Part shown: positions 1 through 64,000 of the stretch, in pieces | Layout: each line of letters begins with the position of its first letter | How positions within the stretch are numbered: position 1 is the first letter of the stretch | From: Chloroflexota bacterium | Lineage (GTDB): Bacteria; Chloroflexota; UBA11872 | Length of the DNA: 64,000 bases | Reading direction: 5' to 3' | NCBI GenBank assembly: GCA_022824495.1 | Contig: JAJDZU010000019.1 | Coordinates: 1 to 64,000, forward strand | The notes under the pieces: generated by a model | Database searches by the model: none | The model's input: the letters and a program-made list of their open reading frames with translations, nothing else | Told to the model about the DNA's origin: nothing | Translations under genes and position numbers: made by a program

Positions 1-2
1 GC

Positions 3-110
3 TGGGCTTCGTGCCGAAGGCTGCCGGGGCTGCGCGTCCGGCGGCTGGGCATGGGTCCTATGATCGAACTTGACTCAATCGTCGCGCTTGCGCCGAGACG
101 AGGGGTCTAG
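3..110 (+). CDS. possible 3' end of a gene entering from the left
   Basis: Frame 3 stays open from the window edge to a TAG at 108-110 and would end in ...IELDSIVALAPRRGV. The other two forward frames close earlier (tga at 61-63 and 72-74). No family can be recognised from about 35 residues. It would converge on the sulfatase gene, whose stop lies 12 nt further on. Confidence 0.15.
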   Translation, partial: WASCRRLPGLRVRRLGMGPMIELDSIVALAPRRGV

Positions 111-121
111 AGAACCGATCT

Positions 122-1546
122 TCAGTAGTCGCCTCCGGCAAGGCTGCGTTCCACCGAGCGCTGCCATGCCTCCATGGCGGCCAGCATCTCGCTGGCGCGG
201 CCGGGCTGCTCCGAAGCGAGATCACGGCGCTCGCGGGGATCGGCCAGCAAGTCGTACAACTCCGGGGCATCGGAACGGAACCGGACCAACTTGTAGCGGT
301 TGTCCGTCCAAGCAGCGACGCCTCCGAAATCCGTGGTCTTGGCCACCGGATGCCGGAAGTTGACGAAGTCGATACCGGGATTTCGCACGGTCGGCGTGGT
401 CCCCTTGGTCAGCTCGGGAGCCATCCAGCGCGGGTTGTCCGCCTCTGCGCGCCGGTCGTACGTCCAGAAGCCGATGGGCGCCGCGCGCTCGGGCATCTCG
501 TCGCGCAAGATCAGCGGGGTCAGATCTATGCCGTCTAGCGGCCGGTTGGGATCGGGGTGCCTGAGATCGAGCAGGCTGAGCAGCGTGACGAAGATGTCTG
601 TCGTTACCGCGGGTGTTTGGGTGATCCTTGGCTGCGGGATCTTCGCGGGCCATTCGATGATCGCAGGCACGCGCAGCCCTCCCTCATAGAGACGGCCCTT
701 GTGCCCGCGCCAGCCGCCATTGAAGAGATCTCCCCGCTGTTCCTCTGGGATGCCCTCTATGGTGACGCCGTTGTCGGAGGTGTACCACAGCAGCGTGTCC
801 TCGGACAGCCCCCGCTGCTCCAGCACGCTTCGAAACCGGCCCAGCGCTCTGTCCAGCGCGGTGATCTCCGCGAACCGGGCTGCCAACTCGTCTCCGGGAA
901 CGTCGGCGTACAGCGCGAGATCCTCGTCCGTGGCGCGGTACGGACTGTGCGGCGAGCCGAACCAGAGCGTGATGAAGAATGGGGCATCCCCGGCGGACTG
1001 GACAGTCTCGATGAACTCGAGCGCCGCGTCAACGCAAATCTCCGAACTCTCGCCTTGCACGATCGTCGGAGCCGCTCCGTTGCGGCTCAGCGGAGGGTGC
1101 ATTTCGAAGAAGTTGTCGTGCGCGAGGTACTCGTCGTAGCCCATCCTGGCCGGATTGGTGGGAGATGCGGCCTTGACGGCCCCGACGTGCCACTTGCCGA
1201 AGTGACCGGTGCGGTAACCGGCAGCCTTCAGGATCTGGGCGATCGTGATCTCCTCCGGCCGCGTGGTGTGATTCGGCGAAAACACGCCGGAGCGGTTCGG
1301 ATGGCGTCCAGTCAGGATCGACGTGCGGGTTGGGGAGCAGGTCGGCGCCGCAGCGTAGAAGCGGTCGAAGCGCAGGCCTGACGAGGCCATTTCATCCAGA
1401 GTGGGAGTCAGCAGGTATGGATGCCGCTTGTACCCGACCTCCCCCCAGCCCTGGTCGTCTGCCAACGCCAAGACGATATTGGGCAGGTCAGCTGCCGCGA
1501 GGGGCACAGCCGACGTCAAGACGAGCAAGATCGGAATCAGGGACAT
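122..1546 (-). CDS. secreted sulfatase (type I, FGly-dependent)
   Basis: A 474-aa alkaline-phosphatase-superfamily sulfatase that should hydrolyse sulfate esters outside the cytoplasm. The N-terminus (about residues 1-19, MSLIPILLVLTSAVPLAAA) reads as a signal peptide. The metal-binding DD is at residues 30-31, and the formylglycine motif C-S-P-T-R starts at Cys70 and is followed by TSILTGR. Downstream motifs GKWHVG and SDNG are also present. The C-terminal YDLLADPRERRDLA pattern is typical of the family, and the length is normal. The substrate (carbohydrate or other sulfate ester) cannot be told from sequence. It stands alone at the end of the minus-strand group. A maturase (FGE or anSME) must be encoded elsewhere. 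Confidence 0.9.
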   Translation of the reverse strand: MSLIPILLVLTSAVPLAAADLPNIVLALADDQGWGEVGYKRHPYLLTPTLDEMASSGLRFDRFYAAAPTCSPTRTSILTGRHPNRSGVFSPNHTTRPEEITIAQILKAAGYRTGHFGKWHVGAVKAASPTNPARMGYDEYLAHDNFFEMHPPLSRNGAAPTIVQGESSEICVDAALEFIETVQSAGDAPFFITLWFGSPHSPYRATDEDLALYADVPGDELAARFAEITALDRALGRFRSVLEQRGLSEDTLLWYTSDNGVTIEGIPEEQRGDLFNGGWRGHKGRLYEGGLRVPAIIEWPAKIPQPRITQTPAVTTDIFVTLLSLLDLRHPDPNRPLDGIDLTPLILRDEMPERAAPIGFWTYDRRAEADNPRWMAPELTKGTTPTVRNPGIDFVNFRHPVAKTTDFGGVAAWTDNRYKLVRFRSDAPELYDLLADPRERRDLASEQPGRASEMLAAMEAWQRSVERSLAGGDY

Positions 1547-1911
1547 GAGCGTTTTGCAAGACTAGCGAGCTAGCAGATTGTTGGGGTTGAGCGGATCGGG
1601 CGCTGGCTGGGGGAACAAGCTCACCCTCTATTGGATGGTGGAAGTTACCACACAAGCCATCTAGGCAACGGAGAGCGAACTTGTCCGTACGCGCCACGGT
1701 ATCACAGCATTGGCAGACATTCCAGCACGGGCTGTTCCCGTGGCTGACCGAGGCACTGGCCCAGCTGAATTCGCTCAGTTATAAGCATCGCTTCTAATGA
1801 CTGCCGCATCTATTGCCACGGTTGATCAGTCACGGAATGAACCGCCCGTCCTGAACCCACATGTGGCGCGCCTGTTGGAATCTTGCAAGAGCATCATCAG
1901 GACTTTCTGCC
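1547..1911. other. 365-bp gap holding a transposase-like N-terminal remnant
   Basis: The gap between the [2Fe-2S] gene and the sulfatase has no complete gene. On the plus strand a 38-codon frame runs from TTG 1681 to TAA 1795-1797. Its segment VSQHWQTFQHGLFPWL, followed by TEALAQL, resembles the start of IS5-type transposases (HW..xQ..LFP.L..xL). Nothing follows it that would complete an element, and no terminal inverted repeats were seen. I read it as a decayed insertion-sequence scrap; the family call is weak. Confidence 0.3.
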
Positions 1912-2394
1912 TCACGAACCAAGCCCGAACAGGCTGCGGAGTCTAGGAAAAATGAGTGCGCTAGCCCTCTCTGCAAGCGAGCCGAACCCAGCCGCGAACC
2001 GGCCAAAACGGTGGCGGTTCAGTTCAGCCGGCAGTTCGAGCAAGACGCCCGCGTCACGCGAGGTCCTGGCCCAATCCAGGAGCAAGTCGTGTTGCCACTG
2101 TTCCTGGAGGCCTCCAAGCCACTGCAGCCCCTTGGGCGAGATGACACAGACGACATTTGCCAGATCGCACGGGCCAAGGCATCCGGAGATCGTCAGTTGC
2201 ACTGACTTGTTGAGCTTCTCGTCTTTCCACTGCTGCTTCATCCAGTCGCGGGGGACCGGCTCGAACCCCTTGTCTGTCCGCCCGCAGCAACAGCCCTCGC
2301 AGAGCACGAGCTGCCCAAGAACGCGGCCTCGGTCCGTAGCCAATGGTTCTTGTCTGCTGAGCGCTTCGCGGATGCGCTGAGTCTGAGCATTCAC
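1912..2394 (-). CDS. thioredoxin-like [2Fe-2S] ferredoxin domain protein
   Basis: A 160-aa protein with a thioredoxin-like [2Fe-2S] ferredoxin domain. Ligand cysteines are visible as CEGCCCG (about residues 32-38) and CLGPC (about 72-76), the spacing seen in small ferredoxins and COG3411-like proteins. The C-terminal half (from about residue 90) is basic and unassigned. Start is GTG at 2394. It lies 97 nt downstream of the WD40 gene on the same strand and probably belongs to the CobW/Zur group, where a redox or metal-handling role is plausible. The exact function is unknown. Confidence 0.7.
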   Translation of the reverse strand: MNAQTQRIREALSRQEPLATDRGRVLGQLVLCEGCCCGRTDKGFEPVPRDWMKQQWKDEKLNKSVQLTISGCLGPCDLANVVCVISPKGLQWLGGLQEQWQHDLLLDWARTSRDAGVLLELPAELNRHRFGRFAAGFGSLAERASALIFPRLRSLFGLGS

Positions 2395-2491
2395 GGGCGT
2401 GCCTGCTTCGTCCGCTGGATGCCGGATCGGATGTGGTTGGCGGAGAACACGAACGCAATGGCTCCGCAGCCCACCCCGCTACGGGCGTGCT

Positions 2492-3559
2492 TCACTGGTC
2501 GACTACTCGCCAAACCGTCGCGCCAACCTGAGAGTCGAGCGCCGCAAGCGCGCGCCCATCGGGTCGCCAGTACAAGGCACCGACCCTGTCCGACAAAGCT
2601 GCGACGCCTATCGGATCGCCTTGCCCATCGCGCCCGAGCGAGGCCACGACGACGATTCCGTCCCGAGCTCCCGAGGCCAGGCGCATCCCCCGGCGAGCGA
2701 AGGCGAGGGCCGTTACAGATTGAACATGATGTTCCAGGACGCCGGGCCGCGTGCCTTCGGGGCCACTTCCCCGAAAGCTCCAGACCGTCACCGACTCGCC
2801 TCCGCCGGTGGCCAAAAGAGTGCCGGTGTCGTCGAAGGCCAAGGCCGACGGCTTCCCAGGATATCCCGACATCATCGAGTCCTGCGCCGTGGAGCGACGC
2901 CAGAAGTGCACCGAGTTGTCCTGGCTGCCGCAGGCCACGATGTCCCCGTCCGGGCTCAGTACCATCGACACCAGGGAGCTCATCCACTCCAGCTTCTGGC
3001 GAACCTCGCCGTTGGACGCGTCGAAGAACGTGACCCGGCCGTAGCAGGCCGTCGCCAGCTCCTCTGTGCCGGACCACGCGATCGCGCTGACGGTACTGGG
3101 ATGATCGTCGGATCGCCAGATTCTCACTCCATCCGCGCGGTACGCGTGAACCTGCCGGGAGCAGGAGGCTGCGAACCACTGTCCGTCCGGCGACCACGCC
3201 ACGTTCTCCACCCAGCCATTCCCGACGTCGACAGCCTGGCTGACCCGACCTTCGTCGGAGTTCCAGACCAGGACTCGGCCGTCCTGGCCGGCCGTGGCGA
3301 ACGCGGGTCGGTCAGGCTGCATCGCCAGCGCGAGCACACCGCCTTCATGGGCTTCGCGCTGCGCCCAGATGGTGGCGCCGGACCTGCCGTCGAACGCGTA
3401 GACGCCACCCGCGGCGTCTGCGACTACCAGCGCCTCGCCGCGCGGCGTCCACCCGCCGGCGATGGCGTAGTCGCCGACTTCCGCGGACCAGCCCGGGCGA
3501 AGAACGCCCCTCGGGCTGCCGCCGTTCAAGTCAGGCATGCCCCGGATCAAACCAGGCAT
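2492..3559 (-). CDS. WD40 repeat protein of the CobW group
   Basis: A beta-propeller protein with about seven WD40-like blades. Repeated pieces such as [48 protein letters not shown] and the terminal VWRVVDQ are visible. There is no signal peptide, so it is probably a cytoplasmic scaffold. I place the start at ATG 3559, which overlaps the CobW stop by 13 nt and has GAGG just upstream. A second ATG at 3538, after the CobW stop, is nearly as good. The longer frame to 3643 only shadows CobW. Overlap and shared strand imply translational coupling with the GTPase. WD40 genes next to COG0523 GTPases recur in metal-responsive clusters, but the partner is not known. Confidence 0.8.
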
Positions 3560-4968
3560 GCCTCGAATCCCTGCCGCATGCTCTCCTCGTCGAGGTTGCG
3601 GCCGATGAAGATGAGCTGATTGCGGCGGGGCGCGTCTCCCCATGGACGATCCGGCTGCCCGTCGAAGAGCATGTGAACCCCCTGAAACACGAAGCGACGC
3701 GACTCGCCCGCGAGGCTGATGAAGCCCTTCATTCTGAAGATGTCGACCCCGCGTTCACGGAGCAGCATGCCAAGCCACGTGTTGAGCAGGCCGGGATCGA
3801 CGTCGCCGTCCCTCTCGATTGCGATTGAGCCCACTTCGTCGTCGTGCTCATGCTGCGCGACCCAGGTTCGCTCGACCTCGACGGGGACCACGCCGTTGAC
3901 GCCAGGGCCGCCGGTCTCCGTGGTGGGCGGCACCCTGGAGGACGGACCGTCTTCAGGCCCGACTGTTGCCCCATTCGCGCTCGTCAGTTGCAGATCGAAC
4001 TCCTCCGCGGTGTGCTGGGCGAAGAGGCCGACCCTCGCCTGCGTATCGACCTCCAGGAAGAACGACTTGCGCCCCGGGGAGTCAAGCTGGAGGTTGAGGT
4101 GCTTGCCGACAGCGATCTCGTCTCCCGGACGAACGGGCTCCGCGGGTTCGGCGTACCGACGCACACACCATTCCGCACCTTCACGAAGTGCGGAGTCTTC
4201 CGTGCCCTGGTCGGGTACGACGACGAGAGACATCGCCGGGTCAGGCCCATCGGCCAGGCTGAGTTCGTAGCGGCCGGTGTCGAGCGAATAGACACCCGTC
4301 CATTCGAACGGGTACTCCGGCTCGAGAAAAGTGGGACGCCGCTCGAGCACCTGGTCCAGGTCGAAGGCAGCGAGGTTGAGTACCGAATCGACGGAGACGT
4401 CGGCCCACTCGCTGCGGATGACTCGCGCCATGCGATTCATCTCCCGGAGCCGGGTCTCGAGCCTGTCGAGCCTGTCGCCGTCGACGAGGTCCGTCTTGTT
4501 GAGAACGAGGACGTCCGCGAACGCGATCTGTTCCGTGCTCTCGTCGCTTCGGCCGAGCTGCTGCTCGATGTGGGCCGCGTCGACGAGCGTGACGATTCCG
4601 TCCAGCGCGTACTCCGCGCGAATCTCGTCGTCCATGAAGAACGTCTGTGCGACCGGACCGGGATCGGCGAGCCCCGTGGTCTCCACCAACACGTAGTCGA
4701 ACTTGTCTCGGCGCTTCATGAGGTTGCCGAGCACGCGGATCAGGTCACCGCGCACCGTGCAGCAGATGCAGCCGTTCGACATCTCGAAGATTTCCTCGTC
4801 GGCGTTGATGACGAGCGCCTGATCGATGCCGACCTCCCCGAATTCGTTCTCGACCACGGCGATGCGTTTGCCGTGCTCCTCCCGCAGGATCCGGTTCAGC
4901 AGGGTCGTTTTGCCGGAGCCAAGAAAGCCGGTAAGGATCGTCACGGGTATGTTGCGAGGGGCGTCCAT
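3547..4968 (-). CDS. CobW/COG0523 G3E-family GTPase, putative zinc chaperone
   Basis: A 473-aa G3E GTPase. Walker [10 protein letters not shown] lies at residues 14-22, the metal-binding CICC at Cys67-Cys70, and the guanine-specificity NKTD near residue 157. A CobW C-terminal domain ends with [17 protein letters not shown]. Between the GTPase and C-terminal domains is a longer-than-usual insert (about residues 215-375) rich in acidic residues. COG0523 proteins load metal onto client proteins. With a Fur/Zur regulator in the same group, a zinc role is the best inference rather than cobalamin synthesis. Its ATG directly abuts the stop of the 102-aa gene upstream, so they are co-translated. Confidence 0.88.
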
Positions 4969-5277
4969 CTAGTCCTCCTGGAGCGGTGCTTCGAGCACCG
5001 ACATCTGTACGTCGAATCCCCACGCCGTGCAGACCTGGAGAAGGTCTTTTGCGTCAACGGCGTCCATGGGTTTGTGTAGCTTGAACTGAAGCTGCGGCGC
5101 GTCGGGCCGAAGCAGGCCAATCACGGTTTCAATGGGGTCGCAGCCTTCTTCGAGACACGCCAACTCGGTGACCGTGACCGCGACGTCATCGGAGAGGCTC
5201 AGCGCTTCGCGCAAGGCCTGCTTGATACGTCGAGACCCTTCGAGGTTCGGGTAGCGGGGCGATGTGTTGATCAACAT
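4969..5277 (-). CDS. conserved hypothetical protein of the CobW/Zur group
   Basis: A 102-aa soluble protein. Notable features are TELACLEEGCDPIETVIGLL with two cysteines five residues apart (C-L-E-E-G-C), and a helical C-terminus. It is not a recognised enzyme, but the segment resembles small proteins that accompany COG0523 GTPases. ATG at 5277 is preceded by GGGAGA at about 11 nt. Its stop touches the CobW start, so it is the first gene of the chain 102-aa protein, CobW, WD40. A metal-linked role is inferred only from context. Confidence 0.65.
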   Translation of the reverse strand: MLINTSPRYPNLEGSRRIKQALREALSLSDDVAVTVTELACLEEGCDPIETVIGLLRPDAPQLQFKLHKPMDAVDAKDLLQVCTAWGFDVQMSVLEAPLQED

Positions 5278-5321
5278 GCGTTCAAATCTCCCTCAAGAGA
5301 GACCCATGCAGAACCCGAGCG

Positions 5322-5388
5322 TGGTTGCCCGGAAGACCCTCACCCCAACCCTTTCCCAGCGGGAGAGGGAGCAAGAGCGGCCGCGGCG
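5322..5388. repeat. dispersed hairpin repeat, copy 1
   Basis: About 66 bp running from TGGTTGCCCGGAAGACC to GAGCGGCCGCGGC, centred on a hairpin (CCCTTTCCC-AGC-GGGAGAGGG). An almost identical copy lies in the opposite orientation at 60795-60860. Differences fall mainly in the hairpin, where the other copy has CCCTCTCCC-AC-GGGGAGAGGG. It sits between the 102-aa gene and zur. It looks like a REP/MITE-type interspersed palindromic element and could also act as a terminator or mRNA-stability element for zur. Confidence 0.75.
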
Positions 5389-5512
5389 CCGGTGACGCGG
5401 GGCACTTTGCAAAGGTCTCTCGAGACGACGAGACACGCGCGGATGAGCCATGGTTTCGACTGCCCTGCTTCCGTAGGTCCATCGAAGAGCATCCGCCGCC
5501 GGCGGGCGACGG

Positions 5513-5881
5513 TTATGCCGCGTTGGCACACTCATCACAGGTTCCGCGCAACACGACCTCATGTCCCGTCATCTGAAACCCGTCCGGAACGAGGGACTCG
5601 AGGCCCTCGACGCAGCCGAAGAGGTCGAACGCGTGGTTGCAGATCGAGCAAAGAAAGTGATGGTGATGCTCGCGGTCCTTGGGCTCGTAGCGAACGCCGC
5701 CGCCCAACAGCTCGACCGACTCCAGCGTGCCGTCCTCAACACCCCGTCGGAGCGCGCGGTAGACGGTGGCGAGACCGACACCCGCTCCGCCCAGGCGGCT
5801 CCACAGTTCCCTGGCGGATAGAGGGCCGTCGGCTTCGCCAAGGGCTCGGAAGACGGTTAGCTGCTGCTTTGCTCTCGACAT
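5513..5881 (-). CDS. zur: Fur-family metalloregulator, probably Zur
   Basis: A winged-helix DNA-binding domain (ARELWSRLGGAGVGLATVYRALR) is followed by the Fur-family metal region EHHHHFLCSICNHAFDL and a C-terminal CDEC. The two CxxC pairs form the structural zinc site. Fur-family repressors bind DNA when metal-loaded. Zur is preferred over Fur or PerR because the neighbouring operon encodes a COG0523 GTPase, but the sequence alone does not settle the metal. I chose ATG 5881 (122 aa). The TTG at 5905 falls inside the promoter and operator and would add eight unconserved residues. A promoter with its -10 six bases before the ATG suggests a leaderless mRNA. Confidence 0.85.
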   Translation of the reverse strand: MSRAKQQLTVFRALGEADGPLSARELWSRLGGAGVGLATVYRALRRGVEDGTLESVELLGGGVRYEPKDREHHHHFLCSICNHAFDLFGCVEGLESLVPDGFQMTGHEVVLRGTCDECANAA

Positions 5882-5883
5882 AG

Positions 5884-5915
5884 AGAAATGATAATCGACT
5901 CTCAATAGTCGTCAA
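5884..5915 (-). promoter_or_regulatory. zur promoter with overlapping Fur/Zur-box-like palindrome
   Basis: On the minus strand TTGACG (5915-5910) is separated by 16 bp from TATCAT (5893-5888), and the ATG follows six bases later. The segment TGAGAGT-CG-ATTATCA overlaps the -10. Its right half matches the Fur-family half-site ATTATCA perfectly and the left half in 5 of 7 positions. This is the arrangement expected for autorepression. The box is inferred, not proven. Confidence 0.5.
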
Positions 5916-6315
5916 GACCGCCCTTGGCACGGGACTCTCATCCCGGGGCCTCAGGTGGAAGCACCTTCGCTTACGTACGAGGAATCGAGGCTGGCTCACG
6001 GGCAGGCTCCGCGCGGGGATGACGGGAAGTCGGTGGCCGTAGCTGGGGGTGAGGCTTGGCACGGCCCGTTCGACAGGCTCAGGAAGGCTCTCCGACGCAA
6101 TGCAGCGCGGCTCACCACAAAGGGTTGGGTGCGTGATCACGAACGGCAATCGGGCGGGTCAGAGATGCAGTTCCTGCGCCAGGCTGATCGGGAGGCGCCT
6201 GTGCGGAAGGCTCTTGGGGGGACGCGGCGGTAGCGGCGCGAGAGGTTGAGGGGATATGGGGTTGTGGGGTTAGGGCGATCAATCCGTGGTCCGGCGGGTG
6301 TGGGGGATTGACGTG
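5916..6315. other. non-coding region with degenerate repeats and a G-quadruplex motif
   Basis: No convincing gene. The stretch contains CCCGTTCGACAGGCTCAGG (from about 6065), a phrase typical of dispersed intergenic repeats. It is preceded by other decayed repeat-like text (CTCACGGGCAGGCTCC, GGGGATGACGGG). Four G-runs at 6250-6275 (GGGG-ATAT-GGGG-TTGT-GGGG-TTA-GGG) fit the G-quadruplex pattern with short loops. Confidence 0.5.
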
Positions 6316-6343
6316 TTGGCCGGCTCGAGTCGCTGGCTAGAAT
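6316..6343 (+). promoter_or_regulatory. candidate sigma70 promoter for the 2-TM protein
   Basis: TTGGCC (6316-6321), a 16-bp spacer and TAGAAT (6338-6343). The -10 ends 31 bases before the GTG at 6375. TTGACG at 6308 is closer to the -35 consensus but is spaced too far (24 bp). Confidence 0.35.
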
Positions 6344-6374
6344 GAACAATCCCCAGCAAGCGAGTAACGCTTGA

Positions 6375-6872
6375 GTGACTGAGGCAATCTCCCAAGCGGG
6401 GATTGCGCAGATAGCGTGGGATGGGCGGCTCGACGCTGAGCGCAATTACCTGTATTTCGCGGCGTTGACCGATCGATATCGGCGGCGGCACCAGTGGCTG
6501 ATTTCCGGCGTGGCCGCCGTGTCGTTCTTTGCCGGCTCAAGCTTTGTCATCGATGTGCTGCCGCCGTGGGTGAGCGCGGTGCTGGCCATGCTGGCATCGC
6601 TGCTTGCGTTGGCGCTGATAACCGTCGATCCCTCAATGAAGTCGGCCAAAGCCGAAGGCGCGAAGCAGCATTTCAAGGCAATCAGCGACGAGTGGAAGTA
6701 CCTGTGGTGGCACCAGTACGACCCCGACGTGGAAATCAAGGCTCGAATGCTGGAAATGCGAACGATGTCAGGGCCGGAAGTGGCCGTAGCCATTGACGAC
6801 AAGCTGAACAATGCATGTCACGACCGGGCCATCGAGATCGTACGGGCGGAGTACAGCGTGCCGACTGGGTGA
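6375..6872 (+). CDS. two-TM membrane protein with cytoplasmic C-terminal domain (SLATT-like architecture)
   Basis: A 165-aa protein. It has a short charged N-terminus with an aromatic helix (YLYFAALTDRYRRRHQW), two membrane helices at about residues 40-60 and 64-84, then a roughly 80-residue soluble, helix-rich tail (EGAKQHFKAISDEWKYLWW). The layout resembles SLATT-type two-TM proteins, some of which serve as effectors in nucleotide-signalled defence systems. No partner signalling gene is nearby, so that resemblance is only suggestive. Start is GTG 6375. Its stop overlaps a possible downstream gene by a GTGA junction. Confidence 0.6.
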   Translation: MTEAISQAGIAQIAWDGRLDAERNYLYFAALTDRYRRRHQWLISGVAAVSFFAGSSFVIDVLPPWVSAVLAMLASLLALALITVDPSMKSAKAEGAKQHFKAISDEWKYLWWHQYDPDVEIKARMLEMRTMSGPEVAVAIDDKLNNACHDRAIEIVRAEYSVPTG

Positions 6873-7129
6873 CGCGAGAGCGCCATAATGATTCGGCACC
6901 GCGCAGCGGCACCCCTCCACGACCAAAGCCGAATCCACCGCCACTGCGGCCGCCGCAGAGGCGAAACAGAGCCTCGGTCTCGACGGGCGAGGCCGTACGC
7001 GGTAGTTACTCGCGTGGGCCGGTCCGTAATCCAGGAACGGCGATTCATGAGCTGTTCGAGCCGCTCAGGGGCGTGGACTTAGAGCTTCCGCCACGGGAGC
7101 CGATGCGGGAGCCGCCGCGGTTCGACTGA
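6869..7129 (+). CDS. small Pro/Arg-rich protein, translationally coupled (uncertain)
   Basis: An 86-codon frame whose GTG start overlaps the previous stop as GTGA, the commonest coupling geometry. The product is rich in proline and arginine (SGTPPRPKPNPPPLRPPQRR). It ends in an acidic, aromatic tail (FEPLRGVDLELPPREP) that looks coding. No family is recognised. The GTGA junction and composition support it, but a chance open frame in GC-rich DNA cannot be excluded. Confidence 0.3.
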   Translation: MTRERHNDSAPRSGTPPRPKPNPPPLRPPQRRNRASVSTGEAVRGSYSRGPVRNPGTAIHELFEPLRGVDLELPPREPMREPPRFD

Positions 7130-7259
7130 GGCGACGCGCGAAACACGCGGCGGCCCCACTATTGGGCCAGGACGACTCTTCTTTGGTCGTGCGGGCTGGC
7201 CCAGGTTTCCAGCGAGTGGCTCCGGCTCCTTATCAATCCGGTGGCACTCATGCGGATCG

Positions 7260-7892
7260 TTAGGGGTCGAGGCTGAAGGGTGGGTAGCGGTCGGTGGTGA
7301 GTATGAAGGCGTAGGCTTGGACGCGGGCGCCGTAGCGGATGACGCCGACGATGAAGTCGAAGAGGGCGCGCGGGTACTGGGCGGTGATGACGACCATGAT
7401 CCAGCCGAGAACCACGGCGACGAAGGCAAGGATGCCAAGGATGGCCAGGACGATGTAGTGGGGGATGGCCAGGAGCCACTTGACGAGGGGGAGCCAGCGG
7501 TTGAGGTCGGTTTGGGCGTCGGGGTAGTCGATGTCGAGGTGGACGGCCTGGTGGTCGTCGGTGGAGGGGTATTCGTCGCGCAAGGCCAGGAAGTAGACCT
7601 CGATGCGGTAGACGAAACGGCTGAGTTCCAGGTTCCAGTCGAACCACCAGCGCGGGTACTTGTGGCGGAAGACGAGAATCAGGACGAGGGGCAGCCAGAC
7701 GAGCGGGATGGAGATTGCCGCCTGCTCGGAGCCGCTGGCTTGGCCGCTGTTGACGAAGCCCGGAATGAGGGCGGCGACGATGAGGATGGGGATGACCATG
7801 ATGATCCGGAAGAGCGTGGTGACGCGATTGAGGGGTCTGTCGGGATAGTCAACCGAGAACTGGACGGGGTAGTCGGAATGGTTGCTGGCCAT
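7260..7892 (-). CDS. DUF4389 membrane protein
   Basis: A 210-aa integral membrane protein. The opening YPVQFSVDYPDRPLNRVTTLFRI, the central FRHKYPRWWFDWNLELSRF and a C-terminal LTTDRYPPFSL match the DUF4389 family. Hydrophobic helices lie at about residues 27-46, 60-76 and 138-170. The family's function is unknown. Start ATG 7892 follows a gap shared with the divergent response regulator gene. About 130 bp of non-coding sequence separates its stop from the small Pro/Arg-rich frame. Confidence 0.82.
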   Translation of the reverse strand: MASNHSDYPVQFSVDYPDRPLNRVTTLFRIIMVIPILIVAALIPGFVNSGQASGSEQAAISIPLVWLPLVLILVFRHKYPRWWFDWNLELSRFVYRIEVYFLALRDEYPSTDDHQAVHLDIDYPDAQTDLNRWLPLVKWLLAIPHYIVLAILGILAFVAVVLGWIMVVITAQYPRALFDFIVGVIRYGARVQAYAFILTTDRYPPFSLDP

Positions 7893-8048
7893 GTCGTGTG
7901 GGCCTCTCGGGGACTAGTGGACATAATCCTATGTTTCGGGTTCGTACTTTGGCTAATGAGTGATTGGCCGGGTGTACGGGCGGGCGGGGGGTGTCGCACC
8001 ATGCGCGGTCATGGATTGACAGGCCGAACGCATACGAAGGAAGGCTGA

Positions 8049-8744
8049 ATGACGGGCAGCGGAGGGCGTCCGCTGGTGCTGGTGGTTGAGGACGACCTGC
8101 GGTACGTGCGGCAGTTGCGCGCGGACCTGGGGGTGGGCGACTTCCGGACGGTGTTCGCAGGGACTGGCGCGCGAGGTCTGGACGAGGCCATGGCCGATGC
8201 GCCGGCTGTGGTGTTGCTGGACCTGGGATTGCCGGATGTGGGGGCGCTGTGCGTATTGGAGCGGCTGCGCAAGGTGTGTGAGGCGCCGGTGGTTGCAATG
8301 ACGCTGGCTGAGGACGACGAGGGGATTGCTCGGGCGCTGGAGGCGGGGGCGGACGATTACCTGGCGAAGCCGTTTGACCTGGATCAGCTGCTGGGACGGC
8401 TACGGGCGGTGCTGTGGCGGGCGCCGGCAGGGGCGTGGCCGCCGTTCGAGTCGGACGGGCTGTCAATCGACTTTGCGACGGCGGAGGTTCGGGTGGCGGG
8501 GCGGCCGGTGGGGTTGAGCGCCTCGGAGTTTCGACTGCTGCGGTTCCTGGCGCGGAACCGGGACCGGGTGTTCAGGCCGGCGCAACTAGTGGAGGAGGTG
8601 TGGGGGCCGGAGTATGCGGGGGACCAGCACCTGGCGCGGGTGTATGTACGGCGGGTGCGGGAGAAGATTGAGCGGAATCCGGCGGATCCACGGCACCTGG
8701 TGACGAGGCCCGGGGTGGGGTACGTGCTGCGGAAGCACGGCTGA
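8049..8744 (+). CDS. OmpR/PhoB-type response regulator
   Basis: A 231-aa two-domain regulator. The receiver domain has the acidic pair ED near residue 15, the phospho-acceptor in LLDLGLPD near residue 58, and the conserved Lys in AKPFD near residue 106. It is followed by a winged-helix DNA-binding domain (SASEFRLLRFLARNRDRVF...RVYVRRVREKIE...VGYVLR). No histidine kinase is adjacent, so it is an orphan here. AAGGAAGG precedes ATG 8049. The next gene begins 9 nt after the stop and is probably co-transcribed. Confidence 0.9.
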   Translation: MTGSGGRPLVLVVEDDLRYVRQLRADLGVGDFRTVFAGTGARGLDEAMADAPAVVLLDLGLPDVGALCVLERLRKVCEAPVVAMTLAEDDEGIARALEAGADDYLAKPFDLDQLLGRLRAVLWRAPAGAWPPFESDGLSIDFATAEVRVAGRPVGLSASEFRLLRFLARNRDRVFRPAQLVEEVWGPEYAGDQHLARVYVRRVREKIERNPADPRHLVTRPGVGYVLRKHG

Positions 8745-8753
8745 GGACGGGCG

Positions 8754-10193
8754 GTGGAGCGGATGCGCGCGCTGGTGACGGGGCCGCCAGCGGGCTGGGT
8801 CGGTCGGCTGGCGCTGCTGGGCGCGGTGTTGTTCTGGTGGGGCGGGGTGGTGGTTCCGAACCTGGTGAGCCTGGCGTTTCCGGCGTGGCTGCCGCCGGAG
8901 TCGATTCCGCGGGATTTGAATCCGGATATTGACTATGAGGGCAGGCTGGCGAACCGGGTTTCAACCGCAGCGCTGCTGGTCTTGGGCGTGCTCGCGATGC
9001 TGGCCGCTGCCGTGAGTCGTCGACGAAGTGAGGATCGGATCGTCGTTGGGGGATGGACTTTGCTGTCGGGCACAGCATTCGTGCTGAGTTGGGAAGAGAC
9101 GACCGAGGTTCACTCGACGATCGTGCCGGCTCTTGGATCGCGCCTGCTGGGCATCGATTTAATTTCGAGAGCGGGACCCTATGTCTGGGTTCTGCTCGTG
9201 AGCCCGCTGATCGCGGCCTTTGCGATTCTGATGGGAATCTTCTGGATACGCGGGATGCGGACTCGAAGCGTTCGGGCGCCGTTTGCGCTGGGCCTGACCG
9301 TGTGGTTGTTCGCTCTGCTCTGCGAGGCGGTCACCCTGGCGGTGTTCCGAGGCCGGGCAAGCGATCTGATGCTAGTGATGGAGGAGACCCTTGAGTTTGG
9401 TGGGACTCTCCTAATAGCCCTGAGCGCCGCTGCCGCGTTGGCCCGATCCGAGCCATTTAGAGACACCTTCAGCGAGCGTCGAATCAAACAGGTGACTATC
9501 GGGTCCACGATCGCGGTCTTGACCGTGGGTGTTCTCTTCGTGGGGCTTGTGTATCGCGTGCCGCTGGTGGATTCACGAGCGACAGCGGGACACGTGACGT
9601 ATTGGGTAAGCCTGGAGACTCAGCAGTCGTTGGCGCAGGGGTTTCCCATGCCAGCGGGCGCGGTTTCAGGGCTGAGCGTGCCGCTGGCGAAGCGTAACCC
9701 GGAGCCGCGCTCGGGCGAGGCGATCTGGCGGGTGCTGGAGGGCTTTGACTCGGGGCAGGGCCGCGTGCTCCGGGAGGGACGGGTCGAAGTCCCCGCAGGC
9801 GATCTCCCCGCTTGGATTGATATCGACGTTCCGCTATTGACCACCGACGAGGGGCGTCGGCTGTTTCTGCAAGTCGTGGCGGACCTTGAGCCAACGGGAT
9901 CTCTGCGGGTAGGGATGGTGAAGGGGGATCGCTTCAAGGACGGGCGGCTGTGGGTGAACGGGGAGCTGACGTGGCCGGATCAGGATCTTGAGTTTGTCGC
10001 TCACGGCGCGACGGAGCCGACGCGGAGCAAGGCGCAGTCGCTCTGGCGGCTGGTGGCATCCGACTGGCAGTGGCCGGTAGCGGTCGCCAAGGCAGCCGCG
10101 GCGCTGACGCTGGTGACGCTTATTCCGGTGCTGCTGGTAGCCTCCGCGTGGCGCAGGCCGGGGATAGGTGGGATACCATCGGGGTTGCGCTGA
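8754..10193 (+). CDS. polytopic membrane protein with C-terminal extracytoplasmic domain, function unknown
   Basis: 479 aa with about seven hydrophobic helices in the first 280 residues. A roughly 190-residue hydrophilic, beta-rich region follows (VSLETQQSLAQGFPMPAG ... LFLQVVADLEPTGSLRVG), then a final helix near the C-terminus (LVTLIPVLLVASAW). No known family is recognised. Start is GTG 8754; ATG 8763 is an alternative. It is tightly linked to the orphan response regulator, so it could be a sensor-like or regulated envelope protein, but no kinase motifs are present. Confidence 0.65.
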   Translation: MERMRALVTGPPAGWVGRLALLGAVLFWWGGVVVPNLVSLAFPAWLPPESIPRDLNPDIDYEGRLANRVSTAALLVLGVLAMLAAAVSRRRSEDRIVVGGWTLLSGTAFVLSWEETTEVHSTIVPALGSRLLGIDLISRAGPYVWVLLVSPLIAAFAILMGIFWIRGMRTRSVRAPFALGLTVWLFALLCEAVTLAVFRGRASDLMLVMEETLEFGGTLLIALSAAAALARSEPFRDTFSERRIKQVTIGSTIAVLTVGVLFVGLVYRVPLVDSRATAGHVTYWVSLETQQSLAQGFPMPAGAVSGLSVPLAKRNPEPRSGEAIWRVLEGFDSGQGRVLREGRVEVPAGDLPAWIDIDVPLLTTDEGRRLFLQVVADLEPTGSLRVGMVKGDRFKDGRLWVNGELTWPDQDLEFVAHGATEPTRSKAQSLWRLVASDWQWPVAVAKAAAALTLVTLIPVLLVASAWRRPGIGGIPSGLR

Positions 10194-10214
10194 GGATTGC
10201 GCTGGAGTCGAGTC

Positions 10215-11324
10215 ATGGCGGCCGTAGACTCCCTGCCCCGCCCCGCCGAGCGGGCGCCCACCTATCGCAAAGTCGCGCCGTACCTGGTGGACTGCGACTG
10301 CCACCACCTGTGGCACAAGATCGACGAGATCTTTCCCTATCTGCCACGGCAGTACGTGCAGGAAATCAAGGACTTCGGGTCCATGTTTCCGAACGGCGGC
10401 TGGACGAACATGCCGAACTCGCACGGCTACCGGACCGATCACGACGTGGACGAGGACACGGACTTCGCGGAGTTCACGGTCAAGGAGCACCTGGATCCCT
10501 ACGGATTTGACGTGGCGATCCTGACGGGACAGATGGTCTACCCAACGGTGGGGATGACGAACCTGGACTATGCCGCCGCCATCTGCCGGGCGCATAACGA
10601 CTGGACGATGGATCACTGGGTGGCGAAGGACTCGCGGTTCCGCGCGACGCTGGCGGTGGGGCCGAACGACCCGGTGCTGGCGGTGGAGGAGATTGAGCGG
10701 CTGGGGGATCACCCGGCGGTGGTGGGGGTGATGCTGCCGGCGGGCGGACGCCACCCGTACGGGAACCGGATCTATCACCCTATATATGAGGCGGCGGAGC
10801 GGTACGGGTTGACGATCGTGACGCACTTCGGCGGCGAGGGGCGGGGGCAGACGAATCCGCCGACGGCGGCGGGATTCCCGACGTATTACCTGGAGATGCG
10901 GATGGCGCGTCCGCAGATCGCGCAGGCGCACACGGCCAGCCTGATCTGCGAGGGGGTGTTCGAGAAGTTCCCGACGCTGACCTGGGTGTTCGTGGAAGTG
11001 GATACGTGGTGGATTCCGGGGCTGCTGAACCACTTCGACGCCGACTGGAAGGCGGTACGGGACTACACGCCGTGGGTGAAGCGGCTACCGAGCGAGTATT
11101 TCCGCGATCACATCCGGGTGGGCACGCAGCCGATGGAGCAGCCGGGGTCACGCGAGGACCTGCACTGGTTCCTGGAACAGGCGCGGGCGGACGAGACGCT
11201 GGTGTACGCGAGCGATTTCCCGCACTGGGACTGGGACTCGCCGACCTCGGTGGCGCCGGACTTTCCGGCGGAGATGCGGGCGAACATCTTTGGCGAGACG
11301 GCGCGCGCGGCATTCCGGTTGTAG
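10215..11324 (+). CDS. amidohydrolase family 2 (TIM-barrel metal-dependent hydrolase)
   Basis: About 369 aa. The metal-site features of amidohydrolase_2 proteins are seen: DCDCHH near the N-terminus, VTHFGGEGRG with the barrel histidine in the middle, and ASDFPHWDWDS with the catalytic Asp near the end. Relatives include ACMSD-like decarboxylases and hydrolases of aromatic breakdown. The substrate is not predictable. I chose ATG 10215 rather than the TTG at 10197, because the extra residues are unconserved. A Rieske protein gene follows 51 bp downstream, and the pair may belong to one aromatic or heterocycle catabolic step. Confidence 0.82.
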   Translation: MAAVDSLPRPAERAPTYRKVAPYLVDCDCHHLWHKIDEIFPYLPRQYVQEIKDFGSMFPNGGWTNMPNSHGYRTDHDVDEDTDFAEFTVKEHLDPYGFDVAILTGQMVYPTVGMTNLDYAAAICRAHNDWTMDHWVAKDSRFRATLAVGPNDPVLAVEEIERLGDHPAVVGVMLPAGGRHPYGNRIYHPIYEAAERYGLTIVTHFGGEGRGQTNPPTAAGFPTYYLEMRMARPQIAQAHTASLICEGVFEKFPTLTWVFVEVDTWWIPGLLNHFDADWKAVRDYTPWVKRLPSEYFRDHIRVGTQPMEQPGSREDLHWFLEQARADETLVYASDFPHWDWDSPTSVAPDFPAEMRANIFGETARAAFRL

Positions 11325-11375
11325 GCGTCGGCTGACGCTGCACAACGGGCTGGCGAGCATGTTGAGACGCCTGGC

Positions 11376-11768
11376 GTGACGGCGGCCGCCTCCGACGAGG
11401 TTGTGGTTTGTCCGATGGCTGAGTTGCCGCCGGGGGAGCGGTGCGAGGTTCGGGGGGCGCTGACGTACGGGGTGACGGTGTTCAATCTGGACGGTGAGTT
11501 GTACGCGTTGCTGAATCACTGTCCGCATCGGGGCGGGCCGCTGTGCCGGGGGCGGATTCGGCCGCATCCGGTGTCGGACCGGGTGGGGTACTGGGAGTTC
11601 GAGCGGGAGGGCGAGATTTTGCGGTGCCCGTTTCATAACTGGGAATTCGACATCAGGACGGGCGAGGCCTTGTACGACGAGAAGGTGCGGGCGCGGACGT
11701 TTCCGGTGGAAGTGCGGGACGGGCAGGTGGTGGTGCGGGTGCGAGGCAGGCGGCAGGTCACGAGGTAG
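11376..11768 (+). CDS. Rieske [2Fe-2S] ferredoxin-like protein
   Basis: A 130-aa single-domain Rieske protein. The cluster ligands are CPHRGGPLCRG and CPFHNWEFD, with an unusually long separation that includes a loop rich in charged residues (RIRPHPVSDRVGYWEF). It resembles ferredoxin components of ring-hydroxylating oxygenases and NirD-type subunits and should carry electrons in the cytoplasm. Start GTG 11376. No oxygenase or reductase gene is next to it; the upstream amidohydrolase is the only likely pathway partner. Confidence 0.85.
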   Translation: MTAAASDEVVVCPMAELPPGERCEVRGALTYGVTVFNLDGELYALLNHCPHRGGPLCRGRIRPHPVSDRVGYWEFEREGEILRCPFHNWEFDIRTGEALYDEKVRARTFPVEVRDGQVVVRVRGRRQVTR

Positions 11769-11908
11769 GTATCGGCGGCGGCAAAGGCGGCCGAGTTGAG
11801 GTCTGCAGACCGTAATAAAGCCAACACAGTGGTTTGGGGGTGCGTGGGACGCTTGCCAGACTGCTAGCGGGGATACGGCCCATCAACCAAGTCCGGGAAT
11901 CGCAGCCA

Positions 11909-12904
11909 ATGGAACAAGGCCTTAACGGCAGCAGCCCAATCGTGGTGGTGCGCGACGTTCACAAGTCTTTTGGGGACGTGCATGCACTGGCGGGGGTGAG
12001 CCTGGAGATCGACGCGGGGACGGTGCTGGGACTGCTGGGGCCCAACGGGGCGGGCAAGACCACGCTGGTGCGGGTGCTGACGACGCTGCTGGATCCGGAC
12101 GAGGGTTCGGCGACGGTGGCGGGATTCGACGTGCGGCGCGAAAGGACGCGGGTGCGTCCGTTGATCGGGCTGGCGGGGCAGTCGGCGGCGATCGACGACA
12201 CGCTGACGGGCCGCGAGAACCTGGAGATGGTGGCGAACCTGTACCACATGGGACGGGCGACGGCGGCGTCGCGCGCGGCCGAGTTGCTGGCGCGGTTCGA
12301 TCTGACTGAGGCGGCGGACCGCGCGGCCAGGACCTACTCCGGCGGGATGCGGCGGCGGCTGGACCTGGCGGCAAGCCTGGTGGCCGATCCGGAAGTGCTT
12401 TTCCTGGACGAGCCGACGACCGGGCTGGATCCGCAGGCGCGGCTGGAACTGTGGACGGTGATTCGAGAGCTGGTGGCGACCGGTACGACGGTGTTGCTGA
12501 CGACGCAGTACCTGGAAGAGGCCGATCAGCTGGCCGACGAGATCGTGGTGATCGACCACGGGCGCATCATTGCCCAGGGCACGGCGGCGGACCTGAAAGC
12601 GCGGTCGGGCGGCGAGCACCTGTCGGTGCGGGTGAGCGACCTGACGGCGCTGGATCAGGTGCGGGAAGTGCTGGAGGCCGAGGGCGACGGGCCGCCGACG
12701 GTGGAAGAGGCCACGGGCACGGTATCGGTGGCGGTATCCAACGGACCGGCGCGGCTGGCCGGGGTGGTGCGGCGGCTGGACGAGGCCGAGGTGGCGATTG
12801 CCGACATCGGGTTGCGGCAGCCGACGCTGGATGAAGTGTTTCTTTCATTGACCGGGCACCGGGCCGAGAGCGACCCGGCCGAAGCGCCCACGGGAGCGGT
12901 CTGA
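11909..12904 (+). CDS. ABC exporter ATP-binding protein, DrrA-like
   Basis: About 331 aa. Walker A GPNGAGKTT, signature YSGGMRRRLDLAASL and Walker B VLFLDEPTTGLDPQ are intact. The C-terminal extension after the nucleotide-binding domain (TLDEVFLSLTGHRAE) is typical of daunorubicin-resistance type ATPases. ATG 11909 (MEQGLNGS...) is preferred to the GTG at 11834. It powers the ABC-2 permease encoded next, whose ATG overlaps this stop by one base. Likely role: efflux of a hydrophobic compound, or export of a lipid or glycan. Confidence 0.9.
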   Translation: MEQGLNGSSPIVVVRDVHKSFGDVHALAGVSLEIDAGTVLGLLGPNGAGKTTLVRVLTTLLDPDEGSATVAGFDVRRERTRVRPLIGLAGQSAAIDDTLTGRENLEMVANLYHMGRATAASRAAELLARFDLTEAADRAARTYSGGMRRRLDLAASLVADPEVLFLDEPTTGLDPQARLELWTVIRELVATGTTVLLTTQYLEEADQLADEIVVIDHGRIIAQGTAADLKARSGGEHLSVRVSDLTALDQVREVLEAEGDGPPTVEEATGTVSVAVSNGPARLAGVVRRLDEAEVAIADIGLRQPTLDEVFLSLTGHRAESDPAEAPTGAV

Positions 12905-13695
12905 TGGTGGTTTCGATGGACGCGCTGCGGGTGGAGGCGCGCCATGCGCCGGGCGACATCCTGCAACTGTGGAAGCGCAACATGCTGGCCTACCGGCGGC
13001 AGCCGGACCTGCTGGTGTTTTCCACGATCCAGCCGGTGATGTTCGTGCTGCTGTTCGCGTATGTGTTCGGCGGGGCGATCCAAACGGGGCCGGTGGACTA
13101 CATCGATTTCCTGCTGCCGGGGATCCTGGCGCAGTCGGTGCTGTTCGGGTCGACCCAGACGGGCGTGGGGCTGGCGGTGGACGTGACCAGCGGGATGATC
13201 GATCGCTATCGCACGCTGCCGATGGCGCGGTCAGCGGTGGTGGCGGGGCGGATCCTGGCCGATACGACGCGGAATGTCTTTGTTGTCGGGCTGATGCTGG
13301 GGGTTGGCTTCCTGATCGGGTTCCGGTACCACGGGACGGTGGCCGGGGCGATTGCCATGCCATTCGTGGCGGTGTTGTTCGGTCAGACGTTCTGCTGGAT
13401 TTCGGCGGCCATCGGCACCAGCGTCAGGCGGGCGGAGACGGCGCAGGTGGCGTCGTTCGTGTGGCTGTTTCCGCTGGTGTTCGTGAGCTCGGTGTTCGTG
13501 CCGGTGGAGACGATGCCCGACTGGCTGAAGGTGGTTGCCGAGAACAGCCCGGTGACGCACACGGTCAACGCGATGCGGGGACTGGCGCTGGGGACGGATT
13601 TCTGGGAGCCGCTGGTGAAGGCGCTGGCCTGGATGGCGGGAATCATGGCGGTGTTCGTGCCGCTGGCGGTGTGGCGGTACCGGTCGATCCAGTAG
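12904..13695 (+). CDS. ABC-2 type permease, DrrB-like
   Basis: A 263-aa integral membrane permease with about six helices. The ABC-2 signature region SGMIDRYRTLPMARSAVVAGRIL follows the second helix. The C-terminal FVPVETMPDWLKVVAENSPVTHTVNAMR segment is characteristic of the DrrB/NodJ branch. Start ATG 12904 overlaps the ATPase stop (TGATG), so the two subunits are translationally coupled. The substrate is unknown. Confidence 0.9.
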   Translation: MVVSMDALRVEARHAPGDILQLWKRNMLAYRRQPDLLVFSTIQPVMFVLLFAYVFGGAIQTGPVDYIDFLLPGILAQSVLFGSTQTGVGLAVDVTSGMIDRYRTLPMARSAVVAGRILADTTRNVFVVGLMLGVGFLIGFRYHGTVAGAIAMPFVAVLFGQTFCWISAAIGTSVRRAETAQVASFVWLFPLVFVSSVFVPVETMPDWLKVVAENSPVTHTVNAMRGLALGTDFWEPLVKALAWMAGIMAVFVPLAVWRYRSIQ

Positions 13696-13753
13696 CGGGC
13701 GGCGGGTAGCCAGTAGACTCCCGTCGGCTTGCGAGTCCCGGAAGTAGCTGCCG

Positions 13754-14866
13754 ATGTCTGCATTGCGCGCGGTGACGATTGCGAATAGCGACCTGGGCGG
13801 GGCCGGGCATGGGTTGCATCGGGCGTGGCAGGCCAATCCGGACGTGCGGATGGTGGCGCTGGCGGATCCGGTGGACGAGGGTCGCGACGAACTGGCGGCG
13901 GCCTGCGGGGCGGAGCGGACGTATGCCGACTACCGCGAGATGCTGGAGCGGGAGCGACCGGACATCGTGGCTATCGCGCGGCACTGGTACGACGACGGGC
14001 GGGTGGCTGAAACGCTGGCGGCCATCGAGGCCGGGGCCAAGGGCCTGTACGTGGAGAAGCCGCTGGCGCCGTGGGCGGACCAGGCGCGGGCGGTCATGGC
14101 CGCGGCCGAGGCGGCTGGGACGCACGTGATCCTGGCGCACCGCAGCCGCGAGCACCCGGGGATGCAGACGATCCGGGCGCGCGGCGAGGCGGGCGAGTGG
14201 GGGCCGCTGACGCGGATTCGCGCGATGGACAAGGGCGACCACCGGGTGGGGGTCGAAGAGTCGATGATCCACGCCCCGCACGTGTTTGACGCGATGCTGT
14301 ACCTGGTGGGCGAGGCGCCGGTGCAGGTGTCGGGGCTGGTGTTGCAGGACGGGCGGCCGGCGACGCGCGCGGACGCGGCCGGGCGGACCGAGAACGGGGC
14401 CGGGCCGATCGCGGGCGACCGGGTGTCGGCGACATTCCTGTTTCCCAGCGGGGTGATCGGGACGTTCGAGTCGGTGCCGGTGGGCGACGGGTCGTACGGC
14501 TCGGACCGGCTGGGGGCCGACTGCTACTACCAGCACGCGCTGGTGACCATGCGCAATCAGCCACGCGGGCAGTTTCACCTGTTACCGCGGGGAGACGTTT
14601 TCCCGCCGGACGGCGAGGTGGGCTGGGAAGAGATTGCGGCCGACAAGCCGTGGGCACCGGACGGTGTAGACACGATGACCTGGAGCAACCATCTGCACGG
14701 GTGCGAACTGGTGAGGTTGATTCACGGGGGCGAGGTCAATCCGACGACCTGCACGGGGCAGGACGCGTTGATTGGCGTGGAGATGATGGTGGGGGCGTAC
14801 CGGTCGCACCTGGAAGGGCGGCCGATTGCGTTGCCGCTGGAGGATCCGACGAATCCGTGGATTTAG
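13754..14866 (+). CDS. Gfo/Idh/MocA-family oxidoreductase
   Basis: A 370-aa NAD(P)-dependent dehydrogenase-like protein. It has an N-terminal Rossmann region (VTIANSDLGGAGHGLHRAW, VALADPVDEGRDEL), the family EKP motif as YVEKPLAPW, and a C-terminal alpha/beta domain. The first glycine loop departs from the standard GxGxxG. Members oxidise sugars, inositols or related polyols. A TAGACT hexamer at 13714-13719 may be its -10. The substrate cannot be assigned. Confidence 0.85.
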   Translation: MSALRAVTIANSDLGGAGHGLHRAWQANPDVRMVALADPVDEGRDELAAACGAERTYADYREMLERERPDIVAIARHWYDDGRVAETLAAIEAGAKGLYVEKPLAPWADQARAVMAAAEAAGTHVILAHRSREHPGMQTIRARGEAGEWGPLTRIRAMDKGDHRVGVEESMIHAPHVFDAMLYLVGEAPVQVSGLVLQDGRPATRADAAGRTENGAGPIAGDRVSATFLFPSGVIGTFESVPVGDGSYGSDRLGADCYYQHALVTMRNQPRGQFHLLPRGDVFPPDGEVGWEEIAADKPWAPDGVDTMTWSNHLHGCELVRLIHGGEVNPTTCTGQDALIGVEMMVGAYRSHLEGRPIALPLEDPTNPWI

Positions 14867-14901
14867 TGCCGGCGTTCGGGCGATGAGGTTGGACGAAGGC
14901 G

Positions 14902-15255
14902 ATGTCGACTAACTCGGGTTCATTCGAGCAGTTGACCAGGGCGTTGGAAGCCGTGCCGCGACTGAAGGAACTGGCGTGGCGGTCGCCGGAGCGGGTGGTT
15001 GGATCACGGGAATTCCAGAAGTGGAGAGAAGATACGACGGCCGCGATTGCCGGCAGGTACGGCCCGGAATCCGCCCAGGCCAGGTCGTTCGCGGGGATTC
15101 AGTACGCGCCTACGCACTTCTACTTCGGGGCATCGGACGAGACGTATCGGGAGGTCTACTTTCGCGGCCTGGACGTGGCCGCGAGCACGGTGCGGTCGGT
15201 GCTGGAGGAGATGGGGGAGCATCGAGGCGACGACGACGCAGATTTGAAGGCTTAG
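14902..15255 (+). CDS. hypothetical protein
   Basis: A 117-aa soluble, largely helical protein. The pattern EFQKWREDTTAAIAGRYGPES, then FAGIQYAP, then YFRGLDVAASTVRSVLEEM resembles the short helical N-terminal region often found before TIR-like/CAP nucleotide-binding domains, but here it stands alone. That resemblance is from memory and is weak. It follows the oxidoreductase by 35 bp on the same strand. No function is claimed. Confidence 0.55.
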   Translation: MSTNSGSFEQLTRALEAVPRLKELAWRSPERVVGSREFQKWREDTTAAIAGRYGPESAQARSFAGIQYAPTHFYFGASDETYREVYFRGLDVAASTVRSVLEEMGEHRGDDDADLKA

Positions 15256-15343
15256 TGTTCGCGCAATCCGCTGAGTCGCTGATGGGTCGGTGCGTCTTAG
15301 ACTGGCCGGCGCCGGAGGTCGGTGCTGTAGAGGACTGGATTCC

Positions 15344-15880
15344 GTGAGCCAGACGACATCGGGGCGACCGGTCATGTACACGGTGCTGGTGTCGGCCCTG
15401 CTGGCGGCAGTAGTGGGGGCGCTGGTGGGGGCGGTTGCGTCGGTGGCGCTGGGCGGGAGCGAGCCGGAGGGCGTGGCCGGGGCGGCGGAGCGGGCGTTGA
15501 TCGAGCGCTTTTACGAGGAGTCGTGGAACGAGGGCGACATCAGCCTGATCGACGAGCTGTTCACGACGGACTATGTGCTGCACATGCAGGACGGGCGAAC
15601 GATCGGGCGGGACGGGTTCAAGATCGAGATTCCGGAGTTGCGCAGTTCATTTCCCGACCTGAGCATCACGGCGGACGAGTGGATCATGGCGCCGGGCAAG
15701 ATCATTGCGCGGGTGACCTGGCGGGGCACGCATACGGGCCAGGGCCTGGGGATCCAGCCGAGCGGCAACACGTTCGAGGCGTCGGCGATTTACATCTACC
15801 GGTTCGAGGGAGACAGGATTGCCGAGAGCTGGGCGATGTTCGATTCGCTGGGCTTTCGGCAGCAGTTGGGACTGCTCTAG
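15344..15880 (+). CDS. membrane-anchored SnoaL-like/ester-cyclase fold protein
   Basis: About 178 aa. A hydrophobic helix near the N-terminus (VLVSALLAAVVGALVGAVASVAL) is followed by a SnoaL-type NTF2 fold. Landmarks are RFYEESWNEGDISLIDELFTTDYVLH, GRDGFKIEIPELRSSFPDL, TWRGTHTG and RFEGDRIAESWAMFD. GTG 15344 is chosen; ATG 15374 is an alternative, and the upstream extension to 15290 looks spurious. Many homologues lack catalytic activity or have unknown substrates. The membrane anchor suggests an extracytoplasmic domain. Confidence 0.8.
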   Translation: MSQTTSGRPVMYTVLVSALLAAVVGALVGAVASVALGGSEPEGVAGAAERALIERFYEESWNEGDISLIDELFTTDYVLHMQDGRTIGRDGFKIEIPELRSSFPDLSITADEWIMAPGKIIARVTWRGTHTGQGLGIQPSGNTFEASAIYIYRFEGDRIAESWAMFDSLGFRQQLGLL

Positions 15881-16009
15881 CCCGACCGCGACGGGGTTGC
15901 GACGGTCGGCGGCGGACCAGCCTGATCCGACTTGGTGAAGTTATTCACAATCTGAGGTGAAAACCTGCCACACTCTGCGGTCGTAGGTTTGGGGCGGGGC
16001 GAGGTGTCG

Positions 16010-18352
16010 ATGTTTGGACTGCTGGCCAGCCTGGCCGCCAGTTGGCGCAGGGCGACGGCCGTGATCGTCGCGTGGATCGTGGTGGGCGTGGTCGTGATCG
16101 TGGCGGCGCCGCCGCTGGGCGACGTGACGACTACCAGCCAGGAAGACTTCCTGCCGAGCGACTCGGAGTCCCGGCGCGTCCTGGAACTGGTCTCGGAGAA
16201 ATTCCCGCGTGGACAGGGTGTGCCGGCCATCGTCGTCTTTCATCGCCCTGAGGGGCTGTCGGATGCCGACCTGGCGGCCATAGCGAAGGCTGACGCGGCG
16301 TTGCAGTCGGATAGCGCGCCGGAGGAAATCCAGTCGGTGCTCTCATTGAGCGGGTCACCCGACGCCGCGAGCGCGCTGACGGCGCCCGACGGAACGACCG
16401 TGACCACGATCGTCACGCTTTCGGGAGCCCGCGACACCGAGACGTTCGGAGCGGCCGTGCAATGGATTCGCGACCAGGCGCGGGCCGAAGTCGACGACAT
16501 TGGTCTGACGGTGGCGGTCACCGGCCCGGCCGGAATTGTTTCCGATGCCGTCGAGGTATTTGGAACCTTCGACTTCCGGGTCACGATGATCACGGTCTTG
16601 CTGGTCCTGGTGCTGCTTCTCGTGATCTACCGCTCGCCGGTGCTTGCCTTGTTGCCCCTGGCGGGGGTGGGCTGGACGTTGCTGGTCGCGCAGTCGGTCG
16701 CTGCGTTGCTGGCCGACAACTTTGGGCTGTCGCTGAACGGGCAGGTCACCGCCCTCATGTCGGTGCTGATGTTCGGCGCCGGAACCGATTTCACGTTGTT
16801 CATCGTCGCGCGTTACCGCGAGGAGTTGCGCCGGCAGCCGGATCGCTGGCGAGCGATGGAGGTATCGCTCCAACGGATCGGGCCGGCTATCGCTTCGAGT
16901 GCGGGCACGACAATCGCGGCCATGTTGGCATTGCTGCTGGCCAGCTTTGGATCGTTCCAGGCGATGGGTCCGGTTCTGGCCATGGCGATCTTCCTGATGC
17001 TTGTGAGCGGTCTCACACTCGTGCCGGCGCTTGCGGTCCTGCTGGGTCGCGCAGCCTTCTGGCCGGGCCAGATGCACGTGAGCGGCACGGAGCACTCGCG
17101 AATCTGGTCGCGGGTGGCAGACGTCGTGACGCGGCGTCCTGTCGCCACGTTTGCGGTGACGCTGGTGCTCCTGGTGGTGTTCGCGGCGGGCGCACCCAGC
17201 ATGAAGCCGAACTTCAGCTTTATCGATGGATTCCCCGACAGCGCCGAGTCGAAGATCGGCGCGCAGATCATGGACGACAGCTTTGGCGCCGGCGAACTTG
17301 CGCCGACGAACATTTACGTCCGCACGTCCGATGTCGACGGAAGCCTGGTTGACCTGGATCAGCTCTCACAGGCCGTGGCGGCAGTGCCGGGCGTCGCACG
17401 GGTCAGCGGGCCCACGCGTCCGACCGGGGAAGCATCGGCGGTCGACGCGGCAACGCTGCAAGCGGCGATTCCGCAGTTGCCGCCGGCGGTACGGGACGGA
17501 ACGCCCAGCGGTCCGCCTGGAGGCGCACCGGCCGCGGGCCCGCCGGCCAACGCGGATCCGCAGCAGCAGGCCGTCCTGCAGGCCTACTTCGCCGGCCGAC
17601 GCTTTGTATCGCCCGACGGGACCACCGCCCGGCTGGACGTGGTGATGGAGGACCAGCCGTACGAGGTGCCGGCGATCGATCGCATTGAGGACATCCGTGA
17701 GCTCGCGCGATCGGTCGCTGTCGGAACGTCGCTGGAGAACGCGGAGATCCTGGTTGGCGGTCCGACGGCGCTGCAAACCGACGCGCGGGCATCCGTGAAC
17801 CGCGACACGGCGCTCATCGGTCCGATAGTGATCGTGCTGATCTGGATTATTCTCCTGGCCTTGCTGCGCAGCGTCGTGGCGGCGACCTACCTGCTGGGCA
17901 GTGTGGTTCTGAGCTTCCTGTCGGCGGTTGGGCTCTCGGTCGTGATCTTTCAGAACTTCATGGATCACCCCGGGGTCGGCTATCAGAACCCAGTCTGGAT
18001 GTTCATCTTCCTGGCGGCGCTGGGGGCCGACTACAACATCCTGATCATCTCGCGGGTGCGGGAGGAGGTTCAGGAGCGGGGGCTGGTGGAAGGCGTTCGC
18101 ACGGCGCTGGCGCGAACCGGCGGGGTGATTACTTCGGCCGGCTTGATCCTGGCGGGGACGTTCTCGGTTCTGACCACGTTTCCGTTGCGCGATATCTATC
18201 AGCTTGGGTTCGCGGTCGCACTGGGCGTGCTGATGGACACCTTCATCGTGAGGGCGTTGTTCGTGCCGAGCATCGTGCTGCTGCTGCGGCGCTGGAACTG
18301 GTGGCCGTCGCGAATCGAGCCCGCGGCAGCGGAGGCGGCAAGCCGGACCTAA
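16010..18352 (+). CDS. MMPL-family RND transporter, first of a tandem pair
   Basis: 780 aa. Two homologous halves each carry a transmembrane bundle: helix 1, a large outer loop, then five helices. Typical MMPL signatures are GQVTALMSVLMFGAGTDF in the first half and ALGADYNILIISR in the second. An Ala/Pro/Gly-rich linker (about residues 500-520) lies in the second outer loop. These proton-driven pumps export lipids or hydrophobic compounds. ATG 16010 follows a GGGGCGAGG stretch; the upstream TTG adds only seven residues. The next gene is a close paralogue, so a tandem duplication is evident. Confidence 0.92.
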   Translation: MFGLLASLAASWRRATAVIVAWIVVGVVVIVAAPPLGDVTTTSQEDFLPSDSESRRVLELVSEKFPRGQGVPAIVVFHRPEGLSDADLAAIAKADAALQSDSAPEEIQSVLSLSGSPDAASALTAPDGTTVTTIVTLSGARDTETFGAAVQWIRDQARAEVDDIGLTVAVTGPAGIVSDAVEVFGTFDFRVTMITVLLVLVLLLVIYRSPVLALLPLAGVGWTLLVAQSVAALLADNFGLSLNGQVTALMSVLMFGAGTDFTLFIVARYREELRRQPDRWRAMEVSLQRIGPAIASSAGTTIAAMLALLLASFGSFQAMGPVLAMAIFLMLVSGLTLVPALAVLLGRAAFWPGQMHVSGTEHSRIWSRVADVVTRRPVATFAVTLVLLVVFAAGAPSMKPNFSFIDGFPDSAESKIGAQIMDDSFGAGELAPTNIYVRTSDVDGSLVDLDQLSQAVAAVPGVARVSGPTRPTGEASAVDAATLQAAIPQLPPAVRDGTPSGPPGGAPAAGPPANADPQQQAVLQAYFAGRRFVSPDGTTARLDVVMEDQPYEVPAIDRIEDIRELARSVAVGTSLENAEILVGGPTALQTDARASVNRDTALIGPIVIVLIWIILLALLRSVVAATYLLGSVVLSFLSAVGLSVVIFQNFMDHPGVGYQNPVWMFIFLAALGADYNILIISRVREEVQERGLVEGVRTALARTGGVITSAGLILAGTFSVLTTFPLRDIYQLGFAVALGVLMDTFIVRALFVPSIVLLLRRWNWWPSRIEPAAAEAASRT

Positions 18353-18478
18353 CGACATCCCAGGCCGCGGCGGCCGATAGGCGGACGGACTGTGGGGAAT
18401 ACCACGACAGGCCCGTTTAGCCGGTCGCAGGATCTTATGTAGCGGTGGAAGTTCGCATGCGCGCCGGGGTTTCGCGAG

Positions 18479-21130
18479 ATGTTTGGGCTGCTGGCTGGTT
18501 CGTGCGGTGGCTGGCGTCGGGCCGCCGGTGTCATTCTCGCCTGGGTCGTCGTCGGTCTCGTTCTCTACCTGACGGCGCCAGCCCTTTCCGACGTCACGAC
18601 TAACGGCCAAGCGGATTTCCTGCCGAGCCGCTCGGAGTCCCAGCGGGCGCTGGAACTGGTTGCCGAGAAGTTCCCGAGCAGCCAGGGCGTTCCGGCCATC
18701 GTTGTCTTTCACCGTCCCGACGGACTTTCGGATGCGGACCTGGCGACGGTGGCCGAGGTGGACGCGGCGTTGCAGGCGGAGGGGGCGCCGCCGGACATTG
18801 AATCGGTAGTTGCGCTGAGTACGACTCCGCACCTGGCCGGATCGCTGCTGGCTCCTGACCGGACGACGGTGATGGCGATCGTCACGATCACGGGCGCGCC
18901 GTCGGACTCGCAGTTCCTGGACGTGCTGGCGTGGATTGGCGAGCAGGCGCGGGCCCGAACGGTTCCCACGGGCCTGACGGTCGCGGTGACGGGTCCGGCG
19001 GGGATTGGGGCGTACGCCACGGAGGTGATTGGGGCCTTCGACTTCCGCATCACCGTGTTCACGGTCTTGTTGGTGCTGGTGCTCTTGCTGCTGATCTACC
19101 GCTCGCCGGCGCTGGCGCTGCTGCCACTGGTCGGGGTGGGCTGGACGGTGCTGATGGCGCAAGCCGTGGCCGCCCTGCTGACCGAGAACTTGGGGTTGAC
19201 GCTGAACGGCCAGGTGACGGCGCTGATGTCGGTGCTGATGTTCGGGGCCGGCACCGATTTCACGCTGTTCATCGTCTCCCGCTATCGGGAGGAACTGCGT
19301 CGACAGCCCGACCGCTGGCGGGCCATGCGAGTGTCGGTGCAACGCGTCGGTCCGTCGATTGCGTCGAGCGGGGGCACCACGATCGTGGCGATGCTGGCGC
19401 TGCTGCTGGCGACGTTCGGATCGTTCCAATCAATGGGGCCGATGCTGGCCATGGCGATGTTCCTGATGCTGGTGAGCGGGCTGACGCTGATTCCGGCGCT
19501 GACGGTATTGCTGGGTCGCGCGGCGTTCTGGCCGGGCCGGATGCGGGTGAGCGGAACGGAGCGTTCACGCCTCTGGTCGCGGGTGGCCAACACGGTGGTT
19601 CGCTACCCGCTGGCTACGTTGGCGGCCACGCTGGTCCTGCTGATGGCATTTGCGGCCGGGGCGTCCAGCACCAAGTCCAGCTTCAACTTAATCGACGGAT
19701 TCCCGGATAGCGCCGAGGCCAAGGTTGGGGCCGGGATCCTGGACGAGCGCTTCGGCGCGGGGGAACTGGCGCCTTCCAATGTTGTGGTGCGCACCGCGAA
19801 CGTGGATGCCAGCCTGGTCGACCTGGACCGGGTGGCCGAGGCCGTGGCCGGCGTGCCGGGCGTGGCCCGCGTAATGGGGCCGACACGACCAACCGGCGAC
19901 CCGCCTGCGGTAGACGCGGCGACGCTCCAGGCGGCTGTTCCTCGCCTGCCGCCCACGCTGAGCGCTGGGCCGCCGGGCGCGGCGCCGGCCATGGGCGGGC
20001 CGGCCGATGCGGATGAGCAGACGCGAGCCGTGCTGGCGACCTATCTGGCCGGGCGCCGCTATGTCTCGCCGGACGGCACCACGGCTCGGCTGGACGTGGT
20101 GATGACGGACGACCCCTACGGGCTTCCGGCGATCGAGCGGGTCTCCGAGATTCGCGAGGTTGCGCGGCGTGCGGCCACTGGTTCGCTGGCCGATGCGGAA
20201 GTCGTGGTTGGCGGTCCAACGGCTTTGCAGGCCGACGCGCGGGATGCGGTCAACCGCGACATGGCGGTGGTGGGGCCGATCGTGGCGGTGATGATCTGGA
20301 TCATCCTGCTGCTGCTCCTGCGCAGCCTGGTGGCGGCCACCTATCTGCTGGGCAGCGTGCTGCTGAGCTTCCTGTCCGCCGTGGGCATTTCAGTCGTGAT
20401 TTTCCAGCAGGTGCTGGGGCATCCCGGGCTGGGCTATCAGAACGTCGTGTGGATGTTCATTTTCCTGGCGGCGCTGGGGGCGGACTACAACATCCTGATC
20501 ATCTCGCGGGTGCGGGAGGAGATTCGGACGCGTGGATTGGCCGGAGGGGTCCGTGCCGCGGTGGCGCAGACCGGAGGGGTCATCACGTCGGCCGGCCTGA
20601 TCCTGGCTGGCACGTTCGCGGTTCTGACGACCTTCCCGCTGCGGGACGTCTACCAGTTGGGATTCGCGGTGGCGTTGGGAGTCCTGATCGACACGTTTAT
20701 CGTGCGGGCGCTGTTTGTGCCCAGCATCGTGCTGCTGCTGGGGCGTTGGAACTGGTGGCCATCGAGACTGGATGCGGCCGCGGCGGGCGTCGGCGAGCCC
20801 AGCCCGTTTGCGGCGGCGTTCCGGGCCGCGGCCGCCAGCATGCGGGTCTCGGCGGGAACGGTGCTCCGCCGCGTGGGCGGCGCGTGGCGTCACGCCACAG
20901 GGGCGGTGCAGGCGTGCCTGTGGGAGGTGCTACACCTAGTGGGCGGGGTGTGGCGCCAGAGCGCTCCGCGTTACGCGCCCTGCATCCTGCATCTCGAACG
21001 CCTGGTTAATGTCCGACAAGTCGAAGCGGCTGGCGAGCATTTGATCGAAGGGCAGGCGTCCGGACTCGCGGGCGACGAACGCCAGCGCGCCGGCGAGGTC
21101 ACGGGCCCGGTAGTGGGCGACGCCGATTAG
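18479..21130 (+). CDS. MMPL-family RND transporter, second paralogue with C-terminal extension
   Basis: 883 aa. Nearly every MMPL segment of the upstream gene is repeated with high similarity (GQVTALMSVLMFGAGTDF, RYREELRRQPDRWRAM, ALGADYNILIISRVREE). After the last helix and WNWWPSRL, where the first copy stops within 15 residues, this one continues for about 110 residues. The final 65 or so are simply the antisense reading of the convergent alcohol dehydrogenase gene. That tail probably arose by loss of a stop codon and is unlikely to be functional. ATG 18479 starts MFGLLAG, matching the paralogue. Confidence 0.9.
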   Translation: MFGLLAGSCGGWRRAAGVILAWVVVGLVLYLTAPALSDVTTNGQADFLPSRSESQRALELVAEKFPSSQGVPAIVVFHRPDGLSDADLATVAEVDAALQAEGAPPDIESVVALSTTPHLAGSLLAPDRTTVMAIVTITGAPSDSQFLDVLAWIGEQARARTVPTGLTVAVTGPAGIGAYATEVIGAFDFRITVFTVLLVLVLLLLIYRSPALALLPLVGVGWTVLMAQAVAALLTENLGLTLNGQVTALMSVLMFGAGTDFTLFIVSRYREELRRQPDRWRAMRVSVQRVGPSIASSGGTTIVAMLALLLATFGSFQSMGPMLAMAMFLMLVSGLTLIPALTVLLGRAAFWPGRMRVSGTERSRLWSRVANTVVRYPLATLAATLVLLMAFAAGASSTKSSFNLIDGFPDSAEAKVGAGILDERFGAGELAPSNVVVRTANVDASLVDLDRVAEAVAGVPGVARVMGPTRPTGDPPAVDAATLQAAVPRLPPTLSAGPPGAAPAMGGPADADEQTRAVLATYLAGRRYVSPDGTTARLDVVMTDDPYGLPAIERVSEIREVARRAATGSLADAEVVVGGPTALQADARDAVNRDMAVVGPIVAVMIWIILLLLLRSLVAATYLLGSVLLSFLSAVGISVVIFQQVLGHPGLGYQNVVWMFIFLAALGADYNILIISRVREEIRTRGLAGGVRAAVAQTGGVITSAGLILAGTFAVLTTFPLRDVYQLGFAVALGVLIDTFIVRALFVPSIVLLLGRWNWWPSRLDAAAAGVGEPSPFAAAFRAAAASMRVSAGTVLRRVGGAWRHATGAVQACLWEVLHLVGGVWRQSAPRYAPCILHLERLVNVRQVEAAGEHLIEGQASGLAGDERQRAGEVTGPVVGDAD

Positions 21131-22039
21131 GGTGACGCTGCGCAGGACGGCGTCGGACGGGTCGAACGAGCCCGCCCAGCCCACGTTGATGTTGCCGATT
21201 TCGACGAAACGTCCGCCGGGGGCGGTCATGTAGACGCCTTCGGCGACGACGCCCGGGTGGCCCACGAGTTCCAGGGTGACGTCGGCGCCCAGGCCGCCGG
21301 TCAGATCGCGGACGGCTTGCACGCGGGCCTCGGGGGAGTCGGCCTGCGTGATGTCGACAGTTTCGTCGGCTCCGAAGGCGCGGGCCAGATCGAGCCGAGA
21401 GGGAATGCCGTCGATGGCGATGATGGGGCCGGCGCCGCGGGATTTGGCTATGGCGGCGGCGTAGAGGCCCAGACCACCGGCGCCCTGGATGGCCACGCTT
21501 TCGCCAGGGCGAAGTTTGGCCCGGTCAAGGCCCGAGACCACCTGGGTAAGCGCGCAGTTCACGCCGGCGACGGACGCGTCGGTGAGTTGCTCGGGAACGC
21601 GGAACATGGTGTGACGCGGATACAGGTAGTAGTACTGGGCGAAGGTGCCGCGAAAGTGGGGCCAGTGGCGTACGCCGCGCAGGCGCTCGCGCTGCCGGTA
21701 GGGGCAGGCGTAGGGGTGGTCCTTCAGGCAGACGGCGCAGCGGCCGCAGGGGTCGAAGTAGCGGAAGACGACGCGGTCGCCCTCGTGCACCGGCTGGCCG
21801 GCCGAGTCGGTGGTCACACCCTTGCCCAGGCGGAAGACCTCGCCGACGCCCTCGTGGCCGAGGGCATAGGGCATTTCGAAGCCGCGGCCAACCAGGTCGG
21901 CGTCGCCGCGCCAGTAGTGCAGGTCCGACCCGCAGATGTTGGCGAGGCGCATCTTGAGGACCACGGCCCCGGGGCCCGGGTCGGGGATCGGGAAGCTGAG
22001 AAACGTGAAGGGCTTCTTGATCCCGTGGAATACGGCCAC
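20936..22039 (-). CDS. zinc-dependent MDR alcohol dehydrogenase
   Basis: 367 aa, medium-chain dehydrogenase/reductase. Catalytic zinc site: ANICGSDLHYW and GHEGVGEV. Structural zinc cysteines: CGRCAVCLKDHPYAC. The NAD-binding GAGGLGLYAAAIA and a following acidic residue (IIAIDG) favour NAD. It oxidises a sugar alcohol or short alcohol of unknown identity. Start is GTG 22039, 23 bp after the Rieske gene, likely co-transcribed with it. The 3' end overlaps the MMPL reading frame by 195 bp on the other strand; this gene's own C-terminus looks normal. Confidence 0.88.
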   Translation of the reverse strand: MAVFHGIKKPFTFLSFPIPDPGPGAVVLKMRLANICGSDLHYWRGDADLVGRGFEMPYALGHEGVGEVFRLGKGVTTDSAGQPVHEGDRVVFRYFDPCGRCAVCLKDHPYACPYRQRERLRGVRHWPHFRGTFAQYYYLYPRHTMFRVPEQLTDASVAGVNCALTQVVSGLDRAKLRPGESVAIQGAGGLGLYAAAIAKSRGAGPIIAIDGIPSRLDLARAFGADETVDITQADSPEARVQAVRDLTGGLGADVTLELVGHPGVVAEGVYMTAPGGRFVEIGNINVGWAGSFDPSDAVLRSVTLIGVAHYRARDLAGALAFVARESGRLPFDQMLASRFDLSDINQAFEMQDAGRVTRSALAPHPAH

Positions 22040-22062
22040 GACACCTTCGGAGTTGTCGCCGG

Positions 22063-23802
22063 TCAGTCGGACGCCTCCTCGAACAAACGTTCGCCGCGTT
22101 GCAGGCGCTGGGCGATCTGGAAGGTCTGGCCCTGGGAGCGGACGGTGGGCGCGTGCGCCGCGAGGTAGCGGGCGCCGGCCACCAGCGCCAGGGTGGCGTC
22201 GGCGGAGTCGTCGCTCAGGTTGGCCTGGTGAATGCTGGCTTCGACGGCCTGGATGGTGTGGAAGTTCCGGTCCTCGCGCAAGAGGCCGCCGCCCAGCGCG
22301 GCGAGCAGGGTCTCCACCGGCGCATCGGTGGCGCGGTAGTCAACGACGAGACTGGCGGCCTCGTCGACCTGTTGCTGGCGGTCAAGGAGGTCGGGCAGAA
22401 ATTCCAGCAGCTCGCTGCCCGACGTGTGGCCGTTGGCCCGGGGCAGGCGGGCGGGCGGGACGTTGAGGAAGCGGTCCAGGTAGACGCTCATGGCGGCGTC
22501 GTAGATGCCGCGCACCAGTTCGCGCGAGCCTGATCGTTCCAGGCCGCCGCGGACGGCGTTGGCGAACGAGAGGGTGTGGAGCGCGCGGTCCCAGTCGCCG
22601 AACTCGTTGGTGACGTGGAACTGGGCGACGCGGGTGATGGCGGCCTGGGTGACGGCGCCGGCGAGCTCGACGGGATCGGCGCCGTGGCGGAGGGCGTCCG
22701 TGAGCGAGTCGGCAATGGCTTGAGGATCTTCGCCCAAGACGGTTTCGATGAGGGCGGCCCGGCCGTTCCATTGGGTCGGCTTGATGTCGGCCGCCAGGAT
22801 GTCGGGGAGTTCCTCGAAGGTTTCTTCCAGGATTTCTACGAGGTCGATCGGGCGGCGCCAGGCGTTGGACTCTTCCATGCGGCCGGCGTCGGCGTAGCCG
22901 CGGGCGAGGGAGCCAATGACGGTCTCGGCCAGGTCCCAGCCGGCAATGTCCAGGGCTTCCAGGGCCTTGTTGGTGAAGTCGAGCACGTGGCCGTTGGACA
23001 GGTAGCGATGGTCGGTGGCCGCGGCGAAAAGCATGTCGGCGATGGCGGCCTGGTCCACGCCGGCCTGTATGGCCGTAAGCAGGCAGCGTTCCGCGCCGGT
23101 GGCGTCGCGCACGTCGACGAAGCGCCGGAACCAGCGCTTGAGGGTGGCCGAATCGGCGGGGGCATCGGGCAGGGGCCCGACTTCGAACTTTGGAGGCGAT
23201 CCGGCTGAATCGCCGGCGACGTTCGACAGCCCGTGAAAGAGGGCGCGGGCGTGCTGCTCCGGCGGCAGATGGGGGAGCAGGTTCATCATGCAGGTCAGGA
23301 CGGTGAGGCCGGGGCCCCAGCCGTCGCTCTGATAGCGGGTGCCGAACTCGAGCCCGATGCGGAAGGGTTCGCGGGGATCCGCGCCGCCTTCGAGCAGTGA
23401 AACCGCGGCCTTGGCAATGACCAGCGAGAGGTTCTGCTCCAGGCCGGCGCGCAGGCGGCGACGGTGGTGGGCCAGTTCGTCACGACCGTTGCGCAGGTCG
23501 ACCCAGACGTCGCCGTCGACAACTGTCGTCGGAAAGGCGGGAACGTCGTCGGCCCAGAGGTCGAAGGTGCCGCCGGTCGTCAGGTCGAAGCGGGCGTGGT
23601 GCCAGTGGCAGGTGAGGATGCCGTCGTCGACGCTGCCGCGATCGAGGGGGAAGCCCATGTGGGGGCAGCGGTTGTCCAGGGCGTAAACGCCGTCGCCGTT
23701 GCGGATGAGCACCAGAGTGCGGTCGCCCGCGCGCACTCGGTGGCAGGTCCCGGCGGCGAAATCGCTCAAACGCCCGGCGTAGGTGAGTCCAGCAGTGGAC
23801 AT
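22063..23802 (-). CDS. Rieske [2Fe-2S] domain fused to a long helical domain
   Basis: 579 aa. Residues about 5-105 form a Rieske domain with CPHMG and CHWHHARFD ligands. About 470 mostly helical residues follow, with no recognised domain. Recurring pieces such as FVDVRDATGAERCLLTAIQAG and ADMLFAAATDHRYL suggest an alpha-alpha repeat fold that may itself bind a substrate. It lacks the mononuclear-iron motif of ring hydroxylases. ATG 23802 with GGAG 9 bases upstream is preferred to the start at 23832. Coupling to the downstream dehydrogenase suggests a redox catabolic step. Confidence 0.75.
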   Translation of the reverse strand: MSTAGLTYAGRLSDFAAGTCHRVRAGDRTLVLIRNGDGVYALDNRCPHMGFPLDRGSVDDGILTCHWHHARFDLTTGGTFDLWADDVPAFPTTVVDGDVWVDLRNGRDELAHHRRRLRAGLEQNLSLVIAKAAVSLLEGGADPREPFRIGLEFGTRYQSDGWGPGLTVLTCMMNLLPHLPPEQHARALFHGLSNVAGDSAGSPPKFEVGPLPDAPADSATLKRWFRRFVDVRDATGAERCLLTAIQAGVDQAAIADMLFAAATDHRYLSNGHVLDFTNKALEALDIAGWDLAETVIGSLARGYADAGRMEESNAWRRPIDLVEILEETFEELPDILAADIKPTQWNGRAALIETVLGEDPQAIADSLTDALRHGADPVELAGAVTQAAITRVAQFHVTNEFGDWDRALHTLSFANAVRGGLERSGSRELVRGIYDAAMSVYLDRFLNVPPARLPRANGHTSGSELLEFLPDLLDRQQQVDEAASLVVDYRATDAPVETLLAALGGGLLREDRNFHTIQAVEASIHQANLSDDSADATLALVAGARYLAAHAPTVRSQGQTFQIAQRLQRGERLFEEASD

Positions 23803-24017
23803 AGGTGAAATCTCCAGCCGTGCGGTAACCAATACTGCGGTGTGGGGGCGTGGTTGCCAAAAGGGGGCGCGGCCGTCGGAAGCCGGCGGGGGCTGTTCGC
23901 TTGCGGTCTGACCGTGCTACGCGACGTGCAGGTGGCGATGCCCTGGGGTTAGGTGGCGAGGTCATAGACTGTGTGCAGGGCGGACGTCGTTTTACCTACC
24001 GCAATGGAGGCAGAACC

Positions 24018-24218
24018 TTGACCGCTCTTTCGATGGATGACCGAGACCGGCTCAGCCGCCTGGAAGGCGGCTACGAGCACCTGGCGACGAAAGCCGATCT
24101 CCACAAGGCCATCGGCGATCTGGAGAACCGGCTGACCAAGTGGATTGTCGGCCTGATGCTGGGTTCCGTGAGCGCGGCGGTGGCCATTGCCGTGGCGGTG
24201 GATCGGCTGGCCGGCTAG
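24018..24218 (+). CDS. small coiled-coil plus one-TM protein, first of a tandem pair
   Basis: 66 aa: a charged N-terminal helix (RDRLSRLEGGYEHLATKADLHKAIGDLENRL) followed by one membrane helix (IVGLMLGSVSAAVAIAVAV). TTG 24018 is chosen because a perfect GGAGG stands seven bases upstream; the frame upstream of it is unconserved. A paralogue with the same KW(I/M)xGLMLGS membrane segment follows 10 bp after its stop. Small membrane proteins of this DUF1640-like type often oligomerise. No function is known. Confidence 0.6.
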   Translation: MTALSMDDRDRLSRLEGGYEHLATKADLHKAIGDLENRLTKWIVGLMLGSVSAAVAIAVAVDRLAG

Positions 24219-24228
24219 CGTCATCTCG

Positions 24229-24435
24229 ATGTACGACCGAGAACGATTCACTCGTGGCGAGGCCTCGTGCCAGGGCCTCGCCACGAGAGCGGACCTGGCC
24301 GTGCTGAGAGCCGAGTTCAAGGGCGAATTGCACGCGCTGGAATCGCGGCTGACGAAGTGGATGATTGGCCTGATGCTGGGTTCGATAACGGCGGCGGCGG
24401 CCATTGCCACCGCCATGGATCGATTCGCGGGCTAG
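24229..24435 (+). CDS. small coiled-coil plus one-TM protein, second of a tandem pair
   Basis: 68 aa from ATG 24229: YDRERFTRGEASCQGLATRADL, then LRAEFKGELHALESRLTKW and the membrane helix MIGLMLGSITAAAAIATAM. DNA identity with the first copy is obvious over about 40 bp (24128-24170 against 24347-24389), so this is a recent tandem duplication. The start has no clear ribosome binding site. A palindrome with a promoter-like hexamer follows the stop. Confidence 0.55.
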   Translation: MYDRERFTRGEASCQGLATRADLAVLRAEFKGELHALESRLTKWMIGLMLGSITAAAAIATAMDRFAG

Positions 24436-24448
24436 CCTGTCGCTTGGG

Positions 24449-24476
24449 CGACGAATCGCTCGATTCGTCGTATACT
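24449..24476 (+). promoter_or_regulatory. perfect 10-bp-arm palindrome abutting a -10 hexamer, upstream of rpmG
   Basis: CGACGAATCG (24449-24458), CT, CGATTCGTCG (24461-24470), immediately followed by TATACT (24471-24476). The hexamer is a good -10 for the rpmG-secE-nusG operon, but no -35 at normal spacing is evident (TTGGGC at 24444 is 21 bp away). The palindrome could be an operator or the terminator hairpin of the small-protein gene; there is no T-tract. Confidence 0.45.
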
Positions 24477-24595
24477 GAGGCGTCCCGTGCGGGCCACCCG
24501 CCGGGGTTTTATTGTGCTTGGCGGGCGCGTGTGGCCGTGGCAAACGCGAAGCGCGCCCCTGAATGGACGGTCGCCCAGCGGCCGCGGAGTTGGAT

Positions 24596-24760
24596 ATGCC
24601 TCGCCGAGGTGATCGGCTCGTCGTGACGCTTGAGTGCCGGGATTGCGGTTCGCGCGGCTACGTGAGCAGCAAGAGCCGACGGAACACCCCGGACCGGCTT
24701 GAGTTGCAGAAATACTGTCGCGCATGCCGCACGCACACGGCTCACCGCGAGACGCGTTAG
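24596..24760 (+). CDS. rpmG: 50S ribosomal protein L33
   Basis: 54 aa from ATG 24596: the L33 pattern [20 protein letters not shown] ... [16 protein letters not shown], with two CxxC zinc-ribbon pairs (the zinc-binding type). The longer frame from 24563 adds unconserved residues. It heads the secE-nusG-rplKAJL run, the usual bacterial position. Confidence 0.92.
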
Positions 24761-24773
24761 CGGGTGATCGCCG

Positions 24774-24992
24774 ATGCTGTCCACACGGGAACTGCGCCGG
24801 AATGTACGCCGGGCACCACTGGCGCGATTCGTGCGCAGCGCGTACCAGGAGCTGCGCAAGTGCCAGTGGCCGACGCCGGAGCAAACCGCTCGGCTGACGG
24901 CGCTGGTGCTGGCGATCAGTGTATTGATGGCGATGATTCTCGGGCTGGCCGATCTGGGTTTCGACCGCCTGTTCGAATTGATCACCTCGTGA
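24774..24992 (+). CDS. secE: preprotein translocase subunit SecE
   Basis: 72 aa. The amphipathic FVRSAYQELRKCQWPTPEQ segment followed by one membrane helix (LTALVLAISVLMAMILGLADL) is the standard minimal SecE. It anchors the SecYEG channel. It lies 13 bp after rpmG and 19 bp before nusG. Confidence 0.93.
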   Translation: MLSTRELRRNVRRAPLARFVRSAYQELRKCQWPTPEQTARLTALVLAISVLMAMILGLADLGFDRLFELITS

Positions 24993-25011
24993 TGGAAGGC
25001 TCTGGAAGCTG

Positions 25012-25680
25012 ATGGCTGAGGCAGGTCGAGCAGCCACCGAAATTAGCGTCGAGGAGAGTTCGCCGGATCGGCCGATTCCCGCCGACGCCGAGTGGTACGT
25101 GGTGAACACGTACTCGGGCTACGAAGCCAAAGTCAAGCAGAACATGGAGCAGCGCGTGCGCTCCATGGAGGCTACGGACAAGGTGTTCCGAATCGTGGTG
25201 CCCGAGGAGGACGTCGAGGAGTCTCGCCACGGGCAGCGGCGGACGGTGAAGCGCAAGATGTACCCCGGCTATGTGCTGGTGCAGATGCTGTCGCTGGACG
25301 AGACCAAAAACTCGCGCGACCCGGAGGCGAAGCACGAAGCGGACGCCGCCTGGCAAGTGGTTCGCAACACGCCGGGCGTGGTGAACTTCGTTGGCGCGGA
25401 CGCCGGGTCCGGCCACAAGCCGATTCCGCTCTCACCCGACGAGGCGGGCACGATTTTCAGGCAGATGGAGGGCGAGGGCCAGCGGCCGGAAGTCCGAATC
25501 CAGATCGGCGAGCGGGTGAAGATTATCGACGGGCCGTTCACCGACTTCTTTGGCACGGTGGACGAGGTGATGGAAGACAAGGAGCGCCTGCGGGTGCTGG
25601 TTTCATTCTTTGGACGCGACACGCCGGTCGAGCTGGACTTCCTCCAGGTCGAAAAATCCGGTGGCGGGTCGATCATCTAA
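25012..25680 (+). CDS. nusG: transcription termination/antitermination factor NusG
   Basis: 222 aa. The NGN domain begins [20 protein letters not shown]. The C-terminal KOW domain is [21 protein letters not shown]...[11 protein letters not shown]. It carries an insert of about 25 residues after [11 protein letters not shown] ([16 protein letters not shown]) that is longer than in most homologues. It binds RNA polymerase and, in bacteria, Rho or NusE. Confidence 0.95.
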
Positions 25681-25698
25681 CCAGGCGGCTGACGAACC

Positions 25699-26124
25699 AT
25701 GGCACGACGCGTTCTCGCGACAATCACGCTGCAATTGGAAGCCGGGCAGGCGACGCCGGCTCCGCCGGTCGGCCCCGCGCTGGGCGGATACGGGGTGAAC
25801 ATCATCGAGTTCACCAAGACGTACAACGAGCGGACGCGCGAGCAGATCGGATCGGTGATCCCGGCCGAGATCACGATCTACGAAGACCGTTCGTTCACCT
25901 TCATCACCAAGACGCCGCCGGCGGCCGATTTGCTTCGGAAGGCCGCCGGGGTGGACAAAGGCTCGGGCGAGCCGAACCGGGAGAAGGTGGGCTCGGTCAC
26001 GGAAGCGCAGGTTCGCGAGATCGCCGAGATCAAGATGCCGGACCTGAACGCTTATGAAGTCGAGGCGGCCATGAAGATTGTGGCCGGCACCGCCCGCAGC
26101 ATGGGCATCGAAGTCGAGGATTGA
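25699..26124 (+). CDS. rplK: 50S ribosomal protein L11
   Basis: 141 aa, full length. It has the proline-rich N-terminal loop ([17 protein letters not shown]) that contacts the GTPase centre and the C-terminal rRNA-binding domain ([26 protein letters not shown]). It begins 18 bp after nusG. Confidence 0.96.
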
Positions 26125-26126
26125 GC

Positions 26127-26843
26127 ATGGCGCGAGGCAGCCGGAGGTATCAGCAGGCGCGAGCGGGCGTTGACCGCACCGCTCAACACTCGCTGGCGGA
26201 CGCAGTGGACGTGCTATTGGGCTTGCCGATGGCCAAGTTTGATGAATCCGTGGAGTTCCACGCCAATCTGAGCGTCGATCCCACGCACGCCGATCAGCAA
26301 GTGCGCAGCACGGTGACGCTGCCGAATGGCACCGGCAAGGAGCAGCGAATCATCGTATTCGCCAGCGGAGACCGGGCGCAGGAAGCGCGCGACGCCGGCG
26401 CGAATGAGGTGGGAACCGACGAATTGGCCGAGCGAATTCGGGGTGGCTGGCTTGACTTCGACGCGGCGGTGGCGACGCCCGACAACATGCGGATCATTGG
26501 CCCGTTGGGCCGAATCCTCGGACCGCGCGGGCTGATGCCGAATGCGCGCGCCGGAACGGTGACGAACGATGTCGGGCGTGTGGTGAATGAGCTCAAGGCA
26601 GGCCGCGTGGAATTCCGCGTGGACCGGCTGGCCAACTTGCACGTGGTAGCGGGCCGCGCCTCCATGGGCCGGCAGGCGCTCATCGAAAACCTGCGCACCC
26701 TGATCGCTGCCGTCGTGCGGGCACGTCCGAGCGCGGCCAAGGGGTCCTACATCCATACAATGAGCATCTGTTCGAGCATGGGTCCGGGCATCCGCCTTGA
26801 CTCGCAGGCCGTGCTGGCCGAAGCGGCGGCGGCGGTGGAGTAG
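26127..26843 (+). CDS. rplA: 50S ribosomal protein L1
   Basis: 238 aa. The signature MRIIGPLGRILGPRGLMPNARAGTVTNDV is intact. ATG 26127, with GAGG upstream inside the end of rplK, is preferred to TTG 26121. L1 binds the L1 stalk of 23S rRNA and often represses its own operon. It ends 27 bp before the L10 leader. Confidence 0.95.
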   Translation: MARGSRRYQQARAGVDRTAQHSLADAVDVLLGLPMAKFDESVEFHANLSVDPTHADQQVRSTVTLPNGTGKEQRIIVFASGDRAQEARDAGANEVGTDELAERIRGGWLDFDAAVATPDNMRIIGPLGRILGPRGLMPNARAGTVTNDVGRVVNELKAGRVEFRVDRLANLHVVAGRASMGRQALIENLRTLIAAVVRARPSAAKGSYIHTMSICSSMGPGIRLDSQAVLAEAAAAVE

Positions 26844-26869
26844 ACAGGAGCCCAGTTCGACCCAGACCC

Positions 26870-26990
26870 CAACAGCTGTATAGCCGGAGACAGCGGGCCA
26901 AGCAATCTCTCGTGTCGGGAGAGCCCGCCGAGGCGCGAACGGATGATCGAGCGGTAAGCCGACCCGGCGCGCCGTTCGTTTTTTGTTTTG
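26870..26990 (+). ncRNA. L10 leader (autoregulatory mRNA element upstream of rplJ)
   Basis: The 171-bp gap before rplJ shows L10-leader hallmarks. GCCGGAGACAGCGGGC is followed by GAGAGCCCGCCGAGGC, forming the kink-turn stem bound by L10(L12)4. An attenuator follows: CGAACGG (26936-26942) can pair with CCGTTCG (26972-26978), directly followed by six Ts (26979-26984). Excess L10 would therefore lower rplJL expression. The boundaries are approximate. Confidence 0.8.
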
Positions 26991-27014
26991 TGCTTTCCAA
27001 AGGAGGAATTGCCA

Positions 27015-27551
27015 GTGGCGACACGTGCGGAAAAGGCCGCCGTAGTCGACGCGCTCACCGACCAGTTGGCGTCAGCCTCGCTGAGTATTGTGTCGGGATT
27101 TACCAACCTGTCGGTCGCCGATCAGCAGGAGCTGCGCGCGCAAGTGCGGGCGTCGGGCGCGACGATTCGAGTGGTCAAGAACAACCTTGCCGCCCTGGCG
27201 GCTGACCGAGCCGGGATTCAGGGCCTGGACGTGCTGCTTAACGGGCAGTCGGCGTTCACCTTCAGCGGCGAGGACCTGCCGGCCGCGGCGCGCGTGCTGC
27301 GCGACTTTTCGCTGCAGCACCCGACGGTTGAGATTCGCGGCGGGGCGCTGAATGGCGAGGTGCTGGACGGCGATCGGGTGCTGAAACTGGCGTCGATTCC
27401 TGGCCGCGACCAGCTCAACGCCGAAGTGGTCTGGGCGATTGGCGCCCCGATTTCCAATTTGGTGCATACATTGGATGGATTGATCTCAGGACTGGTGTAC
27501 GCGCTGCAGGAGCGCGTTGACCAACTGCAAGCCGCCGAAGGAGGCGCGTAA
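27015..27551 (+). CDS. rplJ: 50S ribosomal protein L10
   Basis: 178 aa. The family start [29 protein letters not shown] and the C-terminal helix ([14 protein letters not shown]) that binds L7/L12 dimers are present. GTG 27015 stands nine bases after a strong AAAGGAGG; the upstream reading from 26988 is non-coding leader. It overlaps rplL by one base. Confidence 0.95.
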
Positions 27552-27931
27552 TGGCCAAGGTAACGAAGGACGACATTCTCGAGTCACTCGATTCCATGAC
27601 GGTGCTCGAGCTCTCGGAATTGGTCGAGGCTCTCAAGGAGAAGTACAACGTTTCCGGCGCGCCGATGGCCGTGGCGGCCATGCCGGCCGACAATGGCGCG
27701 GCGGCTGTCGAAGTCGAGCAGACGGAATTCTCGGTGGAGATCAGCAGCGCCGGCCAACGCAAGATCCAGGTCATCAAGGCCGTGCGCGAGATCACGGGTC
27801 TTGGACTCCGCGAGGCCAAGGCGGTGGTGGACGCGGCGCCGGGTACGATCAAAGACGGCCTGTCGCGCGAGGAAGCCGACGCCATGGTGGCCAAGCTTGA
27901 AGAGGTGGGCGCGACCGTCGAGGTGAAGTAG
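27551..27931 (+). CDS. rplL: 50S ribosomal protein L7/L12
   Basis: 126 aa. The N-terminal dimerisation region ([25 protein letters not shown]), an Ala-rich hinge and the C-terminal domain ([27 protein letters not shown]) are complete. In most bacteria rpoB follows. Here the next gene is a glycosyltransferase 65 bp away. Confidence 0.96.
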
Positions 27932-27996
27932 CGCTCACGGCGCAGGCGGGCGGCGTCACGCCGCCCGCGATCGGTGAAGGACGAGGTCGGCCGAGC

Positions 27997-28863
27997 ATGA
28001 TCGATGCCGTGGTCGTAGCTCACGGGCAGGCGGACGTGACGTGCCGTGCGGCTTGCAGCATTCGCTCGGCCGGCGGCCTGGTGCAGTCGCTGACGATCGT
28101 GGACACCGCCGACGATCCGGCGTTGGCCGCACTTTGCGACGACGCAACGCTTGCGGCGCGACGGTTGACTCGGCCCGACAATCCGGGCTACGGCGTGGCT
28201 GCGAATGCCGGCGTCGCGGTCGGTCAAGCGCCACTGGTTCTGGTTGCCAACGCCGACGTCTGGGTGCATCCCGGCGCCCTGGAGGCGTTGGCGAAGGCGA
28301 TCGACGGCGCGCCAGACGTTGCGTGCGTCGGGCCGATGCTGCTGAATACGGACGGTTCTCCCCAGGACTCCGCGTTTGCTTTTCCGGGTCTTGGACAGGC
28401 GGTCTTCGATCTTGTGCCAATGCCGGCTCGGCTTCGCGGGTCCCGTCTGAATGGGCGGCTCTGGTCCAACGGGCCCGTGAGAGACGTGGGCTATGTGCTG
28501 GGCGCCTTCATGCTGATGCGGCGTCGTGCCCTGGACCTGGTGGGCGGGTTTTCGTCGGCCTATTGGATGTACGCGGAGGAAGTGGACCTGTGCCGCCGCT
28601 TCTGGGATGACGGCTGGCGGGTTCGCTACGTGCCCACGGCCCAGGTCACGCACATCCGCGCGTCGACAACCGCCGACCGCGATCTGGAGATGCTGCCGGA
28701 ACTCTTTCGCAGTCGGGCGCGCTGGTACCGGCAGCACGGCCCCCGCCCAACGGCACGCGCCGCCATCGGCTTGATGTGGCTGGGGCTTGGTGTTCGCGCT
28801 CGCTTGCCTGGACCTCGTCGTGAGGCGTACGCCGCGGCCCGGGTGGCCCTGAAGGCGGAGTGA
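27997..28863 (+). CDS. GT2 glycosyltransferase (rhamnosyltransferase-like)
   Basis: 288 aa. A GT-A fold with the nucleotide-sugar region NPGYGVAANAGVA, the metal-binding ANADVWV (DxD-like) and the acceptor-side MYAEEVDLCRRFWDDGWRV typical of WbbL-like enzymes. It transfers a sugar onto a surface-polysaccharide precursor at the cytoplasmic face. It is the first gene of a tightly overlapping run of transferases; the next starts within its stop (GTGA). Confidence 0.88.
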   Translation: MIDAVVVAHGQADVTCRAACSIRSAGGLVQSLTIVDTADDPALAALCDDATLAARRLTRPDNPGYGVAANAGVAVGQAPLVLVANADVWVHPGALEALAKAIDGAPDVACVGPMLLNTDGSPQDSAFAFPGLGQAVFDLVPMPARLRGSRLNGRLWSNGPVRDVGYVLGAFMLMRRRALDLVGGFSSAYWMYAEEVDLCRRFWDDGWRVRYVPTAQVTHIRASTTADRDLEMLPELFRSRARWYRQHGPRPTARAAIGLMWLGLGVRARLPGPRREAYAAARVALKAE

Positions 28864-29633
28864 CGCCGATGACGGCGATCAGCGCAATTGTCATCGCGCG
28901 AAACGAGACGGCCAACCTTGCCGACTGCCTGGCAACCCTGGCCTGGGCCGATGAACGGCTGGTGCTCGACTCTTTCAGCACGGACGGAACCACCCGGGAC
29001 CTGCCGCCCGGCGTCCGCGTGGTGGAGCGTCGCTGGACGGACTTTCCGACGCAACGCAACGCCGGGCTACGGCTTGCCGTGCATGACTGGGTCCTGTTCG
29101 TGGATGCGGACGAACGGGTTACGCCCGAGCTGAGCCAGGAAGTCGCAACACGCGTGGGGTCCGAAGCGTGTGACGGATATTGGGTACCGCGTCGGAACCG
29201 AATCTTCGGCCGCTGGATGCAAGGGGCCGGCTGGTGGCCGGATTTCCAGCTGCGGATCATGAATCGTCACCGCGCTGTTTACGCGGCCGATCGTCCGGTC
29301 CACGAACTCGTGGAAATCAACGGGACGGTGGAGCGAATGCGGCATCCGCTGGAACATTTCAGCTATGCGAGCGTGGAGGAGTTTCGCGCGCGCCAGCGGG
29401 CCCTGGCCGGACCCGTGGCCGAAATGCTGTTCGAATCGGGTATGCGCCGACGTCCCACGGCGGTGGTGCTCCAGCCCCTGCGTGAATTCTGGCGGCGGAT
29501 GGTGAGCCAGCGGGGATACCGGGACGGAGGCGTCGGGCTGCTGCTGGCAGCCCTGATGGCGGAGCACGAATGGCAGGTCCAGCGGGCCCTGCGCGCGTGC
29601 TGGAGCGCCACGGACGGTAAGGCGCGGCGGTGA
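28860..29633 (+). CDS. GT2 glycosyltransferase (WaaE/KdtX-like)
   Basis: 257 aa. The family pattern SAIVIARNETANLADCL, VLDSFSTDGT, DFPTQRNAGL and LFVDADERVTPEL is clear, as is the C-terminal region with a conserved Arg (FQLRIMNRHRAVY). Relatives add glucose or heptose to lipid-linked cores. It starts at GTG 28860 in a 4-bp overlap with the previous stop; ATG 28869 is possible. It again overlaps the next gene by 4 bp. Confidence 0.88.
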   Translation: MTPMTAISAIVIARNETANLADCLATLAWADERLVLDSFSTDGTTRDLPPGVRVVERRWTDFPTQRNAGLRLAVHDWVLFVDADERVTPELSQEVATRVGSEACDGYWVPRRNRIFGRWMQGAGWWPDFQLRIMNRHRAVYAADRPVHELVEINGTVERMRHPLEHFSYASVEEFRARQRALAGPVAEMLFESGMRRRPTAVVLQPLREFWRRMVSQRGYRDGGVGLLLAALMAEHEWQVQRALRACWSATDGKARR

Positions 29634-30577
29634 GTTCCCCTCCGCTACAGTCGGTCTCGGCGGTTGTGGTGACCTGGAACTCCGCCGCCGACATCGGACC
29701 ATGCCTGTCGGCGCTGAACGAGGCCGGCGGCGAGATACCGGGCACGCTGGACATTACCGTTGTCGACAATGATTCGGCCGATGAAACCGTGGCCATCGTC
29801 CGGCGGGAGTTTCCGCAGGTTCGGATGGTGAAAGCGCATCGAAACCTGGGATTCGGCGCCGCCGCCAACATTGGAATCGCCGCCGCCATGGGTGATGCAT
29901 TGCTGTTGGTGAATCCCGACGCTCACCTGGAATCGGGCGCGATGGGCGCCATGCTGGCGCACCTGGCACGTGAGCCCGACCTTGGCTGCGTGGCGCCGAT
30001 GCATGTGGCCGGCGACCGTGCGCCCACGTCGCCGGCGCGGCGGTTGCCAACACTGGCCGCCGCGGTGACGGACGGGACCATCATCGAGCGCTTCCTGCCC
30101 GATCTTCCTGCACTTCGCCGGTACTACATGCGCGACGCGGCCGATGCCGACCCGGAGTGGCTGACGGGCGCCTGCCTGTGTATTCGGCGAGCGGCGCTGG
30201 TCGAGACCGGAGGCTTTGACGTCGGCTACGAAATGTACGTGGAGGAAGTCGACCTGCTGCGCGACCTCGGTCTTCAGGGCTGGCGTTGCGGCGTGACCCG
30301 GGACGCCACGGTTCGACACGCAGGTGGGGCCAGCGCCGATCAGGATCCGGTGGCTCGGGAACGGCGCTTCTTTCACAGCCGGTATCGCTACGTGACCAAG
30401 ACCTGGGGCTGGCCGGTGGCCGCGCTTCTGCGACTGTTTGTCGCGAGTACGGGGGTGATGCGACTGCTGGAACAGGCGGTGCGCATGCTGCGGCCGTCAT
30501 TGCGCGATCACGCCCGCGGAGAACTGCGGCAGATCGCGGCCGTGACTCTCTGGCAGTGGACCGGGTGGCGGCGCTAG
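29630..30577 (+). CDS. GT2 glycosyltransferase
   Basis: 315 aa. N-terminal SAVVVTWNSAADIGPCLSAL, TVVDNDSADET, LGFGAAANIGIA, metal site VNPDAH and the acceptor-side EMYVEEVDLLRDLGLQGW place it with the rhamnosyltransferase-like GT2 group, close to the first transferase of this run. Start GTG 29630 overlaps the previous stop as GTGA. The C-terminal region (after about 230) has a basic amphipathic part that may touch the membrane. Confidence 0.88.
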   Translation: MSSPPLQSVSAVVVTWNSAADIGPCLSALNEAGGEIPGTLDITVVDNDSADETVAIVRREFPQVRMVKAHRNLGFGAAANIGIAAAMGDALLLVNPDAHLESGAMGAMLAHLAREPDLGCVAPMHVAGDRAPTSPARRLPTLAAAVTDGTIIERFLPDLPALRRYYMRDAADADPEWLTGACLCIRRAALVETGGFDVGYEMYVEEVDLLRDLGLQGWRCGVTRDATVRHAGGASADQDPVARERRFFHSRYRYVTKTWGWPVAALLRLFVASTGVMRLLEQAVRMLRPSLRDHARGELRQIAAVTLWQWTGWRR

Positions 30578-31740
30578 CCGCCGATGCCGGTGTGAGGCCG
30601 ACGCGCCGCGTCCTCTTTGTCAGCGGTGAATTTCCGCCATTCGTTGGCGGCGTGGGCGATCACGTGGCCAGGTTGGCGGCGGCGTTGACGGCCAGCGGCG
30701 TTACGTGCCACGTGGCAACCGAGTCCCGTGCCGCAAGCGATCCGGCCGCGAGGGTTTACGCGGTGGCCAACCGGTTTCCACTGCAGGCGCTGTGGAGCAC
30801 GCTTCGCCTGGCCAGACGCCTGCGGCCGGACGTTGTTCACATGCACTATCAGGCGGGGGCATTTGCGCGACCCGGAGAACTGATGGGCCTTGGACACGCG
30901 CTGCGCCTTGTCGGGACTCCCAGCCGGCTGGTCGTGACCTTTCACGACCTGTTACAGCCGTTTCTGTTTCCGAAGGCCGGCCGGCTAAGGGCTCGCGTGG
31001 TTCGTGGCCTGGCCAGGTCCGCCCACGCCGCACTGTACGTTGACGCCGTGGACCGGCGCCGGGCCGTGACGCAGGTTGGCCATGGCGCCAATGCCTTCTG
31101 GATTCCGGCAGGTCCGACGATTGAGCCGCCGGCGGGCATCGGCGACCGCTCCGCCGCTCGGGCGGCTCTCGGTCTGAATCAAGAGGACTTCATCGTTGGC
31201 TTTTTCGGCTTCCGGCAGCGCAGCAAGGGCGTGGGCGTGTTGGCGGCGGCCCTGCGTCGCCCCGAACTGGCTGGGCCGCGAACGCTGCTGGCCTTGATCG
31301 GGGCCGCGGAACCGCCAGCCAACGAGCGACGGGCGGAGCCCGCGGTGGCACCTCACACGTTCGACGGGGTTCGTCTGGTTGACACAGGCGTCCAGCCAGC
31401 AGACGTAATCTCGCGCTGGCTCGTCGCGTGCGATGCGATCGCCCTTCCGTTTCTGGACGGTCTCTCGGCACGTCGCGGGTCATTCATGAATGCCGCGGCA
31501 CACGGTGTGCCCGTCATCACCACGCATCCGCCGATGGAAGGGACCGTGGACGTGGGGGCCGGCGAAGTGGGATTCGTCGCGCCGCACGACGAGCGAGGGC
31601 TGGCGGAGGCCCTGGCGGATATCCGTGACCATCCGCCGCGCCGGCAACTCTTGACCGAGGGCGCCCGAGCTATCGCCGGCCGGCACGCCTGGTCGGCAAT
31701 CGCCAAGCGTACGCTGGAGGCATATGACCACTCGGCCTAG
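30565..31740 (+). CDS. GT4-type glycosyltransferase
   Basis: About 391 aa with a GT-B fold. Features are RVLFVSGEFPPFVGGVGDHVARLAAAL, VVHMHYQAG, and the C-terminal donor site (FGFRQRSKGVGVLAAAL ... ALPFLDGLSARRGSFMNAAAHGVPVITT). The open frame extends up to 30286, but that part shadows the preceding gene. I take GTG 30565 (GTG 30592 fits equally), so it overlaps or closely follows its neighbour. It retains the donor sugar configuration and probably adds to the same glycan. Confidence 0.82.
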   Translation: MAALAADAGVRPTRRVLFVSGEFPPFVGGVGDHVARLAAALTASGVTCHVATESRAASDPAARVYAVANRFPLQALWSTLRLARRLRPDVVHMHYQAGAFARPGELMGLGHALRLVGTPSRLVVTFHDLLQPFLFPKAGRLRARVVRGLARSAHAALYVDAVDRRRAVTQVGHGANAFWIPAGPTIEPPAGIGDRSAARAALGLNQEDFIVGFFGFRQRSKGVGVLAAALRRPELAGPRTLLALIGAAEPPANERRAEPAVAPHTFDGVRLVDTGVQPADVISRWLVACDAIALPFLDGLSARRGSFMNAAAHGVPVITTHPPMEGTVDVGAGEVGFVAPHDERGLAEALADIRDHPPRRQLLTEGARAIAGRHAWSAIAKRTLEAYDHSA

Positions 31741-33778
31741 CGTCGGCGCGACCGGTCGAGGCTGGTTCGCGGAGCGGCTGGCTCGGCATGTGACGCCGAC
31801 GACCGTGGTGCTGGCGGTTGTAGTCGCCGGAGCCGTTCTGCGCAGCCTTCGACTCCAGCACCTGGGCGACTTCGATTTCGACGAAGTCGCGGCGGTCTGG
31901 TACGCGCGTTCGCTCCCGCTGGATATCGTCGCGGCCATTGCCGAGGCGCCGTTTGAGCACCCGCCGCTCTACTACATCGCGCTGCATTACTGGGCAAGCT
32001 GGTTCGGCGAGCAGGAGCCGATCGTGCGCTGGCTCTCGGTTCCTTTTGGTGTGCTGCTGATTCCCGCGACCTATCAGCTTGCGCGCATGTACCTACGCCC
32101 GTGGCCGGCCGTGTTTGCCGCTGCCGTGGTAGCCGCGTCGCCAATGCTGATCTTCTTCAGCCGCGAGGCGCGAATGTATGCCGCCGCGGCCCTGTTCGGC
32201 ACGCTGGCGCTATGGCTATTCGAGCGAGCGATGCGACATGGCCGCCGCCGCGACTGGACGTGGCTGGCGCTGACCATTGTGGTCGGCGCCTACGTGGACT
32301 ACATCGCCGCGCTGGCCCTGGTTGCCATGAACCTGACGCTTCCGTGGCACTTCAGTCGCCGGCGCGGCCGCGTGCTGGCCTTCGTTGCCGTTCAGTTGGT
32401 GTGCGTGGCCATTGCGTTGCCATGGGTCCTGTTGGCTCGCGGCATTCAGGACAGTCTTCCGGCATTTGGAACCGGAGAACTGGGGTTGAACCTTGTTCGG
32501 GACGTGGCGGCCAGCGCGTGGCTGGACGTCTTCGTAGGCGACGCGTCGGTACGCGGCGGGGGGCGGGCCGGCGCCTATGTCGCCGGCGTTCTGGCTGCGC
32601 TCGTGCTGGTCGGTGCCGCCTGGGCCGTCGTGCGCCGCTCTGCGGGCCTGGTGCTGGCAAAGCTCGTGGCCGTGCTCGGCTTCCTGGCAGTTCTGCTGGT
32701 GTTCAACAAGGACTATCAGGCCCGCTACCTACTTCCGGCTATTCCAGCGCTGGCAATCCTGGCGGCGGCTTCCCTGGGTCTCGCGCCGCGCCGGACCTGG
32801 GTAGTGGCGCCGGTGGCCGCCGTGCTGCTCGTGGGTCTGGCAGGGCCCGTCTACGCCTCGCGCGCCTACTTTGACGATTACCGACGCGGCGACTACCGCT
32901 CGATTACCTCGACCATTGAGAACCTGGCCCGTCCCCTGCGTCCGGGTCGCGACCAAGGGAAATTCAGGGATGCGGTGGTCCTCGCCGGTCCGTGGCAGGG
33001 GTGGTACTGGCGCCACTATTTTCCGGATTTCCTGGACAAGGTCGATGTCTGGTTTCTCCCGGACGAAGTACCGCCGGCCGTGACGGCAAGGGAAGTCAAC
33101 AAGAAGCTGGAACGGGCGGCCAACAACCATCGAAGGCTCTGGGTGGTTCTGGCAGGTCTTGAGCAGGCCGATCCCGAGGGGCACGTCGCCGCCTGGCTGA
33201 CGTCGCAATGGCAGGCCCGGTCCGAGGTCTACCGGAATGGCGTCCTGCAGTTGTATATGACCAACGTGTTGGATCTCGTGAACCGGCGCGGTCGCGTCCT
33301 ACTCGACCGCGACTTTCAGATCGACCAGATCCAGTACACGGGAACGCGGGCCGACCAGGGACCTCGCGAAGCGGGAGACGGGGTGCGGTTCAGCGTCTTC
33401 CTGCGCGCCCAGCATCCGCTGGACTACGACCTTCGTCTGCGTATCTGGCTGCGCACGCCCAGCGGGGTGATCTATGCCAAGGAACTCTATGCGCAGGATC
33501 GCCAATTGCGTCGAACGTCAGAATGGCAACCGGGCGACGCGCACCAGCTGCGGACTGCTTTGTGGGTGCCCGCGGAGGCCGAACCGGGTTCCTACCAGGC
33601 ATTCATCGCGTTTCTGCGGCCGGACGATCGGCCGCTCACCGCCGTGGGCGAGCTGTCGGGCATCGTCCATCCGGGCGTGGACTACGTCTGGCTGGGTCCG
33701 GTGGATATAGCTCCGCCAAGTGTCCCGCTAGCCAACGAAGCCGAACTGCGCGCGGCGCTCGGCGGGCCCATTCGCTAG
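31724..33778 (+). CDS. GT-C membrane glycosyltransferase (PMT_2/ArnT-like)
   Basis: 684 aa. About ten membrane helices lie in the first 400 residues. The GT-C acidic motif is in LGDFDFDEVAAVWYARSLP on the first outer loop, and PLYYIALHYWASWFGEQEP continues the canonical start. A large C-terminal extracytoplasmic region follows (about 390-684). Such enzymes use polyprenyl-phosphate sugars on the outer face of the membrane. It overlaps the GT4 gene by 17 bp and ends 4 bp into the convergent flippase stop. Confidence 0.85.
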   Translation: MTTRPSVGATGRGWFAERLARHVTPTTVVLAVVVAGAVLRSLRLQHLGDFDFDEVAAVWYARSLPLDIVAAIAEAPFEHPPLYYIALHYWASWFGEQEPIVRWLSVPFGVLLIPATYQLARMYLRPWPAVFAAAVVAASPMLIFFSREARMYAAAALFGTLALWLFERAMRHGRRRDWTWLALTIVVGAYVDYIAALALVAMNLTLPWHFSRRRGRVLAFVAVQLVCVAIALPWVLLARGIQDSLPAFGTGELGLNLVRDVAASAWLDVFVGDASVRGGGRAGAYVAGVLAALVLVGAAWAVVRRSAGLVLAKLVAVLGFLAVLLVFNKDYQARYLLPAIPALAILAAASLGLAPRRTWVVAPVAAVLLVGLAGPVYASRAYFDDYRRGDYRSITSTIENLARPLRPGRDQGKFRDAVVLAGPWQGWYWRHYFPDFLDKVDVWFLPDEVPPAVTAREVNKKLERAANNHRRLWVVLAGLEQADPEGHVAAWLTSQWQARSEVYRNGVLQLYMTNVLDLVNRRGRVLLDRDFQIDQIQYTGTRADQGPREAGDGVRFSVFLRAQHPLDYDLRLRIWLRTPSGVIYAKELYAQDRQLRRTSEWQPGDAHQLRTALWVPAEAEPGSYQAFIAFLRPDDRPLTAVGELSGIVHPGVDYVWLGPVDIAPPSVPLANEAELRAALGGPIR

Positions 33779-35322
33779 CGATCGACGCTCGCGAGTAGCC
33801 GCTTGCGGCTGATGCCGCCGCTGAGCGCCAGAACGCTCACGTAGACGGCCAGACCTGCCACGGCGGCTGGAATCCAGGCCGCGTCACGCAACAACCAGGC
33901 AGTCAGCGCGAGGCAGCCCGCGGCCAGGGCGGGTCGAAGCGCGGGTTCAAGCAGTTGCCGCAGCAGACGCTCGCGACGGAGGATCCAGGCAAGAAAGATC
34001 AGCAGCACGACTTCGCTGGCGATCGTGGTTGCGGCCGCGGCTCGAAATCCGAACACCGGAATAAGCGCGAGATTGGTTCCGGCGTTGAATAGCGTCGTGA
34101 TCAGGAATGCCGGCGTGAGCCACCACTGCCGATCAAGGGAAATGACGACGTATTGCAGTGTGCCGTTGAGGTAGCTCAGCGGTAGAAACCAGATCAGGAT
34201 CGCCAGGGCCTGGGCCGTAAAGGGCAGGAACTCTTCGGCGAGCAGAGCGCCGACCAGAGGCTGGGCATGCGCATACAGGAGCACGACTGCCGGGGCCGCG
34301 AGCGAGATCAACACACGCCAGGTGCGGGCGGCCCAACGGCCCAGCGCCTCCGGATCCTGCGCCGCGCGCGCCATCAGGGGAAACGCGGCAAGGACCACGG
34401 CGGCCGGCACGGCGTTCAGGGCGTTGATGAACTTGTAGGCCGCGTTGTAGTGACCCACCACGGCGGTACCTTCGATCGCCTGGAGGATCAGGATGTCGAG
34501 CTGAACGAAGGCCGTCGCCAGGAGTCCATTGAGCATCAGCGGGAATCCGGCCGCGAGCAACGCACTGCGGTGGATTCGGCCCTGCCCACTAGTCTTGAGA
34601 AGATCAAGGCCGACCGGCCGTGCCAGCACCAGCAGCGAGGCCGTGCCCGACACCAATCCGGCGACGGCCAGCCCGAGTACACCTGCCCCGGCGCCCAGCA
34701 GCAGCAGACCCAGACCCACGGTCAGGGCCGAAGTGCCGGCCGCGACGAGACCTCGGCGGTCCATGCGTTCCCATGCCCCGTAAATCGAGGCGTAGGCCTG
34801 ACCCAGGGCCGTCGGCACCAGGCCGACGGCCAGGACGGCCGCCGTGAACACGGTGATTGCCGAGATTGACCCTGTCGCGTAGTAGACCAGGGCCAGTCCA
34901 ACCATGAGCGGGGCGCTAACACCCACCAGGCGCAGGCGAATGACCAGGCCGGCGCCAAAGAGGGGACGCAGGTCGTCATCGCGTCGCGCGAGGTCGCGCG
35001 TGAGCACCGTGCCCAGGCCGAAGTCGGTCAGCGCGGCGAAATACGTGAGCAGGTTCACCGCAAAGGCGTATTCACCATTCCGCTCGGGACCGAGGATTCG
35101 GAGCGCGACGATCCAGAAGACCCAGAACACCGCGCGGTCGAAGCCGCTGGCCAGCAGCGGCGTGAGGGCGTTGCGCGTGAAGCGACCGCGCGCCGCGGCC
35201 TCGGTTCGCAGCGTGGGCGCGGCAACGGGCCGTCCGCTCAGAACGGCAAGGTAGATCACCGCCAGCGCGGTCAGGGCCGAACCGGCGATGACGAGTGCCG
35301 GGCCGAGCGCCGACTCAGGCAT
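33775..35322 (-). CDS. oligosaccharide flippase (Wzx/MATE-like, MOP superfamily)
   Basis: 515 aa with about 13-14 membrane helices. The conserved opening ARGRFTRNALTPLLASGFDRAVFWVFWIVALRILGPERNGEYAF and a C-terminal polysaccharide_synt_C-like half place it in the polysaccharide transporter family. It should flip the lipid-linked glycan built by the convergent transferase genes. Start ATG 35322. A second short hydrophobic block is fused at the N-terminus (LVIAGSALTALAVIYLAVL), which is unusual for Wzx. Confidence 0.85.
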   Translation of the reverse strand: MPESALGPALVIAGSALTALAVIYLAVLSGRPVAAPTLRTEAAARGRFTRNALTPLLASGFDRAVFWVFWIVALRILGPERNGEYAFAVNLLTYFAALTDFGLGTVLTRDLARRDDDLRPLFGAGLVIRLRLVGVSAPLMVGLALVYYATGSISAITVFTAAVLAVGLVPTALGQAYASIYGAWERMDRRGLVAAGTSALTVGLGLLLLGAGAGVLGLAVAGLVSGTASLLVLARPVGLDLLKTSGQGRIHRSALLAAGFPLMLNGLLATAFVQLDILILQAIEGTAVVGHYNAAYKFINALNAVPAAVVLAAFPLMARAAQDPEALGRWAARTWRVLISLAAPAVVLLYAHAQPLVGALLAEEFLPFTAQALAILIWFLPLSYLNGTLQYVVISLDRQWWLTPAFLITTLFNAGTNLALIPVFGFRAAAATTIASEVVLLIFLAWILRRERLLRQLLEPALRPALAAGCLALTAWLLRDAAWIPAAVAGLAVYVSVLALSGGISRKRLLASVDR

Positions 35323-35474
35323 TGGGAGAGGGGAGGGGGCGGGCCTCGGCCAGGAGCAGGACCACCGTCATGGCCGGAGGCCCGCCACTACATCAATCGT
35401 GCTCATGCGCGAAGTGTGACGCGCCTCAGCCATGTTCTTTTCAGATCCGCAGGTAGGCTACCCTGAATGAAGCG

Positions 35475-35669
35475 ATGCCCTCACTCACCACCAAAGCGTA
35501 CGACTGCCTGGACTGCGGCCGTCGCTATAGCGTTCTGCTGCGATTCTTCGAGACCGGGCGCGGACCCGTGGACCGCGGCTGCCCGGCCTGCGGAAGTCGA
35601 AACCGGCGGCGGCGGCGCGGCCTGTTCTCGTTTTTGCGCGACGCCTATCTGACCTACAGCACCACCTGA
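35475..35669 (+). CDS. small zinc-ribbon protein
   Basis: 64 aa. CLDCG and CPACG form a four-cysteine zinc ribbon, followed by a basic stretch (RNRRRRRG). It resembles FmdB-type putative regulatory proteins at its N-terminus (YDCLDCGRRYSV). No function can be assigned. ATG 35475 lies downstream of an upstream-divergent gap. Confidence 0.6.
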   Translation: MPSLTTKAYDCLDCGRRYSVLLRFFETGRGPVDRGCPACGSRNRRRRRGLFSFLRDAYLTYSTT

Positions 35670-35805
35670 GCGGTCACGGGAACCGCCGGCGTGTCCGGCG
35701 CCACCATGGGGGGCATCCTCGACTTCAGCGACGACTGCTGACTCCCGGCCGCCCGGCGCGTCGCGCGCCTACAATCACTCGCCGCGGCCCAGTGCAACCC
35801 ACGTG

Positions 35806-36411
35806 ATGCAAAGCCTGTCCCCACCCGCCCAGCGCCTGCTCTTTGGGCTCATGGTGGCTGTAAGCGTGTTCGTGCTGTTTTTGCTTTTCGAGCGGATGCT
35901 TGGGCGGTTCGGCCTGGACTTCATCGTGTACTTCGAACCGTCGAATCTGCAGGAGGGCCGCCGGCTTCCACTTGACGGCCGCGAAAGCGCTGAGTATGCG
36001 GTCCGCACCGTGGATTCATTTGACGACGCCGCTTCGCGCCAGCCGACAACGCTCATGGTCCACGGCGATGCGCGCGGGGAGGTTGATTTCGAAGTGGTGA
36101 AGTCGGAATTCGATCGTGGAACGGTCATCATCGTGGTCAACATGACGCCCGAGGACCTTGCACCGCTTGTGGATCCCGGGATTGCAGAGGTTGCAACCGT
36201 CGACGCGCCGCTTCAAGAGCCGTTCTATACGCTGATCGCCAAGAACGAGGAGCAGTGCCAGTCGGGACTGCAACCAGATTGCGGCGCCTATGCGGTGGAG
36301 TCGCGCAACTTCACTGATTTCAGCGACCTCGCCAGTCATGCGAGGTCCGCCTTGAACGTTCGCCTGCGCGCCCTGCTCACACCCACGGCGGAGCCGGTAC
36401 CGGCGCGCTGA
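35806..36411 (+). CDS. membrane-anchored hypothetical protein
   Basis: 201 aa. One membrane helix at about residues 10-30 (LLFGLMVAVSVFVLFLLF), then about 170 hydrophilic residues that should face outside. Two cysteines (QCQSGLQPDCG) may form a disulfide. A TACAAT hexamer at 35770-35775 is a fair -10. No family is recognised; ATG 35806 is preferred to GTG 35803. Confidence 0.55.
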   Translation: MQSLSPPAQRLLFGLMVAVSVFVLFLLFERMLGRFGLDFIVYFEPSNLQEGRRLPLDGRESAEYAVRTVDSFDDAASRQPTTLMVHGDARGEVDFEVVKSEFDRGTVIIVVNMTPEDLAPLVDPGIAEVATVDAPLQEPFYTLIAKNEEQCQSGLQPDCGAYAVESRNFTDFSDLASHARSALNVRLRALLTPTAEPVPAR

Positions 36412-36601
36412 GCAGTCGGCGTCGCCTTGCACCAGGCGTAGGGGTGGTGGTTCGGACGGGAGCCGCGAGAAACGCTTCGCGCGATGTCAGTGATACCCTT
36501 GAAATGAAGCGCTGGCGGTGATGGGCGGTGGCCGGAAGGCGCGATTGATTGGGTGCACCCGTTCGTCGGCAGTGGCCGCGAGCGACTCCTAGGAAGCCGC
36601 C

Positions 36602-36805
36602 ATGACCGAGTCGATAATCACCGCCGCCGCCGCTGTCGCGGCATTGGTCGCCGCGGGCGGCGCGTTCTACCGCTGGGGCAAGGTTGAAGAAGCCATCAGC
36701 GGTCTGCAAAAGTCCGACGACCGGCTTCAGGCCAGCATCGACCAGGTTCGCGAGGATGTGCGCGAACTGCGAACGATCCTGTTGAGCCAGCAGCGGAGCG
36801 ACTAG
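36602..36805 (+). CDS. small membrane protein with coiled-coil tail
   Basis: 67 aa: an N-terminal membrane helix (SIITAAAAVAALVAAGGAFY) followed by a charged heptad-like helix (VEEAISGLQKSDDRLQASIDQVREDVRELRTIL). The order is opposite to the coiled-coil/TM proteins at 24 kb. No function is known. About 190 bp before it hold no gene. Confidence 0.5.
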   Translation: MTESIITAAAAVAALVAAGGAFYRWGKVEEAISGLQKSDDRLQASIDQVREDVRELRTILLSQQRSD

Positions 36806-36857
36806 CGCGTCAGGTTTCGACGCTCATGCCGAAGTGCGCGCTTCGGCACTCTTGCCA

Positions 36858-37922
36858 CTAGCTCGGGCGCGACACCTCGCATGAGCGTCCGGTGCGGGCC
36901 GACTCCAGGGCTGCGGTAACCGTGGCGACGATGTGGCGGCCGTGGCGGGCGGTGAGCAGGGTGTCGCCGCCAGTGTCCAGGGCGGTTACGAAATGGTCGA
37001 CCTGGCGGCGGTCGGTTTCCTCGTCGGTGCGCCGGTTGCGGTCGTCGTCCGGGGCGAGTCCGCGCGTGTGGACAGCGACTTCCGGGCGCGGCTCGGCGAT
37101 GACCAGCGCGCCCGTGGATCCAACGACATGCACCCGAAGTTCGCCGATGTTGGGGTGGCTGGGGCGTCCGATCCGGCCGCTGCAGAGTGAGCCAATGACG
37201 CCTTGCTCCATTTCCAGAGAAACGGTGGCGATGTCTTCGACCCCGCGCTCGGCATGGCGCCGGAAGAAGTGGGCGGAGGCGCGTCCAAAAGCGCGCAGCG
37301 CGTCCAGACCCAGGATGTGGCGCATGTAGGCGAGGGGGTAGATGCCCTCGACGGTGAGTTCGCCTTCGCTGAGCCAGGAGTCCGGGATCTCTTCCGGCTC
37401 GTCAGAGTTCAGTAGTACGCCTGCGTCTTTGCAGAAGAAGAAGTCGACGTGGATGGCTCGCGGCTCGCCGATTTCGCCGGCGTGCACGATCCGGCGCGCT
37501 TCTTCAATGGCGGGTTGGGTGTTGCGGTTCCAGAGCAGGAACCGCACGCCGGCGCGTTCGACGGCTTCGACGATGGCGTCGCAGTCGGCGACCGTTGGGG
37601 CCATGGGCTTGTCCTGGACGACGTGGAGGCCGGCATTGGCCGCTTGCACGCTGAGTTGGGCGTGGCGCGCGGCTTCCGATGAGACCACGGCGACGTGCGG
37701 CCGATGCCGGGCGATGGCGGCGTCGACGCCGGGCTCGTAGGGAACGCCCAGGTCGGCGGCCAACCGTTCGTTGCATTCGTGGACCCAGCCGGCGGCGGAC
37801 GGCTCGTCGGATACGCCGACGACCTGGAACCGCGGGTGGTCCTTGAAGGCCAACGGCACGTAGTCGTGCTTGGCGGCGCTGAGCGCCAGTACGCGGTAAC
37901 GCTCAGGCGAGGTCATAGCCAC
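36858..37922 (-). CDS. Gfo/Idh/MocA-family oxidoreductase
   Basis: About 352-354 aa. It has an N-terminal Rossmann region (YRVLALSAAKHDYVPLAF, VGVSDEP), HVVQDKPMAPT in place of the usual EKP, and the C-terminal domain with FFRRHAERGVEDIATVSLEM. Replacement of the Glu in EKP by Asp (QDKP) is a small departure. It overlaps the upstream oxidoreductase gene by 20 bp, so both are co-transcribed and may act on related sugars or polyols. GTG 37922 or ATG 37916 could be the start. Confidence 0.82.
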   Translation of the reverse strand: MAMTSPERYRVLALSAAKHDYVPLAFKDHPRFQVVGVSDEPSAAGWVHECNERLAADLGVPYEPGVDAAIARHRPHVAVVSSEAARHAQLSVQAANAGLHVVQDKPMAPTVADCDAIVEAVERAGVRFLLWNRNTQPAIEEARRIVHAGEIGEPRAIHVDFFFCKDAGVLLNSDEPEEIPDSWLSEGELTVEGIYPLAYMRHILGLDALRAFGRASAHFFRRHAERGVEDIATVSLEMEQGVIGSLCSGRIGRPSHPNIGELRVHVVGSTGALVIAEPRPEVAVHTRGLAPDDDRNRRTDEETDRRQVDHFVTALDTGGDTLLTARHGRHIVATVTAALESARTGRSCEVSRPS

Positions 37923-38904
37923 TGTCCGTGAGATGGGCGGTGTGTCCGGACGCGCTGGACGCGGCCGCGGCTTCGGCGATCTGAAGGGCGGCCACGGCGT
38001 CGGCGCCGGACACGGATGGAGCGCGCTCTTCGCCGATGGCTCGGGCGAACTCGTCGAACTGCGCGCGGACGGCCGAGGCCCGCAGGTCGGTGAGTGCCGC
38101 TTGCGGTCGTCCGCCCCGGTAGACCAGGTGCATGTTGTGATGGTCGTCGGCGTAGGCGGCGCCCAGAGACCCGATCAGCGTCAGCGAGTAGTAGCCGCCG
38201 CCGAGCGGCAGCCCCGTGGCAATGCCGCAGACGGCCATGGCGCCCGACGCGTAGCCGAGGTGGATCTGCAAGAGTTCGGGCCCCGCCAGGGCGTGAACGT
38301 GCGTTGGGCGCTCGTCGATCAGCCAGAGCGCCTGGTCAATCTCATGCACGCCTTCATGGAGGCAGAGGCCGCCGCTGCGCGCCGGGTCGTGCTTCCAGCC
38401 GCCCGGCGGTCCAGGAAAACGACGAAGCCAGCGGTGGCTGCGCAGCATGCCGGGCTTGCCCAATTCGCCCGCGGCCAGCGCCCGCTGCACCTGCACGTTG
38501 GCCGGCATGAAACGGAGCGTGTGGGCCGCCATCAGCCGCACGTCGGCACGCTCGGCGGCTTGCGTGACCTCCCTGGCTTCGTCAGCCGACAAGGCCAGCG
38601 GCTTCTCGACCAACACGTGCCGACCTGCGCGAATGGCGGTCAATGCGATATGGGCGTGTGAGTCGTTCGGCGTGTTGACGATCACCGCATCAAAGTCGGC
38701 GTTCCCTGATGCGAGCAGGGACCCGAGATCTCCGACGTGCCGAATGGCGTTGGCCGCGCGCGCTACCGACCCTGCCGGCTGGGGATCGATGTCGGCGACT
38801 ACGGACAGTTCGCAGTGGTCGGAAGCGGTGACCGCGGCGACAAGGGCTGGAGCGTTGCGTCCACAGCCGACAAGCGCCAGACGAATCACGGCCGCACCTC
38901 GCAC
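37903..38904 (-). CDS. Gfo/Idh/MocA-family oxidoreductase
   Basis: 328-333 aa. The Rossmann motif LALVGCGRNAPALVAAV, the active-site VLVEKPLALSADEAREV and a C-terminal domain with HEGVHEIDQALWLID are typical of this family of NAD(P)-dependent sugar and polyol dehydrogenases. GTG 38889 (VIRLALVG...) is more likely than GTG 38904. It is the promoter-proximal gene of a two-gene operon with the downstream oxidoreductase. Confidence 0.85.
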   Translation of the reverse strand: MRGAAVIRLALVGCGRNAPALVAAVTASDHCELSVVADIDPQPAGSVARAANAIRHVGDLGSLLASGNADFDAVIVNTPNDSHAHIALTAIRAGRHVLVEKPLALSADEAREVTQAAERADVRLMAAHTLRFMPANVQVQRALAAGELGKPGMLRSHRWLRRFPGPPGGWKHDPARSGGLCLHEGVHEIDQALWLIDERPTHVHALAGPELLQIHLGYASGAMAVCGIATGLPLGGGYYSLTLIGSLGAAYADDHHNMHLVYRGGRPQAALTDLRASAVRAQFDEFARAIGEERAPSVSGADAVAALQIAEAAAASSASGHTAHLTDSGYDLA

Positions 38905-39084
38905 GCTGCGCAGGTGCGGATTCTAGCGCCGGCGAGCTGTCTGCGTGACGTCAGGCCGTGACTCCGCATCACGGCCATGGCCTTACGGCGTTCTAACAGC
39001 ACCGTCGCCGTCGCGGCTGCCGGACGATTCCGCGGCGTTAGACTCGTCACATTGAGGAACGATGACCCAGTCCTCCATCATTCG

Positions 39085-40752
39085 ATGACGCAGATTCCTC
39101 GACGCCGCGCGCTCCAGGCAGGTCTGACGGGGACGATTGCGCTGGCTGCCGGAGGCGCCGCGGTCGCCGCCGACGTTGGCGCCGAGTTTTTTCCGAACCT
39201 GGAACAGGGCGCCGGCAGCGCGCCGTGGGGTGTGGCGGTCGGCCCGGATGGGCTGATCTACGTTACCGACTCGCGGCTCAATCAGCTCGCGGCTCACTCG
39301 CCGGCCGGCGGCATTGTGCGAATCCTGGCCGGCTCGGGCTCCGCGACGGGAGAGCTACGGCGGCCGCAGGGCGTAACTGTGTCGCGCGAGGGCGAGGTTT
39401 TCGTTGTGGATGGCGGCAACCGTCGAGTGCAGGTCTTCGACCTGCAGGGCGCCTTCCTTCGCCAGTGGGGTCGCCGCGGCTCCGATCCAGGTGAGTTCAA
39501 CGCACCGCGCGGCATCGCACTCGACACGTTTGGCGATGTCTACGTAGCTGATGGTTTCAACGACCGGGTACAGAAGTTTGATCCCAACGGTGCGTTCATG
39601 CTGGCCTGGGGTTCGCGCGGCCGGGCGCCGGGCCAGTTCGGCACGCCGACCGGAATCGCCGTGGGGACATCGCAGTTGGTCTACGTCGCCGACACTTTCC
39701 GTGATCGCATCCAAGCCTTTGAGCTCGATGGCTCATTCGCGCGAGTCGTGGTTGAAGCGCCCGTGATCAGAAACCCGATTGGCCTGGACGTGGACCTCTC
39801 CGATCGACTTTACATAACGGACGACATTGATCAGCGGCTGATCATCATCGAGCACAATGGAACGACGGCTGGATCGGTCGGCGCCGAGGGACGGCAAACG
39901 GGGGAGTTTCAATTCCCTCGAGGCGTGGCGGTCGACGAGGCCGGCCGCGTCTTTGCGGCCGACTCGCTCAACCACCGCGTGCAGTCACTGCAGACGGGAC
40001 TGCAGCAAACGATGCCGCCGACGGAAGCGGCCGACCTGGCGGTTGGGATTGCAGCGCGGGCGCCGCACACCTCACCAACCGCTCACAACCTCACCAATTG
40101 GCTCGTCCGCCGCACGGGTCAACTTCGGGTGGCGCCGTTTGCGGCGTATTTCACGACCACCGGCGGGATTGATCGCTGGGGATGGCCAATCTCCGAACCC
40201 CTGATCGAGAGCGAGGGTACGGTCTCGCAGTACTTCCAACGCGGGGTCATGGATTGGACGGCGGACGCCGTCGGCAGGCGGGCCATCCTGCCGCGGCCGG
40301 TCTGGGACTTTCTGGGGGGAGGACGTGGTGGGGCGCCTGACCTGGGCGTTGAGGCGAACGTCATTTCCGACCAACCCGGCGAGATGATTGGTACGTGGGG
40401 GCACCGCGTGTCGAACTTCGCCATTGACGGCACCGAGATCGGGTTTCTCGATTTCTTCAACACCTACGGCGGCGAAGAACAGTTTGGCGCCCCGCGCACC
40501 GAGGCAAGGCCGGATACCGGAGCCGCCGGCACCTTGTATTCGGACGACGCACCGTTTGGAATCATCCGCCAGTACTTCCAGAACGCCGTGTTCGAATTCG
40601 CGCCCGACCGCCCGCAGCCGGTGCGCCTCCGACTGATCGGCCAGTCGTTAAGGAACCGCCTGTACCCGGCTTGGGAGGAAACGGCGGTATTCGCCGACCA
40701 GTCACCCGTCGCAAAGGGTCAGTCTGTCGGAATCCCGGACCTAAGGCTCTAG
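39085..40752 (+). CDS. exported NHL-repeat protein
   Basis: About 555 aa. ATG 39085 gives a Tat-like signal (IPRRRALQAGLTGTIALAAGGAAVA); the longer frame from 38977 is implausible. At least six NHL repeats follow (RPQGVTVSREGEVFVVDGGNRRVQVF; GIALDTFGDVYVADGFNDRVQKF), forming a beta-propeller. A C-terminal region with repeated YFQRG/YFQNAVFE pieces and GWPISEP is related to LGFP-like or cell-wall-associated modules. The role is likely extracellular binding. A TAGACT hexamer at 39039-39044 may be its -10. Confidence 0.8.
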   Translation: MTQIPRRRALQAGLTGTIALAAGGAAVAADVGAEFFPNLEQGAGSAPWGVAVGPDGLIYVTDSRLNQLAAHSPAGGIVRILAGSGSATGELRRPQGVTVSREGEVFVVDGGNRRVQVFDLQGAFLRQWGRRGSDPGEFNAPRGIALDTFGDVYVADGFNDRVQKFDPNGAFMLAWGSRGRAPGQFGTPTGIAVGTSQLVYVADTFRDRIQAFELDGSFARVVVEAPVIRNPIGLDVDLSDRLYITDDIDQRLIIIEHNGTTAGSVGAEGRQTGEFQFPRGVAVDEAGRVFAADSLNHRVQSLQTGLQQTMPPTEAADLAVGIAARAPHTSPTAHNLTNWLVRRTGQLRVAPFAAYFTTTGGIDRWGWPISEPLIESEGTVSQYFQRGVMDWTADAVGRRAILPRPVWDFLGGGRGGAPDLGVEANVISDQPGEMIGTWGHRVSNFAIDGTEIGFLDFFNTYGGEEQFGAPRTEARPDTGAAGTLYSDDAPFGIIRQYFQNAVFEFAPDRPQPVRLRLIGQSLRNRLYPAWEETAVFADQSPVAKGQSVGIPDLRL

Positions 40753-41903
40753 GGGAAGTAGCTCTCGCAGTTATCGCGCACGAAGGTCGGGTTGCCTTGC
40801 TCGTCCAGGTGGACGCGGGTTGATTCGAGCAAGCTGTCCTGCACAAAGTCGCGAATGGCGTGCAGGTCCGGCCGCCACAGGATTGCGCCGTCCAGCCCCT
40901 GTTCCGGAACCATCAGATCGTGGCCGCGCGCGTGGACCGCCCACGAGTTAATGCGTTCCGGGGGGATGCTCAGCAGCAGATTGCCAAGTGCCGGCACGCT
41001 CCCGATTGGAAAGTCGGTCTTGAAGGCTCCGCTCAGGCTGGCGATCAGGCCGGGCGCGTTGACGACCAGGGCCGGCGAGAGCGATTGCTCGCGGAGCCCG
41101 CGAACCACCTGCTGCTGCCGGCAAATGCGCGCGAAGTCCCCGCCAGGGTCGTACTTGCGCGAGCGCGCGTAGGCCACGGACTCGCGACCATCGAGCGTGT
41201 TCCAGCCTTCGTCCAGGGTTAGCCGAATCTCCTCGCCCGTATCCAAATAGACGAAACGCTCATCGAACTCACGGGGAGACCACACGCGCACCCCGCCCAG
41301 CTGATCGATGATGGCTTCGACGCCATGGAAGTTCACCATCAGCCAATGGTCGATATGCAGGCCTGTCACGTATCGGAGGGTCTGCTTGAGGTCCTCCATC
41401 CCCCGGCGCTTGAGCACCTCGTTGATCCGCGACGAATGTCCGTCACACGCTCCGAGGCAGAGATCGCGAGGAAGCGACAGCACAAAGATCGATTCCGAGG
41501 CCTGGTCGATGCTAACGACCATGATGACGTCGGTATTGCCGACGAAGCTCTCGGCCTGATCCACGCCGAGAACCAGCAGGTTGAGGCGCTCGGTCGGTTC
41601 GGGCGCCGGCGCCACGGCGTACGACGGCGGGAGCGTGGGGGTTGGTGTTGGCGGCGGAGGTGCGGGCGTCGCCGCCGCCGTCGGCGCTTCGGCTGGTTGC
41701 CCTGCCGTGGGTGAGGCGGCGGCTGTGTCGGAGGCTTGCGGGGGCGGTTGGTTGGACGTGCGCGGAGCGACGATGATGCCTGGAGGGGCAGACGGCGCCG
41801 AGGTCACGAGCGGCCCGGCGGATTCCGGCGCCGCATCGCCGCAAGCCCACAACGCGAGCGCGCCGATCAGCACAAGACACGTCTGGCGTAGGCTGCGCGT
41901 CAC
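40749..41903 (-). CDS. LytR-CpsA-Psr (LCP) family lipoprotein
   Basis: 384 aa. A lipoprotein signal (LVLIGALALWAC) is followed by a Pro/Thr/Ala-rich linker. The LCP domain then shows LLVLGVDQ, VSIDQASESIFVLSLPRDL, INEVLKRRGMEDLKQTL, GVEAIIDQLGGVRV and AYARSRKYDPGGDFARICRQQQVV. LCP enzymes move polyprenyl-linked glycans onto cell-wall or surface polymers, which fits the glycan cluster upstream. GTG 41903 with CCGGAGAT upstream is better than the start at 41963. The C-terminus overlaps the convergent NHL gene stop by 4 bp. Confidence 0.88.
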   Translation of the reverse strand: MTRSLRQTCLVLIGALALWACGDAAPESAGPLVTSAPSAPPGIIVAPRTSNQPPPQASDTAAASPTAGQPAEAPTAAATPAPPPPTPTPTLPPSYAVAPAPEPTERLNLLVLGVDQAESFVGNTDVIMVVSIDQASESIFVLSLPRDLCLGACDGHSSRINEVLKRRGMEDLKQTLRYVTGLHIDHWLMVNFHGVEAIIDQLGGVRVWSPREFDERFVYLDTGEEIRLTLDEGWNTLDGRESVAYARSRKYDPGGDFARICRQQQVVRGLREQSLSPALVVNAPGLIASLSGAFKTDFPIGSVPALGNLLLSIPPERINSWAVHARGHDLMVPEQGLDGAILWRPDLHAIRDFVQDSLLESTRVHLDEQGNPTFVRDNCESYFP

Positions 41904-42011
41904 TGTATCTCCGGTTGCCTGAAAGGGCGGTCTGATCGCGATCGGGATGTCCGCAAGTATCACGGACGGCTCAATGTCCTCGCCTCACCCATCGGTCAGG
42001 GCGTTCGCCGC

Positions 42012-42824
42012 GTGACGTTGTACGACCCGGACGAGCCGCCGGTTGACGTGGATCCCGAGTTTCGGCGGAGCTTCCAGGACCGGATTGTGCGGTGGTATCG
42101 TCGCGCCGGCCGCGACCTGCCCTGGCGCTCGATCTCCTCGGCCTACCAGGTTGCGGTCTCCGAAATCCTGCTGCAGCAGACCCAGGCGGCACGGGTTGCG
42201 CCGGTATTTGAAGAGTTCGTGGCGCGCTGGCCCAGCGTTGAGGACCTGCACGCGGCGACCTTGGAGGACGTGAAGGCGCTCACCGATCCGTTGGGCTACC
42301 ACATCCGAGGCACCTGGCTGAAGGAAATGGCCCGAATCGTGGTTGAGCAGCACGGCGGCCGGATGCCCGACAAGCTCGAGGCTTTACGAGAGCTCCCGGG
42401 TCTCGGGCCATACGCGGCGGCCGCCGTGTACGTCTTTGGTCTGCGCCGCCGCGCGGCCTTGCTGGACACCAACATCGCGCGGGTGCTTACGCGGGCGGTG
42501 GGCTTGCCCTCGGACGGTTCCGTGTATCGCGACGACCGGCGGTTGCGCGAATTGGCCGAGCAGCTGGTTCCGGCGCGGCGCCATTATGACTACCACCAGG
42601 GCTTGATGGATGTGGGCGCGACCGTCTGCGTGTCGCGCTCGCCACGGTGCCCCGGCTGTCCGTTGCGTCGCATTTGCCGGGCGGTGACTGGCGGCCCCCC
42701 GGTTGCCGTCTGGCACGAGCACGGCGTGGCGAGGGCTGCCGAGCGAACCGTGGGATATCGCGTGGGATCGACAGCGGCGGTCAGACCGCCCGCGAAGGAC
42801 TCGTCGGGGCTCACTCCTGGCTAG
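42012..42824 (+). CDS. MutY-like HhH-GPD DNA glycosylase lacking the NUDIX domain
   Basis: 270 aa. GRDLPWR, VSEILLQQTQ, the helix-hairpin-helix LPGLGPYAAAAV, the catalytic-Asp region LLDTNIARVL, and the [4Fe-4S] loop C-X6-C-X2-C-X5-C (CVSRSPRCPGCPLRRIC) are present. The C-terminal NUDIX-like domain that reads 8-oxoG in MutY is missing; only about 40 unconserved residues follow the cluster. It could be a short A/G glycosylase or a mismatch thymine glycosylase (MIG-type). The 3' end overlaps the convergent GT9 gene by 14 bp. Confidence 0.82.
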   Translation: MTLYDPDEPPVDVDPEFRRSFQDRIVRWYRRAGRDLPWRSISSAYQVAVSEILLQQTQAARVAPVFEEFVARWPSVEDLHAATLEDVKALTDPLGYHIRGTWLKEMARIVVEQHGGRMPDKLEALRELPGLGPYAAAAVYVFGLRRRAALLDTNIARVLTRAVGLPSDGSVYRDDRRLRELAEQLVPARRHYDYHQGLMDVGATVCVSRSPRCPGCPLRRICRAVTGGPPVAVWHEHGVARAAERTVGYRVGSTAAVRPPAKDSSGLTPG

Positions 42825-43836
42825 CACCATTGGAGTCAGACGGCCGTGACAGCAGTTCCCGCACCGCTGCGGTGACCATGTCAACCGGTGGTGGACCGCC
42901 GAGCCCCTGGTCCCTGCTTCCGGTGAAGACGGAAACGGCGCGCCGCGAATCCGTGCCATAAATCCAGGGTTCGGTCGCCGTGAACAGCGTCACACACGGT
43001 GTGGCAACGCCCAGCGCCAGTTGGGCGCTCGCCGAGTCATTGCCAATAAAGAGGTCGCTCCCCGCGATCAGGGCTCCCAGCTGCCCAAACGTGGTGTGCC
43101 CTTCGAGGTTGGCGGCCGGTTGAGTCATCGACCGCCTCATGGCGGCAATTGACGGGCTATCGGGCGCCGTGCCTACCAGGCAGACCCGAGCGCCATACGT
43201 GTCGACCAGCCAGTCCGCCACGGCTGCGAACCGCTCGGCCGGCCAGCGCTTTGTGACGACTACGGCGCCAGGGTTGACGCCGCCGCCCGGGGCGACGACA
43301 GCCCGCAAGCCTCCGGAGTCCAGGTCAAACTCTTCGGCCAGCCGGCGGGCCGCCGCAAAGTCGTCTCGAGTCGGCCGGAATACGCAAGCGGTATCGACTG
43401 GATGCAGTCCCGCAGACAGTGCGACGCGGCGATAGGTTTCGACCTCGTTGTCCTCCATGTCGACTGGCACTCGTGTCGTGTGCGGGAAGCCGCGCTGTCG
43501 ACTGTCGAGCCCAATGCGATACGGAATCCGCGCGAAGTACGGCAGCAGAGCCATCGCCGGTGACCGGTCAAGCACAAAGGCGGCGTCAAAGCCCCGCTGA
43601 CGGATGCGTCGAACGAAGGCCACATACTGCGCGGCGTCGTAGCGCCTCGGCGTTCCGAGCATCCCCATCGGTAGGATCTCGTCGATATCCGGGTTATTGG
43701 CCAGCGCTGGCGCGGCGTAGTCGCCGACCGCAAATGTGATACGCGACTCCGGAAGCTCCTGCCGCAGGGTCGCCGTGAAGCCTGTCGCGCGCAGCACGTC
43801 GCCAAGCGCCAGCGGCTTTATCACCAGCGCGGACAT
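42811..43836 (-). CDS. GT9 family glycosyltransferase (heptosyltransferase-like)
   Basis: 341 aa from ATG 43836 (MSALVIKPLALGDVLRATGF). GT-B features are PYRIGLDSRQRGFPHT, VVAPGGGVNPG..VTKRWPAERFAAVADWL and DLFIGNDSASAQLALGVATPCVTLF. The frame extending up to 44400 is antisense to the zinc-ribbon gene and is rejected. It would add a heptose-like sugar to a surface glycan. ADP-heptose biosynthesis genes are not in the window. Confidence 0.87.
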   Translation of the reverse strand: MSALVIKPLALGDVLRATGFTATLRQELPESRITFAVGDYAAPALANNPDIDEILPMGMLGTPRRYDAAQYVAFVRRIRQRGFDAAFVLDRSPAMALLPYFARIPYRIGLDSRQRGFPHTTRVPVDMEDNEVETYRRVALSAGLHPVDTACVFRPTRDDFAAARRLAEEFDLDSGGLRAVVAPGGGVNPGAVVVTKRWPAERFAAVADWLVDTYGARVCLVGTAPDSPSIAAMRRSMTQPAANLEGHTTFGQLGALIAGSDLFIGNDSASAQLALGVATPCVTLFTATEPWIYGTDSRRAVSVFTGSRDQGLGGPPPVDMVTAAVRELLSRPSDSNGASQE

Positions 43837-44101
43837 CCGTGGATTTCGGGGGAGTCGTTGGCCGTTGGGGGAATTGGGACGAACAGCCAGGCGGGCGAGC
43901 CAGCAAAGCGCCGTAATGCCGGCGGCACGGGGCCCGGTGCGCCGCCGCCAGTCGCCTCGAAGCGGCCCACGCTGTCGGAACCTGGAGCTACTCATCGGCC
44001 TGAGCGAGACACTGTCGCTGGCAACAACCTTCCGCCTTGATGTCATTGCAATTGATCGGGCGAGCCTACAATCGCGCGCCACAACCGAACGGATGCACTG
44101 A

Positions 44102-44518
44102 ATGCCGGTATACGAATATCGCTGCACCGTCTGTGGCCGCCGGTCGTCGCGCCTTTTCAAAACCCTCGCCTCCGTGGTGCATCCCAACTGCCCGCATTGC
44201 GGCTCGGCGGCCCTGGAGCGGCAGTTTTCTCGGCCCACCCTGTTGCGGGGCGCGCCAGCAGCCTCGGACGACGTCGGTGGCGATGACTTTGGCATGGATG
44301 ATGCGGATCTGGCCGAACTGATGCCGGGTCTGGAGTCCGGCGATCCGCGCAGCCTGGCCCGCATGACTCGACGCATGTCGGAAGAAATGGGCGAGGACAT
44401 ACCTCATGAGTACGAGGGTGTCCTGAATCGCATGGAATCGGGCGAGATGCCCTCCGACGAGGAGTTCGACGCCATCGAGGCCGACGAAGGTGACGCGCCG
44501 GACATCGACGACCATTAG
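44102..44518 (+). CDS. FmdB-family zinc-ribbon protein
   Basis: 138 aa. MPVYEYRCTVCGRRSSRLFK and CPHCGS form the FmdB zinc ribbon, followed by an acidic C-terminal region with a helical MARMTRRMSEEMGED stretch. Often annotated as a putative regulatory protein; the real role is unknown. TACAAT at 44067-44072 is a likely -10. It overlaps the next gene. Confidence 0.75.
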   Translation: MPVYEYRCTVCGRRSSRLFKTLASVVHPNCPHCGSAALERQFSRPTLLRGAPAASDDVGGDDFGMDDADLAELMPGLESGDPRSLARMTRRMSEEMGEDIPHEYEGVLNRMESGEMPSDEEFDAIEADEGDAPDIDDH

Positions 44519-45335
44519 CGTCCGACTCGTTGCCCTTGACGTCGACGGCACCCTTGCGCGGGCCGGCTCGTCAATCGAACCGGCCCTCCTGGCAATGCTG
44601 CGCCAGATTGCTGATGCCGGCGTGCACCTCGTCATCGCAACCGGTCGCGGCTGGCTGACGATGCGTGAGCCGGCCCGAGCGCTTCCGGCCTCTACGTTAT
44701 TCGTGCTCAACAACGGCGCCAGCACGCGCACGGCCGACGGTCGACTCCTGGAATCGCGCGAGATTCCCCATGCCACCGCCAATCGGGCCCGGCGGTTGTT
44801 GCGTGCCTCCGGCGTGCCTGCCATTTGGATCGAATCCGCTACGTCGGGCAGCCGTTACCTGGTCGACGGGGATTGGCGTAGTCGCGACCCTTACGTTCGC
44901 TATCTGGATCCCAAGGGAGCGCACGTCTGCCGCATGCCGGATGCCGAACTGGCGCCGCCGCCGGCGCAGATCTTCGGGCTGGTGCCGCGCGAGTTGGGGG
45001 CGGGTCTTGAGACGGAGCTGCGGTCCGCCTTGGGCGCCCGGGCCGCTGTCGTCGTCTGGCGCAGTCGGCGGTTGAAATCCGTCGGCCTGGAGGTATTGCC
45101 GCCGGGCGTTACCAAGGGCGGGATCGTGGCGAGCCTCGCGCAGCGGCTGGGTGTGCCGGCCGCGGAAGCGCTGGCCGTGGGCGACGACCTGAACGATCTC
45201 GAGATGCTCGCCTGGGCGGGTCGCGGCCTGGCGATTCAGGGGTCGCCGCAGCCCCTGGTCAATGTGGCCGACGGTGTGATTCCCAACGACGGCCGTGGCC
45301 TGTGGCGCGTGCTCGACGAAGTCCTTCACGCCTAA
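44490..45335 (+). CDS. HAD-superfamily phosphatase (Cof type)
   Basis: 281 aa. Motif I LVALDVDGTL, motif II VIATGRG, motif III TKGGIVASL and motif IV AVGDDLNDLEMLAWAG are complete, with a type IIB cap between. It dephosphorylates small phosphorylated metabolites such as sugar phosphates or pyridoxal phosphate in the cytoplasm. Start GTG 44490 overlaps the zinc-ribbon gene by 29 bp; no better start is visible. Confidence 0.85.
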   Translation: MTRRTSTTISVRLVALDVDGTLARAGSSIEPALLAMLRQIADAGVHLVIATGRGWLTMREPARALPASTLFVLNNGASTRTADGRLLESREIPHATANRARRLLRASGVPAIWIESATSGSRYLVDGDWRSRDPYVRYLDPKGAHVCRMPDAELAPPPAQIFGLVPRELGAGLETELRSALGARAAVVVWRSRRLKSVGLEVLPPGVTKGGIVASLAQRLGVPAAEALAVGDDLNDLEMLAWAGRGLAIQGSPQPLVNVADGVIPNDGRGLWRVLDEVLHA

Positions 45336-45401
45336 CGCCACGTCCACCGTGGCGGGACCAGATCGCGGCCATACCGCCGCTTCCCGCTTACGATGGCGGC
45401 T

Positions 45402-45962
45402 ATGCCTCCTACGCTGCTGGTCGTTAGCGGTCCGCCGGCTTCCGGGAAGACGACGCTTGCGCACGCCCTGGCTCGGGCGCTTCACTGTCCGGCCATCTGC
45501 CGCGACGAGATAAAGGAGGGCTTTGTCAGTGGCGCCACGTCCGGGTCCTTCGTCCCGCGGCGAGGCGATGCGGCGAATCTCGCGGCCACCGCGGCGTTCT
45601 TTGACGTGGTCGACCTCCTGATCGGGCGCGGCGTCACCCTGGTCGCCGAAGCGGCATTTCAACACCAACGCTGGGCGCCGCGGCTCACCGCGTTGACCGA
45701 GTCGGCCAACATCCGGGTCGTCACCTGCGTAGCCGGCGACGATGCTGTCCGCGATCGCCGACGGCGGCGCTGGCGAAACGAACCGTGGCGTCGACGCTTT
45801 CACGACGATTCCGATCCGGACCAGTTGCGGAGCGCCGAGCAGCCGGCGGACGCACCTGCGTCCTATGAGCCAATTCGACTGAAGCTCCCTGTCCTGGCTG
45901 TTGACACCACTGACGGATATCGTCCCGCATTCGAGGAAATCGTTGCCTTCGCTGCTGACTAG
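45402..45962 (+). CDS. P-loop kinase-like protein (AAA_33)
   Basis: About 186 aa. Walker A SGPPASGKTT near the N-terminus, a Lid-type DEIKEG and LVAEAAFQHQRW suggest a small-molecule kinase of the zeta-toxin/chloramphenicol-phosphotransferase clan. The substrate is unknown. ATG 45402 is preferred to 45393: TACGAT (45389-45394) ends seven bases before it, so the message may be leaderless. Confidence 0.72.
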   Translation: MPPTLLVVSGPPASGKTTLAHALARALHCPAICRDEIKEGFVSGATSGSFVPRRGDAANLAATAAFFDVVDLLIGRGVTLVAEAAFQHQRWAPRLTALTESANIRVVTCVAGDDAVRDRRRRRWRNEPWRRRFHDDSDPDQLRSAEQPADAPASYEPIRLKLPVLAVDTTDGYRPAFEEIVAFAAD

Positions 45963-46043
45963 AACATCGGCATTCGCGCCAGATTCGCGCCGCGCCATGC
46001 CTGCTGAACCGAAGTCACCCGGTGCTACGATTCGTCCTCGTGC

Positions 46044-46116
46044 GCCGACGTAGCTCAGTTGGTAGAGCAGGGCTTTCGTAAAGCTCAGGTCGTCAGTTCG
46101 AGTCTGACCGTCGGCT
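46044..46116 (+). tRNA. tRNA-Thr(CGT)
   Basis: A complete cloverleaf: acceptor GCCGACG/CGTCGGC, D arm GCTC-AGTTGGTA-GAGC, anticodon arm GGGCT-TTCGTAA-AGCTC with CGT (reads ACG, Thr), and T arm GTCAG-TTCGAGT-CTGAC. The discriminator base T is followed by CCC, so CCA is not fully encoded. A TACGAT hexamer at 46025-46030 with CTGAAC 16 bp upstream is a fair promoter. Confidence 0.92.
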
Positions 46117-46222
46117 CCCACCCGTAACGTCCGGGCACGGCCAATCCGGCATCCACGGTTGCTGATGTCGAACCACGGCGACTGCCGCCCGACGCCAGTT
46201 GATTCTCGTCCGCGGACCTGGT

Positions 46223-48736
46223 CTAGCTCGGCTGGGCTAACTGTGCGCAGGCGCTAGGGCTGTCAGCGTCCACCACAAGGGCGGCAACCTCGATTTCGCT
46301 GAACCAGGACACTTCCTCCTCGACCATGCCAATCGTGAGTGTGTAGGCGCCGGGCGACTCCGGAGCCTTGACAGCGCCCTCAAACACAAATGCAGATCCA
46401 GGCGCGATGCTGGTCCAGGTTGTCGTTCGCGAGTCGTAGGGGACAACCAGGCGATCTTCAAGCCCGGTCAGATCGTCTGTGATGAATCGGTTGTCCGGCA
46501 ACGACCAGCGTGTGCCCAGCCGATGCGAGTCGAGCCAATGATTCGACCCTGTGTTTACAGCTTCGACTCGCAGAAATGCGTTTTCGCCGGACGTAAGACA
46601 GATCGGCGGCGGCAGGACTGTGAGATCCGCGGTATTGGCGCCGACATTGCCGACGGCCGGGGCCCGGATTTCGATGTTGGTACTCGTGAGCTGGTGCCCA
46701 TCAACCGAAAGCGAAACCCGATACGACCCGGGCGACGGCGGCGCGGTTCCCATCACCGGCCCAAGTGCCTGGGTGTTCCCGCCGGCCGGAATGATTGGCG
46801 GCGGCCGCAGGAGAACGTGCTCCCGCAACTTCTCGTCAGAGTTGAGTGACTCCCAGGTTAGTTCGGCTGGCCGGGTCCGGCGTCCGGTCGGTGGCTGCCA
46901 CGGAAGCTCTGCGGTGTTGCGGAATGTGACCGGGATGGCCACGTCCGCGCTCGGCGGCGCGGAGCGCACAACAAGCCGAAGCTCCACCGCTGACCACCCG
47001 CTCGTAACGGGAGTGCTCGCGTCGCCCAGTGGAATCACAACGAAGCGTTCGCCCGCGACCGGGACAGCATCCGGATTCCACGACCGGACAGACGCCAGCC
47101 AGGCCTCGGACTCCGCGTCGGCCAGGTGCTGGCGGTCCAAGACCAGCGTGCGGATGCCAAACGCAATCAGCGAATCCAGCACCCTGGGCTTCGTCGCGGC
47201 GCCTGCCCGATCGATCAGTCGCGCCAGGTACTTGGTGCCCCGGGGCTCGAAGCCTGAGTATCCACTCACCACCGGTTGCCGACCGCCGTTGAGCGACCAC
47301 CACATCCGCCTGACATACGGTTCCGGCGACGTGAAGTCTGCGCCGGATGGGATGAATGCGACCGCGCCGTCCGGCGCTTCGGCCAGGGCGGCTTGCAAGT
47401 CGGGTTCCGAAGGAATCGAGGCCACCGGAACCGGCGGGCGCGAGAATTCGACCGCGAGCGCGATCAGAATCAGCGCCGCGACCGCGCGCGCCGGCCAGCC
47501 CTTCCAGCGCCGCAAGCGAAAAGGCTGTGCCATGGCAACGGCCGTCAGCAGGGCCATGGCCAGAACCATGCCGGAGGCAAAGAACGTGGGGTTTCTCAGT
47601 GAGGCAAAGCCGGGAATTACCGCGTGTGCCGCCGCAAACGGAAGAAGAGTCCCGGTGGCCTCGTCGTGCCACCAGAGTTCAGGGCCCAACGACAGCAGAA
47701 ACAGCAGCAGTCCCGCCAAGCCAATGGCCAGGCTGACTGTTCGGAGTGGTCGTCGCGCCAGGCCGGCGGCCAGTCCCAGCGCCGCCAGGATCGTGGGTAT
47801 AACGATGGGAAAGATGGGTTGCAGACCTGGCACCCGTGCCCACACCGCCTGAAACCAGTGCAGCGATTGCGAGATCCAGGGAAGGTAATTCGGAAGCCGG
47901 GCGCTGAGCACGTGGGCTTCGTTGATCGTGCGCGATTCCTGGTGGTCAAGCCAGAACCCGACATAGCCAACGAGCAACGGCAAAAATGGCACGGTGGCCA
48001 ACAGTGTCCCGGCTGAGGCCTGAGCAATTAGCCGCCGGTTGAGTGATTGACGCCACCAGGTTGGAAGAGTGGACACGACCAGTGGCAGCAAGAACACAAG
48101 GGTCATGAAGCCGAGATACACGCCGCTGGCGAACTGAATGAACACGCACAGCCACGCGGCACTGAACTTCCACCAGGTGGGGCCGCGCACGAACCAGAAC
48201 CAGAACGCCAACGCCAGGGGCGTCCACCAGAACAGCATCAGGTGGTGGAACTGGTAAAACTCCTGCTGGATCGGAGCAAACGCGAAAATGAACCCGGCGA
48301 CCGCGGCGGGCCACCAACGACCAACCAGCAGCCATGCCGCGGCGGCGGTCGCGAGTCCGTTCAGGATCGGGCTGGCGATAGTCATTACATTGAGCCCGGC
48401 GCCGGGACCGAACACCGCGGCCACCGGGGCGTAAATGGGCAGGCCGCCGAGCAGCAAATGGGTATAAAACAGCGAATCGCCCATGCCGTGGTAAGCCAGG
48501 CCTGTGAACAGCCGCTGCGGGTCCGCCACGATCGCGTAGCGCATCCACTCCAGCGTGTAGAGGTTCAGCACGTTGTCCACATGGCCGTAGTGGAACTGAT
48601 CTCCCGCGGGTAGCGGCAGCGCCCGAAGAGCGGCAATGAGATAAACCGCAAAGGTCACGCCAACCTTTACGAGCCATTCGGTGGTCGGTGCGGCGGCAAG
48701 GTCCCGTGTGCGCCGGAGCCTTCGACCGCCGGTCAT
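46223..48736 (-). CDS. large membrane protein, GT-C/YfhO-like, function uncertain
   Basis: 837 aa. About 11-13 membrane helices lie in the first 420 residues (ALRALPLPAGDQFHYGHVDNVLNLYTLEWMRYA in the first outer loop). A long extracytoplasmic region (about 425-837) follows, with beta-sandwich-like pieces (YRVSLSVDGHQLTSTNIEIRAP; SPGAYTLTIGM). This layout resembles GT-C membrane glycosyltransferases of the YfhO type. A role in glycan transfer on the outer face is plausible given the setting but not proven. Confidence 0.65.
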   Translation of the reverse strand: MTGGRRLRRTRDLAAAPTTEWLVKVGVTFAVYLIAALRALPLPAGDQFHYGHVDNVLNLYTLEWMRYAIVADPQRLFTGLAYHGMGDSLFYTHLLLGGLPIYAPVAAVFGPGAGLNVMTIASPILNGLATAAAAWLLVGRWWPAAVAGFIFAFAPIQQEFYQFHHLMLFWWTPLALAFWFWFVRGPTWWKFSAAWLCVFIQFASGVYLGFMTLVFLLPLVVSTLPTWWRQSLNRRLIAQASAGTLLATVPFLPLLVGYVGFWLDHQESRTINEAHVLSARLPNYLPWISQSLHWFQAVWARVPGLQPIFPIVIPTILAALGLAAGLARRPLRTVSLAIGLAGLLLFLLSLGPELWWHDEATGTLLPFAAAHAVIPGFASLRNPTFFASGMVLAMALLTAVAMAQPFRLRRWKGWPARAVAALILIALAVEFSRPPVPVASIPSEPDLQAALAEAPDGAVAFIPSGADFTSPEPYVRRMWWSLNGGRQPVVSGYSGFEPRGTKYLARLIDRAGAATKPRVLDSLIAFGIRTLVLDRQHLADAESEAWLASVRSWNPDAVPVAGERFVVIPLGDASTPVTSGWSAVELRLVVRSAPPSADVAIPVTFRNTAELPWQPPTGRRTRPAELTWESLNSDEKLREHVLLRPPPIIPAGGNTQALGPVMGTAPPSPGSYRVSLSVDGHQLTSTNIEIRAPAVGNVGANTADLTVLPPPICLTSGENAFLRVEAVNTGSNHWLDSHRLGTRWSLPDNRFITDDLTGLEDRLVVPYDSRTTTWTSIAPGSAFVFEGAVKAPESPGAYTLTIGMVEEEVSWFSEIEVAALVVDADSPSACAQLAQPS

Positions 48737-48857
48737 GCGGCGGGCGCCGGGCGGCCGAGACGGGACCTCAGCATGTCAGCAAGGTTTCGGATGCGGGCGC
48801 CGACGCTCTGTCTGGCGGCGGCAGCGCTGGCCCAGGTCGCCAAGCCTCGACGCCTGG

Positions 48858-49703
48858 CTACCCGATGTATGCCGTCGGTCTTCGTCGGCTCTCGTAGGTT
48901 GCGGTCAGGTCCGCCTCGCGGATCATGTCCGGAATCGGTCGCGTCCACCAGCTGGGTGCCTTCGGAAACGGGAACACGTCGTGCCAGGCCAACACCAGCG
49001 TGCGCCGCGTGTTCGTAGTGTTGGCCCGCGCCGCGTGCATCACCCGGGCATCGGCGATTACCAGGTCGCCCGCCCGCACCGGAAGGTCAACCGCGTCCGG
49101 ATGCTCCGCGAAGGCCGCATGGCCTTCATGATCGTCAACGGCCTGAATCTCGGCCTCGTGGGCATCGGGCAGCGAGTCGTGCAATTCGATCCGCTTCGTG
49201 TGAGTTCCGGGAATGACTTGCAGGCAGCCGTTCGCCAGCGTGGTGTCGGTCAGGTATACGGATAGGAAGACCTTCGTTGGCCAGGGCGTGGCGGCCTCCG
49301 GGCTTTCCCAGTTCATAAAGTCCTGGTGCCAGTACAGCGGCGGTCCTTTTGGCGGCTTGGAAAGAATGATGATGCCGCCGCTGGCCGTCAGATCCTCGAG
49401 CTGAATGGCTTCACAGGCCGCCAGCAACTCCGGGTACGACAAAAACCGCTCGGCGATGGGGTCCGGGAACACGCGCTCCGAGAGTTCACGCGGCCGCTCA
49501 TTCCAGCGGTCCGGTGGGATCACCTGGATGTCGCTGCCCCGATAGCGATACTTCGGATCAACCTCGTGGTTGGCAAAGTAGTCCTCGGTCCACGCCCGCA
49601 ATTCGTTCAGCATCGGCTCGCCCACGACGCCGGGGATGACGGTATAGCCGGCATCCACGAGTTGGTCGCGCTTGCGAAGCGCCTCGGACTGGGTCAGGTG
49701 CAT
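48858..49703 (-). CDS. phytanoyl-CoA dioxygenase (PhyH)-family protein
   Basis: 281 aa from ATG 49703. Fe(II)/2-oxoglutarate oxygenase with the iron-binding HxD in YWHQDFMNW, a distal histidine in VIADARVMHAARANTT, and the 2-oxoglutarate-binding Arg in NTRRTLVLAW. The frame extending to 49802 lacks conservation. It hydroxylates an unknown small molecule. No operon partner is adjacent. Confidence 0.87.
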   Translation of the reverse strand: MHLTQSEALRKRDQLVDAGYTVIPGVVGEPMLNELRAWTEDYFANHEVDPKYRYRGSDIQVIPPDRWNERPRELSERVFPDPIAERFLSYPELLAACEAIQLEDLTASGGIIILSKPPKGPPLYWHQDFMNWESPEAATPWPTKVFLSVYLTDTTLANGCLQVIPGTHTKRIELHDSLPDAHEAEIQAVDDHEGHAAFAEHPDAVDLPVRAGDLVIADARVMHAARANTTNTRRTLVLAWHDVFPFPKAPSWWTRPIPDMIREADLTATYESRRRPTAYIG

Positions 49704-50113
49704 TGAAATGTGTCCTTCAGCTGCAGTGGGCTGCGAGGTACGCGGGCAGTCTACGGACAAGCGCGGAAGCGACGATCTTGCGGCCAGGCGTCGGCTAGAC
49801 ACGGTCCGGTATTCGGGCTCTGGAATGAAGCGTCACCGCTCCGCAGGTGCCGGCTCCTTCGCGCAAGTCGGTCCGTGCCCTTGATGCCGGCGGCGCATCC
49901 GGTCCTCGACGTTGCCAGCGCGGCAAGCAGGCTTCCAGAGGTCGGTCGCGTTGCAGTCGGCCTGGCGGACAGCGGTGAGCCTCCCAGGCGCCGGATTCCG
50001 CGTACGGCCTGAAAGCGTTGCGCACGGCCTAGCAATACGATTATCCTCTCGGCAGCGAAAAGCGCCCCTATTTCTGAATTTGTTCTGTGTGTTTGGGGCG
50101 CGAGGAGGCATTG
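49704..50113. other. 410-bp gap with no gene seen
   Basis: Lies between divergent genes (PhyH to the left, solute-binding protein to the right). No open frame with family support, tRNA or clear repeat. TTGCGC near 50020 and TATCCT about 18 bp later could form a weak promoter for the solute-binding protein. A purine-rich GAGGAGG immediately before 50114 is its ribosome binding site. Confidence 0.4.
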
Positions 50114-51634
50114 ATGCGAAAGACCTTGAGCCGTCGCGCGGCGCTCCGCGCGGCAGGTGCCGGTGCGATGGGCATCGGCGCGGCGGCAGTTCTTGCGGCC
50201 TGCGGCGAATCGGAACCGGAACCCGCGCCGGCCCCGGCTGCGACACAGGCAGCTGTTGCGGCAACCGCGGCTCCCGCCATGACCGAGGCTCCGGCCGCGG
50301 CCATGACGGCAGCTCCGCAGGCCCAGTCGGTCACCGTACGGTATGTCAGCGACCACACCTCTGGCCCGCGTGGTGCGGCCATGCAGTGGGGTCTGCGCGA
50401 GTACGCCAAGTCGCGACCGAACATCAACATTCGTTTTGAGCCCCAGCCGGCCGACTACCGCGAGACCTTCCCGCTGCAGATGGCGGCTGGGACGCAGGCG
50501 GAAGTCGCCATGCTGGACGGCGGCATGCTGGGCGCCTTCGTCGCCGACGGCGGATTTACCCAGATCAATGACGTGCTCGCCAGGCGCGACGACTACAACG
50601 TCGACGAGTACTACTTCATTCCGGACCTCTACACGGTCAACTTTGACCACGCCCACGGTGAGGGCGGCTCGGTCCCGACCGTCATCGAGGGTGACCAGTT
50701 CGGCATGCCCTTCCAGGGCGCGACCGGCGGCATCCTGATGAACGTGGACCTGGGCGAGAAGGCCGGTATCGAGTTCCCGAGCGAAGGCTGGACCTACGCC
50801 GAGGACTACCTGGAGTCCGCTCGCAAGGCGACCAACCCGGACGCCGACGAGTGGGGTTCCTGGGCTCGCAACGACTACGAATTCCAGTGGGCGCCCATGT
50901 GCTTCGGCTCCGGCGGCCTGGCCTACCGCAACGCCGATGAGACCGGTTTGGCCGTGTTTGACAACGGCGGCGACTGGGGCTTGAAGTTCTCGGTCGGCAT
51001 GATTCACGACACGGGCGTGTCCTTCCCGGACGCTGAAAGCAAGCGCGTCTCCGGTGAATTCGGCAACCCGTTCGCCTCCGGCAAGGTCTGGTCCTGGTTG
51101 GGCTCCGGCGTCTACTCGTCCGGATTCCACGTGCCGCGCATCAAGGACCGCTTCAGTTGGTCGCTGGGTCCCATGCCCATCGGTCCGGAAGGTTTCGAGG
51201 TGCATTCCTGGAATGACCAGCCGAACCTCGTGACCAATGGCGCCCAGCGCCTGGGCACGATCGAAGAGGCCGTTGACCTCACGGTGTTCCTCGGCAGCGC
51301 GGTCTATCAGGGTCGCGTGGCGATCGACCGCGGTCACCTGCCGATGATCAAGACCGCCTTCAACGACGCTTCGGCGACCAACCCGCCGCCCGACGGCATG
51401 GAGTGGCTGCAGCGCTACGCCGACGCGCCGGAGAGCCGGCACCTGATGATGGCCCTGCCCAACTGGTGGGAGATGAACGAATGGCGGAACGCCTTCATTT
51501 CCGCCGCCTACCTGGGCGACGTCTCGGTTGACGAGGCCATTTCCGGCGCCGAGAAGTGGGTGGCCGACTCCCTGGAGTCGCAGCGCGACCAGCTCAACGC
51601 GGCGCGCCAGAAGTTCGGCTTCCCCGCCCTCTAG
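50114..51634 (+). CDS. ABC-type extracellular solute-binding lipoprotein
   Basis: 506 aa. A twin-arginine-like signal with a lipobox (LSRRAALRAAGAGAMGIGAAAVLAAC) is followed by an Ala/Pro-rich linker, then a family-1 solute-binding fold (VRYVSDHTSGPRGAAMQWGL ... DQFGMPFQGATGGILMNVDL). Ligands are probably oligosaccharides or similar organics, but the family is broad. ATG 50114 with GAGGAGG four to ten bases upstream; the longer frame from 50087 is rejected. No permease genes are linked; the rRNA genes follow. A terminator-like hairpin stands 40 bp after the stop. Confidence 0.86.
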   Translation: MRKTLSRRAALRAAGAGAMGIGAAAVLAACGESEPEPAPAPAATQAAVAATAAPAMTEAPAAAMTAAPQAQSVTVRYVSDHTSGPRGAAMQWGLREYAKSRPNINIRFEPQPADYRETFPLQMAAGTQAEVAMLDGGMLGAFVADGGFTQINDVLARRDDYNVDEYYFIPDLYTVNFDHAHGEGGSVPTVIEGDQFGMPFQGATGGILMNVDLGEKAGIEFPSEGWTYAEDYLESARKATNPDADEWGSWARNDYEFQWAPMCFGSGGLAYRNADETGLAVFDNGGDWGLKFSVGMIHDTGVSFPDAESKRVSGEFGNPFASGKVWSWLGSGVYSSGFHVPRIKDRFSWSLGPMPIGPEGFEVHSWNDQPNLVTNGAQRLGTIEEAVDLTVFLGSAVYQGRVAIDRGHLPMIKTAFNDASATNPPPDGMEWLQRYADAPESRHLMMALPNWWEMNEWRNAFISAAYLGDVSVDEAISGAEKWVADSLESQRDQLNAARQKFGFPAL

Positions 51635-51673
51635 GCAAGCCGTTGTCCGCAACCGCCACGCGGTTGCAGATCC

Positions 51674-51703
51674 CGAGGCCCGGCGCCCAGGCGCCGGGCC
51701 TCG
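51674..51703 (+). terminator. GC-rich terminator-like hairpin after the solute-binding gene
   Basis: Perfect 14-bp arms CGAGGCCCGGCGCC (51674-51687) and GGCGCCGGGCCTCG (51690-51703), separated by CA. There is no T-tract after it, so it is a strong hairpin that could end the message or stabilise its 3' end. Confidence 0.6.
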
Positions 51704-51818
51704 GTGCGTCTCCCGCCTCGTCGCGCGAAGCGTTGCCATTGCTCGTCGTGAACACCCGGCGGGGTCCCGGCCGGGCGCTGAGCGGCGGCCGCTCGTGCGA
51801 GGTGGCGAGAACATTCCG

Positions 51819-51847
51819 TTGACCGCGGGCGGGCGGTCGCCTATGAT
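51819..51847 (+). promoter_or_regulatory. promoter of the 23S-5S rRNA unit
   Basis: TTGACC (51819-51824), a 17-bp spacer and TATGAT (51842-51847): the best sigma70-like promoter seen in the window. It lies about 130 bp before the mature 23S 5' end, with the 5' arm of the processing stem between them. A perfect TTGACA at 51918-51923 exists, but no -10 follows at the right spacing. Confidence 0.6.
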
Positions 51848-51944
51848 GGGTCGTTGCCCAGCGGAGCAATCCGCGAGTGGCCCCCAGCCAACCGCTTAGG
51901 CGTTTCGGCTGCGAACCTTGACAAGTGAAGATTTACGCGAAATG

Positions 51945-51972
51945 CGTAAAGCTGCAGTTTTGCCGGCCTAAC
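51945..51972 (+). other. 5' arm of the 23S processing stem
   Basis: The stretch CGTAAAGCTGCAGTTTTGCC...TAAC at 51945-51972 is complementary, with two wobble positions, to 55062-55089 (GTTAGGTCGGC...CTTTACG). Together they close a 28-bp stem around the whole 23S rRNA, the usual RNase III substrate. Directly before it a smaller inverted repeat TTTACGC-GAAAT-GCGTAAA (51932-51950) shares some bases. Confidence 0.8.
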
Positions 51973-51975
51973 GGA

Positions 51976-55058
<3,083 letters not shown>

Positions 55059-55061
55059 GCT

Positions 55062-55089
55062 GTTAGGTCGGCAAAATTGCAGCTTTACG
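55062..55089 (+). other. 3' arm of the 23S processing stem
   Basis: Complement of 51945-51972, starting four bases after the estimated 23S 3' end and ending before 5S. Its near-perfect pairing shows the 23S unit is processed from one precursor. Confidence 0.8.
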
Positions 55090-55103
55090 TGACGCGTGGT
55101 CAG

Positions 55104-55227
55104 GTTTCCCGGTGACCTATGCGATGAGGCCACACCTGTTCCCATCCCGAACACAGTCGTTAAGTTCGTCAGCAGCGACAATACTGCCGGGGCAACCCGG
55201 TGGGAAGATAGCCCGTTGCCGGGAAAC
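55104..55227 (+). rRNA. 5S ribosomal RNA
   Basis: About 124 nt. Closing helix GTTTCCCGG (55104-55112) with CCGGGAAAC (55219-55227). The conserved CCCATCCCGAACAC and GGTGGGAAGATAGCCCG are present. It lies 45 bp after 23S and is part of the same transcript. No clear terminator hairpin follows; the next 40 bp are pyrimidine-rich. Confidence 0.96.
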
Positions 55228-55350
55228 TTGACCGCGCGTCCGCGTTCACTTCTTCACTTCGTCTCTTCTTTTCATGGCATCTGCGCCCATGACGCCAATC
55301 GCTCCCGGCTTCGGCTCCGGCACGCGGCCTCGCATGCCGACTGGCGGCGC

Positions 55351-56241
55351 ATGACCGTCCAACAGCCTCGGCCGCTGCGCGGCCAGGTGGCGCTCGTCGC
55401 CGGCGCTACCCGCGGCTGCGGGCGCGGCATTGCCGTTGAGCTTGGCGCCGCCGGCGCCACCGTCTACTGCACCGGCCGTACCACGCGTCAGCACCAGTCG
55501 CCCATGAAGCGGCCGGAAACGATTGAGGAAACGGCTGAACTGGTCGATGCCGCGGGCGGCTCGGGTATCGCGGTGCAGGTCGATCACACCGAACCGGCGC
55601 AGGTCGAATCGCTCATTACCCGCATCCGAAACGAACAGGACGGCCGGCTCGACATCCTGGTCAATGACATCTGGGGCGGCGAGGACATCGTCGTCTGGGG
55701 TCGCCGCTTCTGGGAGCATTCGCTCGAGGATGGGTTGCTCCTGCTTCGGCAGGCAATCCACACCCACATCATCACCAGCCACTTCGCCCTGCCGCTCATG
55801 CTCGAGTACGGCCAGGGCCTTGTGGTTGAAGTCACCGACGGCAATAAGCTGGGCTACCGGCGCCAGTTCTACTACGACCTGGTCAAGACCACGGCCATTC
55901 GTCTGGCGCTGGCCTTCGACCACGAGCTCCGCGAGCACAACGACCAAAACCGAATCACCGCGCTGGCCATCACACCCGGCTTCCTGCGCTCCGAGTGGAT
56001 GCTGGACCACTTCGGCGTCACCGAGGCGACCTGGCGCGACGCCATCGAGCAGGATGTGGACTTCGCCGTCTCCGAAACGCCCCGATTTCTCGGTCGGGTG
56101 GTCGCGGCGCTGGCCGCCGATCCCAAAGTCGGCCGCTACGCCGGCCAGGCGCTCACCAGCTGGGATATGGCCAAGGTCTACCAGGTCGACGACGTGGACG
56201 GCCGGCGACCGGACTGGGGCGCATACACGCCGGTCAACTGA
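55351..56241 (+). CDS. SDR-family oxidoreductase (DHRS1-like)
   Basis: 296 aa. The cofactor motif AGATRGCGRGIA (TGxxxGxG) and the catalytic YxxxK in YYDLVKTTAIRLA are in place. LDILVNDIWGGED replaces the usual NNAG, as in the DHRS1-like group. The open frame to 55096 lies over 5S rRNA and is rejected; ATG 55351 gives a normal N-terminus. It reduces or oxidises an unknown carbonyl/alcohol pair. Confidence 0.87.
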   Translation: MTVQQPRPLRGQVALVAGATRGCGRGIAVELGAAGATVYCTGRTTRQHQSPMKRPETIEETAELVDAAGGSGIAVQVDHTEPAQVESLITRIRNEQDGRLDILVNDIWGGEDIVVWGRRFWEHSLEDGLLLLRQAIHTHIITSHFALPLMLEYGQGLVVEVTDGNKLGYRRQFYYDLVKTTAIRLALAFDHELREHNDQNRITALAITPGFLRSEWMLDHFGVTEATWRDAIEQDVDFAVSETPRFLGRVVAALAADPKVGRYAGQALTSWDMAKVYQVDDVDGRRPDWGAYTPVN

Positions 56242-56331
56242 GGTCGAGTCCCCCGCCGAGCCGAAAACCAGTCGAATAAAGCACTGCGAAGTTGCCATAC
56301 TTCTGGCGAGACCCAACCGGACGCACAGACC

Positions 56332-57087
56332 TTGGCCGAAAAGCCCTCCGCCGAAACCGTCGACTTGCATGCCTTCTACTCACGCATGGCCGGGTCGGCT
56401 GACAGCCTCCCCGAGCTCTACGACGCCATGGAAGGCTGGTCCGAGGTCGTCGTCCGCGATAACCCGATCCTCGAATGCCAGAAAGGCTGCGCCCGCTGCT
56501 GCATGCACCAGGTGCTCGCGGGCGAACAGGAATGGGCGCTCATCCACGACTGGATGCGCCGGAATCTGACGAAGGAACAGCGTCTCACGATCTACAAGCG
56601 GGTCACCGACCAGATGGAGCAATACGGCAACCCGCTCAGCCGCTGGATCAAGATGCGCAACAAGCACCCCAGCGCCTTTGTCCGCGCCGTCGGCCAGGGC
56701 TTCCGCACCGAGGTGACCCGCTGTCCCATGTTGGGACCCGACAACCTCTGCCAGATCTATCCAGTCCGTCCGTTCGTCTGCCGAGCCTATGGACGATCGC
56801 GCATGCCCAGTGGCAACGCCATGATTTGCGAGGTATTCGCCGGCCGCTTCCGCCAGCAGGAGCGCACCACCGCCGACATTCCGTTGGAGGACATGTCCAT
56901 CATGTCCCCCAAGTACTTTGAACTCGGCGGTCGCCAGTCGGCGGATGACGGCCTCTACACCATTCTGGCCATTCACCTGCTGCGCAATCGCACGGCGTCT
57001 GGCGACTTGGCCAGGGAGCCAACCCCGCTCAGCACCGAAAAGACCTATCCGGTCGTCACCAAGAAGGACTTCCCGGGCCGACGGTAG
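56332..57087 (+). CDS. YkgJ-family cysteine cluster protein
   Basis: 251 aa. The Zn/Fe-binding CQKGCARCC motif is followed by CPMLGPDNLCQIYPVRPFVCRAYG, the YkgJ/UPF0153 signature with eight-cysteine spacing typical of the family. The role is unknown; related proteins may bind an iron-sulfur cluster. It starts at TTG 56332, about 90 bp after the SDR gene. Confidence 0.83.
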   Translation: MAEKPSAETVDLHAFYSRMAGSADSLPELYDAMEGWSEVVVRDNPILECQKGCARCCMHQVLAGEQEWALIHDWMRRNLTKEQRLTIYKRVTDQMEQYGNPLSRWIKMRNKHPSAFVRAVGQGFRTEVTRCPMLGPDNLCQIYPVRPFVCRAYGRSRMPSGNAMICEVFAGRFRQQERTTADIPLEDMSIMSPKYFELGGRQSADDGLYTILAIHLLRNRTASGDLAREPTPLSTEKTYPVVTKKDFPGRR

Positions 57088-57197
57088 ACGGCTGTTCGAC
57101 GCGGCCAACGCCCTGCGTTGCCGGCAAGCTGCATGGCCCGACGTACGGCCTTCTGATACCTAAGCGCCGTACCGCCGGCCGCTACATCGCGATCGCC

Positions 57198-57902
57198 CTA
57201 GAAACCGCGATTCGGGTCTTTGCGCGTAAGGCCCCGCGACTTCGCGTAGTCGTCCAGGTTGAAGCCCGGTTCCAGGTAGCTCAGCCGCGTGGCCTCCTCG
57301 CCTTCCAGGATCTTGTGCGCCGCCGCCGCCACCTTGTCGGCAATCTCCATGGGAATCGTGCACACGCCGTTCTCGTCGCCGTGCACCAGGTCGCCCGGGT
57401 TTACGTCCATGCCGTCGATCGCAACCGGAATCTGCGCGCGAATAATGCGATTGTTCGCGTGCGACGGCGCCAGTCCCCGCGCGAACGGCTTGATGCCGGC
57501 GCCTTTGACGCCCTCCAGGTCGCGCAGCGCCGCGTCCGTCACGATGCCGTCCGCGCCCAGCACGTGCGCCAGCGTGGCCATCCCGTCGCCCGCGTGCACC
57601 GAGTGTGTCGGATCATCGCCGAAGTCCTTGATCACCAGCACCACCGGGTTCGGCGTTTCGTCCACGGCTTCCCACATCTGGAACATGCCGTCCGGGCTCT
57701 TGGGCGCGTCCTCGCTCATCGTGTCGCCCAGCGCCGTGACGGCGTACCCCAGCATCACGCCCATGTCCGGGGCCAGGTAGCGGATGTTGGTGCCGGTGAA
57801 TCCCAGCGTGTTGGGCCGGACGCCGAACGTCTCGATCGCGTTCAGAATCGTGGGCGTGTCGATCTCGCGAAGTTCGTCAAGCTGCGCCTGGGTCAGGGCC
57901 AC
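57198..57902 (-). CDS. RraA-like protein (HMG/CHA aldolase family)
   Basis: 234 aa. The RraA/dimethylmenaquinone-methyltransferase-like fold is recognised by DTPTILNAIETFGVRP, HSVHAGDGMATLAHVLGADGIVTDAALRDLEGV and the motif PGDLVHGDENGVCTIP. Members cleave 4-hydroxy-4-methyl-2-oxoglutarate or 4-carboxy-4-hydroxy-2-oxoadipate, or have other roles. The conserved Arg/Asp pair (DAALRD) is present. It lies 51 bp downstream of the ArsC/Spx-like gene on the same strand. Confidence 0.85.
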   Translation of the reverse strand: MALTQAQLDELREIDTPTILNAIETFGVRPNTLGFTGTNIRYLAPDMGVMLGYAVTALGDTMSEDAPKSPDGMFQMWEAVDETPNPVVLVIKDFGDDPTHSVHAGDGMATLAHVLGADGIVTDAALRDLEGVKGAGIKPFARGLAPSHANNRIIRAQIPVAIDGMDVNPGDLVHGDENGVCTIPMEIADKVAAAAHKILEGEEATRLSYLEPGFNLDDYAKSRGLTRKDPNRGF

Positions 57903-57953
57903 GGCGACCTCCAGTAAAGAACTGCCAGAACGTGAGGATATCCGACAGCGGGC

Positions 57954-58310
57954 CTACGCTTCAGCGCCGGCGAGTTCCTCGTACGCGTCCGCGTCGAAAC
58001 CGAATACCCGAACCTTCCCCGCGGCCAGCGTGGGACGCCGCACCAGGTTCTGGTTGTCCAGCATCAGCTCCAGCGCCTGCGCGTCGTCAATCGTGTCGCG
58101 CTCGATCCCCAGCTTTCGGAACGACGGACTGCGCGGGTTCATCACCTCTCGCAGCGAATGCGGTCCCGCGATTGCTCGAATATCGTCGGCAGTCAGCGGC
58201 TTCCGCGCATAGTCACGCGGCGCATATTCCAGGCCTGTCGCATTCAAGGCCGCACGGGCCTTTCGGCAACTCGTTCAGGTGCTCTTGAAGTAGAACGTCG
58301 GCAGCGCCAT
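57954..58310 (-). CDS. ArsC/Spx-family redox protein, candidate selenoprotein (in-frame TGA = Sec)
   Basis: Reading through one TGA gives 118 aa that match the ArsC/Spx family over the whole length. The N-terminus is MALPTFYFKST-[TGA12]-TSCRKARAAL, then NPRSPSFRKLG and LELMLDNQNLVRRPTL. Spx proteins have CTSCRKARA here, so TGA replaces the first redox cysteine and would give U-T-S-C. ATG 58310 is set by a perfect GGAGG seven bases upstream; the ribosome binding site overlaps the preceding stop (TAAGGAGG), implying coupling to the dehydrogenase. A hairpin follows TGA. The alternative start, TTG 58247, has no ribosome binding site and drops the active site. TGA is a normal stop elsewhere, so either Sec or an inactivating mutation applies. 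Confidence 0.72.
58246..58262 (-). promoter_or_regulatory. candidate bacterial SECIS hairpin
   Basis: Twelve bases after the TGA (58277-58275) the mRNA reads AAGGCC-CGUGC-GGCCUU: six perfect pairs and a five-base loop with G in the second position. The loop begins 18 nt after the UGA. Position, loop size and the early G meet the usual criteria for bacterial SECIS elements. It also encodes part of the helix after the active site, so chance is possible. Confidence 0.55.
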
Positions 58311-58321
58311 CAATATCCTCC

Positions 58322-59329
58322 TTACGCCTCGTCCCACTGCAGGATGATCGACAACCACCCCGCCGGGCCGCGTCTGATCATGTCATACAGGTCCGCGGCC
58401 TTTGTATACGGCTCGCGGTGCGAAATCAGCTGGTCGACCCTGAACTCGCCGCGCCCCATCGCATCCAGGATGTACTGCCGGTTGGCCGCCCGCGTCCACT
58501 GGAACATGTGATACGGCTCGCGCGGGTACATCGACTGGTACGTGCCGATCAGCGACAGTTCCTTGCGCAGCAGTTCCACCTGCAGGCCAATCTCCACGGT
58601 CCCCGGCGGGCTGCCCGTCATGGATATCGTTCCGCCGGCCGCCGCCGCCCGCATGCAGTCCGGCAGGATCTTGGGCGTGCGCGTCACCATGAACACCACC
58701 CGCGCCCCGCCGCCTGTCAGGTCCTGAATCGCCGCCACGGCATCCTCGCGCTGCGCGTTGACCGTATGCGTCGCCCCCGACCGGCGAGCCAGCTCAAGCC
58801 GTTCGTCCAACAGATCGACCGCGACTACCGGGTACGCCCCGGCCATGCGCGCAAACTGCGTGACCATCTGCCCCAGCCCGCCCTGGCCAAAGACCGCCAC
58901 CGAGTCCCCCAGCCCCGGTCGCGCCCGCCGGACCCCATGCAGCGCCACGTCCCCCAGCACCGCGAAGCTGGCATCGTCATCGCTGACGTCGTCGGGGACA
59001 TGGCCCGCGTAGGCAGGCACGTCGTCGAGGTCGGGATCGATGGTGATCAAGCCGGCGCCCTGGTGCGGCAGACAGGTGAGAACTCGATCACCAACGGCGT
59101 AACCTTCGACATCCCGGCCAACCTCCGCCACCTGGCCAACCAGGGCATAGCCGGGATCGCGGCGTTCCGTCGCCGAGAGTTCCAGGATGTTCAATTCCGT
59201 CCCGGCGCTGATCAATGACCGGGTCGAGCGCACCAGGATCTGGTTGGGCGCCGGATCGGGAACCTCGATGTCCTCGATCGCGACGGCGCCGCCTTCAAGA
59301 AACACGACCTGCGATGTAGTGGTTGGCAC
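58322..59329 (-). CDS. MDR-family dehydrogenase (zinc-site residues largely absent)
   Basis: 335 aa. The N-terminal GroES-like domain has RSTRSLISAGTELNIL in place of the usual CGSD zinc motif, and the structural zinc cysteines are absent. The NAD(P)-binding AVFGQGGLGQMVTQFARMAGA and VVAVDLLDERLELARRSGA are good. It is closest to chlorophyll-synthase-like/Bch-type MDR members. The substrate is unknown. Its TAA is part of the ribosome binding site of the candidate selenoprotein gene. Confidence 0.82.
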   Translation of the reverse strand: MPTTTSQVVFLEGGAVAIEDIEVPDPAPNQILVRSTRSLISAGTELNILELSATERRDPGYALVGQVAEVGRDVEGYAVGDRVLTCLPHQGAGLITIDPDLDDVPAYAGHVPDDVSDDDASFAVLGDVALHGVRRARPGLGDSVAVFGQGGLGQMVTQFARMAGAYPVVAVDLLDERLELARRSGATHTVNAQREDAVAAIQDLTGGGARVVFMVTRTPKILPDCMRAAAAGGTISMTGSPPGTVEIGLQVELLRKELSLIGTYQSMYPREPYHMFQWTRAANRQYILDAMGRGEFRVDQLISHREPYTKAADLYDMIRRGPAGWLSIILQWDEA

Positions 59330-59594
59330 GGGCAGCTCAACAGGGAGAAACCGCGCGCATCATGCCCCAGCCCGCGGCTCCCGCCCAAGCCCTGGGCTGG
59401 ACGGTTCGGGTCTGCTGCCTGCGCAGCCGCGATAGCCGCTTGCGGTGTCGATACGCTGTGACGGACCTCCCCTCGTCCGGGAGCCGACGATTCGTACTCG
59501 CCCGGCAACCCGCTGGTGCGTGACGAAACCGTCAAACTCGCCGCGCGTTCGATACCATGCGCCAAACGACTCGCGATTCTCGAGGGGACAGGTC

Positions 59595-59795
59595 ATGCCC
59601 GCTGATGAAACCCGAACGTCTAACGACGATTCGAGCCGGAGCGGCCCATTGGCCCGGCGGCGCCTGATTCTGGCGGGTGGCGCTCTGGCCGCCGCCGTCG
59701 CGTTGGCCGCCTGCGGCGGCGACGATGGCGGCAAGGGCAGCCGCGACGACCCGTTCCCATACCAGGACCCCCGCAGCCGCAACACCAGGCTCTAG
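59595..59795 (+). CDS. small exported lipoprotein
   Basis: 66 aa. A basic N-terminus with RRR and a lipobox (LILAGGALAAAVALAAC) precedes only about 25 hydrophilic residues (GGDDGGKGSRDDPFPYQDPRSRNTRL). ATG 59595 with CGAGGGGACAGG upstream is the best start. It may be a tiny membrane-anchored protein; the function is unknown. It sits 36 bp before the aldo/keto reductase. Confidence 0.55.
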   Translation: MPADETRTSNDDSSRSGPLARRRLILAGGALAAAVALAACGGDDGGKGSRDDPFPYQDPRSRNTRL

Positions 59796-59830
59796 CGGCG
59801 GGAATCCACGCCCCTTGTAGGACGACACCC

Positions 59831-60760
59831 ATGCAATACCGCATATTTGGACGAACCGGCTGGCGCGTCTCCGCCATCGGTCTTGGCTGCTGGGCGCTCG
59901 GCGGGCAGTGGGGGCCCGTTCCCGAGTCGGACGCCATTGCCACTGTGCATGCCGCCATCGAGTCCGGCATCAATCTCTTCGACACCGCCGACTCCTACGG
60001 ACCCCGCCGCAGCGAGGAAGTCCTCGGCAAGGCCCTCGCCGGCGGCCGCCGTCCGCACGTCTTCGTCGCCACCAAGGTCGGCAACCTGGCCCGACCCGAC
60101 GGCCACTCCTTCAGTTACACAACGCCCGAACACATCTACGCTTGTTGCGACGCCAGCCTGCACCGCCTGCAAACCGACTACATCGACCTCTACCAGTGCC
60201 ACATCCGCGAGCACCCGCGCCACGACGTCTTCCTGGAAGCCTTCGAGCGCCTGCTTGAAGCCGGCAAGATCCGCGCCTACGGCACCTCCTCGTTCATTCC
60301 GAGCGAGATCGAGTACTTCGACACCCACGGCCGCTGCCACGTCGCCCAGATTCCTTACAGCGTGCTGGAGCGCACCTACGAAGCCGACGCCCTGCCGCTC
60401 TGCCTTGAGCGCAACATCGGCGTCCTCATCCGCGGCCCTTTGGCCCAGGGCGTGCTCGCCGGCAAGTTCGCGCCCGACCACCAGTTCGACGACCCCACCC
60501 GCTCCGGCTGGAACACTGGCGACGCGCGTCAGCGCTTCCTGGAGCGCGCCGCCGCCGCCGAAGCCCTGCGCCCAATGTCCGGCGAAGGTCGCAGCATGGC
60601 CCAGATCGCCCTCGCCTTCGCCATCGCCCACCCCGCCAACACCTGCGCCATCCCCGGCGCACGCTCGCCCGAGCAAGCCCGCGCCAACGCCGCTGCGGCG
60701 GACCTGACCCTCACCGACGACGAACTCGCCACCCTCCGAGCCATCGCCCCGCCCGCCTAG
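59831..60760 (+). CDS. aldo/keto reductase
   Basis: 309 aa. (alpha/beta)8 barrel with FDTADSYGPRRSEEVLGKAL (catalytic Asp and Tyr), VATKVG (Lys), and the C-terminal NADPH-binding segment IPGARSPEQARANAAAADL. The catalytic His is in YQCHIREH. The substrate is unknown. A short, diverged copy of its LPLCLERNIGVLIRGPLAQG region is found at 63243-63335. Confidence 0.88.
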   Translation: MQYRIFGRTGWRVSAIGLGCWALGGQWGPVPESDAIATVHAAIESGINLFDTADSYGPRRSEEVLGKALAGGRRPHVFVATKVGNLARPDGHSFSYTTPEHIYACCDASLHRLQTDYIDLYQCHIREHPRHDVFLEAFERLLEAGKIRAYGTSSFIPSEIEYFDTHGRCHVAQIPYSVLERTYEADALPLCLERNIGVLIRGPLAQGVLAGKFAPDHQFDDPTRSGWNTGDARQRFLERAAAAEALRPMSGEGRSMAQIALAFAIAHPANTCAIPGARSPEQARANAAAADLTLTDDELATLRAIAPPA

Positions 60761-60794
60761 GCGAAACCCTTCCACAATCCGCGTCGTCCTCGAA

Positions 60795-60860
60795 GCCGCG
60801 GCCGCTCTTGCTCCCTCTCCCCGTGGGAGAGGGTTGGGGTGAGGGTCTTCCGGGCAACCA
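60795..60860. repeat. dispersed hairpin repeat, copy 2 (inverted)
   Basis: The reverse complement of 5322-5388 with only a few differences. The arms CCCTCTCCC and GGGAGAGGG are perfectly paired here. It lies between the convergent aldo/keto reductase and 3-methyladenine glycosylase genes, where it may also serve as a bidirectional terminator. Confidence 0.75.
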
Positions 60861-60901
60861 TCAGGGGGTTCCGAGAAGTCCTCCTGGAAGACTGAGCGGG
60901 C

Positions 60902-61531
60902 TCAACCCTCCGCGGGTTCGATCTCCCAATAGTCCCGCCCGGCCACGGCTCCGCGCCGAAACGGATTGCTCGTGGCCGAACCGGCGAATTCGCGATCCAC
61001 GTAACGCGACCTCCGCCCGTCGTCCCGCTCCGGTCGAATCCCCAGCCGCAACGTCGAGATCATGCGCGGCTCTACCCTTCTGGCCTCGATGTAGAACCGG
61101 TTCGGGTCGAACTGCCGCCCTGTCCACTCCGCCACCGTCAGGTCCAGCGACCGGCACAACAGCGTCTGCCCCGCGCACAGCCGCCGCTCCGGTCGCCGCG
61201 ATCGGCCATCCGGCGCCGGGTTCAACCGGTACATCGCATCCAGCGCCGCCTTCGGCGATACGTCGTCCACGACCGGCGCACCCGCCTTGATCAGCACAGC
61301 CTCCGGCCCAGTCCCGCAGCTCACGTTCAGCGACGCCCCCGCCCGCGAGTGGTACATGTAAATCGTCCCCGGCGGCATCCACATCGGCTCACGGCTCGGC
61401 GTGCGCCCCAGGTAGGCGTGGCTCGCCGGGTCGTCCAGGCCGTACGCCTCCGCCTCCACGATTCGAACGCCCAGCCACAGCCCGTCCAGCCGTCGCCGTA
61501 GCACGCACCCAATCAGCTCGCGCGCCACCAC
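60902..61531 (-). CDS. DNA-3-methyladenine glycosylase (AAG/MPG family)
   Basis: 209 aa or more. VARELIGCVLRR, EAEAY, DPASHAYLGRT, MYMYHSR-like (TIYMYHSRAGASLNVSCG) and a C-terminal DNA-binding region (FDPNRFYIEARRV; PRMISTLRLGI) match alkyladenine glycosylases. The family N-terminus LLDLSFYQRPVDVVARELIG is encoded upstream of GTG 61531 but has no ATG, GTG or TTG before a TAG at 61607-61609. CTG at 61567 is the only near-cognate start there. Removes alkylated purines from DNA. Confidence 0.83.
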   Translation of the reverse strand: MVARELIGCVLRRRLDGLWLGVRIVEAEAYGLDDPASHAYLGRTPSREPMWMPPGTIYMYHSRAGASLNVSCGTGPEAVLIKAGAPVVDDVSPKAALDAMYRLNPAPDGRSRRPERRLCAGQTLLCRSLDLTVAEWTGRQFDPNRFYIEARRVEPRMISTLRLGIRPERDDGRRSRYVDREFAGSATSNPFRRGAVAGRDYWEIEPAEG

Positions 61532-61653
61532 GTCGACCGGTCGCTGGTAGAAACTCAGATCAAGCAGCGGACGGCAACCAACAAACGGGCCGCCGATGTT
61601 ACGGGGCTACGTAACTCGCCTCCCGCCAAGCCGATCCAAGATCGCCAGGCCGT

Positions 61654-62106
61654 TTACCAGTCCGTCCGCCCGCCCTGCGGAACCTCGCGCCCCTCATCCA
61701 GGTCCAGCCGGTCATAGTGCCGCCGGATATCCGTCCGGTGGCCCTGCCCGCATTCCTCCAGGAACTCCCTGAACCTCGGCCAGTCCCAGGTCGAGCCCTC
61801 GCGCGGCTCGTCCGTGGCCATCTCCCGGTTGAAGTCGTCAATCTCCTCCGCCGTGCGCGGCTGCATGTGCTCCTGCACCCAGGCCAGCACCTCCTCGTCC
61901 GTGGCACGGGTGCGCAGCGACTCGATAAACGCATCGGTCTCGATCCTCAGGAAATCGCACATGCGCTCGGTGCGTCCCCAGCGGACCACGTACTCGCCCA
62001 TCGTGCCCGCCAGGTCGGCTCGCCCCTTATCGATCGAGCGCGGCAGGAACCCAATCCCGCCCAGCTTCTCGTAGCCGCTCCGGGGCACGTCCTTCGTCAG
62101 GTCCAT
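61654..62106 (-). CDS. DUF5069 domain protein
   Basis: 150 aa from ATG 62106. MDLTKDVPRSGYEKLGGIGFLPRSIDKGRADLAGT matches the DUF5069 family, whose function is unknown. The longer frame to 62202 adds an unconserved Gly-rich stretch. C-terminal CGQGHRTDIRRHYDRLDLDEGR may bind a ligand. Confidence 0.75.
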   Translation of the reverse strand: MDLTKDVPRSGYEKLGGIGFLPRSIDKGRADLAGTMGEYVVRWGRTERMCDFLRIETDAFIESLRTRATDEEVLAWVQEHMQPRTAEEIDDFNREMATDEPREGSTWDWPRFREFLEECGQGHRTDIRRHYDRLDLDEGREVPQGGRTDW

Positions 62107-62282
62107 CAAGCATCCACCCCCAAGGCCAATTCCGGCACCGTAGCACGGGCCGGAATCTGTCGTTGAAGCGCCTGGGAACACTTTCGCTCGGGTTCGCTCC
62201 ACCGTGACCAGACGTTCTTAGGGCTGCCAGACCCGCGCACGCTCCCCATGAGATCGGACCAAAGGCGATTTGATCCCATCAA

Positions 62283-62600
62283 CTATCGAACGGCGTTCAC
62301 CTCGAGTTGCACACCCTCGTGCTGCTGAATGCGACTGATGACCTCTAATAGATTGCGAGCCTGGGGGTTGCCGGACGGCCCGAACATGCGCATCAGGCTT
62401 TTGGGCGACTTGCCGGTGAGGGAGCCAAGCTCCTCGAACCCGACGGTCGCGTTGATGTAGTCACGCAGGACGATCTTGCCCGCATCGAGATTCCCGGCAA
62501 GCAGGCACTCCACGCCTTCCTTGAGCAACTCTTCTCTGAAGTCCGGGTCGCGCTCGGCGCGGGTCTGCACCGTCTCCTTGAATTCGCGGGTGAGCGGCAT
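62283..62600 (-). CDS. antitoxin of a HI1420-like addiction module
   Basis: 105 aa. A helix-turn-helix fold (ATVGFEELGSLTGKSPKSLMRMFG) and the C-terminal NPQARNLLEVISRIQQHEGV are typical of the HI1420/HigA-like antidote. The toxin gene lies 3 bp upstream; toxin-first order is usual for this type. Confidence 0.82.
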   Translation of the reverse strand: MPLTREFKETVQTRAERDPDFREELLKEGVECLLAGNLDAGKIVLRDYINATVGFEELGSLTGKSPKSLMRMFGPSGNPQARNLLEVISRIQQHEGVQLEVNAVR

Positions 62601-62603
62601 CTA

Positions 62604-62942
62604 TCACACCTCCTGCTGCTTGCGATTCTTGTACTCCCGCCAGAGTTCACGAGCCTTCTCGATGTCCCGTTGCTGACGCACCTTCGTTCCGCCGCCCAGA
62701 AGAACAATCAGGGTGTCACCGTCCCTGCCGAAGTAGACCCTGTAGCCCGGACCGACGTTTATGCGGCACTCCAGCACCCCTCGACCAACGCCTCTGACAT
62801 TGGACAGATTTCCAGCTTCCATTCGGGCCAGAACCGTCCGCACTCTGGCTGCTGACCCGGCGTCAAGACCGTCGAACCAGCGACCGAACGGGCTGCGTCC
62901 CCGATAGTCGACGAATTCTCTGATCTCGAGCATCTGCGTCAT
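62604..62942 (-). CDS. toxin of the Gp49/HI1419-like (HigB-type) addiction module
   Basis: 112 aa. EIREFVDYRGRSPFGRWFDGL, then RVRTVLARMEAGNLSNVRGVGRGVLECRINVGPGYRVYFG, and the C-terminal KARELWREYKN match Gp49-like RelE-fold mRNA interferases. It is predicted to cut mRNA at the ribosome, neutralised by the antitoxin encoded next. The promoter and operator lie directly on its ATG. Confidence 0.85.
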   Translation of the reverse strand: MTQMLEIREFVDYRGRSPFGRWFDGLDAGSAARVRTVLARMEAGNLSNVRGVGRGVLECRINVGPGYRVYFGRDGDTLIVLLGGGTKVRQQRDIEKARELWREYKNRKQQEV

Positions 62943-62960
62943 GGTGACATATTAGTTACC
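62943..62960 (-). promoter_or_regulatory. operator-like inverted repeat and -10 of the toxin-antitoxin operon
   Basis: On the minus strand GGTAAC-TAATAT-GTCACC, arms matching at 5 of 6 positions, ends next to the ATG at 62942. TAATAT is a good -10, which would place the transcription start at or next to the ATG, so the mRNA may be leaderless. A convincing -35 is not seen. Confidence 0.45.
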
Positions 62961-63168
62961 AATGTGCAATGCTCCCCGCAGGCGGTGGATGCAGACGGGT
63001 CACCCCGGGCCATTCCTGCAGCCCGGACAGGCATCGACAGCGGCTGCATTGGCCGATTCACCGCCCTCGAAACAGCTAGTACCACTCCCACCGCCAGGCA
63101 CGCCGCGGCGGAATGGCCGATCAAAGCAGACGAGGATCAATGAGTAAGGCTCACGTACCTCGCAAAGG

Positions 63169-63240
63169 GTGGAGACGGGGGACTCGAACCCCCAAAACCC
63201 CCGCCTGGCAAAGGCGATGATCTACCAACTGAGCCACGTG
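63169..63240 (-). pseudogene. degenerate tRNA (Ala/Gly-like), lacking a matching 5' acceptor
   Basis: On the minus strand the D arm (GCTCAGTTGGTAGATC), anticodon arm (CGCC-TTTGCCA-GGCG) and T arm (GGGGG-TTCGAGT-CCCCC) are recognisable. The 3' acceptor GTCTCCA has no partner upstream; the bases before the D arm are AGTCACG. By position the anticodon is TGC, but C at position 37 is abnormal and GCC is also visible. Probably a broken tRNA or an integration-site remnant. Confidence 0.5.
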
Positions 63241-63242
63241 AC

Positions 63243-63335
63243 TTGCCGCCGTGCCTTGACCGCAACATCGGCGTTTTGGTCCGTAGTCCACTGGCTCAGG
63301 ACGTGATCGCCGGCAAGTTCGCCCGAGATCTTTGA
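63243..63335 (+). pseudogene. aldo/keto reductase fragment
   Basis: Thirty codons reading LPPCLDRNIGVLVRSPLAQD then VIAGKFARDL, followed by a stop. This aligns with LPLCLERNIGVLIRGPLAQG and VLAGKFAPDH of the intact aldo/keto reductase at 60394-60483. No other part of that gene is near. It directly abuts the degenerate tRNA, marking a recombination junction. Confidence 0.75.
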
Positions 63336-63350
63336 AGACTCCGGATGCAA

Positions 63351-64000
63351 TCAGCCATGACGGCCCGTGAGACTGCCTCGCAAGTCATTCCTGGCGCGGA
63401 GATCGGCCCTCGCCTGCTTCGGCGTTTCACCCGTCCAGTCGTTGAATGCACGCGAAAACGAGTTTGTGTTGTCGAATCCCAGGAGAAACGAAATCTCGCC
63501 CACGGGCAGTTGCGAACTTTCCAGGTAGTGCAGCGCCAAATCTCGTCGAGTCTGATTGAGCACCGCCCGAAAGCTCGATTGCTCGTCGCCAAGCCTTCGC
63601 TGCAACGTTCGTACAGGGACGCCCAGGGACTCCGACACCGACCGAATTGAGGCCTCTCCGGCTGGCAGGAGTTCCAGGAGCGCGCCCCGAACACGGTCGG
63701 AGGAACTGGCGGTTGCCTCCATTTCCGCAAGGCGCCTTCGCAACCCCGTCTCAAAGAACTCCCACATCGACTCGTTGGCGGTGAGGAACGGGCGAGCTGC
63801 ATCCGTTGCGGAGAACGCAATGGACTGATCCGGTCCCGCTTGGATCGCGACCCCCAGGTATTCCCGGTAGGCGCCGACGTCATCTGGTGGTCTGCGAGCG
63901 ATGACACGCACAGGTTTGACCTCGACTCGAGTAGCGAGCCGAACCAGCGCCACCCAGAAGATGAGCTCGGTGATCGCCAGCAATGCCGGCGGTTGGAGCT
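63351..64000 (-). CDS. AraC-family transcriptional regulator (partial, cut by window edge)
   Basis: At least 216 aa remain. The C-terminal two-helix-turn-helix AraC domain is clear (IRSVSESLGVPVRTLQRRL ... VGEISFLLGFDNTNSFSRAFNDWTGETPKQAR). The N-terminal portion (VEVKPVRVIARRPPDDVGAYREYLG) fits the ligand-binding domain of OruR/ArgR-like AraC regulators. The frame is open to base 64000, so the true start lies outside. The last 15 bp before the pseudogene are non-coding. Confidence 0.85.
   Translation of the reverse strand, partial: LQPPALLAITELIFWVALVRLATRVEVKPVRVIARRPPDDVGAYREYLGVAIQAGPDQSIAFSATDAARPFLTANESMWEFFETGLRRRLAEMEATASSSDRVRGALLELLPAGEASIRSVSESLGVPVRTLQRRLGDEQSSFRAVLNQTRRDLALHYLESSQLPVGEISFLLGFDNTNSFSRAFNDWTGETPKQARADLRARNDLRGSLTGRHG

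Follow-up and report, generated by a model that had tools for sequence, protein, structure and literature searches.

The gene at positions 57954..58310 on the reverse strand of the stretch analysed here (hereafter the window: 64,000 nucleotides of contig JAJDZU010000019.1 from a Chloroflexota bacterium, assembly GCA_022824495.1) can be assigned, with a probability of roughly 95 %, to a small ArsC/Spx selenoprotein with a thioredoxin fold, in which the UGA at codon 12 would be decoded as selenocysteine (Sec, U) by SelB and tRNA-Sec under the guidance of a hairpin. The TGA, the hairpin, the decoding machinery and the UxxC motif can all be read in the sequence and point to Sec being very probably inserted at residue 12, and cross-genome comparison gives good support to the gene being very probably a genuine selenoprotein. 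The features to which the text refers are as follows.

57954..58310, reverse strand: predicted selenoprotein gene, 118 residues counting Sec12, TAG stop; ArsC family (PF03960)
58275..58277, reverse strand: candidate Sec codon TGA, first position of UxxC; same site in relatives
58317..58321, reverse strand: Shine-Dalgarno sequence GGAGG, 6 nt before the ATG at 58310
58245..58247, reverse strand: internal TTG, the start in the mechanical ORF list; 97 aa, active site lost
58246..58262, reverse strand: SECIS-like hairpin of the bacterial type, stem of 6 bp (AAGGCC/GGCCUU), loop CGUGC, UGA-to-loop distance 18 nt
58322..59329, reverse strand: zinc-type dehydrogenase gene, upstream; wherever the genus and family loci examined extend far enough, a relative also precedes the homologue
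57198..57902, reverse strand: RraA-like gene, downstream; adjoins the homologue in those loci of genus g1 that were examined

A conserved TGA at the redox site

The reading frame starts at the ATG at 58310, reads MALPTFYFKST, the TGA at 58277-58275 and TSCRKARAAL, and then stays open to the TAG at 57956-57954. An earlier note on this DNA had described the GGAGG, this start and the peptides on both sides of the TGA, all of which we read in the sequence, as well as a full ArsC body down to 57954, which is borne out by the open frame and by the read-through protein scoring 61.3 bits with PF03960 (ArsC; gathering score 24). It had also placed the TGA exactly on the first redox cysteine, and Spx structures indeed read CTSCRKARA where the window protein reads UTSCRKARA. 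As the note foresaw for a conventional gene call, the mechanical ORF list shows just the 97-aa piece from TTG 58247 and not the active site, which makes this gene a solid example of how such a list truncates a selenoprotein. A GGAGG precedes the start in 8/9 close relatives, the exception being L029, in which the sequence before codon 8 differs.

Nine named loci with 86-94 % identity to the window gene all carry TGA at the site (9/9); these were not counted a second time beside the whole-genome loci. A protein search of 151 genomes, the window's own included, found a match in 29, and in 25 of these TGA occupies the exact codon. Two of the remaining four matching genomes have Cys at the site (L055, 34 % identical, and L058), and L059 and L060 are weak glutaredoxin-like matches with Cys at the site. 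Searching the same 151 genomes with PF03960 gave matches in 30; five matches, in other genomes or places, lacked TGA. Reading four of the five (L087-L090; the other is a further place in G046) showed that Sec and CxxC are both missing from the site. These four are ArsC-family proteins from genomes of another family of the same phylum.

A profile built from 25 aligned rows, mostly TGA forms, was then used to search 400 genomes from the phylum and matched 103 of them. Forty matches reach E <= 1e-26; a single in-frame TGA is present in 37 of them and absent from three. The TGA form thus stands to the Cys form as 37 to 3 among strong matches to a mostly TGA-built profile, the weaker matches being mostly unread. 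The profile's own rows make up 25 of these 40; 14 genomes are new, 13 of them with TGA. Matches with E > 1e-18 were read only where the protein or PF03960 search had already found them. Eighteen further loci were read (14 fetched, four from the profile search), 16 of which have the TGA as UxxC, including two for which the profile search had shown no stop, their matches starting only past the TGA. Another of the eighteen, L113, has Cys at the site, and L130 (genome G266), in which neither UxxC nor CxxC was readable, was dropped before counting.

The TGA sequences thus total 41 (the window gene plus 40 homologues, each from a different genome of the same phylum), are at least 26 % identical to the window protein as measured from the Sec site on, and read UxxC in every case (41/41). 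Among the three comparable Cys homologues (L055, L058 and L113), the motifs CTSC, CSGC and CSTC each occur once at the site. An alignment with Cys-containing homologues, one of the checks proposed earlier, therefore sets three Cys homologues and the CTSC of Spx beside 41 UxxC proteins; a second concern, that close relatives might carry unrelated stops at this site, found no substance, as their stop there is TGA. Since the same TGA occurs in 41 separate genomes, a sequencing error is a poor explanation for it. In the 25 aligned rows the frame is conserved on both sides of the TGA, Sec/Cys12, C15, L22, R92 and P93 are invariant, and R60 is kept in at least 90 %. In six of the 41 (L043, L054, L116, L121, L124 and L125), the gene with TGA at the Sec site also terminates on TGA.

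In a tree, the three Cys rows fall in two places among the Sec rows, a placement that would suit changes from Sec to Cys; given the weak support of the deep nodes and several long branches, we claim no direction for the change. L052, which is interrupted by Ns, was omitted from the tree and from the synonymous test described below.

The hairpin and the decoding machinery

The perfect 6-bp stem with the 5-nt loop CGUGC that the earlier note had described 12 nt past the TGA is present in the sequence, its arms being 58262-58257 and 58251-58246. Bacterial SECIS elements have been defined by a loop of 3-9 nt, a stem of at least 4 bp and a G in the first two loop positions (PMC13188914), with a spacing of 16-37 nt and -7.5 kcal/mol or lower (PMC13188914, figure legend). 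Under a perfect-stem version of these rules, the window gene qualifies (5-nt loop CGUGC, 6 bp, spacing 18, -9.0), although 225 of the 1518 TGAs on both strands of the window (15 %) qualify as well. Hairpins of this kind follow the TGA in 35/41 TGA sequences, the six that fail the strict rules being L047, L049, L054, L118, L126 and L128, and were found in 0/3 Cys homologues. Set against synonymous recodings that preserve its peptide, the window hairpin alone is not exceptional (p = 0.147), and this test gave p < 0.05 in 7/25 TGA sequences and 1/4 Cys sequences. The significance of the hairpin comes from comparison across genomes and not from the single sequence. Rfam returned nothing at the selenoprotein gene, its three matches in the window being rRNA and tRNA.

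Across 16 close genomes the mean synonymous difference is 0.042 in the six hairpin codons, as against 0.377 in the 49 usable codons outside them (permutation p = 4e-5), and the sole two synonymous changes within the hairpin (AAG->AAA and GCC->GCT) both occur in L047, where a G-C pair becomes A-U. The longest run without synonymous change in 11 close genomes is the hairpin, with six codons; the second longest, with five, surrounds the TGA and lies outside the stem. Counting pairs is weak in this close set because the stem hardly varies: 32/500 shuffles were as high, and the covariation consists of one compensatory pair.

A second layout, an 8-bp stem whose three-base loop starts 23 nt past the TGA, was found in 21 distant sequences. 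There, 146/168 cells are paired, a count reached by 0/1000 shuffles (highest 132), bearing in mind that the shuffles ignore relatedness and that the stem was defined on the very sequences counted. The same geometry placed at 29 other in-frame offsets pairs 38-89 cells, and in the three Cys homologues it pairs 15/24; when the count was made on six of the 21 distant sequences, 6/500 shuffles were as high. The loop reads G[G/U]N in 21/21 sequences of the distant layout and CGUGC in 18/18 of the first, and L048 and L049 fit neither. Spread over many genomes and having two or more hairpin layouts, this group of genes should be useful for testing SECIS rules. The terminal TGA of the six homologues that end on this codon is also followed by a qualifying hairpin in 3/6 (L121, L124 and L125), where it is weaker than the one at the Sec site; L054 has no hairpin at either.

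These data bear on the objection that the TGA is a true stop in a pseudogene, or a sequencing error, and that the product is the truncated 97-aa protein from TTG 58247. The TTG-started ORF does exist, and TGA does terminate six of the 41 homologous sequences as well as the neighbouring ORF 55096-56241, but an identical TGA in 41 separate genomes, a frame conserved on either side of it, a conserved peptide before it with a ribosome-binding site in close relatives, paired changes in the hairpin and the overlap of the TTG with the conserved stem leave this explanation hardly credible.

The earlier note had treated absence of selA, selB, selC and selD from the whole genome as decisive against its proposal; all four are present in the window's genome (25 contigs, 3.37 Mb, 93.5 % complete). 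The scores are 516.6 bits for selA (cut-off 267.9), 342.1 for selB (cut-off 242.25), 371.2 for selD (cut-off 125) and 71.2 for tRNA-Sec (selC; cut-off 47), the last also called tRNA-SeC by ARAGORN. A second place matching the tRNA-Sec model, with 48.6 bits, is tRNA-Ser according to ARAGORN, and the model is loose, being over its cut-off in 5/14 control genomes. Furthermore, selA is over cut-off in 25/25 genomes with a TGA homologue, but since this holds for 127/151 of the genomes searched overall, the co-occurrence of selA and the TGA is only a modest association. The genomes of the Cys-bearing L055 and L058 also have selA over cut-off, which would suit a change from Sec to Cys without loss of the machinery. 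The selD of the window's own genome (contig C13, 14559-15485) has an in-frame TGA within its GUAC motif, so that SelD is itself a predicted selenoprotein.

A different decoding of the UGA, whether by a genome-wide sense code, a suppressor or programmed readthrough inserting Trp or Cys, found no point in its favour and is extremely improbable: TGA terminates ORF 55096-56241, among 13 places in the genome that match the families of selA, selB and selD, SelD alone has an in-frame TGA, in its GUAC motif, the three comparable homologues without TGA have Cys, and a SECIS-type hairpin occurs together with a full selABCD set. The use of TGA as a true stop nearby, also pointed out in the earlier note, is thus seen in ORF 55096-56241 (called SDR by eye). 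In its longest form this ORF starts at 55096 and overlaps the 5S rRNA (55108-55224), and its true start therefore probably lies later.

Protein family and likely role

A thioredoxin-type fold and, as the likeliest role, that of a thiol/selenol oxidoreductase are suggested for the window protein by its family. Its function would be that of a fast reductase for thiol/selenol-disulfide or oxyanion substrates. In such a cycle, the selenolate of U12 would serve as the attacking group on the oxidised substrate, held by the conserved R60 and R92; C15, the resolving thiol of UxxC, would then form an Se-S bond with U12, setting the product free. The enzyme would presumably be reset by a reductant of the thioredoxin or thiol type. 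No PADLOC match was obtained, and a role in defence was set aside.

The designation "ArsC/Spx-like" given earlier holds at the level of the family (PF03960); as a reference to Spx the RNA-polymerase regulator it finds no support in the model cut-offs for the window protein or at the G52 position. Accepting Sec at residue 12, the protein might still sense redox state and regulate transcription in the manner of Spx/MgsR proteins, switched through U12-C15, a role that we consider possible but unlikely. Spx 3l78 is the best solved-structure match (E 9.5e-13), although YffB 1rw1 is nearly as good (E 8.5e-12). The Spx/MgsR model TIGR01617 is missed by only 1.25 bits (73.8 vs 75.05) and is passed by three of the nine TGA homologues tested (L048 81.8, L049 84.7, L054 76.4), whereas the models of Spx proper stay far under their cut-offs (53.9 for NF002459, 37.2 and 34.7 bits vs 123, 159 and 152). 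The window protein shares with Spx (NF002459; 3l78, 3gfk, 1z3e) the CTSCRKAR string, as UTSCRKAR, and the conserved R60 and R92, of which R60 is described in the Spx literature as required for activation. It differs in having Sec where Spx has Cys, and in G52, which aligns to S52 just after a two-residue gap, in a column that varies among the relatives; in Spx, a G52R mutant is described as activation-defective (PMC2801614). YffB is also ArsC-like with a similar body, but has Met where the window protein has the resolving C15, and Cys instead of Sec. A Sec-based redox switch in the full sense, an Spx-like protein that keeps U12-C15, binds RNA polymerase and lets selenium directly set the transcriptional oxidative-stress response in Chloroflexota, would be very doubtful.

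That the selenoprotein is a true arsenate reductase appears quite improbable. It belongs to the ArsC family, its arginines are conserved, and published relatives carry the name arsenate reductase; however, it scores far under the cut-off of the arsenate reductase ArsC model TIGR00014 (31.7 vs 106.05 bits), its gene is flanked by those of a dehydrogenase and an RraA-like protein, and the genome (93.5 % complete) gave no match to the arsenite pump Acr3 and, for the ArsB-type pump, a best match far under cut-off (107.6 vs 415 bits). The preferred reading remains that of a selenoprotein whose likeliest role is thiol/selenol oxidoreduction.

Published relatives and gene neighbourhood

ArsC-like selenoproteins with UxxC have been in print since 2008, and the window gene adds a member to them. 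One such group was filed under cd03032, which we take to be the Spx branch. The Global Ocean Sampling study describes it as "Arsenate reductase 2", cd03032, with UxxC (PMC2398784), a marine group comprising 42 Sec and 238 Cys members, provided that the run-together columns of its table are read rightly (PMC2398784). This group and the window protein, compared by description only, are both of the ArsC family with UxxC, and the string "Chloroflex" is absent from the main text of that paper (PMC2398784). An earlier study of the Sargasso Sea lists 14 ArsC-like selenoproteins with UxxS (PMC1088965). These arsenate reductases are also of the ArsC family with Sec at the redox position, but have UxxS and hence a single redox residue, in contrast to the UxxC of the window protein (PMC1088965). 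A survey from 2006 names ArsC-like selenoproteins in Desulfotalea and Desulfuromonas (PMC1794560), and a similar list appears in PMC9312934.

The curated family NF041106 is given as arsenate reductase-like with UxxC in a 2026 review (PMC13188914). As with the window protein, its members are ArsC-like with UxxC, having Sec or Cys; at 38.2 bits against a cut-off of 85, however, the window protein lies outside this model, and nine TGA homologues run against it gave scores of 24.7-51.2 for eight and no listed match for the ninth. The group to which the window gene belongs is perhaps a separate Chloroflexota subfamily. At the level of titles and abstracts, literature joining selenoprotein, Spx and UGA yielded nothing related, and that on sponges, Chloroflexi and selenocysteine nothing on an ArsC-like UxxC group. 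With NF041106 staying under its cut-off here, the group should be useful for training annotation models, and furthermore for asking why a small stand-alone redox protein keeps Sec.

In the loci examined from a second genus (g2), no RraA-like neighbour was found, and among the flanking ORFs of six more distant loci, 0/10 were dehydrogenase or RraA-like. As the neighbours do not recur in these distant loci, functional linkage was dropped and no pathway can be named from them. The relative of the dehydrogenase adjoins the homologue in some loci and lies about 0.85-0.96 kb off in others: the two genes stand side by side in the window, L024 and L028, and the larger distance is seen in seven close relatives (L025, L026, L027, L030, L031, L032 and L039). 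For L027, L031, L032 and L039 this gap comes from tblastn only, and in L025, L026 and L030 it was read (about 3030-4000) and is filled by an ORF of ~220 aa resembling a membrane protein. Just before the seleno-ArsC gene of L026, L027, L031 and L032, tblastn also places a remnant of the 3' end of the dehydrogenase.
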